Shown one piece after another: positions 1 to 64,000 of a DNA stretch of 64,000 nucleotides. The position numbers were made by a program, and so were the translations under genes. The stretch spans positions 1-64,000 of the forward strand of contig CANJCO010000005.1 in the NCBI GenBank assembly GCA_947473045.1, in the 5' to 3' direction. The DNA is from Myxococcales bacterium (lineage in GTDB: Bacteria; Myxococcota_A; Polyangia; Polyangiales; Polyangiaceae). Each line of letters starts with the position of its first letter. The first letter of the stretch is position 1. A model generated the notes under the pieces. That model did no database searches. It saw only the letters and a program-made list of their open reading frames with translations, and was not told the origin of the DNA.

Positions 1-2
1 CG

Positions 3-848
3 TACTTCGTCGCCGGGGCGCGCGTGGTCGCCCCCGCGCAGTTTCGCATGGTCGGTGGCTTCAACGACGCAAACGCGGGCTGCGTAGTCGTGCACGGAGC
101 CCCGCACGCCGATCCGAAAAACGCGCGTCTTCGCGAGTTGCTCGAGGTTTGTAGCCGCGCGCACCTGCCGTATCCCGGCAGGTGCCTGATGGGATGCCCC
201 GAAGGCCACGAGCTTGCGCGCGTGACGCAGGCCCTCATCGACGCCGGCAAGCTGCCCGCCGGCGACGCTTCGCTGCCCGACCGCATCAAGTCGCTTCAAT
301 GGCACTACGGCATCGGCATCGACTGCACCGACTACGTCCTTGGAGCCGCGCTCGCCGCGCACGGTCAACGCGAGCGCGACGTCGCGATTCGCTCCTTTGG
401 GGTGGCGCTGCCCGCGCCTGGGATCGACTACTTCGCGACCGCGACGACCAATCCCCACCTGCAGCGCGTCGAGGTCGCCGCGGCGCGCGCGGGCGACGTG
501 TTCTGCCTCGACGATCCGGGCAGCGTCGGACACCGCGCCGTCGTCTACGAGCGCCACGTCTGCGGCGATGACGAGCTGAGCGCGCTGCGTGCGAAATTCG
601 GCAGCGACTGCTCTGCGTTTTTTGTAGGCGGCGCCGTGCACCAAATCGAAGTCGACTCGTCGTGGGGAGCCGGCGACCAGGGCGCGAGCTACGGCGGCGT
701 GAGGCGCGACACGTGGCTCTTCAACGCATCGACAGGCGCGTGGGCGCAGCTCGACAAGCGCGTCTCGGCCGATTCTGAGCCGGTCTTCCGGCAAACCGGT
801 CGGGGCCCCGCGGGCGAAGTGCTGCGGGGCATTTTTCGTTTTAAGTGA
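3..848 (+). CDS. NlpC/P60-like cysteine peptidase, 5' end outside window
   Basis: The frame is open to the left edge, so the true start is probably upstream. Inside the window the first possible starts are a GTG at 24 and an ATG at 48. The visible part contains GIDCTDYV, which looks like the nucleophile-cysteine segment of NlpC/P60 enzymes (usually DCSGFV). About 70 residues later comes a GDVFCL...GHRAVVYE stretch that fits the catalytic-histidine strand (usually GHVGIY). This order and spacing suggest a papain-like amidase or peptidase, possibly acting on cell-wall peptides. The rest (residues after VHQIEVDSSWGA) is not recognised. Its last 8 bases overlap the end of the convergent MBL-fold gene. 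A non-enzymatic relative is equally possible, since the third catalytic residue is not clear. Confidence 0.5.
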   Translation, partial: YFVAGARVVAPAQFRMVGGFNDANAGCVVVHGAPHADPKNARLRELLEVCSRAHLPYPGRCLMGCPEGHELARVTQALIDAGKLPAGDASLPDRIKSLQWHYGIGIDCTDYVLGAALAAHGQRERDVAIRSFGVALPAPGIDYFATATTNPHLQRVEVAAARAGDVFCLDDPGSVGHRAVVYERHVCGDDELSALRAKFGSDCSAFFVGGAVHQIEVDSSWGAGDQGASYGGVRRDTWLFNASTGAWAQLDKRVSADSEPVFRQTGRGPAGEVLRGIFRFK

Positions 849-1842
849 TCGCCTGAGATCGGGCGGCGCTGCCGAGCGCGCGGGTCTCGCCGACGTCGAA
901 GATCCAAGCGCGGTCCTCGCTCAGCGACGCCGCCGCGCACGCCGCTCGGAGTCGCTCGGGCGGCTCTCCGACCGGCTCATCGGTCAGCTTGAACGTGCCC
1001 CAGTGCATCGCGCAAAGGTGGCGCGCGCCGAGCAACTCGAACGCGCGCAGCGCCTCTTCCGGGCCCATGTGCTGCGGCTGCATAAACCATGGGGGATCGT
1101 AGGCGCCGATGGGCAACATCGCCCAGTCAATACCCGGATACCGCGCTCCGATTTCGCCAAACACCCGCTCGCTCATGGCGGTATCACCCGCGTGATACGC
1201 GATTCCTTCGGGCGCTTCGAACACGAAACCGCCCCAGAGGCGGCGATTGCGATCCCAAGGGGCGCGCATCGACCAGTGCTGCGCCGGCACGAGGGTGATC
1301 GCGACGTCGCCGACGCGGTGGGTCTCCCACCAGCCCAGCTCCACAACATTTCGCAGCCCCGCACCTCTGACAATATCGCCGACGTCCCGCGGCACAACAT
1401 AAAGCGCGTCGGGGCCGATGCGGCGAAGCGTTGGGAGGTCGAGGTGATCGAAGTGCGCGTGCGAGACGGTCACCACGTCGATTTTCGGCATCGCGTGCAG
1501 CGCCACTCCGGGCTCGCAGAGGCGCGCGCTCGCGAGGCCGAGACGGTCCGACCAAATCGGATCGGTGACCAGGAGCTTGCCGCCGATGCGAAGCGCGAAG
1601 GTGGCATGGCCAATCCACGTGAGGCTCGCGTGCTGTGACCGCAGAAGCGCGTCGTCGTGAGCGCGCCGCGGCGTCACGAACCCACCTGGATCGCGTCGCC
1701 GCCGCCCCGACAGGCGATCGCCGATCTGCCACTTCAGGATGTCAACGAGGCCCTTGTCGGGCGTTGTTCCGTCGAGATTCGTATAAACGGGCACGCCCGC
1801 AGCATAGACGCGAAAAGCCCGGGGGCGCGAGGACGCCGGCAT
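841..1842 (-). CDS. MBL-fold metal-dependent hydrolase, NAPE-PLD/UlaG-like
   Basis: A 333-residue metallo-beta-lactamase-fold enzyme. The dimetal-binding signature is SHAHFDHLD (family consensus SHNHYDHLD) near residue 130. It is followed by PAQHWSMR...DRNRRLWGGF, the hallmark of the branch that includes N-acylphosphatidylethanolamine phospholipase D, then HAGDT and a C-terminal HWGTF. These supply the expected His/Asp zinc ligands. Family members cleave phosphodiester or cyclic ester bonds; a lipid phosphodiester substrate is a reasonable inference but is not shown by the sequence. There is no signal peptide, so it is probably cytoplasmic. It lies downstream of jag on the same strand after a 122-base gap, the place mnmE often occupies, and is probably a separate unit. 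Confidence 0.8.
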   Translation of the reverse strand: MPASSRPRAFRVYAAGVPVYTNLDGTTPDKGLVDILKWQIGDRLSGRRRRDPGGFVTPRRAHDDALLRSQHASLTWIGHATFALRIGGKLLVTDPIWSDRLGLASARLCEPGVALHAMPKIDVVTVSHAHFDHLDLPTLRRIGPDALYVVPRDVGDIVRGAGLRNVVELGWWETHRVGDVAITLVPAQHWSMRAPWDRNRRLWGGFVFEAPEGIAYHAGDTAMSERVFGEIGARYPGIDWAMLPIGAYDPPWFMQPQHMGPEEALRAFELLGARHLCAMHWGTFKLTDEPVGEPPERLRAACAAASLSEDRAWIFDVGETRALGSAARSQAIT

Positions 1843-1964
1843 CGCGGCGTCGGGGCCGATGACTCATGTCGCCGCCGCTGAGCCCCGCGGCGCCGAACGC
1901 GCGGTGCGATCGGCGCTGAGGCGCTCAGCAGGTGCAGCGCTCGACGCGCGGGCTCAGCAGAACG

Positions 1965-2534
1965 TCAGTCCGCGCCGCCGACCGGCTTGGCCTCACCCGG
2001 CTTGAGCGGGATGATTTGCACGCGGCGATCGGGGCCCTCACCGTTCGATTCGGTGCGAACGCCCGGGAACTCACGCAGCGCGAGGTGAACGATGCGACGA
2101 TCGCGGGCGCTCATCGGATCGAACGTGATGATCTTGCCTTCTTTGGCCACGCGCTCGCCGAGGCGCTCGGCCATGTCGGCCAGCTGCTCCTCGTGGCGGG
2201 CGCGGTAGCCCTCGGCGTCAACCTGCACGTGGCGGCGGGCCTCGCCCGGCTTGTGCGCGACGCGCGTGGTCAGGTACTGAATCGCTTCGAGCACGCTGCC
2301 GCGCTTGCCGATGACGCGACCTGCGTCGGGGCCCTCGATGTCGATGCGAATTTCGTCGACCGAGCCTTCGCCGTCGTCGGGCGCCAGGATGACCTCGGCG
2401 TTCATTTCCATTTCGGCGAGGAGCTTGCGCACGAACGCGAGCGACCGCTTGGTCTGCGCGTCAGCAGCCTCTTCGTAGGCGGTGTTTTGCGAGGTCGCGA
2501 GGGGCTGGTGCGTGGTGGTCGGGGTGTCAGACAC
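1965..2534 (-). CDS. jag: Jag/KhpB-like RNA-binding protein (KH and R3H domains)
   Basis: A 189-residue protein with a KH domain (GPDAGRVIGKRG, residues about 68-79; the GKRG loop contacts RNA) and a C-terminal R3H domain (SARDRRIVH followed by VRTESNGEG). It is the usual partner downstream of yidC. In Firmicutes the homologue KhpB/Jag binds small RNAs and mRNAs and affects cell elongation and division; here the role is inferred. The N-terminal Jag_N segment seen in many homologues is short or missing and is replaced by a polar leader. The start is a GTG at 2534 lying inside the last codons of yidC (8-base overlap), so the two are probably translationally coupled. Confidence 0.9.
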   Translation of the reverse strand: MSDTPTTTHQPLATSQNTAYEEAADAQTKRSLAFVRKLLAEMEMNAEVILAPDDGEGSVDEIRIDIEGPDAGRVIGKRGSVLEAIQYLTTRVAHKPGEARRHVQVDAEGYRARHEEQLADMAERLGERVAKEGKIITFDPMSARDRRIVHLALREFPGVRTESNGEGPDRRVQIIPLKPGEAKPVGGAD

Positions 2535-4344
2535 GTGCTTTTCCTTTGGTGATCGTGGCGGCCTTCTTGGCGCCGCCTGAAACTTCCTTCACCTCGATTT
2601 GGCCCTTCTTGTTGCCGCCGTCGTGAGGCGCAAACTGCTCGACGAGCAGCTGTTGCGTGATGCCGAGCACGCTGTTGGTCAGCATGTACAGGCCCAGCGC
2701 GGCGGGCAGGAAGAGCATCATCACGGTGAAGATGCCGGGGAGGAGGTAAGCCATCATTTTCTGCTGCATGGGGTCCATGCCCTGCTGCGGCACGATGCGC
2801 TGCTGCAGGATCATGAAAGCCCCGAGAATGAGGGGGAGAGGGCCGAACGCGGGGATGGCGCCCACGAGCGGGAGAGGTCCAAAGGGGCCGAGAAGCTGGT
2901 CGGGAGCCGACAGGTCGTGGAACCACAAGAAATGTGTATGATACATCTCCACGGCGGTCTGCAGGGTCGTGTACATCGCGAACCAGATGGGCATCTGCAC
3001 GAGCTGGGGCAGGCATCCGCCGAACGGATTCACCCCTCGCTTCTTGTACAGCTCCATCGTCGCCAGGTTCTTCGCCTGCATGTCGTCGCTGAATTTGCGC
3101 GCGATGTCGTCCATCTCCGGCTTGAGCCGGCGCATGGCGACTGTCGTTTTGATCGACTTCCAGGTGAGCGGGAACAGGGCGAGGCGCACGCCGAACGTCA
3201 TGAGAATGATCGCGAGGCCCCAGTTGCCGGTCACGTGCTGCTGCAGCCACACGAGAAACCCGACCAGCACCTTCGCCACCGGCGAGAAGAAGCCGAGGTT
3301 GATCAGGTCTCCGAGCTGTTTCTCGGCGCCGCCAGCCGCCTTGAGCACCTCGCGCTCCTTCGGTCCGAAGAAGGCGATTTGCGTGTAGGTTGCAGATGCT
3401 CCGGGATCGAGCGATTTGGGCTCGTAGGCGAGCTGCGCGTGGAACACAGTCGCCGCGTCGTCGTCGTCTTTCTTCTGGCCTTCGCTAAACCACTCCTCGG
3501 CCAGCAGGCGGCAGCTCGGGGTGCCGCCCAGCTGCGGCACGAGCACGCCGGCGAAGTAGTAGTTCGATGCCGACGCCCAGCGGTCGGCGCCGTCGAGCTT
3601 GAGCCAGCCGTCTTTGAAGTCGCCCGCGTTCTTGCGGGTGACTTCGCCACCGTGGCCGCAGGAGACGTCGGTCACAAACGGAGAGGTGCGGCCAAAGTGG
3701 CTCTTCACCTCGGAGTTTTTTCGGAAGGCGAAGGTCTCGACCGTGAAGCGGTGCTTCTTCGGCGCCGCCGCGAGGTTTTTCACCGTGGTCTCGACGGCGA
3801 GCTCAAACGGACGCGCGCCGGCCTTGATGGTTTTTTCGATCGAAACCTGCTCGTCGACGTAAGTGAACTTGCAGCCGCTGGCACCGAGGGGCTCGGTCTT
3901 CCAGTCGAAGCGATCGAACTTCACCTGATCGTCGGCGCCGTCGCCGCGGAACAGCGTGCGCATCGGGCGCCAGCGCTCCAGATTCGCCCAGTCGCCGGCG
4001 TCCCAGTTGGAGCTGACCATGTCGAGGGGCTGGCCGCGCTCGTCGGTGTAGTTCGCGTCGAGCAGGCGAAAATGGGCGAGCGCTGCGCCGCGCGACGACA
4101 GCTCGGCCGAGAATCGGTTGCCCTTGATAGTGCACGTCGTGGGAGCAGCCGGCGCAGGCGACCCCGCAGGGGCTGCCTTTTCGATCAGCGGATCCGGCGC
4201 AAAATCAGGGGCGTTGGCGTAGCTCTCGAGGGCTATCGGCTGCTTCTTGTCGCCCGAGCTGCCGAAAAATCTCGGATAGGCCCAGAAGCCGAGCAGGACG
4301 ATCGCCGCCATCAACGCCCAGCGCGAGAGTGTGTTTCGATCCAT
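2527..4344 (-). CDS. yidC: membrane protein insertase YidC
   Basis: A 605-residue inner-membrane insertase/chaperone that puts proteins into the membrane alone or with SecYEG. It has the Gram-negative layout: an N-terminal membrane anchor (residues about 8-24), a large periplasmic P1 domain (about 60-350), then the conserved hydrophobic core with GVNPFGGCLPQLVQMPIW, typical of YidC transmembrane segment 3. The C-terminal tail is Lys/Gly-rich and positively charged, suited to ribosome contact. The ATG at 4344 overlaps the TGA of yidD by one base, and the end overlaps jag by 8 bases. Together with rpmH, rnpA and yidD this is the widely conserved bacterial cluster. Confidence 0.97.
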   Translation of the reverse strand: MDRNTLSRWALMAAIVLLGFWAYPRFFGSSGDKKQPIALESYANAPDFAPDPLIEKAAPAGSPAPAAPTTCTIKGNRFSAELSSRGAALAHFRLLDANYTDERGQPLDMVSSNWDAGDWANLERWRPMRTLFRGDGADDQVKFDRFDWKTEPLGASGCKFTYVDEQVSIEKTIKAGARPFELAVETTVKNLAAAPKKHRFTVETFAFRKNSEVKSHFGRTSPFVTDVSCGHGGEVTRKNAGDFKDGWLKLDGADRWASASNYYFAGVLVPQLGGTPSCRLLAEEWFSEGQKKDDDDAATVFHAQLAYEPKSLDPGASATYTQIAFFGPKEREVLKAAGGAEKQLGDLINLGFFSPVAKVLVGFLVWLQQHVTGNWGLAIILMTFGVRLALFPLTWKSIKTTVAMRRLKPEMDDIARKFSDDMQAKNLATMELYKKRGVNPFGGCLPQLVQMPIWFAMYTTLQTAVEMYHTHFLWFHDLSAPDQLLGPFGPLPLVGAIPAFGPLPLILGAFMILQQRIVPQQGMDPMQQKMMAYLLPGIFTVMMLFLPAALGLYMLTNSVLGITQQLLVEQFAPHDGGNKKGQIEVKEVSGGAKKAATITKGKARV

Positions 4345-4700
4345 CAGCTATTTTCTCGGTTTGCTTCGGGCGCGGGCCAGATAGGCGCTAGCGCTTGATG
4401 AGGTGCGGCGGGCTTCGCGGGAATGGGCGCCGGAGCGCGGGGGAGCGGGGGCAGGTCGATGCCGCCAGGATGAAACGGCTGGCACTTACTCAGGCGAACA
4501 AGCGAAAGCAAGACACCCCGCCACGCGCCATGAGACTGCAGGCAGGCGGCCGAATAGCGGGAGCACGAGGGCTCGAAGCGGCAAACGGGGCCAAGCAGTG
4601 GCGACAGCGTGCGCTGATAGACGCGAATCAGGGCAATGAGCACGCGCGCTACGGGGCCCGGAGCGGCGTGCAGATGACAGGGGGTAGCGCTGGGGATCAT
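4344..4700 (-). CDS. yidD: membrane protein insertion efficiency factor YidD
   Basis: A 118-residue protein with the two diagnostic motifs of YidD: CRFEPSCSRYS and CQPFHPGGID (usually CHPFHPGGYDP). The family is a small membrane-associated protein that assists YidC-dependent insertion. It is longer than the usual 70-90 residues because of a Pro/Ala-rich C-terminal tail of about 35 residues after the second motif. Its start overlaps rnpA by four bases (ATGA) and its stop overlaps yidC by one, so all three are probably translated in a coupled way. Confidence 0.93.
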   Translation of the reverse strand: MIPSATPCHLHAAPGPVARVLIALIRVYQRTLSPLLGPVCRFEPSCSRYSAACLQSHGAWRGVLLSLVRLSKCQPFHPGGIDLPPLPRAPAPIPAKPAAPHQALAPIWPAPEANRENS

Positions 4701-5122
4701 GCTTCGGGTCCGGCGGGCTCCGCCGACTGCGCCGAAACATGCGGCTTCGGGGGCGCTTTCGCCAGCGCCGCGAGGGCCTGTTTTTCAAGCTTTCGCTTCA
4801 CGTCGCCCCATTCGCGCGCGCAAGCGTCAAAACCAAGCGTGTGCGCACCCGACCGCGCGATGAGCACGAGGTCGATTCCGTCGGGCAAGGCCGCCACGCC
4901 GAGCCGGAAGCACTCGCGGCACACCCGCTTGACGCGATTGCGCGCGACCGCGTTGCCGACCTTGCGGCTGACCACGAGCCCGAGGCGCGAAGGCCCCTGC
5001 TCCTCGCGCGCGGCGAGCAGAAAGACGAAGTGCGCGGATACAACGCGAACGCCTCCGCGTTGCACCCGATCGAATTCGGGGCGAGCGCGGAGACGCCGGT
5101 CTTTGCCAAACGAGCCCCTCAC
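4697..5122 (-). CDS. rnpA: ribonuclease P protein component
   Basis: A 141-residue basic protein that helps the RNase P RNA cleave 5' leaders from tRNA precursors. The RNR signature is clear: GNAVARNRVKRVCRECFR at about residues 56-73. The N-terminal hydrophobic cleft also fits (LRARPEFDRVQRGG, then SAHFVFLLAA). A 25-residue Pro/Ala-rich tail extends past the usual end. The start is a GTG at 5122, ten bases downstream of the rpmH stop, as expected for co-transcription with rpmH. The RNase P RNA gene itself was not seen in this window. Confidence 0.94.
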   Translation of the reverse strand: MRGSFGKDRRLRARPEFDRVQRGGVRVVSAHFVFLLAAREEQGPSRLGLVVSRKVGNAVARNRVKRVCRECFRLGVAALPDGIDLVLIARSGAHTLGFDACAREWGDVKRKLEKQALAALAKAPPKPHVSAQSAEPAGPEA

Positions 5123-5132
5123 GGGGCGTCGC

Positions 5133-5282
5133 CTACTTCTTGTAGGTGTTGACCGTCAGGCGCTTGCGGCCCTTACGGCGGCGGTTGGCGAGGACCTTCT
5201 GGCCCCCGCTGGTGGCCATGCGCGCGCGGAACCCGTGCGTGCGGACTCGGCGGATGTTGTGGGGCTGGTAGGTACGCTTCAC
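5133..5282 (-). CDS. rpmH: 50S ribosomal protein L34
   Basis: A 49-residue ribosomal protein with the nearly invariant L34 sequence: [20 protein letters not shown] at the N terminus and a basic GRKRLTV end. A longer frame opens upstream at 5324, but the family always starts at (M)KRTYQP. The GTG at 5282 is therefore the start, supported by AGGAG at 5290-5294, seven bases upstream. It is the first gene of the rpmH-rnpA-yidD-yidC-jag unit. In many bacteria dnaA lies just upstream; here a divergently transcribed OmpA-family gene does. Confidence 0.97.
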
Positions 5283-5289
5283 AGCAACT

Positions 5290-5294
5290 CTCCT
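5290..5294 (-). promoter_or_regulatory. ribosome binding site deciding the rpmH start
   Basis: On the minus strand this reads AGGAG, with seven bases between it and the GTG at 5282. It supports a GTG start for L34 over the upstream in-frame start at 5324. Confidence 0.8.
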
Positions 5295-5306
5295 GAAGGG
5301 CGGCGC

Positions 5307-5335
5307 ACAAAAGCACCGAAACATTTCGGCGTCAA
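5307..5335 (-). promoter_or_regulatory. candidate sigma-70 promoter of the rpmH operon, with palindrome in spacer
   Basis: On the minus strand TTGACG (5335-5330) is followed after exactly 17 bases by TTTTGT (5312-5307). The -35 box is good and the -10 box weak. The spacer holds a perfect 6-bp inverted repeat, CCGAAA-CA-TTTCGG at 5316-5329 on the plus strand, placed where a repressor could block RNA polymerase. It lies 25-53 bases upstream of the rpmH GTG. The assignment is by eye only. Confidence 0.4.
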
Positions 5336-5400
5336 GGTCTTAAAGCAATGTTACGTCCGCCAAAAGGCACAAACAGTGTACATTCGGGCGACCTACCGCC

Positions 5401-7188
5401 ATGAAGACCCGCCGCCCGCTCAAACTTTTCGCCCGCAGCGCGCCCGCGATCGCCGCGATCTCCGCCACGATTTGCTCGCCGAGCGCGTTTGCGCAGACGC
5501 AGACCTTCAAGCTCGACCGCGTCGAAGTGCCCGGCGCCCCGGACGACACGTTGATGATGGCGCGCGCGGTGACGCAGCCGGAGCCCACGCTCTTTGCGCA
5601 GCTGGGCCTCGGCTATTCGCTCAACCCGTTACGCACCGACACCATCTACAGCGTGCCGAACCTGAGGTTGCTGGCGCAGGCGCCCGCCCGCGGCGTGGTG
5701 AAAGACCAACTGACGGTGTACACCGCGGTGGGCGCGCAGCTGTTCAACCGCTTCACGGTTTCGGCGGCGTTTCCGTTTTCGCCCTGGCAGGACGGCAAAA
5801 ACCCCGACTACCAGAACTCCACCACCTCCGGCACCTCGAGCACGACGGTCGTGCGCACCGACGGTCCGTCGGCGGGTGACATTCGTCTCGATCTGCGCGG
5901 GGTCATCGTTCGCTCGGACGACCAGCGGGCCGCGCTCGGCGCGAGCGCGTCGGCGTTCGTCCCGCTGGGCACAAGCGCGAATTTCGGCGCCGACCAGCGC
6001 GCCTCCGCGATGCTTGGCGTTCAGGGCGAATACGCCTTCAATTGGCTGACGATCATGGCGACCACAGGCGTGCATCTGCGGCCTTACGCCGCGATCAATT
6101 CGCCCACCACCGGACAGGGCCTCGGCATCGGCAACGAGTGGCGATGGCAGGCGGGAGCGTTCGTGCCAATCTCGGGCGGACGCTATCGGGTGGGCGCAAG
6201 CATCGTCGGCCAGACCGGCATCGAGAGCGACGCGCTGCTCATCGGCGAGACAATGTTCACCAAGCGCAACACCTCCATCGAGTGGAACGTCGAAGGACGC
6301 GCCAAGCTCGGCGAGGACGAGCGCTTCTGGGCCGGTTTCGGCGGGGGCAGCTTCATCTTGAACGGATACGGCGTGCCCGATTTGCGCCTCATGGCGACGT
6401 TCGGTGCCTACACGAGCCTGGTCTCCGCGCCGCCTGCAGCGCCTGAGCGCAAGCCACGCGACGAAGACGCCTCGTGGCGCGAGCAGCACGCCGACGACTC
6501 CGACGGCGACGGCATCCGCGACGAGGTCGACGCGTGCCCGAGCGATCCCGAAGACCATCAGGGCAAGGAGCCAAACGACGGTTGCCCCACGCCGCCCGAT
6601 CGCGACGGCGACGGCATCCCCGATCAGTGGGACAGGTGCCCCGACGAGGCCGAAGACAAGGACGGCATCAACGACGGCGACGGCTGTCCCGAGGCCGACG
6701 CTGACGACGACGGCGTTGGCGACGCCGACGACGCGTGCCCGAAGCAGCCCGGCGTAACCTCGACCGATCGCAAGAAGAACGGCTGCCCGCAGTACATCTC
6801 GATGGAGGGCTCCGTGGTGCGCGTGCTGCAGCAGGTGCACTTCGCGACCGGCTCGGCGACGATCCTCTCCGACAGCTTTCCGATGCTGCAGGAGATCGCC
6901 AACCTGCTGCGCGTCAACCCGAGCATCTCGCGCATGTCGGTCGAGGGTCACACCGACGATCGCGGCGACGCTTCGATGAACAAGCGACTGTCGCAAGATC
7001 GCGCGAACTCCGTCATGATCTGGCTCTCAGCCCACGGCGTCGACGCCGACCGCCTCGAAGCACACGGCTTCGGACAGGAGCGCCCGATCGACGCCAACTC
7101 GAGCGAGGCGGGCCGGCAGGCCAACCGCCGGGTCGAGTTCAAGATCGTCAGCGAAGACGACGCGAACGCGGTGAAGAAGGGCGAGTGA
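5401..7188 (+). CDS. OmpA-family outer-membrane protein with thrombospondin type-3 repeats
   Basis: A 595-residue envelope protein. A signal peptide ends near AFA/QTQ (residue about 31). It is followed by a long region of about 300 residues that reads like an outer-membrane beta-barrel. Around residues 358-460 are Asp-rich calcium-binding thrombospondin type-3 repeats (DSDGDGIRDEVDACP, DRDGDGIPDQWDRCP, DADDDGVGDADDACP). The C terminus is an OmpA domain that binds peptidoglycan, with VEGHTDDRG and the final QANRRVEF motif. The barrel/TSP3/OmpA order is common in myxobacterial and Bacteroidetes surface proteins and implies a calcium-stiffened link from outer membrane to cell wall. It is transcribed divergently from rpmH and convergent with the next gene. 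Confidence 0.88.
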   Translation: MKTRRPLKLFARSAPAIAAISATICSPSAFAQTQTFKLDRVEVPGAPDDTLMMARAVTQPEPTLFAQLGLGYSLNPLRTDTIYSVPNLRLLAQAPARGVVKDQLTVYTAVGAQLFNRFTVSAAFPFSPWQDGKNPDYQNSTTSGTSSTTVVRTDGPSAGDIRLDLRGVIVRSDDQRAALGASASAFVPLGTSANFGADQRASAMLGVQGEYAFNWLTIMATTGVHLRPYAAINSPTTGQGLGIGNEWRWQAGAFVPISGGRYRVGASIVGQTGIESDALLIGETMFTKRNTSIEWNVEGRAKLGEDERFWAGFGGGSFILNGYGVPDLRLMATFGAYTSLVSAPPAAPERKPRDEDASWREQHADDSDGDGIRDEVDACPSDPEDHQGKEPNDGCPTPPDRDGDGIPDQWDRCPDEAEDKDGINDGDGCPEADADDDGVGDADDACPKQPGVTSTDRKKNGCPQYISMEGSVVRVLQQVHFATGSATILSDSFPMLQEIANLLRVNPSISRMSVEGHTDDRGDASMNKRLSQDRANSVMIWLSAHGVDADRLEAHGFGQERPIDANSSEAGRQANRRVEFKIVSEDDANAVKKGE

Positions 7189-7197
7189 GCGGCGCGG

Positions 7198-8046
7198 TCA
7201 GGGCGCCGTAATCCCCGCCCACGCCTCGCTCTTTTGCCAGAGCGTCCTGGCCAGCGCCTCGTCGCGAGCGAGCGCGCTGGGCTTCTTTTCTTTGCAGGCG
7301 TCGTAGTACCGCCCGTCGTGATCGGCGACGTCCGGCGAAGTGGCGCAGTGGAGCGTCGCGCGGGCGCCTTCTTCGTTCGTGATCATGAAGAGCTTCATGA
7401 TCGATCGAATTCCCCACGGCACCTGTCGCCACACGTCGCTGGCGATGACGCCCGGGTGCAACGCGTAGGAGCGCACGCCGGCGCCGGCCCGGCCGCGCGC
7501 GAGCTCCGCCGTAAACAGAACGTTGCAGAGCTTGCTGACGCCGTATTCGTCCAGCCCGCTCACCGTCGCGGTGGGGCGCTGAAGCGCGCCAAAATCGAGC
7601 GATTTCGGCTTGTAATGCGCCCTGCTCGACACGTTGACGATGCGCGCGGAGCCGCTTTCGCGCAGCCGCGGCAGGAGCATCAGCGTCAGCAGGAAATGCC
7701 CGAGATGGTTGGTGCCGAACGTGAGCTCGAAGCCCTGTTTGGTCACGCCGCGCAGCCCCGCGAGGCCGGCGTTGTTGATGAGCAGGTGTAGCGGAAGCGT
7801 GCGGGCGAGCACCGCGGCCGCGCACGCTCGAACGCTTTCGAGATCGGCCAAATCGACCGCTACGAACTCAGCGTCGCCGCCCGCGGCCGCGATGGCGCTG
7901 AGCACCGGCTGGGCTCTTTCTTGCGATCGGCACGCCAAAAGCACGCGCGCGCCGCGGCTCGCGAGCGCTTCGGCGGTTACGCGTCCGATACCCGTATTGG
8001 CGCCGGTGACGAGCGCCACCTTTCCGGCGAGGTCTTTCTGCGACAT
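7198..8046 (-). CDS. short-chain dehydrogenase/reductase, retinol-dehydrogenase-like
   Basis: A 282-residue classical SDR. The cofactor loop TGANTGIG is near residue 15, NNAG (residues about 90-93) marks the central strand, and the catalytic triad is read as Ser in VNVSSRAHY plus YGVSK with the usual three-residue spacing. The arginine in ACRS after beta-2 suggests NADP(H). The overall pattern is closest to the retinol dehydrogenase/WW-oxidoreductase group that oxidises or reduces lipophilic alcohols and ketones; the actual substrate cannot be read. Its ATG at 8046 lies within a CATG tetramer that can also serve as an upstream start of the divergent aminotransferase. Confidence 0.85.
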   Translation of the reverse strand: MSQKDLAGKVALVTGANTGIGRVTAEALASRGARVLLACRSQERAQPVLSAIAAAGGDAEFVAVDLADLESVRACAAAVLARTLPLHLLINNAGLAGLRGVTKQGFELTFGTNHLGHFLLTLMLLPRLRESGSARIVNVSSRAHYKPKSLDFGALQRPTATVSGLDEYGVSKLCNVLFTAELARGRAGAGVRSYALHPGVIASDVWRQVPWGIRSIMKLFMITNEEGARATLHCATSPDVADHDGRYYDACKEKKPSALARDEALARTLWQKSEAWAGITAP

Positions 8047-8077
8047 GCGCGCGACGCTACTCGATTATGGTCCGATC

Positions 8078-9349
<1,272 letters not shown>

Positions 9350-9351
9350 TT

Positions 9352-10695
9352 TCAGGCCGAACCGACGACGCCGCCGCCCAGCGGCAGGTGCTCACGCGTG
9401 AGATTGCGAACGCCCGACGCGAGCACGGCGAGGTCGTCTTCGATGCGGATCCCGCCCAGCGGCGAGAGCGCGTCGACGAGGGCCCAGTCGATATCGGCCG
9501 CGCTCGGTCCCTGACGCAGCGGCGTCAGCAGGCGCTCGATGAAATACAGCCCTGGCTCGATGGTGAACACCTGCCCCGCGGCGATGTCGGTCGTGTTGCG
9601 CAGAAACGGGTTGCGCGCGGCCGGCTGCGTCACCGCGCAGCCGACGTCATGGCACTGCAGGCCGATCGAGTGCCCGAGGCCGTGCGGGTAGAATGCACGG
9701 CTGATGCCCATCGCGTCGATCGCGTCGGCGCTCAGTCGCACGATGCCGCTGTCGCGCAGGATGGCCGCGAGCTCGCGATGCGAGCGGTCGTGCAGCGCCT
9801 CGTAGGGCTCGCCGCTCTGAACCGCAGCGACCAGCCCTGTTTGCACGGCCTCCATGCGCGCGAGCAACGCGGCGAACACGCGCGCCGCTTCGCCCGCGGG
9901 CTTGACCCATGTGCGGGTGATGTCGGAGGCGTATCCGAGACACGTCGCGCCCGCGTCGAGCAGCAGCGAGGCCGCGCCGCTTGGCGTCTTCTGGTAGCCC
10001 ACATGGTGGAGCGTGGAGGCGTGCGCCCCCATCGCGACGATGTTCTTGTAGGGAGTCTCCGGATCGTCCTGACGCGTTGCCCGCAAGTAGAGAAGGTGCA
10101 AGTCGAGCTCGGAGGCGTCTCCCACTTCGAAGGCGCCGCGCACGACCTCGTGGCCCTGCGCTGCGATGCGGTTCGCCTCGGCGAGGCAGACGATTTCGTA
10201 GGCGCTCTTGGTGGTGCGAAGGGCATCGAGGCGACGCAAAAGCGCGTGCATATTGCACGCATCCCGGGAGAGTCCCAACCGGTCCGCGAAGGCGGTATTT
10301 TCTCCCACAAACGCCACGCGTCCCGCCGGAATCAACCCCCGCATGGCCTCGTGGGAGGGCGCGACGATCACGTCAAAAAAGGGCCAAAAATGCTCACTCT
10401 CCGCGCGCGCGGGGGCCTCCCAGAAATTCGCCTGTTCGAGCCTGACCAGCACCGGCTTCGCACCGGCCGCGATGATGAGCACGGCGTCGGGTTCCGGCAG
10501 CGCGAGCCAGTGCATAAAGTGAGGTGTGGGCCGCAGTGGCCAGTCCTGATCGTCGAACGACGTGCGCTTCGACAGCGATCCCGAATGCACCACGACTGCG
10601 TCGAGCTCACACGCCGCGAGCGCGCGCGCGTAGCCCTCCGCCACCGCCGCGATGTGCGCCTCGTAGGTGCGTGACAGGGTGCCCGAATCGATCAT
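9352..10695 (-). CDS. pepQ: Xaa-Pro dipeptidase (M24 metallopeptidase)
   Basis: A 447-residue enzyme matching PepQ, which splits dipeptides ending in proline and in some bacteria also hydrolyses organophosphate esters. The N-terminal creatinase-like domain includes the DQDWPLRPTPHF and FWPFFD segments typical of PepQ. The catalytic pita-bread domain carries the two-metal ligands: Asp in LLDAGATCLGYASDITRTW (two Asp), His in GLGHSIGLQCHDVG, Glu in FTIEPGLYF and Glu in IRIEDDL. No signal peptide; cytoplasmic. It lies 31 bases downstream of the kinase on the same strand and meets the aminotransferase end to end. Confidence 0.92.
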   Translation of the reverse strand: MIDSGTLSRTYEAHIAAVAEGYARALAACELDAVVVHSGSLSKRTSFDDQDWPLRPTPHFMHWLALPEPDAVLIIAAGAKPVLVRLEQANFWEAPARAESEHFWPFFDVIVAPSHEAMRGLIPAGRVAFVGENTAFADRLGLSRDACNMHALLRRLDALRTTKSAYEIVCLAEANRIAAQGHEVVRGAFEVGDASELDLHLLYLRATRQDDPETPYKNIVAMGAHASTLHHVGYQKTPSGAASLLLDAGATCLGYASDITRTWVKPAGEAARVFAALLARMEAVQTGLVAAVQSGEPYEALHDRSHRELAAILRDSGIVRLSADAIDAMGISRAFYPHGLGHSIGLQCHDVGCAVTQPAARNPFLRNTTDIAAGQVFTIEPGLYFIERLLTPLRQGPSAADIDWALVDALSPLGGIRIEDDLAVLASGVRNLTREHLPLGGGVVGSA

Positions 10696-10726
10696 GCGCG
10701 TTCCTTCCCGGTGCGCCAGCAGGAGA

Positions 10727-12409
10727 CTACTTGAGCAGAAACTGAAGCTCGACCTCGGCCGTGCCAGCCGCGCTCGCGCCCAGCAACTGGCGGCTCTTCA
10801 TTCCCTGCACAATGCACGTGATGGCGTCTTTTCCGATGCTCGCGCCGTCGTAGCTCGCGAGGGTGATCTGGCCAGTATCGGCGGTTTCGAGGTGAAGTGT
10901 GCCCTTGCCGTCGAGCGGCTTGCCGAAGACCTTCAGCGAAGCGCGGTAGCAGCCCGTCAGGTTGACCTCGTCGAAGAGCTGGCTGAGCGCGCCGTTACGA
11001 ATGTTGCTCGTTCGGACCATGCGCCAGGTGACGCGCGCGCCCGCAGGATCGAACGGCGAAGAAGCGTCGGGCGGCGAGGCTGCCGCCGCTGCGAGCGGCG
11101 TGACAGGCAGCGGCCGCATGGGCGCGGGCTTCGTCGAAGCAGCAGCGCTGGGAGCCGCGGGAGGCGGCGCGGCGTCTGGCACGAGCGGCGCGGGCGCAGC
11201 ATCGGCGATCGCCACAACTGCCAAAGGATCAGGCGCGGCGGCGGCAGGCTGCATCGGACGCAGCACGACGAAATATCCACCTGCGAGCAGCCCGCCGAGC
11301 CCCAGCATGACCACCAGCGCCGCGACGAGTCCGGGGCTCTTGGGCACCCCGGCAGCCGGCATGTCGTCGAGCGCCTCAATCGCGGGCGGGGTCACCTTGC
11401 TGGGCGTCGGCGCGATCGAGAGCGCAGGATGCGGCGTCGCCATCGTCGCGGCGTGCGCCATCGCGTCCGACAGCGCCGGAATGCGGGCGCCCAGCGAAAG
11501 CGGAACGCTCACGGTGCCGGACTCGATAAGGGCCTTGAATTCAGCCCGCATCTCGCGCGCGCTGGCGTAGCGGTCTTCGCGCTTTTTCTGCATCGCTTTC
11601 ATGCAGACCGCCTCGAGGCGCGGATCAACGTCGGGGTTCAACGTGCGCGGTTGCGGTGGCAGCTCGGTCACGTGCTTGAGCACGACGCCGAGCGCGGACT
11701 CGGCCTCGAACGGAACTCGCCCGGTGAGCAGCTGAAAGAGGATGACCCCCATGGAATAAAGGTCCGTGCGCGGGTCGAGCGGCTCGCCCTTGCCCTGCTC
11801 GGGCGACATGTATTCGGGCGTGCCCACGACGAGCCCTTTGGTCGACAGCCGCGCTACCGACTCGCCGCTCGCGCGCGACTCGATTTTGGCGATGCCGAAG
11901 TCGCACACCTTCACTTGGTCGCGGTAGTGCCCCTCGTCGTCCTTGCCCTCGATGACCATGATGTTCTCGGGCTTGAGATCGCGGTGGATCACGCCCATGT
12001 CGTGCGCGACGGCCAGGGCCGCGAGCGCCTGCATCATGATATCGACGACGCGCTGCGTGCTGAGCGGCCAGTCCTTTTTCATCACGTGAAAGAGGTCGTG
12101 GCCGTCGACGAACTCCATCGCGATGTAGAGCAGGCCGTCGTCTTCGCCGAAGTCGATCACGCGCATCGAGTTGGGGTGATCGAGGCGCGACGCTGCCTTG
12201 GCTTCGCGCTTGAAGCGGGTGACGAAGAGCTCGTCCTTGGCAGTGTCAGGATGCATGACCTTGATGGCCACGACCTTGTCGAGCGCGAGCTGACGCGCCT
12301 TGAACACGGCGCCCATCGCGCCTTCGCCGAGGAACGAGTCGATGAGGAACTTTCCGCCTACGGTGCGGCCGATGAGCGCGCGCCTCGCGGCCTGATCTTC
12401 CTCGCTCAT
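10727..12409 (-). CDS. transmembrane Ser/Thr protein kinase with AgmX/PglI-like C-terminal domain
   Basis: A 560-residue Hanks-type kinase. The glycine loop GEGAMG is at 28-33 and the ATP lysine in AIK at 50. HRDLKPEN (142-149), DFG (170-172) and GTPEYMSPEQ (196-205) make it catalytically intact. One transmembrane helix spans about 359-383, followed by a Pro/Ala-rich linker. The last 100 residues contain CYRASL (Cys487) and AITCIV (Cys532) in the pattern of the AgmX/PglI C-terminal domain of myxobacteria, probably a disulfide-bonded external sensor. The gene follows a NamZ-like muramidase gene by 58 bases and precedes pepQ, perhaps one transcription unit. The fused external domain is the unusual part. 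Confidence 0.88.
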   Translation of the reverse strand: MSEEDQAARRALIGRTVGGKFLIDSFLGEGAMGAVFKARQLALDKVVAIKVMHPDTAKDELFVTRFKREAKAASRLDHPNSMRVIDFGEDDGLLYIAMEFVDGHDLFHVMKKDWPLSTQRVVDIMMQALAALAVAHDMGVIHRDLKPENIMVIEGKDDEGHYRDQVKVCDFGIAKIESRASGESVARLSTKGLVVGTPEYMSPEQGKGEPLDPRTDLYSMGVILFQLLTGRVPFEAESALGVVLKHVTELPPQPRTLNPDVDPRLEAVCMKAMQKKREDRYASAREMRAEFKALIESGTVSVPLSLGARIPALSDAMAHAATMATPHPALSIAPTPSKVTPPAIEALDDMPAAGVPKSPGLVAALVVMLGLGGLLAGGYFVVLRPMQPAAAAPDPLAVVAIADAAPAPLVPDAAPPPAAPSAAASTKPAPMRPLPVTPLAAAAASPPDASSPFDPAGARVTWRMVRTSNIRNGALSQLFDEVNLTGCYRASLKVFGKPLDGKGTLHLETADTGQITLASYDGASIGKDAITCIVQGMKSRQLLGASAAGTAEVELQFLLK

Positions 12410-12467
12410 CGTGCCGGACAGTCTACAAAAGAGGCGGCCCGCAAGCTACCCGTGCAGGCGCGACCGC

Positions 12468-13661
12468 TCAGCACGCGCAAGCCAGCGACAGGGCGCGCGA
12501 GGCCGTGAGCAGGTCGGCCTCGCCCGGACGCAGCGTCGAAATGGCGGTAGCGATCGCGAGCGGAGACTCGCCCGCGGCGATGCGCAGGCGTGCCTCGGCG
12601 TCGCCTGTGAGCAGGTCGAGCGCGGGAATGTCGTCGACGAACTCATAGCGTTCGGTGCGAAACGCGAAGTCTCCCGGCGCCTGATGGTGCGCGTGCGCGA
12701 TGAGCGCCAAATACGTGGCCACAGGCCTGAAAGACGCCTGATCGGTGACGTGCACCTGAACGCCGCCGCAGAGCGCTCCGGCGTGTTTGTGAAACGTCGG
12801 CTGAAACATCATGGGCCTCGCCACGAATCCGGGCAGACCCGTCGCCGCGAGATCGCGCGCGAGGCGTCGACCGTCGACCCACGGCGCGCCCGTGATCTCG
12901 AACGGGCGCGTGGTGCCGCGGCCGTCGCTGAGATTGGTGCCCTCAAGGAGACAACCGCCCGGGTAGACGATCGCAGTATCGAGCGTCGGCATGTTGGGCG
13001 ACGGCAGCACCCAGGGCCTGCCCCAGGCGCCTGCGAGCTGCCCGCGATCCCACTCGCTCGCCACGACGCGAAGATCGACGTCGAGCGCTTCGACCTCGCG
13101 GCGCCACGCGCAGATCTCGCCGAGCGTCATGCTGTGGCGAATCGGCAGCGGCTCAAGGCCGACGAACGACCGGCAGCGCGGTTCGAGGAAGCGACCCTCC
13201 AGCGAAGACTCGAGGCCGCCGAGCGGATTGGGACGATCGAGCACGACCACGCGCACCCCGGCGGCCGCGCAGGCGCGCATCGCGAGCACAGCCGTCCAAA
13301 TGAACGTGTAGTAGCGCGAGCCGATGTCCTGCAGGTCGATCACGAGCACGTCGAGCGCGGCGAGATCGGCCGCGCCCGGTGAGAGATCCGAGATATGTGC
13401 ACCATACAAGCTTCGGATCGGCGCGCCTTCGGGATCGCGCGCATCGCCAACGCCGATCATGTCCTGTGCCTCACCGCCGTAGCCGTGCTCGGGGCCGAAA
13501 ATGAGCTCGAGCCGCACGCCGGCCGCACGCAGCGCGACGGCGGCGTGCGTCAAGTCGGAGGCGACCGAGGCCGGGTGCGCGAGCAGCCCGACGCGACCCT
13601 CGAGCAACGTGTGCATGAGCGGCGGGGCGCCGAGCACGCGGTCGAGTCCAGTGCGCATCAC
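12468..13661 (-). CDS. DUF1343 / NamZ-like exo-N-acetylmuramidase
   Basis: A 397-residue protein of the DUF1343 family. Characterised members (NamZ) remove N-acetylmuramic acid from the non-reducing end of peptidoglycan fragments during wall recycling. Family landmarks are GLLAHPASV near residue 25, FGPEHGYGG (about 56-64), VIDLQDIGSRYYTF (about 107-120) and VLDRPNPLGG (about 140). No signal peptide is visible: the N terminus MMRTGLDRVL is not hydrophobic. A cytoplasmic recycling role is therefore more likely than secretion. The start may be either of two adjacent ATGs (13661 or 13658). It lies just upstream of the STPK gene on the same strand. Confidence 0.86.
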   Translation of the reverse strand: MMRTGLDRVLGAPPLMHTLLEGRVGLLAHPASVASDLTHAAVALRAAGVRLELIFGPEHGYGGEAQDMIGVGDARDPEGAPIRSLYGAHISDLSPGAADLAALDVLVIDLQDIGSRYYTFIWTAVLAMRACAAAGVRVVVLDRPNPLGGLESSLEGRFLEPRCRSFVGLEPLPIRHSMTLGEICAWRREVEALDVDLRVVASEWDRGQLAGAWGRPWVLPSPNMPTLDTAIVYPGGCLLEGTNLSDGRGTTRPFEITGAPWVDGRRLARDLAATGLPGFVARPMMFQPTFHKHAGALCGGVQVHVTDQASFRPVATYLALIAHAHHQAPGDFAFRTERYEFVDDIPALDLLTGDAEARLRIAAGESPLAIATAISTLRPGEADLLTASRALSLACAC

Positions 13662-13897
13662 CCGCGAGTGTACATCACGAGGCGCGCCGGCAGGGATTCG
13701 GAAAGCCCGCAGCGCGTCGATGTCAGCGAAGCGGGGCGCGGCGCGTTCTTCGACGTTCGCCCGACCCGACTGCGGGCGCGCGCGGCGGCGAGGTCGGCCA
13801 TTTGCGCAATATTTTCATAGCTATCGCACATGTTTGTTGCACCTTTTGGGTCTCACGAGGGTGTGGCTATGCAAGTGTTTCAGAGTAGAGTCGCCCC

Positions 13898-15262
13898 ATG
13901 CGTCGCGTGCTGATCGTTGATGACGAAGAGAACATCCGCCTCGTGCTGCGGACGATCCTCCGCAAAAATGGCTACGAGACCGAGGTCGCGGACAACGGCG
14001 AAGACGCGCTCGCGAAGCTCGATGTGTTCGGCCCCGACTTCATCCTCACCGACGTTCGCATGCCCAAAATGGGCGGGCTCGACCTGCTCTCGACGCTGAA
14101 GGCCAAACAGCACGCGGCCACCGTCATCGTCATGAGCGCGCACGGCCACATCGATATGGCGCTCGAGGCGATGAAGGCCGGCGCCTACGACTACGTCCCA
14201 AAGCCGTTCAAGCCTGAAGAGGTGCTCCTCGTGCTGCGCAAGGCCGAGGAGCGCGAGACGCTGCGCCGCGAAAATCGCGCGCTCAAAGAGCAGATTCGCG
14301 ACAAGGAGCAGTTCGAGTCGATTCTCGCGAAGAGCCCCAAAATGATGGCGATCTTCAAGACGATCGCCAAGATCAGCGACTTCAAGACGACGGTGCTCGT
14401 CAGCGGCGAGAGCGGCGTCGGCAAGGAGCTCGTGGCGCGCGCGCTGCACACGCGATCGACGCGAAAGCACAAGGCGTTCGTCGCCATCAACTGCGGCGCC
14501 ATTCCCGAGAACCTGCTCGAGAGCGAGCTCTTCGGTCACAAGAAGGGCGCCTTCACCGACGCCTCGAGCGACCGGCGCGGCCTGTTCGAAGAGGCCGACG
14601 GCGGCACGCTCTTTCTCGATGAAATCGGCGAACTTCCGCTCAACCTGCAGGTGAAACTCCTGCGCGTGCTGCAGGAAGAGTCGATCCGCAGACTCGGCGA
14701 TCCAAAGAGCATCAAGGTCGACGTGCGCATCATCGCGGCCACCCACCGCGATCTGAACGCCGAGGTCGCCGCCGGGCGCTTTCGCGAAGACCTTTTTTAT
14801 CGCATCAACGTGCTGCCGATTCCGGTGCCGCCGCTACGCGAGCGCCGCGAGGACGTCTCGCTGCTGCTCGAACATTTCATCGACAAGAACAACGCGCGGC
14901 TCGGCACGCGAATTCGCGGGATCTCGGCCGAGGCGCGCAAGATGCTTCTCGACTATCCGTGGCCCGGCAACGTCCGCGAGCTCGAAAACTCGATCGAGCG
15001 CGCGATGGTGCTCTGCGACACGGATCTCATCGAGGCTACCGACCTCCCCGACCGCATGCTCGCCGCGCTCGATCCAGTGCAGGTGCATCTGGCCACCGGC
15101 GAGCTGTCGATCAAAAAGACTGCGGCCGCCGTCGAGCAGATCCTCATTCGGCGCGCGCTGCAAAAAACCCAGGGCAACCGCACGCGGGCGGCCGAGCTGC
15201 TCGAGATCAGCCACCGCGCGTTGCTCTACAAGCTCAAGGACTACAACATCGACGACTTGTAA
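13898..15262 (+). CDS. NtrC-family sigma-54-dependent response regulator
   Basis: A 454-residue regulator in three parts. The receiver domain (1-120) has the phosphoacceptor Asp52 in TDVRMP and the switch lysine in PKPF. The AAA+ domain carries Walker A GESGVGKE (170-177), the sigma-54 contact loop GAFTDA (217-222, a variant of GAFTGA) and Walker [10 protein letters not shown] (236-244). The C terminus is a Fis-type helix-turn-helix ([20 protein letters not shown]). It should activate sigma-54 promoters when phosphorylated; no histidine kinase lies beside it, so it is an orphan. The upstream region (13800-13890) is locally AT-rich, but I could not assign a promoter. GAFTDA instead of GAFTGA is worth noting, since the last G/D position contacts sigma-54. 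Confidence 0.93.
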
Positions 15263-15273
15263 GGGCGCGGCGG

Positions 15274-17241
15274 TTACACGCCTTCGTCGAGGCGGCGCAT
15301 GCCTTCGAGCAGCAGCGCCTCGGGGCTCTCGGTGATGATGCGCGCGCCGGGCTGGAACGTAGGGTCCAGGCCGAACTCGCCTTCTTTTAGTTTGAGCATG
15401 GCGTACACGGCGTCGGCGCCGCGAACGTTGCCGAACAGGGCGTTGACGAGCGCGCCATCGCGGAAGTGCATCTCGCCGCCGCCGTCGGGCGTTCGAACGC
15501 GCAAATTGCCTGTTTTTCGGCCGTGAAACAGCACCTGCACCAGCTCGGCCAGGCCCATTTCGCGCAGCGATCCCTGCACGCCTCGCGAGTTGGCGCGCGA
15601 CGATCGCTGATCGAGCATCGACTTCAGCTTGGCCACGAGCACGTCGGTCGGCGCCGGCTTCGCGACGAAATCGGCGACGCCGAGCTCGAACGCGCGCTGC
15701 GCCTCGACGCGCCCCTGCCTGCGCGTGTGCATCACCCACAGCAGCGACTTGCCCCACGGCTGCGCGCGCGCCTCCGCGAGCAGCGTGAGACCGTCTCCCC
15801 TCGGCAGGTCGAGCTCGCTGACCACGACATCGAACTCACCGGCGGCGAGCAGCTTCATGGCCTGTTCGGCCGAGCGCGCCGTGGTGACCTCGAAGCCCTG
15901 CTCGATGAGGCGCAGCTCGAGCACGGTGGTCTCCTCGGGATCGGGGTCGACGAGCAGCGCGAGGTAGCGGTTGGCGAGCAGACGCGCGCGCAAATCTTCG
16001 CCCATCACGGTGTTTTTGAAGAGATCGACGAGGTGCGGATCGAAGAGCGTCTCTTTGTATTGTGCAAGCACCGTGCAGGCTTCGGCCGGACTGAGCGTCT
16101 TGCGGTACGGGTTCTTCGGGTTCTGCGTGAGGTCGGCGTAGGTGTCGGTGATGGCGAGCGCGCGCGCACCCAGCGGGATTTCTTTTCCGGCCATGCCATC
16201 GGGAAACCCCGAGCCGTCGTAGCGCTCGTACATGTGCTCGAACGCGAGCACCGTATCGTTGGACAGGCGCACGCTCTCGAGCAGTCGCCGCGGCGTCGAA
16301 AAGCCTTTTTGCGCGCCGATTTTGTGACCGTCGTACTGCCCGACGTTGAGCGGGGTGAGGTGGTACTGCCCCATCTTGCCGACGTCGTGCAGGTAGGCCG
16401 CAGCGACGAGCCCGCGAATGTCGCCGGGCGCCACGTTCATGCGCTCGAGCAGCCGCCGCGTCAGGCGCGCGACCTGCGCAGAGTGGCCCCGCAGATCCTG
16501 GCGGTTGGCCTCGAGCAACGTGAGCACGACGTTGAGCAACTCGAGCAGCTCGTCACCGCCGAACGACCCTCCGCGCTGCGAGGTCGATGACGACGCCGCG
16601 GCCTGCACGAGCTCTTTTTCGGAGACGATGCGCCCACGGCTTGAGCCGCTGCCTTCTCGCGCGAGCGAGCTGCTCAGCGAGTTTTCGCTGACGAGGTTGC
16701 GCTCGTAGACATCGAGCATCGCAGAAAACTGCGCGTGCGCCTGACGGTCGAGAATGGCAAACGCGTGGATGTCGCCGATGTACGCCTTGGCGATCGCCGC
16801 GCGCACGGCCGCAGGTCGCGCGAGAAAGGCGCGGATCTCGCGCGCGCCGCTCGCGAGCTGAATTTCGCGGAGCAGGTCGGCGTCGCAAGGATCGCAGGTG
16901 ACGACGCTGAGCGCGCCCGACGCCGCCTCGAACATGATCGGAAATACCGCGAACGCCTCGGCGACTTTGCGCGGCACCATCTCGAGCGTCGCGCGCACGA
17001 TGTCGGCCTTCGAGAGCTTTTCGGTCGAGACGAAGCGGGTCTGGTACTGCGCGGCGAGCGCCTTGAGCATCTCGGCTTCGCCGAGCACGCCGAGCTCGAG
17101 CACCGCGTCTTCGAAGCGCGCCGAGGTGCCGCCGATGTGTTGCATCACGGCCTCGAACTGCTCGGGCTTGAGCAGTCCGCTCGACATCAACCGGCCCGCG
17201 ACCTGCTGGTTGACCGTTTGCACGTTGGGAGGTTGCGCCAA
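15274..17241 (-). CDS. HD-GYP cyclic-di-GMP phosphodiesterase-like fusion (MshEN + HD-GYP + receiver + PATAN)
   Basis: A 655-residue multi-domain regulator. Residues about 10-165 match the MshEN/GspE N-terminal fold, which in some ATPases binds cyclic di-GMP. Residues about 240-405 are an HD-GYP domain with H253, HD at 285-286, K289, H336 and GSGFPDG at 343-349; the GYP triad reads GFP. Residues 429-543 are a receiver domain in which the phosphoacceptor position is Glu476 (SELDLP) while Lys528 is kept, suggesting a fixed phospho-mimic. Residues about 555-650 are a DUF4388/PATAN domain (HGRKTGNLRV). It probably degrades or senses cyclic di-GMP. It is 20 bases downstream of udk. Confidence 0.85.
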   Translation of the reverse strand: MAQPPNVQTVNQQVAGRLMSSGLLKPEQFEAVMQHIGGTSARFEDAVLELGVLGEAEMLKALAAQYQTRFVSTEKLSKADIVRATLEMVPRKVAEAFAVFPIMFEAASGALSVVTCDPCDADLLREIQLASGAREIRAFLARPAAVRAAIAKAYIGDIHAFAILDRQAHAQFSAMLDVYERNLVSENSLSSSLAREGSGSSRGRIVSEKELVQAAASSSTSQRGGSFGGDELLELLNVVLTLLEANRQDLRGHSAQVARLTRRLLERMNVAPGDIRGLVAAAYLHDVGKMGQYHLTPLNVGQYDGHKIGAQKGFSTPRRLLESVRLSNDTVLAFEHMYERYDGSGFPDGMAGKEIPLGARALAITDTYADLTQNPKNPYRKTLSPAEACTVLAQYKETLFDPHLVDLFKNTVMGEDLRARLLANRYLALLVDPDPEETTVLELRLIEQGFEVTTARSAEQAMKLLAAGEFDVVVSELDLPRGDGLTLLAEARAQPWGKSLLWVMHTRRQGRVEAQRAFELGVADFVAKPAPTDVLVAKLKSMLDQRSSRANSRGVQGSLREMGLAELVQVLFHGRKTGNLRVRTPDGGGEMHFRDGALVNALFGNVRGADAVYAMLKLKEGEFGLDPTFQPGARIITESPEALLLEGMRRLDEGV

Positions 17242-17261
17242 GTGAATTCGAGCCTCGAGCT

Positions 17262-17900
17262 TCAGGAGTATAGCGAGCTTTGTGCGAGGCGGGCGCTGAC
17301 GTGGCTGGTGATGAGCTCCAGAGCCACGCGGTTGTGGCCACCCTCGGGGATGATGACGTCCGCGAAGCGCTTGGACGGCTCGACGAACGCCATGTGCATC
17401 GGCCTCACCGACTCGTAGTACTGCTGCCGTACCTGCGCGAACGTGCGACCGCGGTGCTCGAGGTCGCGACGGATGCGGCGCATCAGCCGAATGTCGGCGT
17501 CCGTATCGACAAAGATCTTGATGTCGAAACGTTCGCGCAGGCGCGGATCGGCGAGCACCAAAATTCCTTCGACCACCAAAATGGGCGCGGGCGCCACGAT
17601 CACGCCTCCGGGCACGCGGTCGTGCGTGGTGAAATCGTAAATCGGACGCTCGATCGCGCGGCCTTCGCGCAGGGCGTCGATGTGCTCGAGCAGCAGATCA
17701 AACTCGATGGCGTCGGGGTGATCGAAATTGACGCGCTCGCGCTCTTCGAGTGCCATGGCGCTGAGCGGCCGGTAATAGTGGTCCTGTTCGAGCAGCACCC
17801 CGGCCTGAAGCGGCAGCGCCCGCATCAGACTCTTGGCGATCGTGCTCTTTCCGGAGCCCGACCCGCCTGCGATGCCGAGGATAAGAGGGGCGTTCGACAT
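17262..17900 (-). CDS. udk: uridine kinase
   Basis: A 212-residue P-loop kinase that phosphorylates uridine and cytidine with ATP or GTP in pyrimidine salvage. The start ATG at 17900 is chosen because the family begins a few residues before the P-loop GGSGSGKST (here residues 11-19). The upstream in-frame stretch reads as coding for nothing recognisable. Other landmarks are LEQDHYYRPL, NFDHPDAIEFDLL, PIYDFTTHDR and VVEGILVLAD. Its length matches the E. coli enzyme (213). It lies between the PLP-dehydratase gene (13 bases upstream) and the HD-GYP gene. Confidence 0.95.
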   Translation of the reverse strand: MSNAPLILGIAGGSGSGKSTIAKSLMRALPLQAGVLLEQDHYYRPLSAMALEERERVNFDHPDAIEFDLLLEHIDALREGRAIERPIYDFTTHDRVPGGVIVAPAPILVVEGILVLADPRLRERFDIKIFVDTDADIRLMRRIRRDLEHRGRTFAQVRQQYYESVRPMHMAFVEPSKRFADVIIPEGGHNRVALELITSHVSARLAQSSLYS

Positions 17901-17913
17901 CGGGCGACGACTA

Positions 17914-18963
17914 TCACACGCGAGCTGCGGCGCGCGCCTGCTCGAAGCGCTCGGGGTCGACGTTTCGTCCCGTAAGCACGACGACCACGGCGCCGGTGGC
18001 GTGGTCGGGCCGCACCGGCGCAGCAAGGCCGGCCAGCAGCGGGGCCACCGCCACGGCGGCGCTGCCTTCGACCCGGCGGCCGAGCTGCTCGAGCACCCAC
18101 ACCATCGCCCGCGCGATCGAGCCCTCATCGATCGCGATGACGCCTGCGATCACGGCGCGGGCGCGATCGAACGCGCTGCGCGAAATGCCGCCCTCGAGGC
18201 CCTCGGCGAACGTGGGACCGTCGCACGGGAGCGCCTCGACGGCCGCTCCCCGTTCGAGCGAAAGCGCCATCGCGCACGAGGCCTCGCTCTGCGTCCCCCA
18301 CACCCGGCGCACGTCGCCGAACGTCTCGCCGAGCGCGTCGGCCAGCCCGCACGCAAACCCGGTCGCGAGCCCGCCCCCGCCGAACGGCAGCAGCACGCGC
18401 GCCGGAGCCTCGCCGAGCTGATCGAGCAGCTCGTACGCGAGAGAAGCGCCGTTGCCGCAGAGCACTTCGACGTCATCGTAGGGCGACACGAAGCGCAGCC
18501 CGAGACGCGCGGCCATCGCGAGGGCACAGGCTTCGGCGGCGTCGTAGCTCTCGCTCCCGGCTTGAATCACGGTCGCGCCGGCGGCCTGCATTTTGTCGGT
18601 CTTTGCGCGCGGGGCCGAGCTGGGCACGACGATCGTCGCCCGCAGCCCGAGCTGCTTTGCGGCATAGGCGACCCCCGCCCCGTGGTTGCCCGCGCTCGCC
18701 GCGATCACGCTCGCGCCAGGCGTTTGCGCAGCCACGCTTTCGAGCGCGAGCAGCGCTCCCCGCACCTTGAAGCTGCCAGTGGCCTGGGTCGACTCGTCGA
18801 GCACAAAAACGCGGCCTCCGGCGTGGGCGTCGAGGGCGGGGGCACGCGAAAGCGTCGGCGTGGCGAGGTCGGGGTAACGCTGTGCGAGGCTGCGCGCGCG
18901 CGCGAGCGTGCCTGCGTCCGGAAGCAGCCGGGACGCTGCGGCAGGTGCGGACACGATCCGCAT
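17914..18963 (-). CDS. PLP-dependent threonine/serine dehydratase-like protein
   Basis: A 349-residue fold-type II PLP enzyme. STQATGSFKVRGA carries the Schiff-base lysine (normally SFKxRGA), ASAGNHGAGVAY is the substrate-carboxylate loop (SAGNHAQGVA in threonine deaminase), and GGGGLATG is the phosphate-binding glycine loop. This pattern fits threonine or serine dehydratase/racemase (TdcB-like). There is no C-terminal ACT domain, so it is unlikely to be a regulated biosynthetic IlvA. An alternative start is the GTG at 18993, whose GTGA overlaps the stop of the upstream hydrolase; this would add ten residues and couple translation. Confidence 0.84.
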   Translation of the reverse strand: MRIVSAPAAASRLLPDAGTLARARSLAQRYPDLATPTLSRAPALDAHAGGRVFVLDESTQATGSFKVRGALLALESVAAQTPGASVIAASAGNHGAGVAYAAKQLGLRATIVVPSSAPRAKTDKMQAAGATVIQAGSESYDAAEACALAMAARLGLRFVSPYDDVEVLCGNGASLAYELLDQLGEAPARVLLPFGGGGLATGFACGLADALGETFGDVRRVWGTQSEASCAMALSLERGAAVEALPCDGPTFAEGLEGGISRSAFDRARAVIAGVIAIDEGSIARAMVWVLEQLGRRVEGSAAVAVAPLLAGLAAPVRPDHATGAVVVVLTGRNVDPERFEQARAAARV

Positions 18964-18989
18964 GCGCACCGGAGCTTGGGCCGGAGCGC

Positions 18990-19727
18990 TCACTTTTTTG
19001 ACGCCAGCCACAGCAGCGGCTGCCGGTAGTTGGTGATCATCCGGTCGGCCGGAACTTCGTGCCCCATGCCTTGGGCGATCTTCACGCGATAGGCAATTTT
19101 GTGAGCTTTGAGCATATCGGCCACGCGCGCGGTGTTGGGCGCGACTTCGTCGTGGACGCCCGTGAAAAGGTAAGCGCCTTTGATCTTCGAGCGATTGTGA
19201 TCGAGCAGCTGCGGAGCGTCGCCGAACCAGTACTGATCGTTGGCCGCGAGGATGAGCCACCGGCTCCACGTCGACGGGTCGCGCAGGCCGACCTGCATCG
19301 CGACGAACGCTCCCTCGCTGAAGCCCATCAGGATGTTTCCCCGGAGCTGCACGCGACGCTTGTATTTTGCACGCAACGCTTTGAGCGACGCGTCTGCGAT
19401 CTGACCGCCCACGACGGCGTTGTTGTCCCACGCGCGGGCGCCTCCGCCACGGTCGGCAGGCCCCTGCGGGCAGACCACCCAGCCGAACTGCGTGGCCACC
19501 TTCGCCCACTTGCGGCAGTCTTCCATCGGGTTTCCGCCCCGCCCGTGGAGGTACATGAGCACCGGACGCACACCGTTTCCGCGAGGTCGGTAGTAAAACG
19601 CGTTCGCGAAGCCCGGCACTTCGAGCCGCATCGGGTCGGGCGTGGGAGCGACGGGTTTTGCCCAGGCCTGCCGTGCGGAGACGGCCATCCCGACCAACAC
19701 GGCGATCAGGATGAAGGCAGAGCGCAT
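18990..19727 (-). CDS. secreted alpha/beta-hydrolase (esterase-like)
   Basis: A 245-residue hydrolase. The ATG at 19727 is chosen because it begins a clear signal peptide (hydrophobic AFILIAVLVGMAV, cut near AWA). The fold is marked by YLHGRGGNP (oxyanion region), MGFSEGAFVAM (nucleophile Ser in GxSxG), Asp in GVHDEVAP and His in GMGHEVP, so all three triad residues are in order. It resembles phospholipase/carboxylesterase or poly-hydroxybutyrate-depolymerase-like esterases of small size; the substrate is unknown. It is the first gene of a probable four-gene leftward unit and is divergent from hemC. Confidence 0.78.
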   Translation of the reverse strand: MRSAFILIAVLVGMAVSARQAWAKPVAPTPDPMRLEVPGFANAFYYRPRGNGVRPVLMYLHGRGGNPMEDCRKWAKVATQFGWVVCPQGPADRGGGARAWDNNAVVGGQIADASLKALRAKYKRRVQLRGNILMGFSEGAFVAMQVGLRDPSTWSRWLILAANDQYWFGDAPQLLDHNRSKIKGAYLFTGVHDEVAPNTARVADMLKAHKIAYRVKIAQGMGHEVPADRMITNYRQPLLWLASKK

Positions 19728-19827
19728 CGGCGCCCCAGCATACCGGCGTTGCTCGCTGCGGCAAAGCGTGCGGCCATGACCGATGGCAGCTACTCGGCGG
19801 CCTTCGCATCGAATACTGTGCGACGCC

Positions 19828-20724
19828 GTGCAAGTCACCTTCGCCACGCGCCGCAGCCCGCTCGCCTTAGCCCAGTGCCGAGCCTTCGTCGCGCGCCTCG
19901 TGGCTGCCCATCCCGGGCTCGAGGCCCTCGAAAAACAAGTCGTCACCACGGGCGATCGCGTTCAGGACCGCCCCCTTTCGGAGATCGGCGGCAAGGGCCT
20001 GTTCGTCAAGGAAATCGAGGAGGCGCTGCTCGACGGCTCTGCGCACTTCGCGGTGCACTCGATCAAAGACGTTCCGGCGACGCTCCCCGAAGGCCTCGCG
20101 ATCGTGTGCATTCCCGCGCGCGAAGACCCTCGCGATGTGCTGGTTTCACCGAGGTACGGCACCGTCAACGCGCTGCCGCGCGGCGCGAAGGTCGGCACAA
20201 GCAGCCTCCGAAGGCAGCTGATGCTGAAGGCGATGCGACCCGACCTCAACTTTGTTCCGCTGCGCGGCAACGTCGACACGCGCCTGCGCAAACTGCACGC
20301 CGGGGAGGCCGACGCGATCGTGCTCGCGCGCGCCGGTCTCGTGCGCCTCGGGCTCGCCGATCGGGCGACTGAGACGCTGATGCCCGAAGTGTCGCTCCCG
20401 GCGGTCGGACAGGGCGCGCTCGGCATCGAAGCCCTGCTCGCAGCACGCGACATTGTAGCGCTGCTCAAGCCGCTCCACCACCCCGAGACTGCCGCCTGCG
20501 TCGCGGCCGAGCGTGGCGTGCTGGCGGCCCTCGAAGGCGACTGCAAGACGCCGATCGCCGCATTCGCGCACCGCGACGGGACGTTCATGCGCCTGCGCGC
20601 GTTCATCTCCGAGCCGGACGGATCGAGCCCGCGCACCCACGACGAAACAACGACGTGGCCCGACGACGAGGCCGATGCGCGGCGACTCGGTGAACAAGCA
20701 GGCAAGCGGCTAAAAAGAGGGTGA
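19828..20724 (+). CDS. hemC: hydroxymethylbilane synthase (porphobilinogen deaminase)
   Basis: A 298-residue enzyme that joins four porphobilinogen molecules into hydroxymethylbilane for heme and corrinoid synthesis. The GTG at 19828 is preferred over an in-frame ATG at 19783 because the family starts just before the TRRSPLALAQ motif. Other motifs are GGKGLFVKEIEEAL, VHSIKDVP (with the catalytic-region Asp), GTSSLRR and RGNVDTRL. LEGDCKTPIAAFA contains Cys239, which carries the dipyrromethane cofactor. No good ribosome site is visible, and a TACTGT sequence eight bases before the GTG could mean a nearly leaderless transcript. mpl follows after four bases. Confidence 0.95.
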   Translation: MQVTFATRRSPLALAQCRAFVARLVAAHPGLEALEKQVVTTGDRVQDRPLSEIGGKGLFVKEIEEALLDGSAHFAVHSIKDVPATLPEGLAIVCIPAREDPRDVLVSPRYGTVNALPRGAKVGTSSLRRQLMLKAMRPDLNFVPLRGNVDTRLRKLHAGEADAIVLARAGLVRLGLADRATETLMPEVSLPAVGQGALGIEALLAARDIVALLKPLHHPETAACVAAERGVLAALEGDCKTPIAAFAHRDGTFMRLRAFISEPDGSSPRTHDETTTWPDDEADARRLGEQAGKRLKRG

Positions 20725-20728
20725 CGGG

Positions 20729-22183
20729 ATGCACGTACATTTCATCGGCGTCAGCGGCACCGGGATGGGCGCGCTCGCCATGCTGTTTCGCGAGCGCGGC
20801 GCGAGGGTAACGGGAAGCGACGTCGCCTTCGATCCGCCGATCGGCCCCGCCCTCGCCGCCGCCGGCATCGCGTGCCTCAAGGGCTACGACGCGGCGCACC
20901 TCGAGCCGGCGCCCGATCTCGTCGTCGTCGGCAACGCGATCCGCCGCGACAACCCCGAGGCCCTCTCCGCCGAAGCCCGCGATCTCGCGCGCACGTCGAT
21001 GTCGGGCGCGCTGCGCGAGCACTTCATCGCCGGACGCCGGCCCGTGGTCGCTTGCGGCACGCACGGAAAGACCACGACGAGCGCGATGTGCGCGTGGCTG
21101 CTGCACTCCGCCGATCTCAATCCGGGCTATTTCATCGGCGGGTTGCCCAAGAACTTCGCGTCGGGCGCAGCGATCGGGCGCGTCTCGCGATCGCTGCTCG
21201 GCGGCGCGCCGGGCAAGCCCGCGCCCTTCGTGATCGAAGGCGATGAGTACGACGCCGTGTACTGGCGCAAGGAGCCCAAGCTCCTCGACTACCTCGGAGT
21301 GGGCGGCGACGATGTCGCGATCCTCACGAGCGTCGAGCACGATCACATCGACATCTACCCGGACAGCGCGAGCTACGAGGCCGCGTTCGCGACGGCGCTC
21401 GCGAAAATGCCCGAGGGCGGCAAATTGTTCGTCGACGCAGGGCAGCCCCGTGCAGTCGCGGTCGCGCGGCGAGCGTGCGCAGCGCCGATCTCTCTCTACG
21501 GAACCGAAGGTCACACCGGGGCCGAGACCCCGGAGTGGCTCGCGGCCGTCGGTCCGATCGACGACCTCGGCCGCCAGACGTTCGACGTGTTCGTAGGCGG
21601 AGCGTCGTGCGGGCGCTTTGCCATGAAGAGCCCCGGTGCCCACAATGTTCGCAACGCGCTCGCGGCCATCGCGATGGGCGCGGAGTGCTTCGGCGTCACG
21701 ATGGCGCAAGCGCGCGCAGCCATGGCGACGTTCGAGGGCGTCAGGCGTCGCCAGGACCTCCTCGGTGAGCCCGCAGGCGTGCGCGTCTATGATGATTTCG
21801 CGCATCACCCCACCGCCGTCGACGAGACGCTGCGAGCCCTGAAGAGCAAGCACCCGCGCGGTCGGCTAATCGCCGTATTCGAACCGCGCAGCGCGACCGC
21901 GTGTCGCAGCCTTCACCAGGACGACTACGTGCGCGCGTTCGGCGCCGCCGATCGCGTCGTGCTCGCGCCGCTCGGGCGCACCAACGTGCCGGAGTCGGAG
22001 CGACTCGACACGGGCAGGCTCGCGCGCGAGCTTGGCGAAAAAGCAACGGCCGCGCAGAGCACCGATCAGGTCCTCGACGTTCTCACAGGCGAAGCGAGGC
22101 CCGGCGACACTGTCGCGCTCCTGTCGAACGGCGCCTTCGCGGACCTGCACGGTCGCCTGCTGTCGGCGCTCGGCGCGCGCTGA
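20729..22183 (+). CDS. mpl: UDP-N-acetylmuramate:L-alanyl-gamma-D-glutamyl-meso-diaminopimelate ligase
   Basis: A 484-residue Mur ligase-fold enzyme that reattaches recycled murein tripeptide to UDP-MurNAc. The N terminus HVHFIGVSGTGMGALAML followed by VTGSD, LKGYDA and VVVGNAIRRDNPE is the Mpl pattern rather than MurC. The ATP P-loop is GTHGKTTT at about 111-118, and FVIEGDEYDAVY and TSVEHDHIDIYP are the central-domain metal and ATP motifs. VYDDFAHHPTAV marks the C-terminal domain. It shares a recycling theme with the NamZ-like gene at 12.5-13.7 kb. It is co-directional with hemC (4-base gap), and its stop abuts the end of the giant kinase gene. Confidence 0.93.
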   Translation: MHVHFIGVSGTGMGALAMLFRERGARVTGSDVAFDPPIGPALAAAGIACLKGYDAAHLEPAPDLVVVGNAIRRDNPEALSAEARDLARTSMSGALREHFIAGRRPVVACGTHGKTTTSAMCAWLLHSADLNPGYFIGGLPKNFASGAAIGRVSRSLLGGAPGKPAPFVIEGDEYDAVYWRKEPKLLDYLGVGGDDVAILTSVEHDHIDIYPDSASYEAAFATALAKMPEGGKLFVDAGQPRAVAVARRACAAPISLYGTEGHTGAETPEWLAAVGPIDDLGRQTFDVFVGGASCGRFAMKSPGAHNVRNALAAIAMGAECFGVTMAQARAAMATFEGVRRRQDLLGEPAGVRVYDDFAHHPTAVDETLRALKSKHPRGRLIAVFEPRSATACRSLHQDDYVRAFGAADRVVLAPLGRTNVPESERLDTGRLARELGEKATAAQSTDQVLDVLTGEARPGDTVALLSNGAFADLHGRLLSALGAR

Positions 22184-25100
22184 CTACGACGCCAGCGTCG
22201 CCAGCGTCTTGAGGGCGTCTTCGCAGTCGTCGACCACCAGCTTGTGCCCCTTGGCCAGCGCCAGCGTGCGCAGCTCTTCGAACTCGCGCCGCGCGCGCTC
22301 GTCGTCGCCACGTCGCTTCTGCATGAGCCGCGCGAGGAAATAGCGTCCGCTGATGACGTCCCAGCTGAACTCGTTGGCCTCGGCGTAGCGCACGCCCTCG
22401 ACGAGCTGCTTCTCGGCCGCTTCGTCGCCTTTGAGGCCGGCGAGGTACGCAAGGAGCATCTGGTTGTGGCTCGCGAGTCGATCGAACGCGTACTCGTCGC
22501 ACAGCGCGAGCGATTGCTGCAACGCACCATACGCGCGGGCGAAGTCCTCGAGGCGAAGCAGCGTGTCGCCCACGTTGTGGAGGTTGACGGCGACCTCATA
22601 GGAGAGTCCCAGCGCCCTCGCGAGGTCGACGCCGCGCTCGCTCTCGGCGCAGGCCGCCCGAAAATCGCGCGTGAAGTAAAAGACGAGGCCGCGAAGTTTC
22701 TGACGCTCGCACGCCGCCGCCGGATCGACGGGCAGCAGCGCTTCGGCGCGTTCGAGCGCGCTCAGCGCTGCGACGCGGTCGCCGAGGGCCGCGTGGGCCT
22801 GCGCGAGGCTGACCAGCACCTTGTGTTCGACGTGCTTGTCGGCTTCTCGCGTGACGAGGCCCTGCATTCGCTTGAGGAGCTCGAGCGATCCGGCGAAGTC
22901 ACCGCGACGGCCCGCCATCTCGGCCGCGGCGACCAGCACGAGCTTCATGAGCTCGTCGTCGCCTTGCGCGACGCGCTCGGCCTCTTCGAGCGGGACGGCA
23001 GCCGCCTCGAATTTGTGCAACGCAACAAGGATGCGCGAAGCGTTGACCCGCGCTCGGACGCGGATGGCAGAGTCACCGCCCGCGTCGAGGCGCGCGATGA
23101 TGCGATCGCACATCTCCTGGGCTTCGGGAGCAGCGCGGACGAGGCCCACGGCCTGAGCCAGCTGATCGAGCCACGCAGCGAGCTCGGCCGGCGGGCGGCC
23201 GGCCATATCGCAGAGCTCGATGGCTCGCGAAAAGTCGCGCACGGCCGCCTCGAGCTGCCTCGCCTCGAACTTGCGCTCACCGCTTTTGGCGAAGTGCGTC
23301 GCGGCCTGCTCGCGATCGCCCGCCTCGTAGAAGTGCGTTGCGATTCGCGAGGCTTGCTCACTGGTGCGATCGCCAACGCTGCGCTCGAGCGCGGCGCCTG
23401 CCGCCGCGTGCAGCTCGCGGAAAGCCTCGTGCGGCAGCGCGTCGAGCACCACTTCGCGAATGAGCGGCGAGGCCACGCGCAGCTCCGTCGGCGTGACGCG
23501 CACAAGCAGCTCGGCCTTCAGGAGCGCGTCGAGCGACCGCTCGGCGACCGCGAGCGGCTGCGCGAGCATCTCGGCAACGACCGCCGGCGCGATCGACTCA
23601 CCGAGCACCGCAGCCGCCTGAAGCGTCGGACGATCGCCCGCCGACAAGCGCGCCACGCGCAGCGCCACCAGGCCTCGAAGCGTCTTCGGCAGCGCGAGCT
23701 CCTGACCCACGAGGCGCATGGATACGACCTTGCCGTCGGCGACGGTCACCGCGCCCACATCGAGCAGCGCCTTGATGACCTCTTCGATGAACAGGGGATG
23801 ACCGCCGGCGCGATCGCGGACGAAGCGCACCAGCGCGTCGGGCGCGACTTCGGTGCCCAGGCGCAGCGGGATGAGGCGGGCGACGTCGTCGGGCGCGAGG
23901 TCGGCCAGGTCGAGCGCGACGTGTCCTTCGCTTTGCTCGAGCGGATGCGAAAACCCCTCGCGGGCCGACAGCGCGAACACGACGCGGGAGCTTTTGAGTT
24001 TGCTGAGCGCGCTCTCGAGAATGGAAGAACTGTCTTCGTCCATGCAGTGCGCGGCGTCCCACGCGAAGGTGTGCGGCTTGTCTTCGCACAGGCTCGCGAC
24101 CATGCGGGCGAACGCCGATCGCAGGGCCGTCTTGGCGTTGGACGAAGACGAGAGCGCGACGTCCCCACCGAGCGCCGCCAACACCGCGGCGACCTCGTCG
24201 TCCTGCAAGCCGGTCGCGCGCAGACGCGGCTGCAGGGCCATGACGCGGTCGGGATGGTCGCCGTCGGCGATGCCGCAAAGAACTTGCAGCATGCATACAA
24301 TTCCGGAAAGCGGGATGTCGCGGCCGCGCGGCGGGCAAATCGCGACGTACCACCCGACATTGTAGCCGCCCTTCACGAGTCTCCGCTCGACCTCGTAGAG
24401 CAGGCGCGTCTTGCCGATGCCGTGGGCGCCCCGAACCGTGAGCGCGCGAGCCGCCCTTCGCGTGGCGGCGGCGAGCACTTCGCCGACCCTGCGCAGCTCG
24501 TCTTTGCGACCCACGAAGCGACCGAACGTCTCGGCGGCGCCGCGCACGTCTTTGACGATGGCGCCGGCGACGCCTGAAGGCTGCGTGCCGTCGTTCAGCG
24601 TGTCGAAGACGAAGATATTTTTCAGCTGACGCATCGCCGCGCCCGACACCGCGACGGCACCTTCGCGGGCGCGGGCCAGAGCGCACGCGGAGGCGACGAG
24701 GCCGCTCAGCCGCTCGTCGTCGGTCGGGGCGCCATCGGGCCCGACGTGAATGCGTGCAGTATGCACGCCTGCCGAGGCGACCGCCGCACCGCTCTGTGCG
24801 CGGAGCGCCACCATCGCGCAGCGCGTCGCCATCTCGGTGTCTCGGCCGTCGGGCTCTCCGAGGCCAAACAGGCCGATGATCTGATCGGCCTCGCGGGAGT
24901 GAACGCGGCCGCCGTACCGGAGCACGAGCTCGATGGCGCGATCGCCCGCGCCGGCCCCCTGCCCCCTCGGGAACTCGATCACGAGCGCCGACACCTCGCG
25001 GCGCTCGCCGAGCGATCCGGTGAGATCGAACGAGACCGAACGCACACCCGTTTCTTCGACCACCGAGACGCTTGAGACTGAGCGACCGGGCGGCACCTCG

Positions 25101-26128
25101 ACGGGGGTGCGCTCGGCGATGTGGGAGCCCTCGTCGAGGATCTGGATGGACGAGCCGCTCGGATCGGCGGCCACGCCTTCAATGCTCACGAGAAAATCGC
25201 TCAGCTCGTGCGCGCCGTAGCGGCTGCCCTGCGAATAGAGAAACGCAAGGAGGGCTTCATACATTCGCCCCGCGTCGGGGTAGCGGTCGGCAGGATTTTT
25301 CGCCATCGCGACCTTGAGGATGGCGACGAGCTCCGCAGGCACTTCAGGCCGAAGCAGCTCGACGGGCGGGTATTCGCACGCCTGAACGCGACGCAGCGTT
25401 TCGAAGGCAGTCGGCGCGCTGAACGGGTTGACGCCAGCGACGCACTCGTAGAGCACGATCCCGAGGCTGAAGAGGTCGCTGCGGCCGTCGACCGACTCGC
25501 CCCGCGCCTGCTCCGGGCTCATGTAGCCGAACTTGCCGTGAAGCTGCCGGGCGCGCGTGCTCTCCTCTTCGAGCTCGTCGATCGCACCGCGGGCCTTCGC
25601 GATGCCGAAGTCGGTGACCTTGACCTCGCCTTCGAAGGACAGCAAAACGTTTTGCGGAGACACATCGCGGTGCACGATGCCCAGAGGCCTGAGCTGCTCG
25701 TCGCGACGGCGGTGCGCGTGATCGAGCCCTTTGACGACCTCGGCGCAGGCGTAAACCGCCATTTCGAGCGGCATCGAGGTCTGGCGGCGACGGCAGCGGG
25801 CAAGCGCCGTCGCGAGGTCGATGCCGTGCACGAACTCCATCGCGATGTAATAGGCGTCGCTGTGCTGGCCGGCGGCGTCGACGACCGGCGCACGGCCCAG
25901 GTCGAACACCTGCACGATGTTGGCGTGCGACAGGCGCACCGCGAGCTTGGCCTCGTAGATGAACATGTCGACGAAGCGCTGGCTGCGGGCGAGCTCGGGA
26001 AGGATTCGCTTGATGACGAGGACCTTCTCGAAGCCTTCGACGCCGAAGCTCTTGGCTTTGAATACTTCCGCCATGCCGCCCTGACCGAGGCGCTCGAGCA
26101 GCCGATAGCGTCCGAAGGCGTTGCTCAC
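22184..26128 (-). CDS. giant Ser/Thr kinase with degenerate cyclase domain, AAA ATPase and TPR repeats
   Basis: A 1314-residue cytoplasmic protein. The start is a GTG at 26128 (or a GTG at 26134), just before the kinase fold. The kinase occupies residues about 7-285: GQGGMAEVF, HRDVSPQN, DFG and GKFGYMSPEQ. About 375-510 resembles a class III nucleotidyl cyclase (YGGRVHS...IIGLFG, then AMVAL, GVHTARIHVG), but the metal Asp and GD residues are replaced. About 535-800 is a STAND-like ATPase (GAHGIGKTRLL, FAWDAAHCMDE). The rest is TPR helices. Such kinase-ATPase-TPR proteins are common in myxobacteria as signalling hubs; the ligand is unknown. It converges exactly on mpl. Confidence 0.85.
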   Translation of the reverse strand: MSNAFGRYRLLERLGQGGMAEVFKAKSFGVEGFEKVLVIKRILPELARSQRFVDMFIYEAKLAVRLSHANIVQVFDLGRAPVVDAAGQHSDAYYIAMEFVHGIDLATALARCRRRQTSMPLEMAVYACAEVVKGLDHAHRRRDEQLRPLGIVHRDVSPQNVLLSFEGEVKVTDFGIAKARGAIDELEEESTRARQLHGKFGYMSPEQARGESVDGRSDLFSLGIVLYECVAGVNPFSAPTAFETLRRVQACEYPPVELLRPEVPAELVAILKVAMAKNPADRYPDAGRMYEALLAFLYSQGSRYGAHELSDFLVSIEGVAADPSGSSIQILDEGSHIAERTPVEVPPGRSVSSVSVVEETGVRSVSFDLTGSLGERREVSALVIEFPRGQGAGAGDRAIELVLRYGGRVHSREADQIIGLFGLGEPDGRDTEMATRCAMVALRAQSGAAVASAGVHTARIHVGPDGAPTDDERLSGLVASACALARAREGAVAVSGAAMRQLKNIFVFDTLNDGTQPSGVAGAIVKDVRGAAETFGRFVGRKDELRRVGEVLAAATRRAARALTVRGAHGIGKTRLLYEVERRLVKGGYNVGWYVAICPPRGRDIPLSGIVCMLQVLCGIADGDHPDRVMALQPRLRATGLQDDEVAAVLAALGGDVALSSSSNAKTALRSAFARMVASLCEDKPHTFAWDAAHCMDEDSSSILESALSKLKSSRVVFALSAREGFSHPLEQSEGHVALDLADLAPDDVARLIPLRLGTEVAPDALVRFVRDRAGGHPLFIEEVIKALLDVGAVTVADGKVVSMRLVGQELALPKTLRGLVALRVARLSAGDRPTLQAAAVLGESIAPAVVAEMLAQPLAVAERSLDALLKAELLVRVTPTELRVASPLIREVVLDALPHEAFRELHAAAGAALERSVGDRTSEQASRIATHFYEAGDREQAATHFAKSGERKFEARQLEAAVRDFSRAIELCDMAGRPPAELAAWLDQLAQAVGLVRAAPEAQEMCDRIIARLDAGGDSAIRVRARVNASRILVALHKFEAAAVPLEEAERVAQGDDELMKLVLVAAAEMAGRRGDFAGSLELLKRMQGLVTREADKHVEHKVLVSLAQAHAALGDRVAALSALERAEALLPVDPAAACERQKLRGLVFYFTRDFRAACAESERGVDLARALGLSYEVAVNLHNVGDTLLRLEDFARAYGALQQSLALCDEYAFDRLASHNQMLLAYLAGLKGDEAAEKQLVEGVRYAEANEFSWDVISGRYFLARLMQKRRGDDERARREFEELRTLALAKGHKLVVDDCEDALKTLATLAS

Positions 26129-26385
26129 GACGGCCACCGCACCGCGCGTTCGTGGGCGACGCTGGCGCGCACGCCTGCCGGAGCCGTGCCGCTGGAGCGG
26201 ATGAACGTGGTGTTGGTCACGGAGTCGTTGCCTCGTCGAAATCGCGAAGTGGATGAACAAGGATAGCATCCGACGCCCCCCCCGGCGGGTCAGACGACCA
26301 CAATCACAACGGGTATCGTCACGCGGCTGAGGTTCCAAGCAAAATGGGGAGCGACGCCGGCTTCATGTGCCGCATGAACCTACAC

Positions 26386-28719
26386 TTAGTCGTTCACCCA
26401 AATGGGGTTCGAGAACGCGAGCGGGGCCACCGGCATGAAGGGCAACACGTCGTCGAGCAGCCGTGTTCCCTTCGCGATGACGATTACCCAGGAGGCGCCC
26501 GCAGGAACGTCGACGGCGAGGGGGGCGTCGAGGCGAACGGTGCGGGCGCGGGCTTCGTCGAGGGAGCCGGTTTCGGGGCCAACGGTCGTCGGACGCGAGG
26601 CCACCGCGAGCGTCTGCGCGACTACGCCGCCCACGACGATCTCGACGCTGGTCACGTCGACCCACGGAGCCGCCCGCACCACGAGGTGTCCCTTCAGCGG
26701 GCCGCGACCACGACGCGCCGCACCTCCGGGTCTGGCGCCCTGGAGCACGACGTCGATCATCGGGCCGCTGGTCACAGTGGCCTGGCCTTTCTTGAGCGCA
26801 GCAACGACGAGCAGCGGATCGATCGCGGCCCCGTCATCTCCGCCTCCGCGCGCGCCGACCGCGATCATCGTGCGCGGATATCCAGCCCACTGGTACTGGA
26901 TGCGGTGTGAATCGCTGGAGCCGGTGCCCACGAGATGGCGGCCTGCTTGTAGCAGCGCGAACCAGTCACCCATGACGGCGGCCACGCGCGACGGCGTGGC
27001 GAGATCGTAGCCATTGTAGACCTCGATGGCGTCGAAGTCAGTGCGCAGCCCGCTCGGCACGGGGCCGCCGGCGCGAAAGCCGCTCAGCTCGAAATATCCG
27101 ATCTGGTTGGGAAGCCTCGGATGGTTGATTTGCAGCACGCGATCGGGGTCGCCGACGCGCGCGGCGGTGACGAGCTTGCCGACGCTCGAGCCGCGAAACG
27201 GAGGGATCGGCCTGTCGGGCGGCCAGGGAAAGAGGCCGAAGTGGCCGAAGCTCGGAGAGTAGGTCGTGAGCTCGACGCCGCGCACGTGAGCGAGCTCGGA
27301 TGCAAGGCCTGAGACTTCGAGCGCGGGCGCGTAGTCACCCACGATGTTGTGCTCCGTCGGAACGGCGAAGTCGACGCCGGCGGCCACGAGCGACAGCACG
27401 CGGTCCTCGACTGAAACCGGCGAGTCAAAGCTGGGTCTCGCGTGCACGTGAAGATCGCTGCCCACGATGCCCGGCGTCGGCACGACGTGGCGCGGGGAGA
27501 GGTCGACGCGCACGCGCTCTCCGGCCGCGACATCGACGACCTTCGCGTCGATGCTCCACTCGAGGCCTTTGGTCGCGGCTACGCGGTAGCGCCCTCTCGG
27601 CACCGGCGTTGTGACCGAGCCCCGCAGCGCGTCGATGAGCGGACCCGCGCCAGAGGCCCTGAAATCAGGCCCGAAAGTAGGATCAAGGGTGCCGTCGACG
27701 CCGTGCACGATGAGGCGCGCAGTGAGCGGCAGATGGCCGTCGGCGTCGAGTACCGAGACTTCGAGTTCGCCTCCGGCAGAGACGTCGAGCGCAAGTTCGA
27801 AGCCGCTCCCCGGAGCAAACATCTGCGGCGCGCTCGTCGCGGTGCCGGTCGTCAGGGGCCCGGCGTACCATCGGGTCACCGACGCGGGCACGCTCACGTC
27901 GAAGCGCCCGTCGGGCGAGGTCACGAAGCGGACGCTCGGCGCGCCGCCATCGTCGAGCGCCGTCACGCGCGCCCTGCCCGCAACGCCGCGGACGACGCCC
28001 GCGACGCGCAGCACGGGAAGGCCGGTGCGCGCATACACATGGCCAACCGAAGCCGCTTCGTCCCCCGCCGCGAAAAGCACGAGCGTTCCCGCGCGCGAGC
28101 CGGCCCTCACCGCGAGCCCGCGCGGGCTCATTTCAGAGTTGATTTGCAGCATTTCGGCCGCGACCGCGAGCGAAGGAGCGTCGCCAAACTGCACGAACGG
28201 CGCCTGCACGCTCGCCGCGTCGCCGATGACACCGACGCCGGAAGCGAACGCGTCGCGCGCAGCGGTTTCGAACGCCAACTCGGGACCGCTTCCAGCGTCG
28301 ACCGGCGGCGTCGCGTCGCGCACAGCGAGCGAGACCACAAGCCCACCGGTGGACGGGTCGACTTCGAGCGCCACGCCGGCGTCGAGCGCGACGGCTCCGG
28401 CGGACAGCGCCACATCGCCTCGCACCGCGCGCAGAGAGGCCGCCTCAACGCGTCGAAGGACGAGGGGCATGCGAGCGCCGCGATACACGACGACAAGCGT
28501 GCCCTCACGGGCAGCTCCGCCGGCAGCAGGTTGTAGCGTGAGGGAGCCATCTCGCGGGCGATAGGCGAACGCGCCGTCGGGCGTTTCGAGACGAAGCGAT
28601 CCGGTGGGGGCACGGGCCGCGGCGTAGCGGCTGGCCACGCGCGCGAGGCCGATCGCGCAGGCGAGCGCGAGGCACGCCATCGCGGCCCACCGCCATTGAC
28701 CGCGGCGCTCCAGACTCAT
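26386..28719 (-). CDS. CehA/McbA-type PHP-fold metallohydrolase, membrane-anchored
   Basis: A 777-residue protein. An N-terminal hydrophobic segment (residues about 12-28) should anchor or export it. Residues 40-400 are beta-rich with carboxypeptidase-regulatory-like repeats and no known enzyme motif. From about 418 the PHP fold begins: GSDLHVHARPSFDSP (His424, His426), then FAVPTEHN (Glu456, His457), and a late SSDSHR. These ligands match the CehA/McbA branch, named after carbaryl hydrolases but mostly of unknown substrate. It directly follows tsaE with no gap. The stop is TAA at 26386; the 257 bases downstream to the kinase GTG contain only a weak hairpin at 26362-26378 and a run of eight Cs at 26276-26283. 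Confidence 0.78.
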   Translation of the reverse strand: MSLERRGQWRWAAMACLALACAIGLARVASRYAAARAPTGSLRLETPDGAFAYRPRDGSLTLQPAAGGAAREGTLVVVYRGARMPLVLRRVEAASLRAVRGDVALSAGAVALDAGVALEVDPSTGGLVVSLAVRDATPPVDAGSGPELAFETAARDAFASGVGVIGDAASVQAPFVQFGDAPSLAVAAEMLQINSEMSPRGLAVRAGSRAGTLVLFAAGDEAASVGHVYARTGLPVLRVAGVVRGVAGRARVTALDDGGAPSVRFVTSPDGRFDVSVPASVTRWYAGPLTTGTATSAPQMFAPGSGFELALDVSAGGELEVSVLDADGHLPLTARLIVHGVDGTLDPTFGPDFRASGAGPLIDALRGSVTTPVPRGRYRVAATKGLEWSIDAKVVDVAAGERVRVDLSPRHVVPTPGIVGSDLHVHARPSFDSPVSVEDRVLSLVAAGVDFAVPTEHNIVGDYAPALEVSGLASELAHVRGVELTTYSPSFGHFGLFPWPPDRPIPPFRGSSVGKLVTAARVGDPDRVLQINHPRLPNQIGYFELSGFRAGGPVPSGLRTDFDAIEVYNGYDLATPSRVAAVMGDWFALLQAGRHLVGTGSSDSHRIQYQWAGYPRTMIAVGARGGGDDGAAIDPLLVVAALKKGQATVTSGPMIDVVLQGARPGGAARRGRGPLKGHLVVRAAPWVDVTSVEIVVGGVVAQTLAVASRPTTVGPETGSLDEARARTVRLDAPLAVDVPAGASWVIVIAKGTRLLDDVLPFMPVAPLAFSNPIWVND

Positions 28720-29172
28720 TTATCGCACATCGGCGGCGCGCGTTCCTGCGAGCGTGGCCACCCGCGCCGACGGCCCCTGCGCACGCAGCGTCACGGCGAG
28801 CTCGGGCGCCTCGCCGAGCAAAGCGGCCGCCGACTCGGCCCACTCGCAAACGAGGATGGCCCCCTCGTCCCGCCGCTCGCGCAGACCGAGTCGCGCAACC
28901 TCGACGGGCAACGCATCGACGTCACCGAGCAGCCGGTAGAGATCGGCGTGGAGCAGCAAGGCGCGCGGCGTCGAATACTCCGCAACGAGCGAAAACGTGG
29001 GGCTCACCACGCGCTGCTCAGGCGGCACCCCGAGCCCCCGGGCGATCGCGCGGGCGAGGAAGGTCTTGCCGGAGCCGAGATCGCCGCTCAAAAGAACAAG
29101 GTCGCCCGGCCGCAACGCTGCCGCGATCGCGGCCCCGAGGCGCGTGGTGGCTCGGCGCGTCGTGAGCACCAT
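28720..29172 (-). CDS. tsaE: tRNA threonylcarbamoyladenosine biosynthesis ATPase TsaE
   Basis: A 150-residue P-loop ATPase needed for turnover of the TsaBD complex that makes t6A37 in ANN-decoding tRNAs. The start ATG at 29172 gives the standard family length. Motifs are LSGDLGSGKTFLARAIARGL (Walker A), VVSPTFSLVAEY (the typical SPTF box), HADLYRL and a late ILVCEWAE (the usual EW segment). One base separates it from the stop of the upstream surface-protein gene, and the CehA-like gene begins right after its stop. tsaB and tsaD were not seen in the window. Confidence 0.94.
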   Translation of the reverse strand: MVLTTRRATTRLGAAIAAALRPGDLVLLSGDLGSGKTFLARAIARGLGVPPEQRVVSPTFSLVAEYSTPRALLLHADLYRLLGDVDALPVEVARLGLRERRDEGAILVCEWAESAAALLGEAPELAVTLRAQGPSARVATLAGTRAADVR

Positions 29173-29173
29173 G

Positions 29174-30214
29174 TCAGAAGCGATAGAGCCCGCGCACGGC
29201 GGCCCCGCCAAGGGCGAGCGTGCCGCTGCCGCCGAAGCCCGTCGCGAAATCGGCCGCGAGCTCGAGCTGCACGCGCTCGGTGATGCCCCACGCCACGAAC
29301 GCCTGCCCACGCAGGAGAAAACGGGGCGATCGATCGCCGCCGATCGGCGCGAGGATGCCGATGTCGAGCTCCGGCCCTGCGAACACGCGCATGGAAGGCA
29401 CAACGGCAAACGCATAGCGAGCGCCCGCGTCGAGCCAAAACGACTGCGGCCCGAACAGCGAGCCTCCGATGTCGCCCCGCGCAGCGAGACCGGGCGCCGC
29501 CGCGACCGCGTATTCGCCGCTCAGAAACCACACGCCCGACGCCGACGAACCCACCGCGTTGGTCGGTCGGTCGAGCGCGCCAAAGACCCCGAAACCAAGC
29601 CCCGCCGCGATCGGATGCGCCTCGGCGTAGTCATGAACAATGGGAGGTACGATGGGAGCTGCCGGGACCTTGGGAGGTTCGGGGGCTTTGGGTGGCAGGA
29701 GCGGCGGCGCCGCCACTTCCGGCGGCTGTTCGGCCTGATTTTCCCATGGAATCGGCGCGTTCGCCAGGCCCTCGGGACGCAGCAGCAGGGCGAGCATTTC
29801 TGCGATTTCGATGCTCGCGCGCGCAGGGGCGATCGCTCGCGCGAGCGACTCGACGCGACCGCTTTCGACCTGGCAAACTTCAAGCTCGAGTTTGTAGGTC
29901 GCGCCCCGCGAGTCGACGTGGCCGACGACCGTCCACTGCGACGAGGAGGCCCGCCCGGCCGCGCGGTATTCGGCGCTCGTATCGGCGACGCCATCGGCCA
30001 CGGCCATCATCGCCGTGATCATCTCCGAGTCGCCTGGCAGCGCGTGCGCCCGCTGAATCACCGCGCCGCGCGTGGCTGTGCGGGCCGCGTCGATCTGCGA
30101 GGGTGAGGCTCCGGCGGAACCGGAAAACGGCAGCACCGCGACTTTGTCGGCGAGCGCTGGCAAGGCGAACGCGGTGGCGGCGGCGAACGTGGCGGCGAGC
30201 GTGGCGTGGCGCAT
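29174..30214 (-). CDS. exported protein, probable outer-membrane beta-barrel; function unknown
   Basis: A 346-residue protein with a signal peptide cut near PALA/DK (residue about 23). Residues 24-130 start with KVAVLPFSG, a strand seen in CsgG/TolB-N-like periplasmic domains, and contain WTVVGHVDSRGATYKLELEV, which looks like a small beta-domain. A Pro-rich linker follows (about 165-195). Residues 195-346 have alternating strands ending in RGLYRF, with the C-terminal aromatic expected of an outer-membrane barrel. I cannot name a family. It starts a unit with tsaE and the CehA-like gene. Confidence 0.6.
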   Translation of the reverse strand: MRHATLAATFAAATAFALPALADKVAVLPFSGSAGASPSQIDAARTATRGAVIQRAHALPGDSEMITAMMAVADGVADTSAEYRAAGRASSSQWTVVGHVDSRGATYKLELEVCQVESGRVESLARAIAPARASIEIAEMLALLLRPEGLANAPIPWENQAEQPPEVAAPPLLPPKAPEPPKVPAAPIVPPIVHDYAEAHPIAAGLGFGVFGALDRPTNAVGSSASGVWFLSGEYAVAAAPGLAARGDIGGSLFGPQSFWLDAGARYAFAVVPSMRVFAGPELDIGILAPIGGDRSPRFLLRGQAFVAWGITERVQLELAADFATGFGGSGTLALGGAAVRGLYRF

Positions 30215-30294
30215 CGTGGGAGGTTTCTACGACCTGGAGAGGCTGGCGACCAGCGGACGGGTGAAAATCGGCGCAGACCGCAGCGCGCGCCCCG

Positions 30295-30639
30295 TCATCC
30301 CCGCGCGATGACGCGCGCGAGGGCGAGCGCGTGACGCACGGAGACCACCGTGAGCCCGGAGCGCAACGACAGCTCCGCCAGGTTCGGCTTTCGGCCCAGC
30401 TCGCGCTCGAGCGTGCGCGCCGCCGCGACGACGACCTTCAGGCGCTCCTCACCACCGCCGCCCTCGGGCGCGACGATCTGACGCTCGCGGGCCTCGAGGT
30501 GCCACATCAGGCGATCGATCTCGTCGGCGCTGATCGCGACGGTCCCGATCGCTTCGCCAATTTCGTCGAGGGTCAGACTGCGCGCGTCTTCGCTCGCGGC
30601 GAGCAGGGCCACGAGGATGGCGTCGAGTTCGGGCCGCAT
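30295..30639 (-). CDS. small sigma-70-like protein (regions 1.1- and 3-like only)
   Basis: A 114-residue protein starting at the ATG at 30639 (a GTG at 30645 is also in frame). The first half (LTLDEIGEAIG...ISADEIDRLMWHLEAR) reads like sigma-70 region 1.1, the helical inhibitory domain. The second half (RTLERELGRKPNLAELSLRSGLTVVSVRHALALA) is strongly like sigma region 3, in which E(L)GR.P...EL..sGL is typical. Regions 2 and 4, which bind core and promoter, are absent, so it cannot be a working sigma factor. It could be a decoy, an anti-sigma-like protein or a remnant. The assignment is by pattern only. Confidence 0.5.
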   Translation of the reverse strand: MRPELDAILVALLAASEDARSLTLDEIGEAIGTVAISADEIDRLMWHLEARERQIVAPEGGGGEERLKVVVAAARTLERELGRKPNLAELSLRSGLTVVSVRHALALARVIARG

Positions 30640-30718
30640 CAGCACATGATACGCCCGCGCCCGCCGCGCTGCGAGCGCCGAGGCGCGTGCCGGATGCCGG
30701 CCCGAAGAAGCGGCAGGC

Positions 30719-31876
30719 TCAAGGCTCAGGGCGGGCGCCGGTGGACTCGACCGCGAGGATGCGGCCGCCGCTGCCGACGCGATAGCGTCGCCCGCTCCAT
30801 TCGATGCGGCCGGCCGTCAGGGCGAGCAGCGCCGCGCGAATGAGCAGGGCATCGCCGAGTGGCGCGAGCAGTACGGACGCCCAACGCACGCGCCCCCGGT
30901 AAGGCCCCCTCGCGAGCACGATCGACAGCAGCGCCCGGGAGGCGACGAGCGCAGACAGCGACAGCCAAGCCACGGGGCTGCGGGCGAGGGTCGTGAGCAG
31001 CACGGCCACGGCGAGCGGCGCGATGAAGAGCGGATAGGTGAGCAGCAGCTGCGGGCGGTGCGACCCGACGACGCGCAGCCAGCGCGCGAGCTGCGCGGCG
31101 ACGCTTCCGGGCGTGCGGCTGTCGTCGATCGTCACCGCCGCGCGCGGCGACATGACGTCCCTCGCGCCGGCGCGGGCCGCTGCCTCGACGAGGGCGACGT
31201 CGTCGCCAATTGAATGCATCATACATTCATATCCGCCCACGGCACGGAGCAGCGGCGCGGGCATGGCGACAAGTTTTCCGGCGATCGCGGGCGCCCCGCG
31301 CGTGACCCCCGCCAGCGCGGCAATCACCGCGAACGACTGCGGTGACAGGCTCACCACCGACTGCGCGAGGGCCTGCGCAAAGCGCGTTCCCCCCGAGGGC
31401 GCGGGCGGGGCGAACGCGAGACAGGGTTCATCTCCGGCGACCAGCGAGCCCACGAGCGCATCGAGATCGCCGGGCAAAAGCGCCACATCACTGTCGGCGT
31501 GCACCACGACGGTGGCGTCGTCGATCGCGTCGCGCGCGGCGAGGTATCCGGCCTGAAGATGCGCGGCCTTGCGGTTGACGACCGCGTCGTCGGACAGGCC
31601 GCTCAGGGCGACCTGCACACCTGCTGGCGCCGCGCCTCCGCGCGCCACACACGCGACGCGCCGCAGCTCTCCCGAATACGCGAAGGCGTCCTGTTCGAGG
31701 CGGGTCGCGAGCGCCGCCGTGAGCGCCTCCGCCGGGCGGAGCAGCACCACGCGCGGCCGGGCTCCCGAGTCGCGGCCCGCGCGCATCATGGCGCGCGAGG
31801 CGACTGCGCAGACGAGCGAGAACCCGGCGGCCGCCGCGGCGTGCGCAGCCGCGATCGCTTCGATTGCGCCTAACAC
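30719..31876 (-). CDS. membrane glycosyltransferase, GT21/ceramide-glucosyltransferase-like
   Basis: A 385-residue enzyme with an N-terminal membrane segment and two or three C-terminal ones (residues about 280-350). The GT-A signature is HADSDV (D1/D2, about 121-126), then GDDVALVEAA (D3) and AQLARWLRV, which fits the (Q/R)xxRW motif of processive and GT21 transferases. GT21 members move glucose to ceramide or hopanoid-type lipids. As the last gene of the crt operon, one base after crtC, it most likely glycosylates the 1-hydroxy carotenoid; this is an inference from context. It shares no resemblance to the usual CrtX (GT-B), so it may be an alternative solution. Confidence 0.72.
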   Translation of the reverse strand: MLGAIEAIAAAHAAAAAGFSLVCAVASRAMMRAGRDSGARPRVVLLRPAEALTAALATRLEQDAFAYSGELRRVACVARGGAAPAGVQVALSGLSDDAVVNRKAAHLQAGYLAARDAIDDATVVVHADSDVALLPGDLDALVGSLVAGDEPCLAFAPPAPSGGTRFAQALAQSVVSLSPQSFAVIAALAGVTRGAPAIAGKLVAMPAPLLRAVGGYECMMHSIGDDVALVEAAARAGARDVMSPRAAVTIDDSRTPGSVAAQLARWLRVVGSHRPQLLLTYPLFIAPLAVAVLLTTLARSPVAWLSLSALVASRALLSIVLARGPYRGRVRWASVLLAPLGDALLIRAALLALTAGRIEWSGRRYRVGSGGRILAVESTGARPEP

Positions 31877-31877
31877 G

Positions 31878-32894
31878 TCACGGGATCACGCCGAATTCCC
31901 CGCGCTCGGGTCGCGCCATGCGCAGGCGAATCATCGCGCGAACGAGGGGTTGATCGAGACACGCAAAATCAAGGTGCTCGGCCATTCCGACGTCGCCGGG
32001 CTCGCCGCCGCGTGACGGAAACGACGCGAGAAAACGGGTGTAAAATGGCGAGGTCTCGAGGGTCCGTGCCGCGCGCAAGTGCAGACGCGCGCCGCTCGCG
32101 TCGGCGCCGCAGTCGAAGCGACGCGGCATCGGCAGCAGCCAGCTCGAAAGCGATGGACGCACCGGCGCCGGAGGCAGCACGGCCGCCGAGCGCCCGAGGG
32201 CCGTGTCGAACACGAGGTGACTGCGACGCCCGTCACGGGTGAGCGAATCGAAGAACACGCGCGTCGAATCGGCGCCGTGCACGCGTCCCCACGACCAGCT
32301 GCGAAGCATTTGCGCAGGCGGCTGCGCTCCGAAATTGGTGTCGTGATATCCCAACCCCGAGAACAGCTCGTCGCCAATTCGGGCATCGACGCGGGCCCGG
32401 GGCATGGGACACCGCCAGCCGTGCTCCTCGCCGCCGAGGTGCACATCGCGCGCGGCGAGCGGAGGCGCGAGCGGTCGAAATACGATGTTGGCGCGCACAC
32501 GCGTACCGAAGGCGACCCTGCGATCATCGACGTGCAGCGCGATCGATCCGTCTTCGCTCCGCTCGAAGTGGGAGTCACCTATGGACTGACCTCGACTCGT
32601 CTCGACCAATCGATGCCTGCCGTACTCCGAAAACACCCACAGCGGCCGCTGGTGACGGCGGTAGAGCGCAAGGTTGACCGCGACGTGCTCACGCGGCGAC
32701 GGCTGCTCGCCCGCGGCGAGTCGCTCCGCGTAATAGGGCGAAAATACCGAGCCTACGAAGAAGATCACGACGAGGGCCGATCGCCCGTCGTCCGAGATGG
32801 CGTCGAAATACTGCCAGCGGTACGAGCCCGGTCGCTCCTCGTCGGCTGCGGGCAGGCGGGCCTCGGAGCCGAGGATATCCCAGGATGCAGTCAT
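31878..32894 (-). CDS. crtC: carotenoid 1,2-hydratase (hydroxyneurosporene synthase) CrtC
   Basis: A 338-residue protein matching the CrtC family, which adds water to the terminal 1,2 double bond of acyclic carotenoids to form a tertiary 1-hydroxyl. Recognisable segments are the N-terminal WQYFDAISDDGRSALVVIFF, SPYYAERL, GYHDTNFG (about 190-197; the conserved His-Asp pair lies here) and SWSWGRVHG. It lies 18 bases after the second desaturase gene. Hydroxylation at C-1 supplies the acceptor that the following glycosyltransferase could use. The call is firm at family level; whether lycopene, neurosporene or a didehydro derivative is the substrate cannot be read. Confidence 0.88.
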   Translation of the reverse strand: MTASWDILGSEARLPAADEERPGSYRWQYFDAISDDGRSALVVIFFVGSVFSPYYAERLAAGEQPSPREHVAVNLALYRRHQRPLWVFSEYGRHRLVETSRGQSIGDSHFERSEDGSIALHVDDRRVAFGTRVRANIVFRPLAPPLAARDVHLGGEEHGWRCPMPRARVDARIGDELFSGLGYHDTNFGAQPPAQMLRSWSWGRVHGADSTRVFFDSLTRDGRRSHLVFDTALGRSAAVLPPAPVRPSLSSWLLPMPRRFDCGADASGARLHLRAARTLETSPFYTRFLASFPSRGGEPGDVGMAEHLDFACLDQPLVRAMIRLRMARPERGEFGVIP

Positions 32895-32912
32895 GGCCTC
32901 ACTCCCTTCCGC

Positions 32913-34460
32913 TCACGACCAAAGGCGCCCCAGCGCCGACTTCTTCCGCGGGCGACCAACCTCACAGTCGCTGGCGATCGCCTCGGCCACGAACCGCCCC
33001 GAAAGCGACACCATGGGAACACCTCCGCCCGGGTGCGTCGCTCCGCCGACGAAATAGAGCCCGGGCGCGCAATCGGCCCGCGCGTCGGGCCGATCGAACG
33101 TCGCCGTCATTCCGTGCGGCGCGGCGCCGTAGATCGCTCCCGCAGCGCTCCCGGTTGCCGCGATATCGCAGGGCGTCACGACTCCCTCGCACGCGATGCG
33201 CTGGCCGATTCCCGGGCACCACGAGCGCTCGAGGACGCTCAGCACAAGACGCTTGAGCGGCTCGGTTCGGGCCTGCCAAAACGCGGGGTCGGCGTTCGGC
33301 GGCGCGTTGACCAGCGTAAACACCGAGTGACACCCTTCCGGAGCGCGCGACGGGTCGCCGAGCGACGGCACGCTCACGTACACGGTGGGCGCGTCGCAGA
33401 TGGCGCCTTCGCCGAAAATCGCGTCGAACTCGGCGCGGTAGTCGCGCGGAAAAATCACTGTGTGGTGCGCGTCCGCAGGCGCATCTCCGGTGACGCCGAA
33501 CGACCAGGCGAAGCCGCTCAGCGAGTGGGTGCGCGCCCGCAATTTCGCGAGGCCGCCGCGCAGCGCCACGCGAGGCGGCAGCAGGCGATCGAGTGCCACG
33601 AGAGGGTCGGCGTTGACCACGACCGCATCGGCGCGAATCGGCCCGCGATCGGTCACGACGCCGACCGCGCGCGCGTCTTCGCCCAGCATGATCTCGCGCA
33701 CCTCGGTCGAGAACTCGAACCGCACCCCCCGCGCCGCCAGCGCCCGGTGCAGGTGCGCCGCGAGCGCGTGCACGCCGCCTCTCGGATAAAACGCTCCCTT
33801 GGCGATTTCGAGGTAGGCGATCATCGCGAACGCGCCTGTGGACGCGTAGGGAGAGCCGCCGGCGTAGGTCGCGAAGCGCCCCACGAAGGCGCGCATCTCG
33901 TCGGACTCGAAATAGCGGCGCGCGAGGGCGTCGAGGGTGCCCAGGCTCACCCCGAGACGCATCGCCTTGCTCCCCTGCTTGAGGGCTCGCTGCGTGAACC
34001 CAAAGAGCCCGTCGAACGGCGCTTGCAGATACGGCTCACCCGCCACGTCCCAGATGTCTTTGCACATCGCAAAAAACGGATCCCACTGTGCCGCGTCGCG
34101 CTTCGAGAAGCGGGCGATCGACGCGCGCGTCTTTTCGTGATCCTCGTGCACCACGAGCTCTGCGCCGCTCGCAAACAGGTAGCGCGCCACCGGATCGAGG
34201 CGCGTTAGCGGCGCGACGGCGTCGAGGTCGCTGCCGGCGGCCCGAAATACGTCGCGCATGACGTCGGGCATCGTGAGCAGCGTCGGGCCCGCGTCGAAGA
34301 CAAAGTCGCCCTTTTCGAGGAGCGCTGCTTTTCCGCCCACGTGCGCGGCGCGCTCGACGACGGTGACCTCGGCGCCCGCTGCGCTCAGGTAGGCGGCCGC
34401 GCTGAGCCCGCCGAAGCCGGCGCCGGCGATCACCACGCGCTTACCGCTGGCCGCCGTCAC
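32913..34460 (-). CDS. carotenoid desaturase, CrtI/CrtD family (second desaturase)
   Basis: A 515-residue FAD-dependent desaturase/isomerase. The Rossmann motif VVIAGAGFGGLSAAAYL starts at residue 9, the second-strand VVERAAHVGGKA contacts FAD, and the C terminus has the family signature LYFVGGATHPGGGVPMV. The start is the GTG at 34460, whose GTGA overlaps the crtB stop by four bases. Being placed next to crtC, it is likely the CrtD-type 3,4-desaturase or the second of the split myxobacterial phytoene desaturases (CrtIa/CrtIb); sequence reading alone cannot decide which. Confidence 0.87.
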   Translation of the reverse strand: MTAASGKRVVIAGAGFGGLSAAAYLSAAGAEVTVVERAAHVGGKAALLEKGDFVFDAGPTLLTMPDVMRDVFRAAGSDLDAVAPLTRLDPVARYLFASGAELVVHEDHEKTRASIARFSKRDAAQWDPFFAMCKDIWDVAGEPYLQAPFDGLFGFTQRALKQGSKAMRLGVSLGTLDALARRYFESDEMRAFVGRFATYAGGSPYASTGAFAMIAYLEIAKGAFYPRGGVHALAAHLHRALAARGVRFEFSTEVREIMLGEDARAVGVVTDRGPIRADAVVVNADPLVALDRLLPPRVALRGGLAKLRARTHSLSGFAWSFGVTGDAPADAHHTVIFPRDYRAEFDAIFGEGAICDAPTVYVSVPSLGDPSRAPEGCHSVFTLVNAPPNADPAFWQARTEPLKRLVLSVLERSWCPGIGQRIACEGVVTPCDIAATGSAAGAIYGAAPHGMTATFDRPDARADCAPGLYFVGGATHPGGGVPMVSLSGRFVAEAIASDCEVGRPRKKSALGRLWS

Positions 34461-35353
34461 GACCACGCTCCGATCAGCGCGCGCGCCCCCACCCGAAGCT
34501 TGCGGGGCAGGCTCGTGCTCGCGCGCCCCGCGAACGGATCCCACCCCCGCGCCGCGAGCACAGAGAGAATCTCGCTGTAGGTTGCACGCATCAACCGCAC
34601 GCACGCGCGACCGCTCGCGACGACGATGTACGGAACGCCATAGTCGGCCTTTTCGTAGAGCGCGGTGGCCCGTCGACCCGCCTCGCGCATCACCCCGCGC
34701 ATGGCCTCGGCCTCGGCGGATGCGTCGAGCGATCCGGCGCGCGCCCAGGCTGCGAGTCGGGCGTCGTCGATGCCCGCTTCGGCGAGCGCGATACGGGGAA
34801 GATACACGCGATCGTGGACCAGAGCGTCTTCGGCGACGTCGCGCAGCACGTTCGTGAGCTGCATCGCGCAGCCCAGGGCAGAGGCGTGCTCGAGCGCCGA
34901 GAGCTGCGTGACGCCGAAGACCGAGGCCATCATTCGGCCAACAGTTCCCGCGGCGAGATCGCAATAGCCGAGCAGCTCTTCCCAGGTCTCGTAGCGCTTG
35001 GTGGTGAGATCCTGTTCCATACCGTCGATGAGCTCGAGCACCGCCTGCCGCGGCACGGCGTGCGCGCGCACCGTGTCACCAAATGCCGCCAATACCGGGT
35101 CGCCGCGATCTTCGCCGCGGTAGGCGTCGGCGACTTGCGCGCGCAGATCGGCCACGCGCGCGGCGAGTTGCTGGGCCGCGAGACCCTCGGCGCTGTCGAC
35201 GGCGTCATCGCACCGGCGGCAAAACGCATAGACCGCGAACGAGGCGCGCTTGAGATCTCCGCCGAGCGCCGTTGACGCGAAGGCAAAGCTCCTCGCCCGC
35301 TCGCGCGTGATGCGCTCGGACTCGCGGTAGCCGGCGCGGACGAGTCCGTTCAC
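34457..35353 (-). CDS. crtB: phytoene synthase
   Basis: A 298-residue squalene/phytoene synthase that condenses two geranylgeranyl diphosphates to phytoene. The first Asp-rich motif is CRRCDDAVD (residues about 46-54) and the second is NVLRDVAEDA (about 168-177); YCDLAAGTVGRM is also typical. A much longer upstream frame is rejected. The GTG at 35353 overlaps the crtI stop as GTGA, and the family length is about 300. Its substrate supplier, crtE, is not in the window and must be elsewhere. The same four-base overlap joins it to the next gene, so the three are translated in series. Confidence 0.94.
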   Translation of the reverse strand: MNGLVRAGYRESERITRERARSFAFASTALGGDLKRASFAVYAFCRRCDDAVDSAEGLAAQQLAARVADLRAQVADAYRGEDRGDPVLAAFGDTVRAHAVPRQAVLELIDGMEQDLTTKRYETWEELLGYCDLAAGTVGRMMASVFGVTQLSALEHASALGCAMQLTNVLRDVAEDALVHDRVYLPRIALAEAGIDDARLAAWARAGSLDASAEAEAMRGVMREAGRRATALYEKADYGVPYIVVASGRACVRLMRATYSEILSVLAARGWDPFAGRASTSLPRKLRVGARALIGAWS

Positions 35354-36840
35354 GCGGACACCTCGGCCCGTCGCGCGGACGCGTGCTCGCGGGCGATGCG
35401 ATCGGATACATGCATCGCGCCGATGAGCACGTTTGGTATTCCGGTCGCCGGCTGCGTGCTCGCGCCGACGAAATAGAGGTTTTTCACTTCGGCGTCGCGG
35501 TTGGGCGGACGCAGCGCCCCCACTTGCATCAGCGTGTGCGCCAGCCCGAACGCGGAGCCGTGCTCGAGCGAAAATCGCCTCTGCCAGTCGACCGGCGTCA
35601 TCACGTGCTCGACCTCGATGCGCGCCGCGAGGCCGCTCGCAACCGTGCGATCGAGGCGCGAGAGCACGTGCTCGCGAACGCGCGAAATCGTACGCGGATC
35701 GCTCCAGTCGGGCCCGCGCTCCGACAAATGCGGCACGGGAACGAGCACGTACAGGGCGCTGTTGCCCTCGGGCGCGATGGTCGCGTCGGAGTGGGCAGGA
35801 TTGGCGACATAAAACGAAGGCTCCTCGGGTATTCGGGCCTCGTCGAAGATCTTGCGGAAGCTGCCCGCGTAGTTGCGTCCGAAGAAGACGTTGTGGTGCA
35901 AAACTTCGGGGAACTGCCCGGTTGCGCCCCAAAAAAACATCAGGCCGCTCGACGTAAATTTCGCCCGCTTCATGGGCCGTTGCAGCATCACCCGGCGCAC
36001 GTACGGAAGGTCGGCGTTGGCGAGCACCACGTCCGCCGGCACGCGCTCGCCAGACCCGGTCACGACGGCGCTGGCGCGATCGCCGCGATGCGCGATCGAA
36101 GCCGCCGCCACGCCGTAGTCGATGCGCACGCCGCGCTCCGTCGCGAGCCGGGCCAGCGCTTCACTGATCGCGCCCAGGCCTCCCTTCGCGTACCACACGC
36201 CGTCCGCCACCTCGGTGTAGGGCAGAAGCCCAAAGAGGGCCGGCGCCTCGTACGGAGAGAGGCCGAGGTACATCGCCTGAAACGTCAGCGCCATGCGCAC
36301 GCGCTCGTCGTCGACCAGGCCGCTCACGACCGAGTAGAGGCTGCGGTACGAGCGGGTCTTCACGATGCCCATCAGCTCTTTTCGGCCGAGCATCTGCGAG
36401 GGGCTGTCGTAGGTTCGCGACAAAAACGTGGAAAATGCAGTCTCTTTTGCGGCGCGACCGTGCTCGAGAAACGACAGGTAGCCTTTGAACGAGCCTGGGG
36501 CGAGGCGCTCGAGCTCGCCCTGCATCGCGCGGAGGTTCGCGCTCATCGTCAGCGTCGACGCATCGGGGAAGTGGATGCGGTAGTTCGGGTCGCACACCGA
36601 CAGCTCAAGGTAGTCCGCCGGGTCGGCGCCGCAGTCGCGAAACAGCGCGCGCAGCACGTCGGGAAACAGCAGAATCGTCGGGCCGATGTCCCATCGAAAG
36701 CCCCGGTCGCGCAGCGAGCTGCACCGGCCGCCGGGCCCCGGCTCTTTTTCGAGCACCCGCACGTCGAAGCCAGCGTTGGCGAGGCGCACCGCGGACGCGA
36801 GACCGCCCAGCCCGGCGCCGATAATGACGACCTTCGACAT
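35350..36840 (-). CDS. crtI: phytoene desaturase
   Basis: A 496-residue FAD desaturase. The start ATG at 36840 places KVVIIGAGLGGLASAVRLA at the N terminus as in the family; an in-frame ATG at 36900 would add 20 residues lying in the promoter repeats. EKEPGPGGRCSSL is the FAD ribose site, DIGPTILLFPDVL a typical CrtI segment, and NLYFVGASTQPATGIPNVLIG the C-terminal signature. It should convert phytoene stepwise to neurosporene or lycopene. It is first in the crt operon. No strong ribosome site precedes either start, which could make its translation the limiting step. Confidence 0.9.
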   Translation of the reverse strand: MSKVVIIGAGLGGLASAVRLANAGFDVRVLEKEPGPGGRCSSLRDRGFRWDIGPTILLFPDVLRALFRDCGADPADYLELSVCDPNYRIHFPDASTLTMSANLRAMQGELERLAPGSFKGYLSFLEHGRAAKETAFSTFLSRTYDSPSQMLGRKELMGIVKTRSYRSLYSVVSGLVDDERVRMALTFQAMYLGLSPYEAPALFGLLPYTEVADGVWYAKGGLGAISEALARLATERGVRIDYGVAAASIAHRGDRASAVVTGSGERVPADVVLANADLPYVRRVMLQRPMKRAKFTSSGLMFFWGATGQFPEVLHHNVFFGRNYAGSFRKIFDEARIPEEPSFYVANPAHSDATIAPEGNSALYVLVPVPHLSERGPDWSDPRTISRVREHVLSRLDRTVASGLAARIEVEHVMTPVDWQRRFSLEHGSAFGLAHTLMQVGALRPPNRDAEVKNLYFVGASTQPATGIPNVLIGAMHVSDRIAREHASARRAEVSA

Positions 36841-36878
36841 GTTTGAGTCGATGCCCGGGATCCGCTCCGCTTCCAACA

Positions 36879-36907
36879 ATCGTTCACTATCGCTCACCAT
36901 CGGTCAA
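36879..36907 (-). promoter_or_regulatory. candidate promoter of the crt operon
   Basis: On the minus strand TTGACC (36907-36902) is followed after 17 bases by AACGAT (36884-36879). The -35 box is good, the -10 poor (3 of 6 matches), as in activated or ECF-dependent promoters. All three direct repeats overlap it. The transcript would carry a leader of about 30 bases before the ATG at 36840. Confidence 0.35.
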
Positions 36908-36908
36908 G
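36879..36908. repeat. three 10-bp direct repeats upstream of crtI
   Basis: ATCGTTCACT, ATCGCTCACC and ATCGGTCAAG follow each other without a gap (consensus ATCGNTCA plus two bases). A weaker GGTCGG continues at 36911. The 10-base period keeps all copies on one face of the helix, as for a regulator binding head-to-tail. The array lies 39-68 bases before the crtI ATG. Confidence 0.6.
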
Positions 36909-37023
36909 ACGGTCGGCTTTTCGGGGCAAGCTCAGGCGCCAGGCGAGAGAAGCGGACCCGCGGGCGGCGGCGCGCAGAACTGCTGGCGGGCTGCCGAAGT
37001 CGATGTACCCTGCATCGGAATTC

Positions 37024-37536
37024 ATGAAGCGCACCCTCACAGCTTTGGCCCTCGCGTTTGCACTCGTCGTTTCGGCAGCGGCGCACGCGGCCGATCCCGT
37101 CGATTTCACCCTCGAGACGTCTTCGGGAAGCAGCGAGGCGCTGGCGGCCTATCGCGGAAAAGTGGTCGTCGTCTTTTACGAAGACCGCCACCACACCGAG
37201 ACGAACGCGAAGGTCAAAGAGGCGGTGGCGAGATACGGCCTCGAAAACAAGCTCCAGGACAAAGTCGTGGTGCTCGCCGTGGCCAACCTCAAGGGCTACG
37301 ACTTCGCCCCCGCGAGCACGATCGCGCGCCAGGCGATCCGCGCCATCGCTTCGCGCTTTGGCATCTCGATCTGGCTCGACTGGAAGGGCATCGTCATCGA
37401 CAAACTCGGCGTGCAGGACAGCAACGCCAATGTCGTCGTCGTCGACAAAAACGGCGCGCCGGCCTGGAAGAAGTCAGGCCGGCTTGGTGACGCCGAGCAA
37501 CGCGATCTGCTGACCGCCGTGAGCGCCGCGCTGTGA
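37024..37536 (+). CDS. secreted thioredoxin-fold protein
   Basis: A 170-residue protein. The ATG at 37024 starts a signal peptide (TALALAFALVVSAAAHA, cut before ADP). The mature part has the thioredoxin-like order: DFTLETSSG, then GKVVVVFYEDRHH in place of the WCxxC-bearing strand, VVVLAVANLKGYD, and NVVVVDKNGAPAW (the cis-Pro-side strand). There is no CxxC motif and no cysteine at all in the mature chain, so it cannot be a disulfide oxidoreductase. It resembles YtfJ-type periplasmic proteins of unknown role. It is divergent from crtI and convergent with lgt. Confidence 0.65.
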   Translation: MKRTLTALALAFALVVSAAAHAADPVDFTLETSSGSSEALAAYRGKVVVVFYEDRHHTETNAKVKEAVARYGLENKLQDKVVVLAVANLKGYDFAPASTIARQAIRAIASRFGISIWLDWKGIVIDKLGVQDSNANVVVVDKNGAPAWKKSGRLGDAEQRDLLTAVSAAL

Positions 37537-37544
37537 GCGCGGGG

Positions 37545-39053
37545 TCAGGGCGCCGCTTCGTCGTCTTCGTCGCCCTCGGCGCCTGAGGCAGGCTCCGGCG
37601 CGGTCTCTTCGGCCACAGCTTCGGCTGCGGCGGCCTCGGGCTTTTTCGCGCGCTTTTTTCCGCTGCGCTTCGGCCGCTCGGGCGCGCCCTCGGCGTCCTC
37701 GGCTTCGTCGTCGCCGCTTCGCTTTTTGCGCGCCGGCGCTTCGGCGGGGTCACCGGCCAACGCGGCCCCTTCGAGGCCAAGCGCCATCGCCAGCCTGGGC
37801 GAGCGCCGCGCGTCATCCCAGAGCTTGCTGAACGCGACCGCCGCCAGCACAGCCGACACCAGCCCGATGAATTGACTGGTCGAGTACGCGTAGTCGTCGA
37901 CCTCGAACTGCCCCGTCTTGAGGATGACGAACGCGGCAACGCCGGGAACGAACGCGAGCACGGTGGCGCCCATGCGAAGCTGCGGCGCGGAGATCGCCTT
38001 GGCAAAGCCGTAGACGAACGCGGCGCCCATCGCCACGAGCCCGAAGCTCACGAGCACGTAGCGATCGGAGTGAAACGGCAGGCTGCCGCGCTCGGCGTCG
38101 TCGCGCAGCAACTCGATGAGAAAGCGCAGAAAACCGTAGCCGAACACGAACGTCAGAAAGAGCTGGCCGCGGAATTTCTGGACCTTGCGCTGCCAGAGCA
38201 GCAGCGCGAGCAGCCCAAGACCGATCGCCGACTCGTAGAGCTGCGTCGGGTGCACCGGAAACGACGCGTCCTTCAATGCGACGCAGTCGGCGGCCTTGTA
38301 GATGCCCCGCGCGCAGAGATCGGCATGGTGCGCGAACGCGGGCGAGCCCGGGATCGGCACGCCGTTTTCGAAGTACCCGAGGGTGCCCTCGGCGAGCTTG
38401 GGGAAGGTGCCTGCCTTCTTCAGGAGCGCAGGCGCCGAGTCGCTCAGGCGCATGCCGAAGTCGCAACCGTAGAGGTAGCAACCGATGCGCGTGATGAACA
38501 AACCGGCCGCAATGCTCGGAGCCGCCACGTCGCCCCACGGCATGAGGCGAATGCGGTGGCGGGCCAAAAATGCCCAGCTGCCGAGGTAGCCCCCGATGAA
38601 GCCGCCGTACGCCACGAGCCCGCCCTTGCGCAGCGCAAAGTAGTCGGCGGTGGTGTGGAACTCGTCGAGGTTGGTAAGAATGTAAAGTACACGCGATCCC
38701 GCCAGCGCCGCGAGCGCCGTCCACACGTAGCAGTTCGCCATCGTTTCGACGGGCAGCCCCGTGCGCTTTGCGAGCGGCAGGGTGATGTACCAGCCGACCA
38801 CGAGCGACAGCCCGAGCATCACGCCATAGGAAAAGATCGGGACGTTTTCGGCCCGGTACTCGGCGCCGCGCCAGTAGTACGCGGCCGCGCCGGCTGCGGC
38901 GGCCACGATGAGGCCGACGAGCGCGTCCTGCTTCGCTGCGCGCCGCTGCGCCCACAATGCGTAGACGGCGGAGAGCGCCGCGAGGGCCACGAGCGCCCAC
39001 CAGATTTTCAGGGGCCGGTTGGGCAGAGGGATGTGAAAGAGGATCGGATGCAT
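37545..39053 (-). CDS. lgt: prolipoprotein diacylglyceryl transferase
   Basis: A 502-residue polytopic enzyme that transfers diacylglycerol from phosphatidylglycerol to the lipobox cysteine. Landmarks are IFSYGVMLGL, RKGGLVAYGGFIGG, FITRIGCYLYGCDFG (the Lgt signature, with the Arg kept) and FPVHPTQLYE. The His of the E. coli HGGLIG motif reads Tyr (AYGGFIG), a variant also found in other bacteria. E. coli Lgt has about 290 residues. This one has an extra N-terminal membrane helix, an extra C-terminal membrane region and a charged Lys/Glu/Ala tail of about 80 residues. Many predicted lipoproteins in the next 22 kb would be its substrates. Confidence 0.9.
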   Translation of the reverse strand: MHPILFHIPLPNRPLKIWWALVALAALSAVYALWAQRRAAKQDALVGLIVAAAAGAAAYYWRGAEYRAENVPIFSYGVMLGLSLVVGWYITLPLAKRTGLPVETMANCYVWTALAALAGSRVLYILTNLDEFHTTADYFALRKGGLVAYGGFIGGYLGSWAFLARHRIRLMPWGDVAAPSIAAGLFITRIGCYLYGCDFGMRLSDSAPALLKKAGTFPKLAEGTLGYFENGVPIPGSPAFAHHADLCARGIYKAADCVALKDASFPVHPTQLYESAIGLGLLALLLWQRKVQKFRGQLFLTFVFGYGFLRFLIELLRDDAERGSLPFHSDRYVLVSFGLVAMGAAFVYGFAKAISAPQLRMGATVLAFVPGVAAFVILKTGQFEVDDYAYSTSQFIGLVSAVLAAVAFSKLWDDARRSPRLAMALGLEGAALAGDPAEAPARKKRSGDDEAEDAEGAPERPKRSGKKRAKKPEAAAAEAVAEETAPEPASGAEGDEDDEAAP

Positions 39054-39150
39054 GGAAGGCTGGCGCCCTTATACGAAATTCCAGCCGCCGGGGCGCCGGA
39101 TCTTCGCGGCGGGGCCCGACGCGGCCGGCGGTGTGATAAACACGACCCCG

Positions 39151-39972
39151 ATGCGTAGCGCCCTGTTTGCATTGGTTGTCGTGGCCTGCGTGCCACCCGG
39201 AAACAGCACCCCAAGCGACGCCGGAGTGCCGACGTTCGCGTCCCCTCAGGCCACATCGACCGCGGCGAAGTCCTCGCCTGGCGCGATGACCACCCCCTTC
39301 GAGGACAACTTCGATCGCGCGCCCGCACGGCGCACCGTCGCCCCGCTCGCGCTCACTTTCGGCGACGCCGCGGGGGAGGCCGCTGCGGTCTCCATCGAGG
39401 CGGCCACGAGCGCCGACGACGGTCTGGGGCCCAACTGGCGTCAGGCCCAGACGAGCGTCTGGCACATCGAAAATGGCCGCCTTTGCGGTCAGGGCGCGCG
39501 AAACCACGGCGTTTGGCTAAACCGCGTGATGCCGGTCAACGCGCGCATCGAGTTCGATGCGATCAGCGACTCGACGCAGGGCGATCTCAAGGCCGAAGTC
39601 TGGGGCGACGGGCAGTCGTCAGCCGCGTCGATCTCGTACACCGACGCCACGAGCTACCTCACGATTCTCGGCGGCTGGAAGAACAAGTTTCACGTGCTCG
39701 CGCGCATCAACGAACACGGCGAAGACCGCAAACAGATCGTGATCGACACCACCAGCGACGACCCGCGCGAGCGCCCCGCTGTGCGCGGCCAGAGCTACCG
39801 CTTCAAGATCGAGCGCTCCGACGGTCACACGGTGCGATGGTGGGTCGACGGGCTCGAGTATCTCACTTACGATGATCCCTCGCCGCTCGCTGGCGCCGGC
39901 CACGATCACTTCGGATTCAACGACTGGGAAGTGAAGCTCTGTTTCGACAACGTGAAGGTGACGCCGCTCTGA
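39151..39972 (+). CDS. lipoprotein with concanavalin-like beta-sandwich domain
   Basis: A 273-residue protein. The ATG at 39151 starts a short signal sequence ending in LVVVAC, a lipobox with Cys at residue 14. After a Ser/Thr-rich linker, residues 50-273 resemble the jelly-roll fold of DUF1961/3-keto-disaccharide-hydrolase-like proteins: FEDNFDRA, WHIENGRLCGQG, YRFKIERSDGHTVRWWVDG and FGFNDWEVKLCFDNVKV. Those families bind or cleave sugars, but no catalytic residues can be assigned. TGATAAAC at 39136-39143 could be a -10 element about ten bases before the start. It is divergent from lgt. Confidence 0.6.
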   Translation: MRSALFALVVVACVPPGNSTPSDAGVPTFASPQATSTAAKSSPGAMTTPFEDNFDRAPARRTVAPLALTFGDAAGEAAAVSIEAATSADDGLGPNWRQAQTSVWHIENGRLCGQGARNHGVWLNRVMPVNARIEFDAISDSTQGDLKAEVWGDGQSSAASISYTDATSYLTILGGWKNKFHVLARINEHGEDRKQIVIDTTSDDPRERPAVRGQSYRFKIERSDGHTVRWWVDGLEYLTYDDPSPLAGAGHDHFGFNDWEVKLCFDNVKVTPL

Positions 39973-40047
39973 GTCGCCGAGGGGCGGGGGCTCCGCGTGC
40001 GACGGGCAGTCACGGGCTGCAGCAAACCCAAGTGAGGAAGCCGTAGC

Positions 40048-41010
40048 GTGGAAGTATCGGAGTTCGAAGTGTTGCTCGGGGAGCTCGAAACGCGGGTGGA
40101 TCGCCTGCGTTCGCTCTACGAGCAGTATTTCATGGGCATCGAAAAGCTCATCCCTTCGGTGCCTCACAAAGACGTCGATCGACGCATTCAGATCCTGAGG
40201 CGCGAGCAGCCAAGAAACACGGGCCTGCGCTTCCGCTTCCAGATGGTCATTCAGCGGTACAACACCTACCAGAGCTACTGGATGCGCGTGTGCCGGCAGA
40301 TCGAGGAAGGCACCTACAAGCGCGACGTGATCCGCGCCAAAAAGCGCCTCGGTGACGACGCCGCGCGGCCTGCAGGCTCACCCGGCGCGAGCGCGGACCG
40401 CCAGGAGGGACTCGACGCCTACGAGCTGGCCGACGACGATCTCGAAGAGGAGCTCGAAGACTTCCTCGAAGACGACGAGCCCGAGCGTCCGTCGGTGGTG
40501 ACCGCGCCCGTTTCAGTGCCGAGGCCGTCGTTCGTGCCGGCAGCCCCGGTCACGCGCCCGTCGCTGACAGGCGACCCGCCCTCGTCGCGCCCTTCGTTCG
40601 CGCCGATGAGCCGGCCCGCGGCGCTCGCGGGGCTCGCACGACCCGCATGGAAGAAGGTCGATGGACAGGAGGCGGCGGACGCCGGACGCGAGTCGACGGT
40701 TGCCCCCGAACCGAGGCCGGTCGCCCAAGCGCCGAGGCCGGTAGCGGCGGCGCCGCAGCAGCCGCGCGAGGCCGCTCCGCGCAAGCCCGAGGGAGACCTC
40801 AGCGAAGAGCGCATCCGCAAAATTTACTCGCAGTACGTCGATACGAAGCGGCAGCAAAACGAGTCGACCGCCAAGCTCACCTACGACGATCTCGCGCGCA
40901 CGATTCGCGACTCGAGCGCAAAGCTGCGCGAGCGCCACGCCGGCAAGAACGTGGATTTCGAAGTCTCGGTGCGCGATGGCAAGACGGTGCTCAAGCCCGT
41001 CGTAAAGTAG
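40048..41010 (+). CDS. conserved coiled-coil protein with Pro-rich linker; function unknown
   Basis: A 320-residue cytoplasmic protein with a GTG start at 40048 supported by GAGGAAG at 40034-40040. Residues 1-95 are helical and probably coiled coil (LLGELETRVDRLRSLYEQYF..., then FRFQMVIQRYNTYQSYWMR). Residues 110-150 are very acidic (LEEELEDFLEDDE). Residues 150-245 are Pro/Ala/Ser-rich and disordered. The last 70 residues form a second conserved block (RIRKIYSQYVDTKRQQNES, ending VSVRDGKTVLKPVVK). I recall similar two-block proteins in myxobacteria without assigned function. The layout suggests a scaffold or an adaptor between two partners. Confidence 0.6.
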   Translation: MEVSEFEVLLGELETRVDRLRSLYEQYFMGIEKLIPSVPHKDVDRRIQILRREQPRNTGLRFRFQMVIQRYNTYQSYWMRVCRQIEEGTYKRDVIRAKKRLGDDAARPAGSPGASADRQEGLDAYELADDDLEEELEDFLEDDEPERPSVVTAPVSVPRPSFVPAAPVTRPSLTGDPPSSRPSFAPMSRPAALAGLARPAWKKVDGQEAADAGRESTVAPEPRPVAQAPRPVAAAPQQPREAAPRKPEGDLSEERIRKIYSQYVDTKRQQNESTAKLTYDDLARTIRDSSAKLRERHAGKNVDFEVSVRDGKTVLKPVVK

Positions 41011-41042
41011 CGCTCGGGCTCCGCAGGCCCCCCCGAATTGAG

Positions 41043-41055
41043 AGGCTGGCAGGCC
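41043..41055. repeat. 13-bp direct repeat, copy 1 (second copy 41189-41201)
   Basis: AGGCTGGCAGGCC occurs here and again at 41189-41201, flanking the terminator hairpins between two convergent genes. A partial copy (GCTGGCAGG) lies near 41069. The role is unknown; it may be a small dispersed repeat. Confidence 0.5.
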
Positions 41056-41136
41056 GTTTTGTAGCGGCGCTGGCAGGGCGCTCGAAATACGCGCTGCGAG
41101 GAATTGGCGAAGCCAGTTGCGTGCGGCGGGGACCGG

Positions 41137-41156
41137 CGAAAAAACCGCGTTTTTCG
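41137..41156. terminator. bidirectional rho-independent terminator candidate
   Basis: CGAAAAA-ACCGCG-TTTTTCG forms a 7-bp stem with runs of A and T in both arms, so either strand presents a T-rich 3' side. It lies 126 bases after the stop at 41010 and 47 bases beyond the stop of the convergent 83-residue gene, where both transcripts need to end. Confidence 0.5.
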
Positions 41157-41161
41157 GGGCG

Positions 41162-41179
41162 GGGAGGTGCATACCTCCC
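41162..41179. terminator. GC-rich hairpin beside the bidirectional terminator
   Basis: GGGAGGT-GCAT-ACCTCCC is a perfect 7-bp stem with a 4-base loop, five bases from the A/T hairpin. Read on the minus strand it is followed by the A/T hairpin and its T run, so it could strengthen termination of the 83-residue gene. Confidence 0.45.
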
Positions 41180-41203
41180 GGAGATGAAAGGCTGGCAGGC
41201 CTG

Positions 41204-41455
41204 CTAGTGTGCGCGGATCGACGGCGGGAGCGGCGTGAGACGCTCGTGGGCCGTGCAGAACAGGATCGCGCAGTGACGCGTGTCGTTCTGCTTGATGCGA
41301 CCGCACAGCGCGACGAGATCTTCGTCGCAGTCGACCACGCTGCCCTCCACGGGCTGCGCGGTGCGCGCGTCGTAGCGGCACTCGTCGAGGGCGACCCAGC
41401 GCCCCTGATATTGCTCTGTTTGACGAATCTCAGGCCAGGTCAGTCGACTGCCCAT
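41204..41455 (-). CDS. small DUF5678-like protein
   Basis: An 83-residue protein; the ATG at 41455 is preceded by GGGGGAAGAGG eight bases upstream, a strong ribosome site, so this start is preferred over longer versions. The central part (YQGRWVALDECRYD...GSVVDCDEDLVALCGRIKQN, then CAILFCT) fits the DUF5678 pattern: a small beta-alpha protein whose strand G.WVAL is followed by a 'v..g.d...l...i' helix. The function of that family is unknown. It is isolated, divergent from the Cys-rich lipoprotein pair, with a terminator complex downstream. Confidence 0.6.
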   Translation of the reverse strand: MGSRLTWPEIRQTEQYQGRWVALDECRYDARTAQPVEGSVVDCDEDLVALCGRIKQNDTRHCAILFCTAHERLTPLPPSIRAH

Positions 41456-41680
41456 GCACTCAACCTCTTCCCCCACAACGAACACCATACGGGGTCCGAA
41501 ACGCTCGTGCCTCGTTGCGCCAAACCGAGCGGGCCAATCCCCGTCGCCTTGAAACGCTCCCCGAGTACACCGCATTATCTGCGCGAGTCAAGGAAGCCTC
41601 AGGCCGCCGCTGAACGGGCGTATCGCGCAGGGATCACCGCCTGAAGCGCGCCCCGGACGCCGAGTCCGCCGAGGTCGTGC

Positions 41681-41686
41681 TACAAT
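41681..41686 (+). promoter_or_regulatory. candidate -10 box of the Cys-rich lipoprotein pair
   Basis: TACAAT lies 22 bases before the ATG at 41709, with GGAGG (41700-41704) between. No convincing -35 box is seen. Its position speaks against the in-frame ATG at 41685 as the translation start. Confidence 0.3.
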
Positions 41687-41708
41687 GACGCCCTCTTACG
41701 GAGGCTGC

Positions 41709-42647
41709 ATGGGCGCGAGTTTGGTTTGGGTTGGCCGCGCGGCGGCGGCGGGGTTCGCAGTAGCGGCGGTATGGGCCTGCGCAACCAGCAATGAGCTGCC
41801 GCCCGATCCCGCGGCGGCCTGCACCGGCGGCACGGCCCTCTGCGGCGACCAGTGCGTGCTGCAGCAGAGCGACCGGCAGAACTGCGGCGCGTGCGGGGCC
41901 GTATGCAAATCGGGCGAGGTCTGCAACCAGGGCAAATGCGCGCTGACCTGCAGCGGCGGCCTGAACAACTGCAGCGCAGGCTGTGTCGATCTCAAAAACG
42001 ACACGAAAAATTGCGGCAACTGCGGCGTGGCCTGCAAGAGCGGCAACGTGTGTTTCAAAGGCGCGTGCGTCTCGTCGTGCGGCGCTGCCGGCACGCTCTG
42101 TGCGGCCACGGCCGACGCGGGCGCGTTCTGCGCAAACACCCAGACCGACACGGCCAACTGCGGCGCGTGCCTCAACGCGTGCAGCCCTGGACAGGCGTGC
42201 CTTTCGGGCAAGTGCACCGACAACTGCGGCCCTGGCGGGTCGCTCTGCAAAGACATCGACGGCGGGCCGACCTACTGCGCGCAGACGATGGCCGACAATC
42301 TCAACTGCGGCAGCTGCGGCACGGCGTGCTCGCCCGGCCAGGTGTGCACCGGCGGCGCGTGCCAGGACAACTGCGGCGCGGGCGAAACGCTGTGCACCGA
42401 CAGTGACGGCGGGGCGCCCTACTGCGCGCGGACCGACTCCGACAACCAGAACTGCGGAGGCTGCGCAATGCCCTGCCCGCAAGGCCAGAGCTGCCAGGTT
42501 GGCGTGTGCGCGGTCGCCTGCCAGTCCGGGCTCACCGCGTGCGGCCCGCAGTGCGTCGACACGAAGACCAGCCGATCCAACTGCGGCGGCTGCGGCAATG
42601 CCTGCCCGCAAAACTCAGTGAGCTGCGTCGGAGGAGTCTGTCAATGA
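41709..42647 (+). CDS. Cys-rich Stig1-like repeat lipoprotein (first of tandem pair)
   Basis: A 312-residue exported protein. The N terminus has a hydrophobic segment ending in AVWAC, a marginal lipobox. The mature part is six repeats of about 35-45 residues, each with an NCG.C...C core (NCGACGAVC, NCGNCGVAC, NCGACLNAC, NCGSCGTAC, NCGGCAMPC, NCGGCGNAC) followed by G..C..G.C. This is the pattern of Stig1-like Cys-rich proteins, expanded in myxobacteria. All cysteines probably form disulfides outside the cytoplasm. Asp/Gly spacers (DADAG-like, DIDGG, DSDGG) may bind calcium. It overlaps the next gene by four bases (ATGA). Confidence 0.8.
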   Translation: MGASLVWVGRAAAAGFAVAAVWACATSNELPPDPAAACTGGTALCGDQCVLQQSDRQNCGACGAVCKSGEVCNQGKCALTCSGGLNNCSAGCVDLKNDTKNCGNCGVACKSGNVCFKGACVSSCGAAGTLCAATADAGAFCANTQTDTANCGACLNACSPGQACLSGKCTDNCGPGGSLCKDIDGGPTYCAQTMADNLNCGSCGTACSPGQVCTGGACQDNCGAGETLCTDSDGGAPYCARTDSDNQNCGGCAMPCPQGQSCQVGVCAVACQSGLTACGPQCVDTKTSRSNCGGCGNACPQNSVSCVGGVCQ

Positions 42648-43996
42648 ACCAGAATCGATCGATGTGGGCAGTGGCTACGAAGTGCACGTTCGCCGCCCTC
42701 ACTGCGCTTGGCCTTGTTGTGGTGGGGTGCCTCGGTGACGTCTCGACGCCGCCCAAGACCTGCGCCAAGGGCGAGAGCGTTTGCGACAACGCGTGCGTCG
42801 ACACTGCCACGAGCCCGAAGAATTGCGGCGCGTGCGGAAGCGCCTGCGCTGCGGGGCTCGTCTGTTCGGCGGGGGCCTGCGCCCTCGAGTGCGCCGGCAA
42901 ATCGACCAACTGCGCCAGCGCGTGCGTCGACACCAACGTCGACCCGAAGAATTGCGGCGGATGCGAAAAGGCCTGCGCCGCCGGGCAAATTTGCTCTGCC
43001 GGCGCGTGCTCGGCGCAGTGCCCTGCCGCGCAGACGCTGTGCCTCGCCGACGGCGGGGCGGTGTCGTGCGTGACGACGCAGACCGACAGCGCAAACTGCG
43101 GCGCATGCGGCGCGAAATGCGACGCCGGCAAGGTCTGCTCGGGCGGCAAATGCGCCGACAACTGCGGCGCGGGCGCCACGTTTTGCCCAGGGCAGGACGG
43201 CGGCGCACCGTTCTGCGCCCAGACCGGCGGCGACAACGCGAACTGCGGCGCGTGCGGCAAGGCGTGCGCGGCGGGCCTCGTGTGCGTGGCGGGGAGCTGC
43301 ACCGGAAACTGCGGCGCGGGCGAGCTGCTCTGCCCGGGCCAGGATGCCGGCGCGCCCTACTGCGCAATCCCGGCGAGCGACAACGAAAATTGCGGCGCAT
43401 GCGGCAGCGTTTGCAAGACCGGAACCGTGTGCTCGGCCGGCAAGTGCGTGAGTCAGTGCTCACCGGGGCTGACCACGTGCGGGCAGCAGTGCCTCGACCT
43501 CCAGAGCGACCGCGACAACTGCGGCTCGTGCGGCGCGAAGTGCGGCGGAAACGCCCCTTATTGCGTGGGCGGATCGTGCGGCGCCGGGCTCATCTACCAG
43601 CAGACCATTCCGTCGGGCTCACTGCCCACGAGCAGCGCCCAGTGCCAGGCGTGGCATACGTTTCAGGCTTCGCTCACGGGATCGTATTCGACTGTCGTGC
43701 TGTCGGGCTCGAACGACCCGGTCGGCGTCACCTGCACCGGAAATGCGGCCAACCAGATCTGCCAGGCGCTCCACAACAACACGGTGGTGAGCGTGGCATG
43801 CGGCGGCAAAACCTGGAACGTCGGCAACTGCGCAGTGAGCGGGTACGAATCGGAGCTGAGCGCCGACGGCTCGACCTGCAGCTGCGACAATCCCGGCTAC
43901 ATCGCTCGGCCTTGCATCGGCAACGACAACTGGGGCGGCATCAAGGGAGCGACGTGCCAACCGCCCCAGCAGACGATCACGGTACAATGCAAATAG
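42644..43996 (+). CDS. Cys-rich Stig1-like repeat lipoprotein with extra C-terminal domain
   Basis: A 450-residue lipoprotein: the signal peptide ends in GLVVVGC (Cys at residue 29), a good lipobox. The ATG at 42644 overlaps the upstream stop and has GGAGGAG at 42630-42636. Six NCG.C repeats follow (NCGACGSAC, NCGGCEKAC, NCGACGAKC, NCGACGKAC, NCGACGSVC, NCGSCGAKC), clearly paralogous to the preceding gene. From about residue 310 a separate domain of 140 residues begins (QCQAWHTFQASL, SGYESELS, CSCDNPGYIARPCIG). It has its own cysteines and is not recognised; it may be an adhesive or carbohydrate-binding head. The pair looks like an old tandem duplication. Confidence 0.8.
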   Translation: MNQNRSMWAVATKCTFAALTALGLVVVGCLGDVSTPPKTCAKGESVCDNACVDTATSPKNCGACGSACAAGLVCSAGACALECAGKSTNCASACVDTNVDPKNCGGCEKACAAGQICSAGACSAQCPAAQTLCLADGGAVSCVTTQTDSANCGACGAKCDAGKVCSGGKCADNCGAGATFCPGQDGGAPFCAQTGGDNANCGACGKACAAGLVCVAGSCTGNCGAGELLCPGQDAGAPYCAIPASDNENCGACGSVCKTGTVCSAGKCVSQCSPGLTTCGQQCLDLQSDRDNCGSCGAKCGGNAPYCVGGSCGAGLIYQQTIPSGSLPTSSAQCQAWHTFQASLTGSYSTVVLSGSNDPVGVTCTGNAANQICQALHNNTVVSVACGGKTWNVGNCAVSGYESELSADGSTCSCDNPGYIARPCIGNDNWGGIKGATCQPPQQTITVQCK

Positions 43997-44011
43997 TTGT
44001 GAAGCTCTGAG

Positions 44012-44767
44012 TCAGGCTCGCCGCGCGCGCTTGGCTCTGAGCGACACGACTTTCGCTCCGCCCGCGGGCTCCCGGGGCGGCATGGCCACGATGAGCCTTT
44101 CGATCGCGGGCACATGCTCGCGCAGCGCGCGTTCGGCGCGCAGTTCGTCGATGGCGGCGTCGAAGACCACGACGATGACGTAAATGCCTGCGAAGCTTCG
44201 CGCGAGGAAGCCGCCCTGACGGCCTTGTTCGAGGTACGCGAGGTGGCCGCCCCGCGCCAGGGTGACGAGCGCGGGAAGCGCACGCACCCGGGCGATCGCC
44301 CGCTCGGCACGTCGCTTGGCCGACGGGGGCTCAGCAGGACGCCGCGGTTTGCCGATCCGCACCACCTCGGCGGGCTCGTGCGTGCCGACGACACCGCGCG
44401 CTGAGCCCCAAATCACGGGCGATCGTGCGTCGATCACCAGCGCGTCGCCTGCACCTGCGCGGCCTGCGAGCGCCCCGAGCTCCTCCGCGAGGGCCACGGC
44501 GGGACCATCGCCCTGCGGCGCCTTGGGCGAAAAAATGGCGAGCTCGAACGCGCGCACGAGGAGCAGCAACTTTCGCGTGAGGTCGGCGCGCTTTCTCGGC
44601 GCGACCTCGAACACAGCCTCGACGCACCGGTTTTGCGACAGCTCGACCCGCAGCGTTCGCGGCACGTCGGTCAGTGGTTCGAGGCGATCGAGCACGCGCA
44701 CGCGCAGCGCTCCGAGCTCACGCGCAACAAGTTCGGCAAATCGCTCGCGCGCTTCTTGAGTCGGCAT
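44012..44767 (-). CDS. conserved protein, possibly with Roadblock/LC7-like domains; function unknown
   Basis: A 251-residue soluble protein; the ATG at 44767 is preferred over 44836 because the first 23 residues of the longer form look unstructured. Two stretches read like Roadblock/LC7 folds: GDALVIDARSPVIWGSARG (about 108-126) and GGHLAYLEQGRQGGFLARSF with YVIVVVFD (about 170-205). A 'GVLVIDsdG' strand followed by a helix and a 'vvvvfd' strand is typical of that family, which partners small GTPases such as MglA in myxobacteria. The link is weak. It converges on the Cys-rich pair and is divergent from pdxH. Confidence 0.5.
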   Translation of the reverse strand: MPTQEARERFAELVARELGALRVRVLDRLEPLTDVPRTLRVELSQNRCVEAVFEVAPRKRADLTRKLLLLVRAFELAIFSPKAPQGDGPAVALAEELGALAGRAGAGDALVIDARSPVIWGSARGVVGTHEPAEVVRIGKPRRPAEPPSAKRRAERAIARVRALPALVTLARGGHLAYLEQGRQGGFLARSFAGIYVIVVVFDAAIDELRAERALREHVPAIERLIVAMPPREPAGGAKVVSLRAKRARRA

Positions 44768-44936
44768 GTCGGAGGCTCCCGTGAAAGCGCATGGAGGCGA
44801 CGGCGCGATCGCCGGCGGATCGGAACGTGGCAGCACGCGAGGTCAGGTTCGTGGGGCAGACAGTAGCCGGAGTGGGGGCCACCCGGCGCGCACCTTGAGC
44901 GTCGCTCGGCGCGGCCTTATCGTATGACACAACAAG

Positions 44937-45581
44937 ATGACAAGCGATCGATGGGCCGGTCTCCGGCGCGAGTACGAGCGCGCCGGCCTCGGCCCCGACA
45001 ACGCCCTGGCCGATCCGATCGCACAGCTGGAGTGCTGGCTGCGCGAGGCGCACGACGCAGGCGTGCCGGAGCCGAACGCGATGACGCTCGCGACAGCCTC
45101 GCCCGACGGAGAGCCGAACGCCCGCGTGGTCCTGCTCAAAGCCCTCGACGCGAGCGGACTCGTGTTTTTTACGAACTACGAGAGCGCAAAGGGGCGCGAG
45201 CTCGAGGCCAATCCGCGGGCGGCGGTCGTGCTCGTGTGGCTCGAGCTTGAGCGCCAGGTTCGCGTCCGGGGCAGCGTCGCGCGCATCTCGCGCGCCGAGA
45301 CCGACGCATACTTCGCCAAACGCCCTCGAAACAGCCAAATCGGCGCATGGGCGTCTCCGCAGAGTCAGCCCGTGCCCGATCGCACCGCGCTCGAGGCCAG
45401 CTTCGCGGAATGCGCGCGCAGGTTCGAAGCGGCGCCGCTGACAGCGCCCCCGCACTGGGGAGGTCTGCGGCTGCGCCCGCGCGAGATCGAGCTGTGGCAG
45501 GGCAGGCAGAGCCGCATGCACGACAGGCTGCGTTACGTGTGCGATGGGGGCGTGTGGCGCATGGATCGGCTCGCGCCTTAG
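44937..45581 (+). CDS. pdxH: pyridoxamine/pyridoxine 5'-phosphate oxidase
   Basis: A 214-residue FMN enzyme that makes pyridoxal 5'-phosphate, the cofactor of the aminotransferase and dehydratase in this window. The match runs over the full length: AMTLATASPDGEPNARVVLLK, FFTNYESAKGRELEANPRAA, LERQVRVRGSV, RPRNSQIGAWASPQS, HWGGLRLRPREIELWQG, and the closing SRMHDRLRY...WRMDRLAP. These include the FMN- and substrate-phosphate-binding arginines. It is convergent with nothing nearby and is followed after six bases by a large lipoprotein gene, which may share its transcript. Confidence 0.97.
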   Translation: MTSDRWAGLRREYERAGLGPDNALADPIAQLECWLREAHDAGVPEPNAMTLATASPDGEPNARVVLLKALDASGLVFFTNYESAKGRELEANPRAAVVLVWLELERQVRVRGSVARISRAETDAYFAKRPRNSQIGAWASPQSQPVPDRTALEASFAECARRFEAAPLTAPPHWGGLRLRPREIELWQGRQSRMHDRLRYVCDGGVWRMDRLAP

Positions 45582-45587
45582 GCTACG

Positions 45588-48500
45588 ATGAGGGTGATGC
45601 GCGTGAGCCTGCCGCGATCCGCCGTGCTCGCCATGGCGACGATAGGCCTCGCGTGCGCCGACGGTGGACGGGGGAGAAACGGCGCTGTCGCCCGGGTTCG
45701 ACCCGCTTCGAGCGACGCGCGGGATGGCCCGGTTTCAAGCGAAGGCGCGCGCTACGTTCCGGTCGCCACGCGGAGCCTCGCGGCCGAGCAGCGCGCCCTC
45801 GTCAGCGGGGTTCGGCTGCGAGGCGGAGCCAGCGGCGGTGTTGAGTCCGCAGGAGATCCCCTGCCCGCTGCGCCGTCGGAAACCGTCGAGCTGCCCCAGC
45901 GCCTGGGGGGCGGATTCCTGTTTCGCATGAACGGGGCGCTCTACCGCGCCGGCGACTGGCTCGCGCCGCTTGAGCCGATCTTCGCCTCGCCGCCGACCAG
46001 CGCGCTCACGCGGGTCATCGTCGGCCTCGACCGCGTGTACGTGCAGCTCGCCGCAGGGGCGCTGATCGGCCTCGATCCGCGCACAGGTTCCGATATCGGA
46101 CTGGGGCCGCTGCCCGCGGGGCCTTCCGTGAACGCGTTCGCGGCGCTCGATGGCTGGCGCGCGCTCGCGAGCGTCGACGCACGCGGACTGCTCGCGACGG
46201 AGGACGCCGGCGCGACGTGGAGCCCCCTCGCTGCTGCCGTCGAGGGGGCCGCACTCACGCGCATCGGAGACCTGATCGCAGCGCGGCCGGCCGATCCGTC
46301 GCGGGGTCCCACGCTGTGGTTCGGAGTGACCTCGGACGGGCACATCGATCGCGCGTCGCCGCCCCCCGCCTCGCAGCAAGCGGTCGGCGAGGCAGACGAC
46401 GACGGGCGACTTGCCGCGTCGACCGGCGGCGGCAGGCCTTTCGGACCGCGCCCGCTCGCCGCCGCGATCGAGGACGGCTGGCCGATGGCGGACGGCACCG
46501 CGTTGATCGCGCGCGACGGAGCGCTCGGGCGCGTGCGGCTGAGCGATGGCGTCGTGACCGGGACGAGCCCCGACGCCTTTGCGCTCACGCCGGCCCGATG
46601 CCACGGCGTTTCGCTAGCCCGTCCGCACGCGCCCCGCGCGTTCGGATTCGTGTGCGGGCAGCCGCACGGACGCACCGATTTGTACGCGTTCGATTCCGGA
46701 CGCGGCGCCCTCGCGTTGCTCAAGCGCTTCGACAACCCGAGACAGGTGAGCGCGTCGGCAAACGGCGGACTCGTCGTGCGGGGCGCGTGCGCCGCGGATG
46801 CGCCGAGCGACGATGCTGCGCCGGGGCAGCAAACCTATTGCGTCCGGGGACCCGACGACGTGTTTCGAGACTTCTACGTTCGCGGCGACATCGGCTCCGA
46901 ACGTGTGGTCGCCCTCGCCGACGGACGAACGGCCGTGGTGTCGCCACCGCAGGGAAATCTCGCCTCGGCGCGCCTTACGCTCTTTGGCTCGGGCGCCGCG
47001 AGCACCGTCGCGGTCACCTTCGATCCCGAGCCCGCCCCGACCACGCCCGACGACCTGCGCGACGCTGAAGCGCTGACGCGCGCGCTGCGCCAGGGCGCAT
47101 GGCTGGGCGGCTTTGAAGAGCGGCGACCCGGCGTGCTCTCAGGCTGGGTGATGAGCGGCAGCACGGCGATCGGCATCGAAATTTCGCTGGACGGCCGAGC
47201 AAAGCACGGGGCGTTCGTGCGCGATCTCGGCGCTCCTGTCGTGTCGGGCGCGTTCGGGATCGGATGGGGCTCGAGGCGCGGCTACGAGACCACCGACGGC
47301 GGAGCGACCTGGCGCCTCGTCGACCTGCCCGAGCCCCTCGCCGCGAGCGCTCAAGGCGAAGGCGTGCGCAGCTGCGGACCGCTCGGCTGCGAAGCGGCGG
47401 GGTGGCTTCGCGTGGGCTGGGGTCAGCGCGCCAGTCACCTGGAAACCTTGCCCGCGAGCCCGATCGCGGCAGCGCCGCCGCCGCAACGACCGCTGGTGCT
47501 GCACTGCAACATCGAGCTCAGCGGCGCTGCCGCCGTCACCGAAGTCGCGCCGACAAGCACGCGCAACTGGTCGTCGTTCTTCAACGTGCAGGCGCCGCAT
47601 CTCGCGGCGGACGAGGCGGCTTACGGACTCGACGGCAGCGCGCTGCTCGAGCGCGGTCGGGGAGACGCCACCGTTCGCGGGCTCGCCCACCTCTACGCGT
47701 GGGGTCCCCGGAGCGCGTCCGACTGGGAAACCCTGGGCCGTGCCGTCGTGCGCTTCGCGTCCCCCTTCGACAGCTCGGCGCGCGTACGCTCGACGCAGCG
47801 AAGCGCCATTCCGCATTTCGTCGCCGACGCCTTCGTACCGACCCTCGCTCAAGCGCGCGCGACCGTCGCGGTGCAATCGGCGGGGCTGGCGTTCAGCGAC
47901 GACGGCGACGAGGCGATCTGGGTCATCCAGCGCTACGGCCCGCGCTCCGAGATGGCGGGCGCCCTGCTGCTGCAAGCCGATCGCCCCATCGTCGAGATTC
48001 GGCGCGCGGACGGCGAATCGCTGCCGAGCGTGGAGGCCGCGGTTCACGTCGGGGAGCGGTGGTACGTGGCCACTGCGGCCGGACCTACGGGGGCCCCGGC
48101 GACGGTGATTTGGGAGCTCGACTCCGGGCTCGCACGCGAACTGGTGCGTCTGCCTCGCGTCGGGCTGGCGCCGACGCCTGGCGCGGTGCGCCTCGCGCGC
48201 GGCGAACGCTCCGGCTCCATCGGGGTGGTGATCGACGGTCAGCCGGGCGCCGCGCGCTATTCGTCGGCGCAGCGCTGGGTCGTTCCGATCGACCTCGCCT
48301 CGGCGACCGCGCGACCACCCGAGCTGCTCGGCAACTTTGATCTCGCGAACGGCGCGACTCCGTGCGGCGCCGACGCGGGCGGCTGGGCGCTCGACACCGC
48401 GTGGAAGAACCCGCTTCAGCTCGACGTGGCGGGCGTGTCGATTCGCGGCGCCGCCACCCTCGCGCGGCTCCACCTGCGACCGGGCACCTCGTGCGTCGAG

Positions 48501-48656
48501 CGCGTCGCGTCGACGGATGGCGCAGGCGAGGAGATCGCCCACGCAGGCCGCTCGCCCGATCGCGCGACCGCGACCACACGGACTGCGCCGGCCGCCGCGA
48601 CCGCCATCACAGTCGTGGGCGACGGCGCCCGCACGCTGCTGCGCTGCGCCCCGTGA
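45588..48656 (+). CDS. large putative lipoprotein with BNR/Asp-box repeats (beta-propeller-like)
   Basis: A 1022-residue exported protein. The N terminus (ATIGLAC, Cys at about 23) fits a lipoprotein signal; an ATG at 45597 is an alternative start. At least two Asp-box motifs are visible, TEDAGATWSPL (about 205-215) and TTDGGATWRLV (about 566-576), the S/T-x-D-x-G-x-T-W hairpins found in sialidase- and sortilin-type beta-propellers. Between them are repeated 'LYAFDSGRG'-like blade strands. No sialidase catalytic Arg triad or Tyr could be placed, so a binding or scaffold role is more likely. It starts six bases after pdxH and ends just before an attenuator-like hairpin region. Confidence 0.6.
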   Translation: MRVMRVSLPRSAVLAMATIGLACADGGRGRNGAVARVRPASSDARDGPVSSEGARYVPVATRSLAAEQRALVSGVRLRGGASGGVESAGDPLPAAPSETVELPQRLGGGFLFRMNGALYRAGDWLAPLEPIFASPPTSALTRVIVGLDRVYVQLAAGALIGLDPRTGSDIGLGPLPAGPSVNAFAALDGWRALASVDARGLLATEDAGATWSPLAAAVEGAALTRIGDLIAARPADPSRGPTLWFGVTSDGHIDRASPPPASQQAVGEADDDGRLAASTGGGRPFGPRPLAAAIEDGWPMADGTALIARDGALGRVRLSDGVVTGTSPDAFALTPARCHGVSLARPHAPRAFGFVCGQPHGRTDLYAFDSGRGALALLKRFDNPRQVSASANGGLVVRGACAADAPSDDAAPGQQTYCVRGPDDVFRDFYVRGDIGSERVVALADGRTAVVSPPQGNLASARLTLFGSGAASTVAVTFDPEPAPTTPDDLRDAEALTRALRQGAWLGGFEERRPGVLSGWVMSGSTAIGIEISLDGRAKHGAFVRDLGAPVVSGAFGIGWGSRRGYETTDGGATWRLVDLPEPLAASAQGEGVRSCGPLGCEAAGWLRVGWGQRASHLETLPASPIAAAPPPQRPLVLHCNIELSGAAAVTEVAPTSTRNWSSFFNVQAPHLAADEAAYGLDGSALLERGRGDATVRGLAHLYAWGPRSASDWETLGRAVVRFASPFDSSARVRSTQRSAIPHFVADAFVPTLAQARATVAVQSAGLAFSDDGDEAIWVIQRYGPRSEMAGALLLQADRPIVEIRRADGESLPSVEAAVHVGERWYVATAAGPTGAPATVIWELDSGLARELVRLPRVGLAPTPGAVRLARGERSGSIGVVIDGQPGAARYSSAQRWVVPIDLASATARPPELLGNFDLANGATPCGADAGGWALDTAWKNPLQLDVAGVSIRGAATLARLHLRPGTSCVERVASTDGAGEEIAHAGRSPDRATATTRTAPAAATAITVVGDGARTLLRCAP

Positions 48657-48717
48657 ATGGCGCTTCGTGCGCGAACGCCATTTCAATTTGCAGATTTGCA
48701 AGGAGCCTGCCGCGCCC

Positions 48718-48739
48718 AAGTGCCCGAAAGCAGGCACTT
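48718..48739 (+). promoter_or_regulatory. hairpin 1 of attenuator-like leader
   Basis: AAGTGCC (48718-48724) and GGCACTT (48733-48739) pair over an 8-base loop. Its 3' arm belongs to CAGGCACTT (48731-48739), which is repeated exactly at 48814-48822 inside the downstream terminator. Alternative pairings between the two hairpins are therefore possible. Confidence 0.45.
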
Positions 48740-48771
48740 CTGCTGTGGCCCGCAACTTGCTTTACCCCGAA

Positions 48772-48824
48772 TGCCTGTACGAGGCGTGGCTGACCCCCCC
48801 CGGCCCCTTCGTACAGGCACTTTT
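48772..48824 (+). terminator. rho-independent terminator, possibly regulated
   Basis: TGCCTGTACGA (48772-48782) pairs perfectly with TCGTACAGGCA (48809-48819), followed by CTTTTC. The loop is 26 bases and includes eight consecutive Cs. It may end the transcript of the large lipoprotein gene or attenuate the esterase gene that starts 50 bases later. Confidence 0.6.
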
Positions 48825-48874
48825 CATTTCTGGGACGCGCCCCGATTATCGGCCGGCACCCGGGCCTGAACGGT

Positions 48875-51835
48875 ATGATGGTCGCCATGCGCGCCTGGCC
48901 CCTGTTTCTCTTCGCCGCCCCGATGGTTCTGCGTTGCTCGTCTACGAACACGACGACGACTCCGCAGGCCCTCAATCCCTACGTCGCAGGCGAGCAAGCC
49001 TGTGATCCCGCGTCGAACGCGCAGCGCCGCATCACCTTCGACCCGCCTTTTGTGGTCGTCGGGCCCGGGCAGACGCGACCGGTGCGCATGGTGGTCGATC
49101 CCGACGTGTGCACGCCTCAAACGGTGGTGCTCACCTCGGATGCCGGCGACGTTGCGCAGCCGCCCGCGGCCGCGAAGCTCGACTTTCGCCACGCGAGCTA
49201 CGACTTCATCGTCACCGGCGGAGCGCCCGGCAAGACCCGCCTGACCGCGTCGATGAACAACACGTTCGACGGCTCGACAGTCACCGGCGCGCTGCCCGTC
49301 GACGTGCGCGACGCCTCGCCCGGAACGTGCGCAGTCGCCGACGCGAATCAGGGAATGCTCGACGCGACCCATCCGTCCGTCAGCGGCTCAGGCTCGATCG
49401 CGAGCGCATCGGTGGGCGCGGCTCAGGCTGCGTTCGTGCGCACCGACACCCTTGGTCTGCCCGCATTCGAAGCATCGATCGCGTGCGCGAGCGCCGATCT
49501 CGCGGCTGAATCGGGCCTCGGACTGTCACCGCTGGGACCCGCCGTGAAGTTCGACGCGAACGCCCCCGTAAGCGGCAACGAGGCGCTGCGGCGCGAGATC
49601 GATTTCGCCATTCCGATCAATCCGGCGGCCATCCCGGCAGCCGGACGCATGCGTCACCTCGTGGTGCTGTTCAAGAGCCCCCTCGCACAGAAGGCCCGAC
49701 CGATCACCATCGCCAATCCGCGCGTCGATGCGGCAGGCAGCGGTTATGTGCTGAAATTCCAGTCGCCGTGGTTCGGCACGTATCAAGCGGCGATGGCGAG
49801 CGACGCGGGCACCGTAAAGCGTACGAGGCACCTCACGCACCGGGCGGTCATCGGCTTTTCGATGGGCGGGGGCGGATCGGCGACGTTCGGCGTTCGGCAC
49901 CACGACATGTTCGACGCGATCGCGCCGATGGGCGGTCCGAGCGACTGGACCTGGATGCTCTCGTTTGTCGAAAACTACGCGCTCGGGGGCTTCTGCGCCT
50001 TCGGCAAGACGTGCGCAAAAACGGCTCCGGATCGGTACGTAATGCGAGGCGAGACCTACGCACACTCCGAAGATTTCAACCACTGGTGGTACGAAAAGGG
50101 CAACGGCAACGGCGGCTCGTTCGGTCGCGACGAGTACACGCAAATCTTCGAGGACCTCGCGCTGATGCGGGGCAATCCGAACGGCCAAAACGCAGCGCTC
50201 CCCTCGTTCGCAAGCGGGCCGATGCCCAGCGATCCGTGGGTCAACGGCAAGCTCGACACCGACGGCAAGCTCTGCAGCGTGACGGTCGACCCGATCAGCA
50301 AAGAGCCCAACGAGGTCGCGCAGAAGCAGATTCAGGACAAGTGCAACAAGGCGCGCTGCGATCCGGCAAACGCGTTCAAAGTGCCGACCGGTTATTACGA
50401 CGACGAGTACAACCCGACCGGCTCGGAGCAGGTCATCAGCTTTTGCGACGGCGCGCGCGTCGGAGAGAGCGCGAGCCCCTACGAGGACACGTGGGTGTCG
50501 CCCGGCGTCGGTGGCGGCATGCCGATGAGCCTCGCGCTCGCGGTCGACCTCAACAAAAACGGGATGCGAGACGAAGACGAACCCGTCATTCGCAGCGGCC
50601 ACGAGCCCTTCGACGACGTTGGCACCGACGGCAAAGCGGACATCGATGAGCCCGGATACGACCCGCTCAAAAACCCCGACCCCAATCAGGACAACTACAA
50701 CTTTCAGCTGAACCCGACCGGCACGGAAGGCGATCACCGCTACGACCTCGGTGAGCCCTTCAAAGACGTCGGACTCGACGGGGTCGCGAACACGAAGACG
50801 TCGCCGTACGACTTCGGCGAGGGCGACGGCCAATACACGCAGACCAGCGGCCGCGCCGCCTTCGAGCAGAGCGATCCGCACGCGCTCATTCGCGGCTGGT
50901 CGACCGACACACCGGGCGGCCCCCTCGACGACAACGCGATCGCGCGGCTCGACGCATGGACCGACGGCGGCGTGCGCGACCTGTTCAATTTCGCCGCGGT
51001 CGCCAACCACTTCACCGGCGCGTACGCGTCGCGCAAATGGCCGAACGGCCGGCAGATTCACTCGACTGCATTCTACAACAACTTCGAGTGGCTGCCCGGT
51101 CAGGAGGGCCCCGACGGCGTGTCGCGCGTAGGCCCGAACGACTACGTCGCGTCGAACGTGCGCTGGGCCGACGTGGCCTCCGTGCCGAGCCTGCGCTACG
51201 GCACCGTGGACGCCACGCCCGCGCAGATCGAGGCGGGCGACGGACAGCACGTCGGAACCGCCGCGCAGCTGCTCTACCGACTCGAGACTGCGTTTTATTA
51301 CGCCGCGCAGCGATGGCCCGATGCCGACAGGCTGCTGTCGGAGAAGGCCATCCTGAATCCGGCGACGACCACGAAAAACGAGCTCGGCCTCGAGTGCGAA
51401 GCCAATGGCCGTTGCGAGAAGATTTTCACCGGCCCGAAGACCGGCCGAACCGGTCCCGTGGCGATCACCCTGCCGCCGGGCTACGCCAACGAAGACTCAC
51501 GCAAGCGCGACGTGCGCTACCCCGTCGTGTTCGTGCTGCACGGCTACGGGCAGGATCCGCGGGACCTCGAGGCCGTCGCGCTGATCAGCAACAACTTCAT
51601 GAACGACGGCAACCACAGCTACGTCACGCGGCTGCCCAAGTTCATCACCGTGTATGTCGACGGCCGCTGCCGCATCGGCAAAAATGGGCTGCCCGAGTGC
51701 ATTCGCGGGACGTTCTACTTGAACTCGACGCGGCAGGACGGCCCGCAGCTCGACGCGTGGTTCGACGAAGTTGTACAATACATCGATCAGAACTACCGGA
51801 CGATGGGCCCGAGCGACGTCGAGGTCATCGAGTAG
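48875..51835 (+). CDS. putative secreted esterase with circularly permuted alpha/beta-hydrolase motifs and calcium-loop repeats
   Basis: A 986-residue exported protein; ATGs at 48875, 48878 and 48887 are possible, and the N terminus is hydrophobic, ending at VLRCSS (poor lipobox, Arg before Cys). Residues 30-310 are beta-rich and unassigned. The nucleophile elbow AVIGFSMGGGGS (Ser329) with DMFDAIAPMGG follows. About 560-680 holds calcium-type loops (DLNKNGMRDEDE) and two EPF.DVG.DG repeats. Near the C terminus comes PVVFVLHGYGQDP (882-895), then ITVYVDGRC, FYLNS and YIDQNYRT. In ordinary esterase-D-like enzymes the HGYG part comes before GFSMGG; here the order is reversed. Triad Asp and His could not be placed. 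Confidence 0.7.
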   Translation: MMVAMRAWPLFLFAAPMVLRCSSTNTTTTPQALNPYVAGEQACDPASNAQRRITFDPPFVVVGPGQTRPVRMVVDPDVCTPQTVVLTSDAGDVAQPPAAAKLDFRHASYDFIVTGGAPGKTRLTASMNNTFDGSTVTGALPVDVRDASPGTCAVADANQGMLDATHPSVSGSGSIASASVGAAQAAFVRTDTLGLPAFEASIACASADLAAESGLGLSPLGPAVKFDANAPVSGNEALRREIDFAIPINPAAIPAAGRMRHLVVLFKSPLAQKARPITIANPRVDAAGSGYVLKFQSPWFGTYQAAMASDAGTVKRTRHLTHRAVIGFSMGGGGSATFGVRHHDMFDAIAPMGGPSDWTWMLSFVENYALGGFCAFGKTCAKTAPDRYVMRGETYAHSEDFNHWWYEKGNGNGGSFGRDEYTQIFEDLALMRGNPNGQNAALPSFASGPMPSDPWVNGKLDTDGKLCSVTVDPISKEPNEVAQKQIQDKCNKARCDPANAFKVPTGYYDDEYNPTGSEQVISFCDGARVGESASPYEDTWVSPGVGGGMPMSLALAVDLNKNGMRDEDEPVIRSGHEPFDDVGTDGKADIDEPGYDPLKNPDPNQDNYNFQLNPTGTEGDHRYDLGEPFKDVGLDGVANTKTSPYDFGEGDGQYTQTSGRAAFEQSDPHALIRGWSTDTPGGPLDDNAIARLDAWTDGGVRDLFNFAAVANHFTGAYASRKWPNGRQIHSTAFYNNFEWLPGQEGPDGVSRVGPNDYVASNVRWADVASVPSLRYGTVDATPAQIEAGDGQHVGTAAQLLYRLETAFYYAAQRWPDADRLLSEKAILNPATTTKNELGLECEANGRCEKIFTGPKTGRTGPVAITLPPGYANEDSRKRDVRYPVVFVLHGYGQDPRDLEAVALISNNFMNDGNHSYVTRLPKFITVYVDGRCRIGKNGLPECIRGTFYLNSTRQDGPQLDAWFDEVVQYIDQNYRTMGPSDVEVIE

Positions 51836-51838
51836 CGG

Positions 51839-53665
51839 TCAAGGCTGTAGTCCGCGCGCGCGCAGCACGTCGGTGACGAGCGCCCGCGGCTCGCCCGGGA
51901 GCGACGGGAGCGCGGCCCGGGCCGCCTCGACGAAACGGGCGCCGCGGGAGCGCTTGAGGGCCTCGGCGGCTGCCGCGCGGTCGACAGGCGCCGCATGCTG
52001 CAGCACGCCCAGCAGCAGCTCCGCGGCCTCCTGCGTGTCGACGCGAGCTAAGGCACGCAGCGCAGCGGCTCGCACGCGCGCCTGAGGGGCCTCGCGCACG
52101 ACCCGCGCGAGCGGATCGAACGCGTGCGGGAACGCCAGCTCTTCGATCGCGACCGCGGCCTGCTCCACGACGGCCCCGGACTCATGGCGAAGCCCGTGAC
52201 GGACGGTGACAAACGTGCGCTTGAAAAACAGCCCTTTGAGCGCCGCAAGGACCGCGATTTTCACCTCGACTTCGGGGCGACCAAACAGCGCCTCGAGCGG
52301 CGACAAGGCCGAATAAAGCTGCAGCTGCGCGAGCTGGTCGGCGAGCTGAACCGCCGCGTGCGTTACGGCCGGCGAGCCCGGGGCAGCGCCTTCAACGCCG
52401 AGCGCAGTCAGGCGCGCGAGCATCGCCTTGCGCCGCACGAGGTCGGGCCACCGGCGATCGAGCAGCACGTCCGCGCAGGCTTCGGCGGCCGACCCGCGCT
52501 GCTCCCATTCGAGCACGTCGACATGCCACACGTCGGGGAACTGATTGTCGTGGCGCAGGTGCGCCGGCAGCGGCGCGGCCGTCGCGGGCTCATCGCTGAC
52601 GCCCTCGTAACGCTTCGCCGCGCGGACGTAGTGCTTCGCGCGCCCGGGCTCGAGTCCGAGGGCGCCGAGCTCGCGATAAACCAGCCCGACGCGCGAGAAC
52701 TGCCCCACCTCGACGAACGCGAGAATCGCTGAAAGAAGAGCGTTTTCAGCGATTTCGGGAGGCGCGCCGCGCTCGAGATGTTGCCGCGCAACGTCCCGCC
52801 ACAGCTCGGCTTGCATCAGCGTGTAATGCGCGCCAAGCGGCGCCATTCCAATCGCGCGCGCGAATTCAGCCGCCTCGCGCGCGAGGGTCGCGGCCGCACT
52901 TAGCTCACGCGCCTCCCGCGCTGCGGACAGCGCCTCCTCGTAGTAGTGAAGCGCGAAATATTTGAGCTGGTCTTCCCGCAAAATTCGGATGGCGTTGACG
53001 AAGCCCTCGAGCACATCCTCGAACATGCCGCCTTCGCGACCGATTTGAACAAGCACTTGAAAGCAGTCGAACGCGCGCTCACGCAGGCCCGTGCTCTCGA
53101 AGTGGTCGGCCGCCTCCTCGATGAGCCGCACCGCCACGACGAGCGCGTCGCGCGCGTGCCGATCGTCGCCGCATTTCTTCGCGCAGCGCGAGACGTTCAG
53201 ATGCACGAGCCCCGCCTGGTAGGCCTCCGCGCCCCCCGCAGGCCCCTGTGCGAGACGCGACCACAGGGCGCGCGCCCCAGCCCAGTCCTGCGCATTTTCC
53301 CTGTAAATGGCCGCGGCTGCCGTGAGCCCCGCGCGCTCCATCTCGGCTCCGGCCTCGGCGACGTCGCCTGCGGCGGCGAGGGTGCGCGCGCGATCGACGT
53401 GCGGCGCCTGGGCCGCGCGCGAGCGGACGCGACGAAAGCCGTCATCGTCCGAAAACGCAGTGTACCACGCGACCGTAAGCGCTCCGCGAGCGTCACCTTT
53501 GCGGGCGAGCGCATCTTCGAGCGGCCTTAAAACGGCGACGTAATCGCCTTCTGCAACGTGGGTTTGCTGCGCGGCCGCGACCAGCAGGCGGGAGGCCTCG
53601 TCGAAGTCGCTCCGGGCCGCCGCCTGACGCGCGCGCTCACGCAGGGAGTAGAGGTCGTCGAGCAC
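51839..53665 (-). CDS. TPR and HEAT-repeat protein
   Basis: A 608-residue all-helical cytoplasmic protein. Residues 1-390 are tetratricopeptide-like pairs (for example REDQLKYFALHYYEEALSAA), and about 440-600 are HEAT/ARM-like repeats (AVLAALKGLFFKRTFVTVRHGL, RVRAAALRALARVDTQEAAELL). There is no enzyme motif. It should be a scaffold or an adaptor. Similar proteins occur in myxobacteria near surface and motility loci, but nothing here points to a partner. It is the last gene of a unit with slyD (15-base gap) and the aconitase-family gene. Confidence 0.7.
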   Translation of the reverse strand: MLDDLYSLRERARQAAARSDFDEASRLLVAAAQQTHVAEGDYVAVLRPLEDALARKGDARGALTVAWYTAFSDDDGFRRVRSRAAQAPHVDRARTLAAAGDVAEAGAEMERAGLTAAAAIYRENAQDWAGARALWSRLAQGPAGGAEAYQAGLVHLNVSRCAKKCGDDRHARDALVVAVRLIEEAADHFESTGLRERAFDCFQVLVQIGREGGMFEDVLEGFVNAIRILREDQLKYFALHYYEEALSAAREARELSAAATLAREAAEFARAIGMAPLGAHYTLMQAELWRDVARQHLERGAPPEIAENALLSAILAFVEVGQFSRVGLVYRELGALGLEPGRAKHYVRAAKRYEGVSDEPATAAPLPAHLRHDNQFPDVWHVDVLEWEQRGSAAEACADVLLDRRWPDLVRRKAMLARLTALGVEGAAPGSPAVTHAAVQLADQLAQLQLYSALSPLEALFGRPEVEVKIAVLAALKGLFFKRTFVTVRHGLRHESGAVVEQAAVAIEELAFPHAFDPLARVVREAPQARVRAAALRALARVDTQEAAELLLGVLQHAAPVDRAAAAEALKRSRGARFVEAARAALPSLPGEPRALVTDVLRARGLQP

Positions 53666-53680
53666 GAGCGCTCAACGTTA

Positions 53681-54241
53681 TCACGACAGGTCGGGCTTCT
53701 TGCGGCCGAGGCTCATGAGGGGCGCTTCGTGGTCGTGCGCGCAGTCGGCGCCGTGCACGTGCGGCTCAACGCTCTCGAGGTCGGAGGCGGCGCGCGCGAT
53801 CTCGTCGAGCGTCGCCTCGCGGACCTCGCGCACATGCACGCGGTAACGCAAGTCGACGCCCGCCAGCGGGTGGTTTCCGTCGACCACGATCACGTCGTCG
53901 AGAAGCTCGACCACGTAGACGACGCGCTGCTCGCCGTCGTCAGCTTCGAGCACGATCTCATCGCCCTCTTCGACGTCGCCGTCGATCTCGGAGCGCTCAA
54001 GCTCGTAGACGAGCTCGTCGTCGTGCTCGCCGTACGCCTCGGCGGCCGGGACGAGCAGCTCCTTTTTGTCGCCGGCGCCAAGCCCCGCGAGGCGGCCCTC
54101 GAGCCCGGGCACCAGCATGCCGTAACCGTGCACGTAACGAATGGGCTTTCCGTCCTCGGCCGCGCTGTCATCGAGCGACTCGCCTGCGTCTGAAAGCAGC
54201 TCGTAGTCGACGAGCGCGTAGGAATTGGCTTCGATTTTCAT
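53681..54241 (-). CDS. slyD: FKBP-type peptidyl-prolyl isomerase, SlyD-like
   Basis: A 186-residue protein. The N-terminal FKBP half has VDYELLSDAGESLDDS, then YVHGYGMLVPGLEGRLAGL, the SlyD counterpart of the active-site loop. The IF chaperone flap inserts in the middle (AAEAYGEHDDELVYEL...VEEGDEIVLEA), and VVDGNHPLAGVDLRYRVHV is diagnostic for SlyD. The C-terminal tail HVHGADCAHDHE is a metal-binding His/Cys cluster as in SlyD, which supplies nickel to hydrogenases in enteric bacteria. No hydrogenase genes are nearby, so a general folding role is more likely. It follows the aconitase-family gene by nine bases. Confidence 0.93.
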   Translation of the reverse strand: MKIEANSYALVDYELLSDAGESLDDSAAEDGKPIRYVHGYGMLVPGLEGRLAGLGAGDKKELLVPAAEAYGEHDDELVYELERSEIDGDVEEGDEIVLEADDGEQRVVYVVELLDDVIVVDGNHPLAGVDLRYRVHVREVREATLDEIARAASDLESVEPHVHGADCAHDHEAPLMSLGRKKPDLS

Positions 54242-54250
54242 GGTGGTCTC

Positions 54251-56212
54251 TCAGAGCTCCTCAGGCAGTGCGATGTAGCCGGCGATGGCGCTCGCCGCGA
54301 CGACGAGCGGACTGGCAAGATAGACTTTGCCGGGCCCGCTTCGGCCGGGAAAATTGCGGTTAATCGCGCTCACGGTGACCTGATCGGGTGAGTCGCTCAC
54401 CCCTGGCCCAGCCTTGATGCAGGCGCCGCACGACGGGTCGACCATCTCGGCGCCGGCCCGCGCGAAGACTTCGAGGTAACCCCTGGCCTCCGCGTAGCGC
54501 CGAATGTCCTGCGAGCCGAACTGGATGTAGAGCTTCACGCCGTCGGCGACGCGCCTGCCCTTCGCCAGCGCGGCCGACAGCACGCTCGCGTACATGTCCA
54601 TGTCGGCCTTCTTGCCGCCGGTGCACGAGCCGCCGTAGGCGATGTCGATCTTCACGCCGCCGCTCTGCAAGAGCTCTGCGAGCGGCAGACCGTTGCGCGG
54701 ATCGCCGGGCGTCGCCACCATGGCGACGATCGCCGTCAAATCGACCTCGAACGTGGCGCAATACGAGGCGCCGGCGTCGGCCCGCACGATGCGCGCGCGG
54801 ACCGCGTCGGCGTCGAGTCCGCGCTGCTTGACGAGGTAGTCGACCACCACCTCGTCCGCCTCGATGATCCCGGTGAAACCGCCCGCTTCGACGGCCATGT
54901 TCGTAAGCGTCGCGCGCTCGTCGAGCGACATGCCGACCACGCCGTCACCCGCGAACTCAAGCACCTTGCCGATGCCCTGACCCGACTTGAAAAACGGCTG
55001 CGACAGGATGTGCAGCATCACGTCCTTCGCGCAGACGCCCGCCTGGAGCGCCCCCGTCAGCACGAAGCGCGCGGTCTGCGGCACGGTCACCCGCACATCT
55101 TTGGTAAACCACGCGTTGGCCATGTCGGTTGAACCGACGCCGAACGCAAAGCAGCCCAGCGCGCCTGCCATGCACGTGTGGGAGTCGGTGCCGAGCACGA
55201 GCTGTCCGGGCAGCGCGAGCTCTTCGATGACTTTGTTGTGGCAAATGGCTTCGCTGCCGACGAGCTTGCCGTCGCGGTGAACCTCGCCGTAGAGCTTCAC
55301 GCCCTGCTTCTTTGCAAAGCCGTCCTGCACCGTGGCGAGCTCTTCGGCCTGCGCCTTGAGCCCCATTTCGCGGTGCGCGCGAGGCATGATGAGGTCGAGG
55401 AACGTGAGGTGATCGCGGAAGGCGAACACGCTCTCGGGCTCGAGCACGCGGGCGCCTTCGCCCAGCTCGGCGCGAAACAGGGCGTCGGCCATGGGCGTGA
55501 CGTATTCGTGGCTGAACCGCACATCGGTACGCGCGAAAAAGGCGTCGCCGGGCGCCACCGCGTCGACGCCCACGACGCCAGCCTTCGCGTCGGCGATCAC
55601 GTGCGCCGCGAGAATCTTCTCGCAAAGCGTCATGGGCCGCGGCGCGGTCGCGACAGCCGGGGGCGACGTCTTGCCGGAGAGGCGCGCCTTGTTGTACGCG
55701 AAGAGCCCGCCGTGCTCGACGATGGCCGCGCTGATCGGATCGAGACCGCGGGTGAACTCGCTGATCGCGATTTCTTCGCCGCGCTCGATGCGCGCGATGA
55801 GGCCAAAATCGGTGCTCGTGAGCAGGCCAATGTTCTGGGCGTTCTGCGTGTAGATCTTCTCGATGCTCCGCGCGATGACCAGCTGCACGCCCGCCTTCAA
55901 CTCGCTGTAAGGCGCCGTCTCACGGCTCGATCCGCAGCCCTTCGAGATGCCGCTGACCACCACGCCGAAGCCGCCGCTCTTGAGCGAATCCTGCTTGAAT
56001 TTGCCGCCGCGCAGCCCGACGTACGCGTAGCGCGCGAGCGTCTCATCATAATAGTAGCAGACCCATCCCGGCGTGATTTCGTCGGTCGAGATGTTGCCGA
56101 GCAGCGGCCGATCTTCGTCGAACGCGAGCGCCTCCCCGGCAAGCTGCGCGTCCTGCAGCGCCGCGTCTTCGGTGAGGTAGAGAATGCGGCCCTGGATTTT
56201 GACTCGCTGCAC
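54251..56212 (-). CDS. single-chain aconitase-family dehydratase (LeuD-like then LeuC-like domain)
   Basis: A 653-residue enzyme. Residues 1-150 are a swivel (LeuD/aconitase domain 4) unit: GNISTDEITPGW (39-50) and SGISKGCGSSRE (87-98). Residues 190-653 are the catalytic (LeuC-like) unit, with cluster cysteines Cys347 (DSHTC), Cys595 and Cys598 (DPSCGAC) and the substrate loop NRNFPGRSG (619-627). These support an active [4Fe-4S] dehydratase. It could act on isopropylmalate, homocitrate or a related acid; I cannot choose. Domain order is as in AcnB without its HEAT domain. The GTG start at 56212 has AAGGAA at 56218-56223. First of a unit with slyD. Confidence 0.85.
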   Translation of the reverse strand: MQRVKIQGRILYLTEDAALQDAQLAGEALAFDEDRPLLGNISTDEITPGWVCYYYDETLARYAYVGLRGGKFKQDSLKSGGFGVVVSGISKGCGSSRETAPYSELKAGVQLVIARSIEKIYTQNAQNIGLLTSTDFGLIARIERGEEIAISEFTRGLDPISAAIVEHGGLFAYNKARLSGKTSPPAVATAPRPMTLCEKILAAHVIADAKAGVVGVDAVAPGDAFFARTDVRFSHEYVTPMADALFRAELGEGARVLEPESVFAFRDHLTFLDLIMPRAHREMGLKAQAEELATVQDGFAKKQGVKLYGEVHRDGKLVGSEAICHNKVIEELALPGQLVLGTDSHTCMAGALGCFAFGVGSTDMANAWFTKDVRVTVPQTARFVLTGALQAGVCAKDVMLHILSQPFFKSGQGIGKVLEFAGDGVVGMSLDERATLTNMAVEAGGFTGIIEADEVVVDYLVKQRGLDADAVRARIVRADAGASYCATFEVDLTAIVAMVATPGDPRNGLPLAELLQSGGVKIDIAYGGSCTGGKKADMDMYASVLSAALAKGRRVADGVKLYIQFGSQDIRRYAEARGYLEVFARAGAEMVDPSCGACIKAGPGVSDSPDQVTVSAINRNFPGRSGPGKVYLASPLVVAASAIAGYIALPEEL

Positions 56213-56306
56213 GCGATTTCCTTACCAGCGCGCGCTGCGTGCGGCTAGGTACACTTCGGGTTCGACAGGGCGCAAATCACGGCGCACTGCGCCATGCGAA
56301 AGCTTC

Positions 56307-57248
56307 ATGCGCGTCGCCGTCATCACCACGAGCTACCCTGGCGCCGAGGCCGATCCGGCCGGTCATTTCGTGCAGGCAGAGGCCAGACAGCTCATCCGTT
56401 TGGGGCACGAAGTCGTGGTGTTCGCTCCTGACGCGCGGGCAACGGGCGACGGGATCGACGTCATCGGCGGCTTCAGCCTCGGCGCGTTCGGTTGGCCCGG
56501 AGCCGCGGCACGCTTGCGCGCGCGGCCTTACCGAATCGCCGGCGTCGCGCGCTGGGCCTCCCACACGCGGGCAGCGCTTGTGCATGCGGGGCCGTTCGAC
56601 CGCATCGTTGCGCACTGGTCGGTGCCATCGGCCTGGCCGATCGCGACGGGTGACGCCTCACGCGCCGAGCTCGAGGTCGTCTCGCACGGCGGCGACGTGA
56701 GGCTGCTCGTCGCGATGCCCGCGCCGGTGCGAGCGCACGTCGCGGCGGCGATCGCGCGAAGGGCGGCGCGCTGGCGCTTCGTTTCGGAGTCGCTGCGCGA
56801 TGCGCTCACGGCAGGTTTGCCCGCCAGGCTCAGGGACGACGTCGAGGCGATCGCGTGCGTCACGCCGAGCCACCTCGAAATGCCCGATGTTCGCGCCCGA
56901 TCGCGCGCGCTGCGCCTCGCCGCCCGGCGCCCCATCGTGTGCTGCGTCGGCAGACTCGTGGCCAGCAAGCGCGTCGATCGGATCATCGCGCACGTCGCGC
57001 GATCGCACGCAGAAAAGCAGCTCGTCGTCATCGGCGACGGACCCGAGCGGGGACGCATCGAGCGGCTCGCGAGGCGCTCCAGCGTGGACGCGCGATTCCT
57101 CGGGCTGCTGCCGCGCGACGAGGCGCTCGCGTGGATCGGCGCGAGCGAAGCGCTTCTGTTCGCCTCGGAGGCCGAGGGTTGCTCGACGGTGCTGCGCGAA
57201 GCCGAGGCGCTGGGGATTCGCGTCGAGGTCGTGCCGGTATTAGAATAG
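56307..57248 (+). CDS. glycosyltransferase family 4 protein
   Basis: A 313-residue GT-B glycosyltransferase. The ATG at 56307 starts the N-terminal Rossmann half (MRVAVITTSYPGAEADPAGHFV, with the loop that binds acceptor). The C-terminal half has CVGRLVASKRVDRII, QLVVIGDGPERGRIERL and FASEAEGCSTVLREAEALG, where the E.....E pair is the nucleotide-sugar-binding EX7E element (present as EGCSTVLRE). It is short, ending soon after that motif, and lacks the usual C-terminal helix. It is probably a lipid or polysaccharide sugar transferase. It overlaps the end of the convergent PEGA-like gene by nine bases. Confidence 0.8.
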   Translation: MRVAVITTSYPGAEADPAGHFVQAEARQLIRLGHEVVVFAPDARATGDGIDVIGGFSLGAFGWPGAAARLRARPYRIAGVARWASHTRAALVHAGPFDRIVAHWSVPSAWPIATGDASRAELEVVSHGGDVRLLVAMPAPVRAHVAAAIARRAARWRFVSESLRDALTAGLPARLRDDVEAIACVTPSHLEMPDVRARSRALRLAARRPIVCCVGRLVASKRVDRIIAHVARSHAEKQLVVIGDGPERGRIERLARRSSVDARFLGLLPRDEALAWIGASEALLFASEAEGCSTVLREAEALGIRVEVVPVLE

Positions 57249-58202
57249 CGCGCCGGCAGAGAGGCCCGCCGACGCGGGGCCGACGAGCGGACCGATCCAC
57301 GCAGCCGCGGACCGCGCCTTCGGAAGCGTCACGATGACAACGGCGCTCGTCAGCAGGGCGGCGGCGCCCGCTGCGAAGGAGACGTTCGCGAGCGTCGCGA
57401 AGGTGCCCGCCTGCTCGTTCAAGTCGGCGCCGCGCTGCGAGCACCGGCCCGACGGGCACGCCGCGTCGCTTTGCGCTGCGCGGTCGAGCGCCATGATCCC
57501 GGCGATCGCGCCGCCCACGACCATCGCGACGCCGGCGCCGCCGACCACGAGGGCTGCGTTGCGGCGCGGTGCGTACGCGCTCTCGGAAGGTGCCCGCGTC
57601 TCGGGCTGCGGCAGATCGCCCAGCGAGCGAACTTCGACGCGCAAGGTCTGCCCTTCCGCGCTGACGACGACATGTTGCGTGCGCGAAGCCTTGCCGGGGG
57701 CCGAAATGACGAGCGCGTGCTCGCCCGGATCGATCGGAGAGGCCACGCCCCACGCGGGCTGCCGCACCACCGTGCCGTCGAGCGCGATCGTCAGGTTGTC
57801 CTGCGCAGCGGCCGCCGGCGTTACCTCGACGACCACCTTCGACACCCTGCCCGCAATCTCGTCAATCCGCTGCCTGGCCGTGATTTCGCGGTCCTTGCGG
57901 CCGTCCTTGATCGACTGGCTCAGCGCATCATTGTACGCAATCCACGCAGCCGCGAGCTTGCCCTCGCGCTCACGACACAAGCCCAGGTTGAGCAGCGTGC
58001 CTCCCGCGGGGTCGAGGCGCTGGCTCTCAGCGAGCTTCGGGCACGCGGCCGCATAGTCGCTTCTTTCCATGAGGGAGACCCCCTCGTCGAACAGCGTCTG
58101 CGCGAGGGCGAGGCCATCGCCGGGAGTCTCCGCGCGCGCCGCCACCGGCGCGGCGAGCGACGCGACCAAAAACGCAAACGCGGCGGGCCTACTTGCGATC
58201 AT
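57240..58202 (-). CDS. TPR/PEGA-like membrane protein, partner of adjacent kinase
   Basis: A 320-residue exported protein. The signal peptide ends near AARA/ET (residue about 24). Residues 30-100 form TPR-type helices (LFDEGVSLMERSDYAAACPKL, TLLNLGLCREREGKLAAAW). Residues 115-200 are a PEGA-like beta-domain (VVVEVTPAA...LTIALDGTVV...IDPGEHALVISAPG). Two membrane helices follow (about 215-235 and 265-290). This signal/TPR/PEGA/TM plan is frequent beside STPKs in myxobacteria. Its start overlaps the kinase stop by 14 bases, so the two are co-translated and probably act together, the PEGA part sensing wall or envelope state. Confidence 0.72.
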   Translation of the reverse strand: MIASRPAAFAFLVASLAAPVAARAETPGDGLALAQTLFDEGVSLMERSDYAAACPKLAESQRLDPAGGTLLNLGLCREREGKLAAAWIAYNDALSQSIKDGRKDREITARQRIDEIAGRVSKVVVEVTPAAAAQDNLTIALDGTVVRQPAWGVASPIDPGEHALVISAPGKASRTQHVVVSAEGQTLRVEVRSLGDLPQPETRAPSESAYAPRRNAALVVGGAGVAMVVGGAIAGIMALDRAAQSDAACPSGRCSQRGADLNEQAGTFATLANVSFAAGAAALLTSAVVIVTLPKARSAAAWIGPLVGPASAGLSAGALF

Positions 58203-59568
58203 GCGAGATGCCGGGAATGGCCTTTTCGGCGGGCGCTGCGGGCTTCGGACGCCACACAGGCGAAGGCCGCGCGCCAGACGCAGGCGCGCTTGCGCTGGCC
58301 GACGGTGCTGCTGCGGAAGTGACCGCAGGGATGTCAGCGGCTGGCACGGGCGGCGGCGCGCTCACCATTTGCACCACCGTAGCCGCAGGGGCAGCCCGCA
58401 CAACCGGCAGCTCTCGCGTACCGCTCCGAAACGCGATCGCGACGCCGGCCACCGAAAGCGCGAGCGACGCGCCGACGACCAGACCTTTGAGCCACGGCTT
58501 CGTAGCGCTGCGCGCCGGGCCAGCGGCGTCGAGGGGGCCGAGCGTCTCGGAGAGGGGCAGGCTGCGGCCGCTGACGGGCAACAGCGGTACCGAACGCGGC
58601 GGCGCCACGGCCTCGCCCGCGAGTCGTTGAATTCGTTCGACGCGCGCCCGTGACGACGGGAGCAGCGGCTCGAGATCCGCCGCAAGATCGGCGACGCTCG
58701 CGTAGCGGTCTGCGACACGCTTTTCGAGGCAGCGCGCGATGACTTCGTCGAGCCCCGGGGGCGTGCTCGCGAGGTACTTCGTGACGCTCGTGGGCGGCTC
58801 CGTCGCGATGACGACGGCGAGCCCGGCCATGCTCTCGGCCTCGAAGGGCATGCGACGCGTGAGCAGCTCGAAGAGCACCACCCCAAGCGACCAGATGTCG
58901 CTGCGCTCGTCGGCGCGGGCCGCACTCTGCATCTGCTCGGGAGACATGTAGAGCGGCGAACCGAAAATCGCGTCGGTGGTCGTGACGACGCCCGCTTCGC
59001 GAATGTCGACAGAGAGCGCCTTGGACACACCAAAATCGAGCACTTTGATGATTGTCGAGCCGTCGGGACGAATCGCGCGGAACAAGTTTCCGGGCTTGAG
59101 ATCGCGGTGAACGATGCGCGCCGCGTGCGCCTCGGCGAGCCCCTCGCAGGCCTGAAGCACATAATCTACGGCGACTTCGACAGGCAGCGGCCCCTCGGCG
59201 TCGACCACGGCCGCAAGATCGAGGCCTTCGAGCAGCTCCATCACCATGAACGGCGCGCCGCCGTCGAGCGTTCCGACGTCACTCACGCGCACGACGTGCT
59301 GACCCTTCAGGCGCGCCGACGCCTTCGCCTCAGTGAGAAATCGGCCGATCGACTGCTCATCGCGGCTGTTTTGATGGCGCAGCACCTTGATGGCGACCTG
59401 CTGCCCGAGCTTGATATGGCGCGCCTGGACGACGACGCCCATGCCGCCTTGCGCGATCTTGCGCTCGACCCGGTAACGACCCGCGACCACATCGCCCTCG
59501 GCGAGCGAAGGAATGTCGGCAGCGCCGGCGTCTTCGCCCGGCTTCCACAGTGTCGATTCCTGGCCCAT
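58189..59568 (-). CDS. Ser/Thr protein kinase with C-terminal transmembrane segment
   Basis: A 459-residue kinase. The glycine loop is AQGGMGVVVQA (about 40-50), the ATP lysine is in AIKVL, VHRDLKPGN (about 155-163) is the catalytic loop, LDFGVSKAL the magnesium site, and FGSPLYMSPEQ the activation-loop end; all essential residues are present. One membrane helix lies near residues 365-385 (GLVVGASLALSVAGVAIAF). The C-terminal 70 residues are Pro/Ala/Ser-rich without a known sensor domain. It overlaps the TPR/PEGA-like gene by 14 bases, which could supply the missing sensor. It is divergent from the lipoprotein gene at 59668. Confidence 0.9.
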   Translation of the reverse strand: MGQESTLWKPGEDAGAADIPSLAEGDVVAGRYRVERKIAQGGMGVVVQARHIKLGQQVAIKVLRHQNSRDEQSIGRFLTEAKASARLKGQHVVRVSDVGTLDGGAPFMVMELLEGLDLAAVVDAEGPLPVEVAVDYVLQACEGLAEAHAARIVHRDLKPGNLFRAIRPDGSTIIKVLDFGVSKALSVDIREAGVVTTTDAIFGSPLYMSPEQMQSAARADERSDIWSLGVVLFELLTRRMPFEAESMAGLAVVIATEPPTSVTKYLASTPPGLDEVIARCLEKRVADRYASVADLAADLEPLLPSSRARVERIQRLAGEAVAPPRSVPLLPVSGRSLPLSETLGPLDAAGPARSATKPWLKGLVVGASLALSVAGVAIAFRSGTRELPVVRAAPAATVVQMVSAPPPVPAADIPAVTSAAAPSASASAPASGARPSPVWRPKPAAPAEKAIPGISHDRK

Positions 59569-59667
59569 GAAACGCCCCCACGCTACGAGCCATTTTAGCT
59601 GCGGGCAACCCCACCACGGGCTTTGCGGCGGGGCTACTCGATGGGGTACGATGCTTGGAGATCACGG

Positions 59668-60795
59668 ATGCGACCACGAACCGTCCTTACACTGTCAGTC
59701 GGCTGCCTCGCAGCGGCCTGCCAGCTCGTGGCTGGCATCGACGACCGCAGCGTGTACGTCGAGCCTCCTCCCGACGCCGTGGTCGACGCAAGCGTGACTC
59801 CCGACGCGGCGCCCGATCCGTGCCTCGCGTCATGGCTGCGGCCCGCGCCCTCGTCCGCCACATCGTCGCCCACCGACGCGATCGAAGGCGTGCTCGCGCT
59901 GTCGAAGCTGCGTCTCGATACAGCTGCGGACAGCGGCGTTGCCGAAGGCATGAACCTCGATCGCACCTGCACCTGCCCCGGGCACGACAGCTGCCAGAGG
60001 CCCGCCGGCCCCAACGCGCAGGCGCTGCCCCCCGCGTGCGACGGACCTCGCGGCGTCGACAACTCAGCCCGCGGCCTGTTCGCCGTGCTGGCGCAGGGAA
60101 AGGTGTCGAGCGAGGCCGCGATCAACGATTCTATCGCCAAAGGTTCGGCCGGTCTGGTGATACGCATCCGCCGCTACAACGGGCTACCCGACGACGCTCA
60201 GGTCGACGTCGCCGTTTACGCTTCGCAGGGCTTCTCCGGCGCGGGCGACGCAGGCCCGGCGTTCGACGGCGGAGACCCGTGGTCGATCGATCAGGCTTCG
60301 GTGCTAAACTACTGGGCCGAGACTCCGCGATACGTCACCACGAACGCCTACGTCTCGGGCGGCACGCTCGTGGCCACGCTGCAGCTGCCCGTCATCGTCG
60401 GCTGGTCATCCGGCCAGCCGATCATCGTCGAGCTAGAAGGCGGCCAGATCCAGGCAAAGATCACGATGGCCGGCGCGAAGATCAGCGGGCTGCGCGGCAA
60501 GCTCGGGGGGCGATGGCGCGTCGACAAACTGCTGACCGCCCTGCAGCTGGTGCCCGATCCGCTCGACAGCAGCAAGCGCCTGTGCGGCGACAACCCTACC
60601 TTCGTGGCGCTCAAGTCGACCTTTTGCAGCGCCGCCGACATCGCGAGCGATCCGTCCGATGACGGCGTCGGCGTGTGCGATGCAGTGTCGCTCGGACTTG
60701 GCTTCGAGGCGTCCGCTGCCGTGATCGGCCCCGTGAGGCTGACGCCTTACAACGGCGCGCCCTGCGGCATCAACTACGCCCCGCGCTGCCCGTAG
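59668..60795 (+). CDS. lipoprotein of unknown function
   Basis: A 375-residue protein. The ATG at 59668 starts a signal peptide with lipobox LAAAC (Cys at about 18), followed by QLVAGIDDR, a Cys-x-LxAGI/V-(D/E)D pattern I associate with myxobacterial lipoproteins. The mature part contains CTCPGHDSC, a beta-rich core (AGLVIRIRRYNGLPDDAQVDVAVY) and Cys-containing loops (LCGDNPTF, STFCSA). No family is recognised. The length, single domain and even strand pattern suggest a surface jelly-roll-type protein. It is divergent from the kinase and convergent with ftsZ, with a weak GC hairpin (GGGCG-CCG-CGCCC) after its stop. Confidence 0.6.
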   Translation: MRPRTVLTLSVGCLAAACQLVAGIDDRSVYVEPPPDAVVDASVTPDAAPDPCLASWLRPAPSSATSSPTDAIEGVLALSKLRLDTAADSGVAEGMNLDRTCTCPGHDSCQRPAGPNAQALPPACDGPRGVDNSARGLFAVLAQGKVSSEAAINDSIAKGSAGLVIRIRRYNGLPDDAQVDVAVYASQGFSGAGDAGPAFDGGDPWSIDQASVLNYWAETPRYVTTNAYVSGGTLVATLQLPVIVGWSSGQPIIVELEGGQIQAKITMAGAKISGLRGKLGGRWRVDKLLTALQLVPDPLDSSKRLCGDNPTFVALKSTFCSAADIASDPSDDGVGVCDAVSLGLGFEASAAVIGPVRLTPYNGAPCGINYAPRCP

Positions 60796-60862
60796 GCCCA
60801 CAAACGCGCGCGGGCGCCGCGCCCTTGAGAACGCGTAGCCCGTGCGGTTTTCGAAACGTCGC

Positions 60863-62125
60863 TTACTGGTTTTTGCGCGAGTACGCGGGCACGTCCCAAT
60901 CGAGATCGTGAGTCGGGAAGCTCTGCGAACGCTCGCGGGTCGGCAGGCGGGGCTGCGCCGCTGCGCGAGCCTCTTCCGCGTGCGCCGTACGCCGCGCGCC
61001 CATGGCAGGCACGAGGTTGGGGTTGCTGCCCGCCGCTGCGCGAGCAGGCGCGCCGGGATACGCCGAAGGATAGGCCGAACGAAGCTGCTGCTGCGACGGA
61101 ACGGTCTGCGGAATGAGCGACTGGCGCGCTGCGTGCTCCTGCACCTCGGCGCGTTCGACCGCATCGAAGCCGGTCGCGATCACGGTGACCTTGACGTTGT
61201 CGCCGAGCGACTCGTCGATGCTGGCTCCGAAGATGATGTTGGCATCCTCGTGCGCCTGCTCCTGAACGAGGCTCGCGGCCTCCTGAATCTCCTTCAGTTT
61301 GAGATCGGAGCCGCCAACAATGTTGATGAGCACGCCAGTCGCGCCGTCGACCGAAATCTCGTCGAGCAGCGGAGACGTAATGGCCATCTCGGCGGCCATT
61401 CGCGCACGCGACTGGCCCTTGGCGATGCCCGTGCCCATGAGGGCGCGGCCCATGTTGCTCATCACGGTCTTCACGTCGGCGAAGTCGACATTGACGATGC
61501 CGTTTTGCGTGATGAGATCGCTGATGCCCTTGACGGCCTGATAGAGGACTTCGTCGGCCTTGCGACAGGCATCGATGAAGGTCAGATCGTCGTCGCCCAG
61601 CAGCAGCAGCTTCTGGTTCGGAATGGTGATGAGCGTGTCGACGTGCTCGGCGAGTTGAGCGAGGCCGAGCTCGGCGCGCCGGGCGCGCTGGCGGCCTTCG
61701 AACAGAAACGGCTTGGTCACGACGCCGACGGTGAGCGCGCCCTCTTCACGGGCGAGCTGCGCGATGATCGGCGCGGCTCCCGTGCCGGTGCCGCCGCCCA
61801 TGCCCGCGGTGACGAAGACCATGTCCGCGCCGCTGATGAGCTCTTTGATACGCTGCACGTCCTCGAGCGCTGCCTTGCGGCCCTTGTCAGGATCGGCGCC
61901 GGCTCCGAGGCCGCGCGTAACATTGGAGCCAATCGACAGCTTCGTCGGCGCGGCGTTGCTGTTGAGCGCCTGCGCGTCGGTGTTGACGACGATGAACTCG
62001 ACCCCCTCGAGGCCAAAGTTAATCATGGTGTTGACGGCGTTGCCGCCGGAACCACCGCAGCCGATGACCTTGATACGCGCCTGGTATTCCTGCGTCTCGT
62101 CTGCGAACTCGATGCTGAAGCTCAT
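60863..62125 (-). CDS. ftsZ: cell division protein FtsZ
   Basis: A 420-residue tubulin-like GTPase that forms the division ring. Motifs are KVIGCGGSGGNAVNTM (T1 loop), the T4 signature GGGTGTGAAP and the T7 loop NVDFADVKTVM with its catalytic Asp. Residues about 325-405 are a variable linker, and the conserved C-terminal peptide DLDWDVPAYSRKNQ binds FtsA and other partners. GGGAGG at 62132-62137 lies six bases before the ATG. It is the last of ftsQ-ftsA-ftsZ, the usual order of the division cluster. No ftsZ-lpxC junction is seen, because a convergent lipoprotein gene follows. Confidence 0.97.
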   Translation of the reverse strand: MSFSIEFADETQEYQARIKVIGCGGSGGNAVNTMINFGLEGVEFIVVNTDAQALNSNAAPTKLSIGSNVTRGLGAGADPDKGRKAALEDVQRIKELISGADMVFVTAGMGGGTGTGAAPIIAQLAREEGALTVGVVTKPFLFEGRQRARRAELGLAQLAEHVDTLITIPNQKLLLLGDDDLTFIDACRKADEVLYQAVKGISDLITQNGIVNVDFADVKTVMSNMGRALMGTGIAKGQSRARMAAEMAITSPLLDEISVDGATGVLINIVGGSDLKLKEIQEAASLVQEQAHEDANIIFGASIDESLGDNVKVTVIATGFDAVERAEVQEHAARQSLIPQTVPSQQQLRSAYPSAYPGAPARAAAGSNPNLVPAMGARRTAHAEEARAAAQPRLPTRERSQSFPTHDLDWDVPAYSRKNQ

Positions 62126-62131
62126 AATCGT

Positions 62132-62137
62132 CCTCCC
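62132..62137 (-). promoter_or_regulatory. strong ribosome binding site of ftsZ
   Basis: GGGAGG on the minus strand, six bases before the ATG at 62125. It is stronger than the sites of ftsA and ftsQ, in keeping with the high FtsZ level a cell needs. Confidence 0.75.
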
Positions 62138-62248
62138 GGGACTGGCGCTTTTGCGCGCCGCTGCTCAAAGAGCCGACCGTGGAGCGCCTCTCTCCCTGGC
62201 CGACCAACAATCATTTTTGTGTGTGGATACTGGTGAAAATTGGAACGT

Positions 62249-63532
62249 CTAGAAAGCGGCTTTTAGCCAGGCCCAAAACTTGGATTTGTCGCGGGCCTCG
62301 GCCTCGGCCTCAGCGATCTGCGAGCTGATTTTCTGGCGGATGAGCGATTGCACCGGCGTCGCGTTTCGCACGCGCGCCTCCGCGATGGCATGCGCGCCGT
62401 AGCGCACGAGGCCGACGCCCGTGGAGTACTGAGGCCCCTGCACCGCCTGATGCACGCCCTCGATTCCGGCAGGAAAACCGATACGAACCGGCATCCCGAG
62501 AATTTCCTCGGCGGCCTCGGGCATGCCTTCGAGCAGCACGGCGCCGCCGGTGAGCACGACGCCCGCCGACAATTGCTCGAGCAGTCCGGTGTCTTCGATC
62601 CGCTTTCGAATCGCCGCAAAAATCTCTTCGACGCGCGGCTCGATGATGTCCGACAGCACGCGGCGCGCAGTGCGACGGGGCGCGTGGCCGCCGACGCCGG
62701 GAACCTCGATCTCCTCGTCGTCACCGACGAGACGACCCAGCGCGCAGCCCGAGTTTCGCTTGAGACGATCGGCCTCGGCCATCGGCGTTCGGAGACCCGC
62801 GGCGATGTCGCTCGTGATGTTGTTGCCGCCCACGGGGATGACGCTGGTGTGCGCGATGCCGCCGTCGACGTAGAGGAGCAAGTCGGTGGTTCCGCCGCCG
62901 ATATCGATTACGGCGACGCCGATCTCTTTTTCGTCGTCGCTGAGCACCGCCTCGGCGCTCGCGAGCGGCTCGAGCACGACGTCGGCGACCACGAGGCCGC
63001 AGCGCTCCGCGCAACGAATGACGTTCTGCACGCAGCTGGTCGCAGCGGTGACGAGGTTGGCCTTGGCACCCAGTCGCACGCCGCTCATGCCGATCGGGTC
63101 GCGAATGCCATCTTGCGCGTCGACGATGTATTCGCGCGGCAGCACGTGAAGAATTTGTCGGTCGGCGTCGACCGGAATGGCGCGAGCGCCTTCGAGCGCG
63201 CGCTCCACGTCGCCGCGCGTGACCTCACCGCCCGAGATCGCCGCGACGCCGTCGCTCATCATCGAACGAATGTGACTGCCCGCCACGCCGACGTAGACGG
63301 TGCGAATTTCAACGCCAGCCATCATCTGCGCGGCATCGACCGCGTCTTTGATCGATCGCACCGTCCAGTCAATGTTGCTGACGATGCCCTTGCGCAGACC
63401 GCGACAAGGCATGCTGCCCGCTCCAAGGATGGTGATGCTGTCCCCGTGCGTTTCGCCCACAACAGCGCACACCTTGGTGGTGCCGATGTCGAGTCCGACG
63501 ACGATCTCCGATTCGCTGGCAGAGTTGCTCAT
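62249..63532 (-). CDS. ftsA: cell division protein FtsA
   Basis: A 427-residue actin-like ATPase that tethers FtsZ to the membrane. The ATG at 63532 puts VVGLDIGTTKVCAVVGE, phosphate-1 motif, at residues 9-25; a GTG at 63550 would add six residues. VIDIGGGTTDLLLYVDG is phosphate-2, and VVLTGGAVLLEGM is the adenosine motif. The SHS2 (1C) region is around residues 85-165. The last residues (KSKFWAWLKAAF) form an amphipathic helix, the expected membrane tether. It follows ftsQ by 79 bases and precedes ftsZ by 123 bases. Confidence 0.96.
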   Translation of the reverse strand: MSNSASESEIVVGLDIGTTKVCAVVGETHGDSITILGAGSMPCRGLRKGIVSNIDWTVRSIKDAVDAAQMMAGVEIRTVYVGVAGSHIRSMMSDGVAAISGGEVTRGDVERALEGARAIPVDADRQILHVLPREYIVDAQDGIRDPIGMSGVRLGAKANLVTAATSCVQNVIRCAERCGLVVADVVLEPLASAEAVLSDDEKEIGVAVIDIGGGTTDLLLYVDGGIAHTSVIPVGGNNITSDIAAGLRTPMAEADRLKRNSGCALGRLVGDDEEIEVPGVGGHAPRRTARRVLSDIIEPRVEEIFAAIRKRIEDTGLLEQLSAGVVLTGGAVLLEGMPEAAEEILGMPVRIGFPAGIEGVHQAVQGPQYSTGVGLVRYGAHAIAEARVRNATPVQSLIRQKISSQIAEAEAEARDKSKFWAWLKAAF

Positions 63533-63611
63533 CCCGATCACTGGTCGCACGCCCGGGAGCGATGGGCCAAAATAGCGGGGAGAATTTTCGCAAGCCCCCG
63601 GCCAAACTATT

Positions 63612-64000
63612 TTACTTCACGCGCGCGACCACGCGCTCGGGCCGCGTATCGTTGTCGAGAAAGATCGCGTCGGCGCGACTGCCACGCCGGTCGAGCTCAC
63701 CCGTAACGCGCGCCGCCTCCTCGAGTTTGCGGCGATAGGGAGGTCCGCCGAGCACCAGCTGCGTGGCGGTTCGGCCAATGATCAGCGTGATCCCGCCGGC
63801 CTTGCTCACGTGCACTTCCTGGAGCGGCTGCTTGAGTCCGAGCGTCGAGTGCTCGTAATCGCCCGCGAGATCGAGCGCGCGAACCACTCCGCGGGCCACG
63901 CCCTCCCGATCGCGCGAGACGTCTTCGGCGGCGATTCCGGTGACCACCGGAAAATCGGAAGGGTCGCCTGCCTCGAGCCGTTTAAACAGCTCGCCCTCTT
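63612..64000 (-). CDS. ftsQ: cell division protein FtsQ, N-terminal part outside window
   Basis: The frame stays open past the right edge of the window, so the POTRA domain and membrane anchor lie outside. The visible 129 codons include a GELFKRLEAGDPSDFPVVTG stretch, the beta-domain entry typical of FtsQ (DPFxxPVITG), then the late strand DAIFLDNDTRPERVVARVK. FtsQ/DivIB binds FtsB and FtsL in the periplasm and links the division ring to wall synthesis. Its place just upstream of ftsA supports the call. The similarity is modest, as usual for this fast-evolving protein. Confidence 0.8.
   Translation of the reverse strand, partial: EGELFKRLEAGDPSDFPVVTGIAAEDVSRDREGVARGVVRALDLAGDYEHSTLGLKQPLQEVHVSKAGGITLIIGRTATQLVLGGPPYRRKLEEAARVTGELDRRGSRADAIFLDNDTRPERVVARVK

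What the first reader, a model, noticed from the sequence alone, without database searches (positions are those of the whole stretch)
48875..51835. Circularly permuted esterase with calcium-loop repeats inserted at the old termini
The nucleophile elbow (Ser329, GFSMGG) comes about 550 residues before the strand-oxyanion block (HGYG at 889-892) and the YIDQNYRT helix that normally leads into it. The natural order is HGYG, then YxDxNYRT, then GLSMGG. The chain thus ends where an ordinary enzyme would continue into its nucleophile strand. The middle holds EF-hand-like DLNKNGMRDEDE and two EPF.DVG.DG repeats, perhaps a calcium switch that brings the halves together. I do not know a described family with this plan; it is the best candidate here for something new.
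Basis: partly seen in the sequence, partly recalled or inferred. Interest (0 to 1): 0.68.

Follow-up and report, generated by a model that had tools for sequence, protein, structure and literature searches.

The report
Circularly permuted calcium-cap esterase family
A secreted bacterial lipoprotein whose esterase domain is wired in rotated order, conserved across a whole phylum of myxobacteria-like organisms; the same rotation is known in one other enzyme family but appears to have arisen separately here.

Summary
The ORF at 48875-51835 (986 aa) has its nucleophile elbow (S329) before the oxyanion strand (HGYG, 889-892) and the YIDQNYRT helix that ends the chain. Relatives were found in 104 of 379 genomes sampled across the phylum. 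Every homologue I read with both motifs keeps the rotated order and stops about ten residues after YRT. S329, D702, H792 and H889 are invariant in 35 aligned homologues.

Putting the C-terminal block back in front restores a colinear match to ordinary PF00756/CE1 (feruloyl-esterase-like) enzymes. Best single-domain score rises from 45.6 to 76.8 bits on average, in 35 of 35 proteins; HHalign goes from 115 to 242 aligned columns.

The calcium-type loops sit in a ~330-residue cap between the nucleophile and Asp regions, not at the old termini, which are joined by a variable linker (~823-857). And the plan has a precedent: type-2 extracellular PHB depolymerases (PDB 2D80) also run Ser-Asp-His-oxyanion. 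The family scores near zero against 2D80, so its rotation looks independent.

Likely function: outer-surface lipoprotein esterase, substrate unknown. Activity and calcium dependence are inferred. Both AlphaFold runs failed (mean pLDDT 30 and 29).

The parts
48875..51835 (+). ORF of the permuted esterase, 986 aa (the start is more likely M5 at 48887, where homology to the nearest relative begins)
48887..48937 (+). signal peptide ending at the lipobox-like Cys21 (lipoprotein)
   Evidence: C21 is 90% or more conserved at the end of a hydrophobic leader in 35 homologues
49010..49318 (+). residues 46-148, Ig-like accessory domain, absent from more distant members
   Evidence: one homologue matches Pfam Big_2
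49319..49819 (+). residues 149-315, pre-nucleophile region, missing or much shorter in the most distant members
   Evidence: no similarity to the oxyanion half
49820..49939 (+). residues 316-355, nucleophile strand and elbow GFSMGG with catalytic Ser329, then the following strand
   Evidence: Ser329 invariant 35/35; PF00756 profile 116-156
49940..50944 (+). residues 356-690, cap inserted between the nucleophile and Asp regions
   Evidence: position relative to canonical relatives
50525..50839 (+). residues 551-655, calcium-type loop cassette (DLNKNGMRDEDE 558-569; DVGTDGKADIDE 581-592; DVGLDG from 631); most conserved region, 24 invariant residues
50978..50980 (+). Asp702 of DGGxRD, inferred catalytic Asp (aligned to D.G..D of canonical relatives)
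   Evidence: invariant 35/35; profile alignment
51248..51250 (+). His792 of GDGxHVG, inferred catalytic His
   Evidence: invariant 35/35
51341..51445 (+). residues 823-857, variable linker joining the former C- and N-termini
   Evidence: no invariant column
51446..51556 (+). residues 858-894, former N-terminal strands and oxyanion loop HGYG (51539-51550)
   Evidence: 10 invariant residues in 858-895
51557..51832 (+). residues 895-986, down to helix YIDQNYRT (51779-51802) and the conserved chain end
45588..48656 (+). co-directional upstream ORF (1022 aa, two Asp-box/BNR motifs, lipoprotein-like start), conserved next to the esterase gene in close relatives; possible operon partner

Best explanation
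This is a member of an undescribed, phylum-wide family of secreted lipoprotein esterases of the PF00756 / carbohydrate-esterase-1 type. Its alpha/beta-hydrolase domain is circularly permuted: the old C- and N-termini are joined by a variable linker, and the chain is opened between the helix that ends in YRT and the nucleophile strand. After export and lipidation at Cys21 (inferred), the C-terminal block (strands, HGYG oxyanion loop, YRT helix) packs against the N-terminal block to rebuild an ordinary active site, Ser329-Asp702-His792 with the HGYG loop completing the oxyanion hole (inferred from homology). A roughly 330-residue cap between the nucleophile and Asp regions carries EF-hand-like loops that probably bind calcium to keep the cap folded. 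The substrate is unknown; a polysaccharide or polymer ester is the likeliest guess from CE1 relatives. Shown by sequence: order, conservation, homology and cap position. Inferred: fold packing, activity, calcium binding, location. The permutation appears independent of the one in type-2 PHB depolymerases.
For: The native chain matches PF00756 only at profile 116-156 (24.8 bits); the re-ordered chain matches 4-157 in one stretch at 31.3 bits, or 32.7 with most of the cap removed. The native-order profile hits 8z91 and 7xrt as two separate pieces; the re-ordered profile hits both in a single colinear piece, 64.6 and 64.8 bits. Of all six orders of the three core blocks, only oxyanion-nucleophile-Asp/His gives the full span (mean 76.8 bits, 204 profile positions; native 45.6 bits, 113 positions), better in 35 of 35 proteins. 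HHalign: score 229, 242 columns re-ordered against score 140, 115 columns native. S329, D702, H792 and H889 are invariant in 35 sequences. The order and chain end are conserved across the phylum. The type-1/type-2 PHB depolymerase pair behaves the same way as a positive control.
Against: The canonical comparison set was partly chosen with the re-ordered profile, which favours it; the Pfam and PDB tests do not have that bias, but the Pfam gain is modest (6.5-8 bits). The match to canonical enzymes is weak after the cap, and the segment around His792 lies beyond the HHalign match, so His792 rests on order, motif and invariance. No assay or metal data exist. The lipobox of this member (VLRC) is atypical.
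Confidence: 0.82

Rival explanations
1. It is a member, or close sister, of the type-2 extracellular PHB depolymerases, which already have this rotated plan, and so shares their permutation event.
For: Same order Ser-Asp-His-oxyanion and, as judged from the 2D80 sequence, the same opening just before the nucleophile strand.
Against: The family profile scores 2.7-3.2 bits on 2D80 in either order, against 27-73 bits on canonical PF00756 enzymes. None of 35 members matches NF050059 (type 2) while 34 match PF00756 and 28 match the XynZ feruloyl esterase model. HHalign native order against 2D80: probability 0.8%. No genome of 189 sampled in the phylum has a type-2 enzyme over the cut-off.
Confidence: 0.04
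2. There is no reconstituted hydrolase within one chain: the protein is a chain of two half-domains from separate sources, or the halves pair between two molecules (domain swap).
For: The two blocks lie about 550 residues apart, and no structure could be predicted.
Against: Both blocks match complementary, non-overlapping parts of the same family profile (4-113 and 116-157), and both are conserved together in every homologue examined. A domain-swapped dimer is not excluded by sequence.
Confidence: 0.08
3. It folds as a permuted hydrolase but is a non-catalytic binding or structural surface protein.
For: The calcium-type cassette is more conserved than the catalytic blocks, and it also occurs without the esterase in a Nitrospirota pilin-like protein.
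Against: Ser329, Asp702, His792 and the HGYG histidine are invariant in 35 proteins down to about 30% identity, which is not expected after loss of catalysis.
Confidence: 0.1
4. Calcium acts as a switch that brings the two halves together.
For: Strongly conserved EF-type loops.
Against: The loops lie in the cap, not at the joint or at the new termini; secreted enzymes commonly use calcium simply for stability (general knowledge). No titration data.
Confidence: 0.1

Closest known systems
PF00756 putative esterase / CE1 feruloyl esterases (PDB 7xrt, 8z91, 1jjf XynZ)
   Same: Same sequence family once the blocks are re-ordered: PPGY strand, HGxG oxyanion loop, YRT helix, GxSMGG elbow, D.G..D and G.H motifs.
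   Different: Blocks are in rotated order; a ~330-residue cap with calcium-type loops; lipoprotein anchor and extra N-terminal domains.
Type-2 catalytic domain of extracellular short-chain PHB depolymerases (NF050059; PDB 2D80/2D81)
   Same: Same rotated plan, Ser-Asp-His then oxyanion, chain opening before the nucleophile strand (PMC2666664).
   Different: No detectable sequence relationship in either order; 2D80 is 318 aa and lacks the cap cassette; it is closest to type-1 PHB depolymerases, not PF00756.
Alpha/beta hydrolases with permuted and reversed strands 1 and 2 (SE_1780 pdb 3fle, Pseudomonas lipase 2z8x and others; PMC11878206)
   Same: Topological rearrangement within the superfamily.
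   Different: There only the two edge strands move and run backwards; here half the sheet changes place in the chain.
Calcium-type cassette in a pilin-like protein of Candidatus Manganitrophus plasmids (WDT82760.1)
   Same: Shares EPGYDP..PDPNQDNY...P.GTEGN.R.D.GEP (54.8 bits).
   Different: No esterase; protein starts with a pilin-like hydrophobic segment and is encoded near pilM.

Membership tests
PF00756 / CE1-type esterase | Pfam gathering score reached | tested here: met
   24.8 bits native, 31.3 re-ordered, cut-off 22; 34 of 35 homologues match at E 0.01 or better
PF00756 / CE1-type esterase | Colinear match from strand 1 through the nucleophile in chain order | tested here: not met
   Native order matches in separate pieces; only the rotated order is colinear. 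So it is a rotated relative, not an ordinary member
PF00756 / CE1-type esterase | Ser-Asp-His triad and oxyanion HGxG | tested here: met
   S329, D702, H792, H889 and G890 invariant in 35; D702 assigned by profile alignment, H792 by motif and order
PF00756 / CE1-type esterase | Esterase activity | not testable with these tools
   Needs an assay
Type-2 PHB depolymerase (NF050059) | Oxyanion motif C-terminal to the triad | tested here: met
   definition from PMC2666664
Type-2 PHB depolymerase (NF050059) | Match to the family model | tested here: not met
   0 of 35 members at E 0.1; 2.7-3.2 bits against 2D80
EF-hand-like calcium-binding loops | 12-residue D.x.[DNG].x.[DN]G.....E loop | tested here: met
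   Two full loops in this protein; 1.94 per homologue against 0.059 by chance
EF-hand-like calcium-binding loops | Calcium bound | not testable with these tools
   No structure or titration
Bacterial lipoprotein | Signal peptide with lipobox Cys | tested here: inconclusive
   C21 conserved in 90% or more, but this member has VLRC, an atypical lipobox

The most novel reading that the evidence does not exclude
A second, independent natural circular permutation of the alpha/beta-hydrolase fold at essentially the same site as in type-2 PHB depolymerases, fixed early in a phylum and combined with a mobile calcium cassette that gates or licenses assembly of the active site outside the cell.
Probability: 0.15. 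Interest if true: 0.75.

Novelty: new variant of a known kind. Interest (0 to 1): 0.55.

Why it matters
Natural circular permutations of the alpha/beta-hydrolase fold that move half the sheet are rarely described. Here is one held across a whole phylum, with ordinary-order relatives in some of the same genomes. If the rotation really arose separately from that of type-2 PHB depolymerases at the same break point, it says that this point in the fold tolerates new termini, which is useful to enzyme engineers and testable. It also gives annotators a reason why profile searches see only half of these enzymes at a time.

Tried and rejected
Viral contigs held no relative. A duplication remnant was sought by comparing region 149-315 with the oxyanion half: no similarity. 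Shared ancestry with type-2 PHB depolymerases: rejected by profile scores. A strain-specific rearrangement or assembly error: rejected by phylum-wide conservation. Occurrence outside the phylum could not be surveyed properly: the single genome-contig scan used exact peptides of one protein and returned only two close relatives; the plasmid search found only the calcium cassette. Literature searches for a described permuted feruloyl or CE1 esterase found none in the held library, which lacks most subscription journals.

Full report
What was checked. Homology to the closest relative suggests that translation starts at M5 (48887).

Is it general? A search with the protein gave matches in 131 of 290 genomes of the class, many full-length. 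A profile search gave 104 of 379 genomes across the phylum at E 1e-10 or better. In homologues extracted from these genomes, wherever both motifs are present the nucleophile comes first, HGYG comes late, and the chain stops about ten residues after YRT. Two named relatives are 'Myxococcales bacterium' genomes, so the phylum is Myxococcota (inference from those titles). The rotation is therefore an old, fixed property of a family, not an accident of this strain.

Anatomy. The alignment of 35 homologues shows, in chain order: a leader ending in a conserved Cys; an Ig-like domain that distant members lack; a pre-nucleophile region that the most distant members also lack; the nucleophile block; a cap of about 330 residues; the block with D702 and H792; a variable linker; and the oxyanion block to the end. 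S329, D702, H792 and H889 are invariant. The 551-655 cassette is the most conserved region, with 24 invariant residues; the linker 823-857 has none.

Test of the rotation. (a) Pfam: the native chain matches PF00756 only over profile 116-156 with 24.8 bits. Moving 846-986 to the front gives one match over 4-157 with 31.3 bits, 32.7 without most of the cap; the C-terminal block alone matches 4-113. (b) PDB profiles: the native-order profile hits esterases 8z91 and 7xrt in two pieces, the re-ordered one in a single piece of about 64.7 bits. (c) Block orders: with a profile of 20 canonical esterases from these genomes, mean best-domain scores are 45.6 bits native and 76.8 in the order oxyanion-nucleophile-Asp/His, better in 35 of 35; the only other order that scores well (72.6) keeps the oxyanion-nucleophile join but loses span, 155 against 204 positions. 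(d) HHalign: 242 aligned columns, score 229, against 115 columns, score 140; the alignment pairs DGGVRD with the D.G..D motif of canonical enzymes. The canonical set in (c) and (d) was partly selected with the re-ordered profile, so (a) and (b) carry the independent weight.

Where the calcium loops are. They lie between the nucleophile strands and D702, where many alpha/beta hydrolases carry a cap after strand 6 (PMC11878206). They are not at the old termini. Two loops match the full 12-residue EF pattern, and the family averages 1.94 against 0.059 in shuffled sequences. The same cassette occurs, without an esterase, in a pilin-like protein near pilM on a Candidatus Manganitrophus plasmid, so it looks like a module in its own right. 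Calcium binding itself is inferred.

What is known. Type-2 catalytic domains of extracellular PHB depolymerases have the oxyanion hole C-terminal to the triad (PMC2666664). I recalled the sequence of the Penicillium funiculosum enzyme; a search showed it identical to 2d80_A. As a control, a type-1 profile matches native 2D80 in pieces (52.9 and 29.4 bits) and re-ordered 2D80 in one (87.9 bits), so the test detects a known permutation. The present family does not match 2D80 in either order (2.7-3.2 bits) but matches canonical PF00756 enzymes at up to 73 bits, and no member matches the type-2 model. The two rotations therefore look separate, at about the same place in the fold. I found no described permuted PF00756 or CE1 family in the papers searched.

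Function. By homology the enzyme should hydrolyse esters outside the cell, tethered by a lipid. The substrate is not indicated. In the closest lineages the gene follows a co-directional gene for a BNR-type lipoprotein (29-43% identity to the window copy, 10 loci including the window); the association is lost further away, so it is a weak clue.

Limits. Both structure predictions failed, so intramolecular packing of the halves is inferred. Activity, calcium binding and cellular location are untested. Spread beyond the phylum was not surveyed.

Noticed in passing
45588-48656 (+): Co-directional 1022-aa lipoprotein-like ORF with two Asp-box (BNR) motifs, found next to the permuted esterase gene in 10 loci of the closest lineages. 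Possible functional partner.
   Followed up: partly
L201:3105-3833 (CP114562.1, Candidatus Manganitrophus plasmid): Pilin-like protein near pilM carries the same calcium-type cassette as the esterase cap (54.8 bits), so the cassette seems to be a mobile module.
   Followed up: partly
L099 (G544:C446), 593-aa ORF on the - strand: A short, divergent permuted member with cassette, YMDAGTTD and YDGGHVG motifs but almost nothing before the nucleophile; a candidate minimal version.
   Followed up: partly
51839-53665 (-): HEAT-repeat ORF ends three bases from the esterase stop codon, tail to tail.
   Followed up: no
48875-48887: The first ATG of the ORF is probably not the start; the nearest relative aligns from the MRAWPL motif at M5.
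   Followed up: partly
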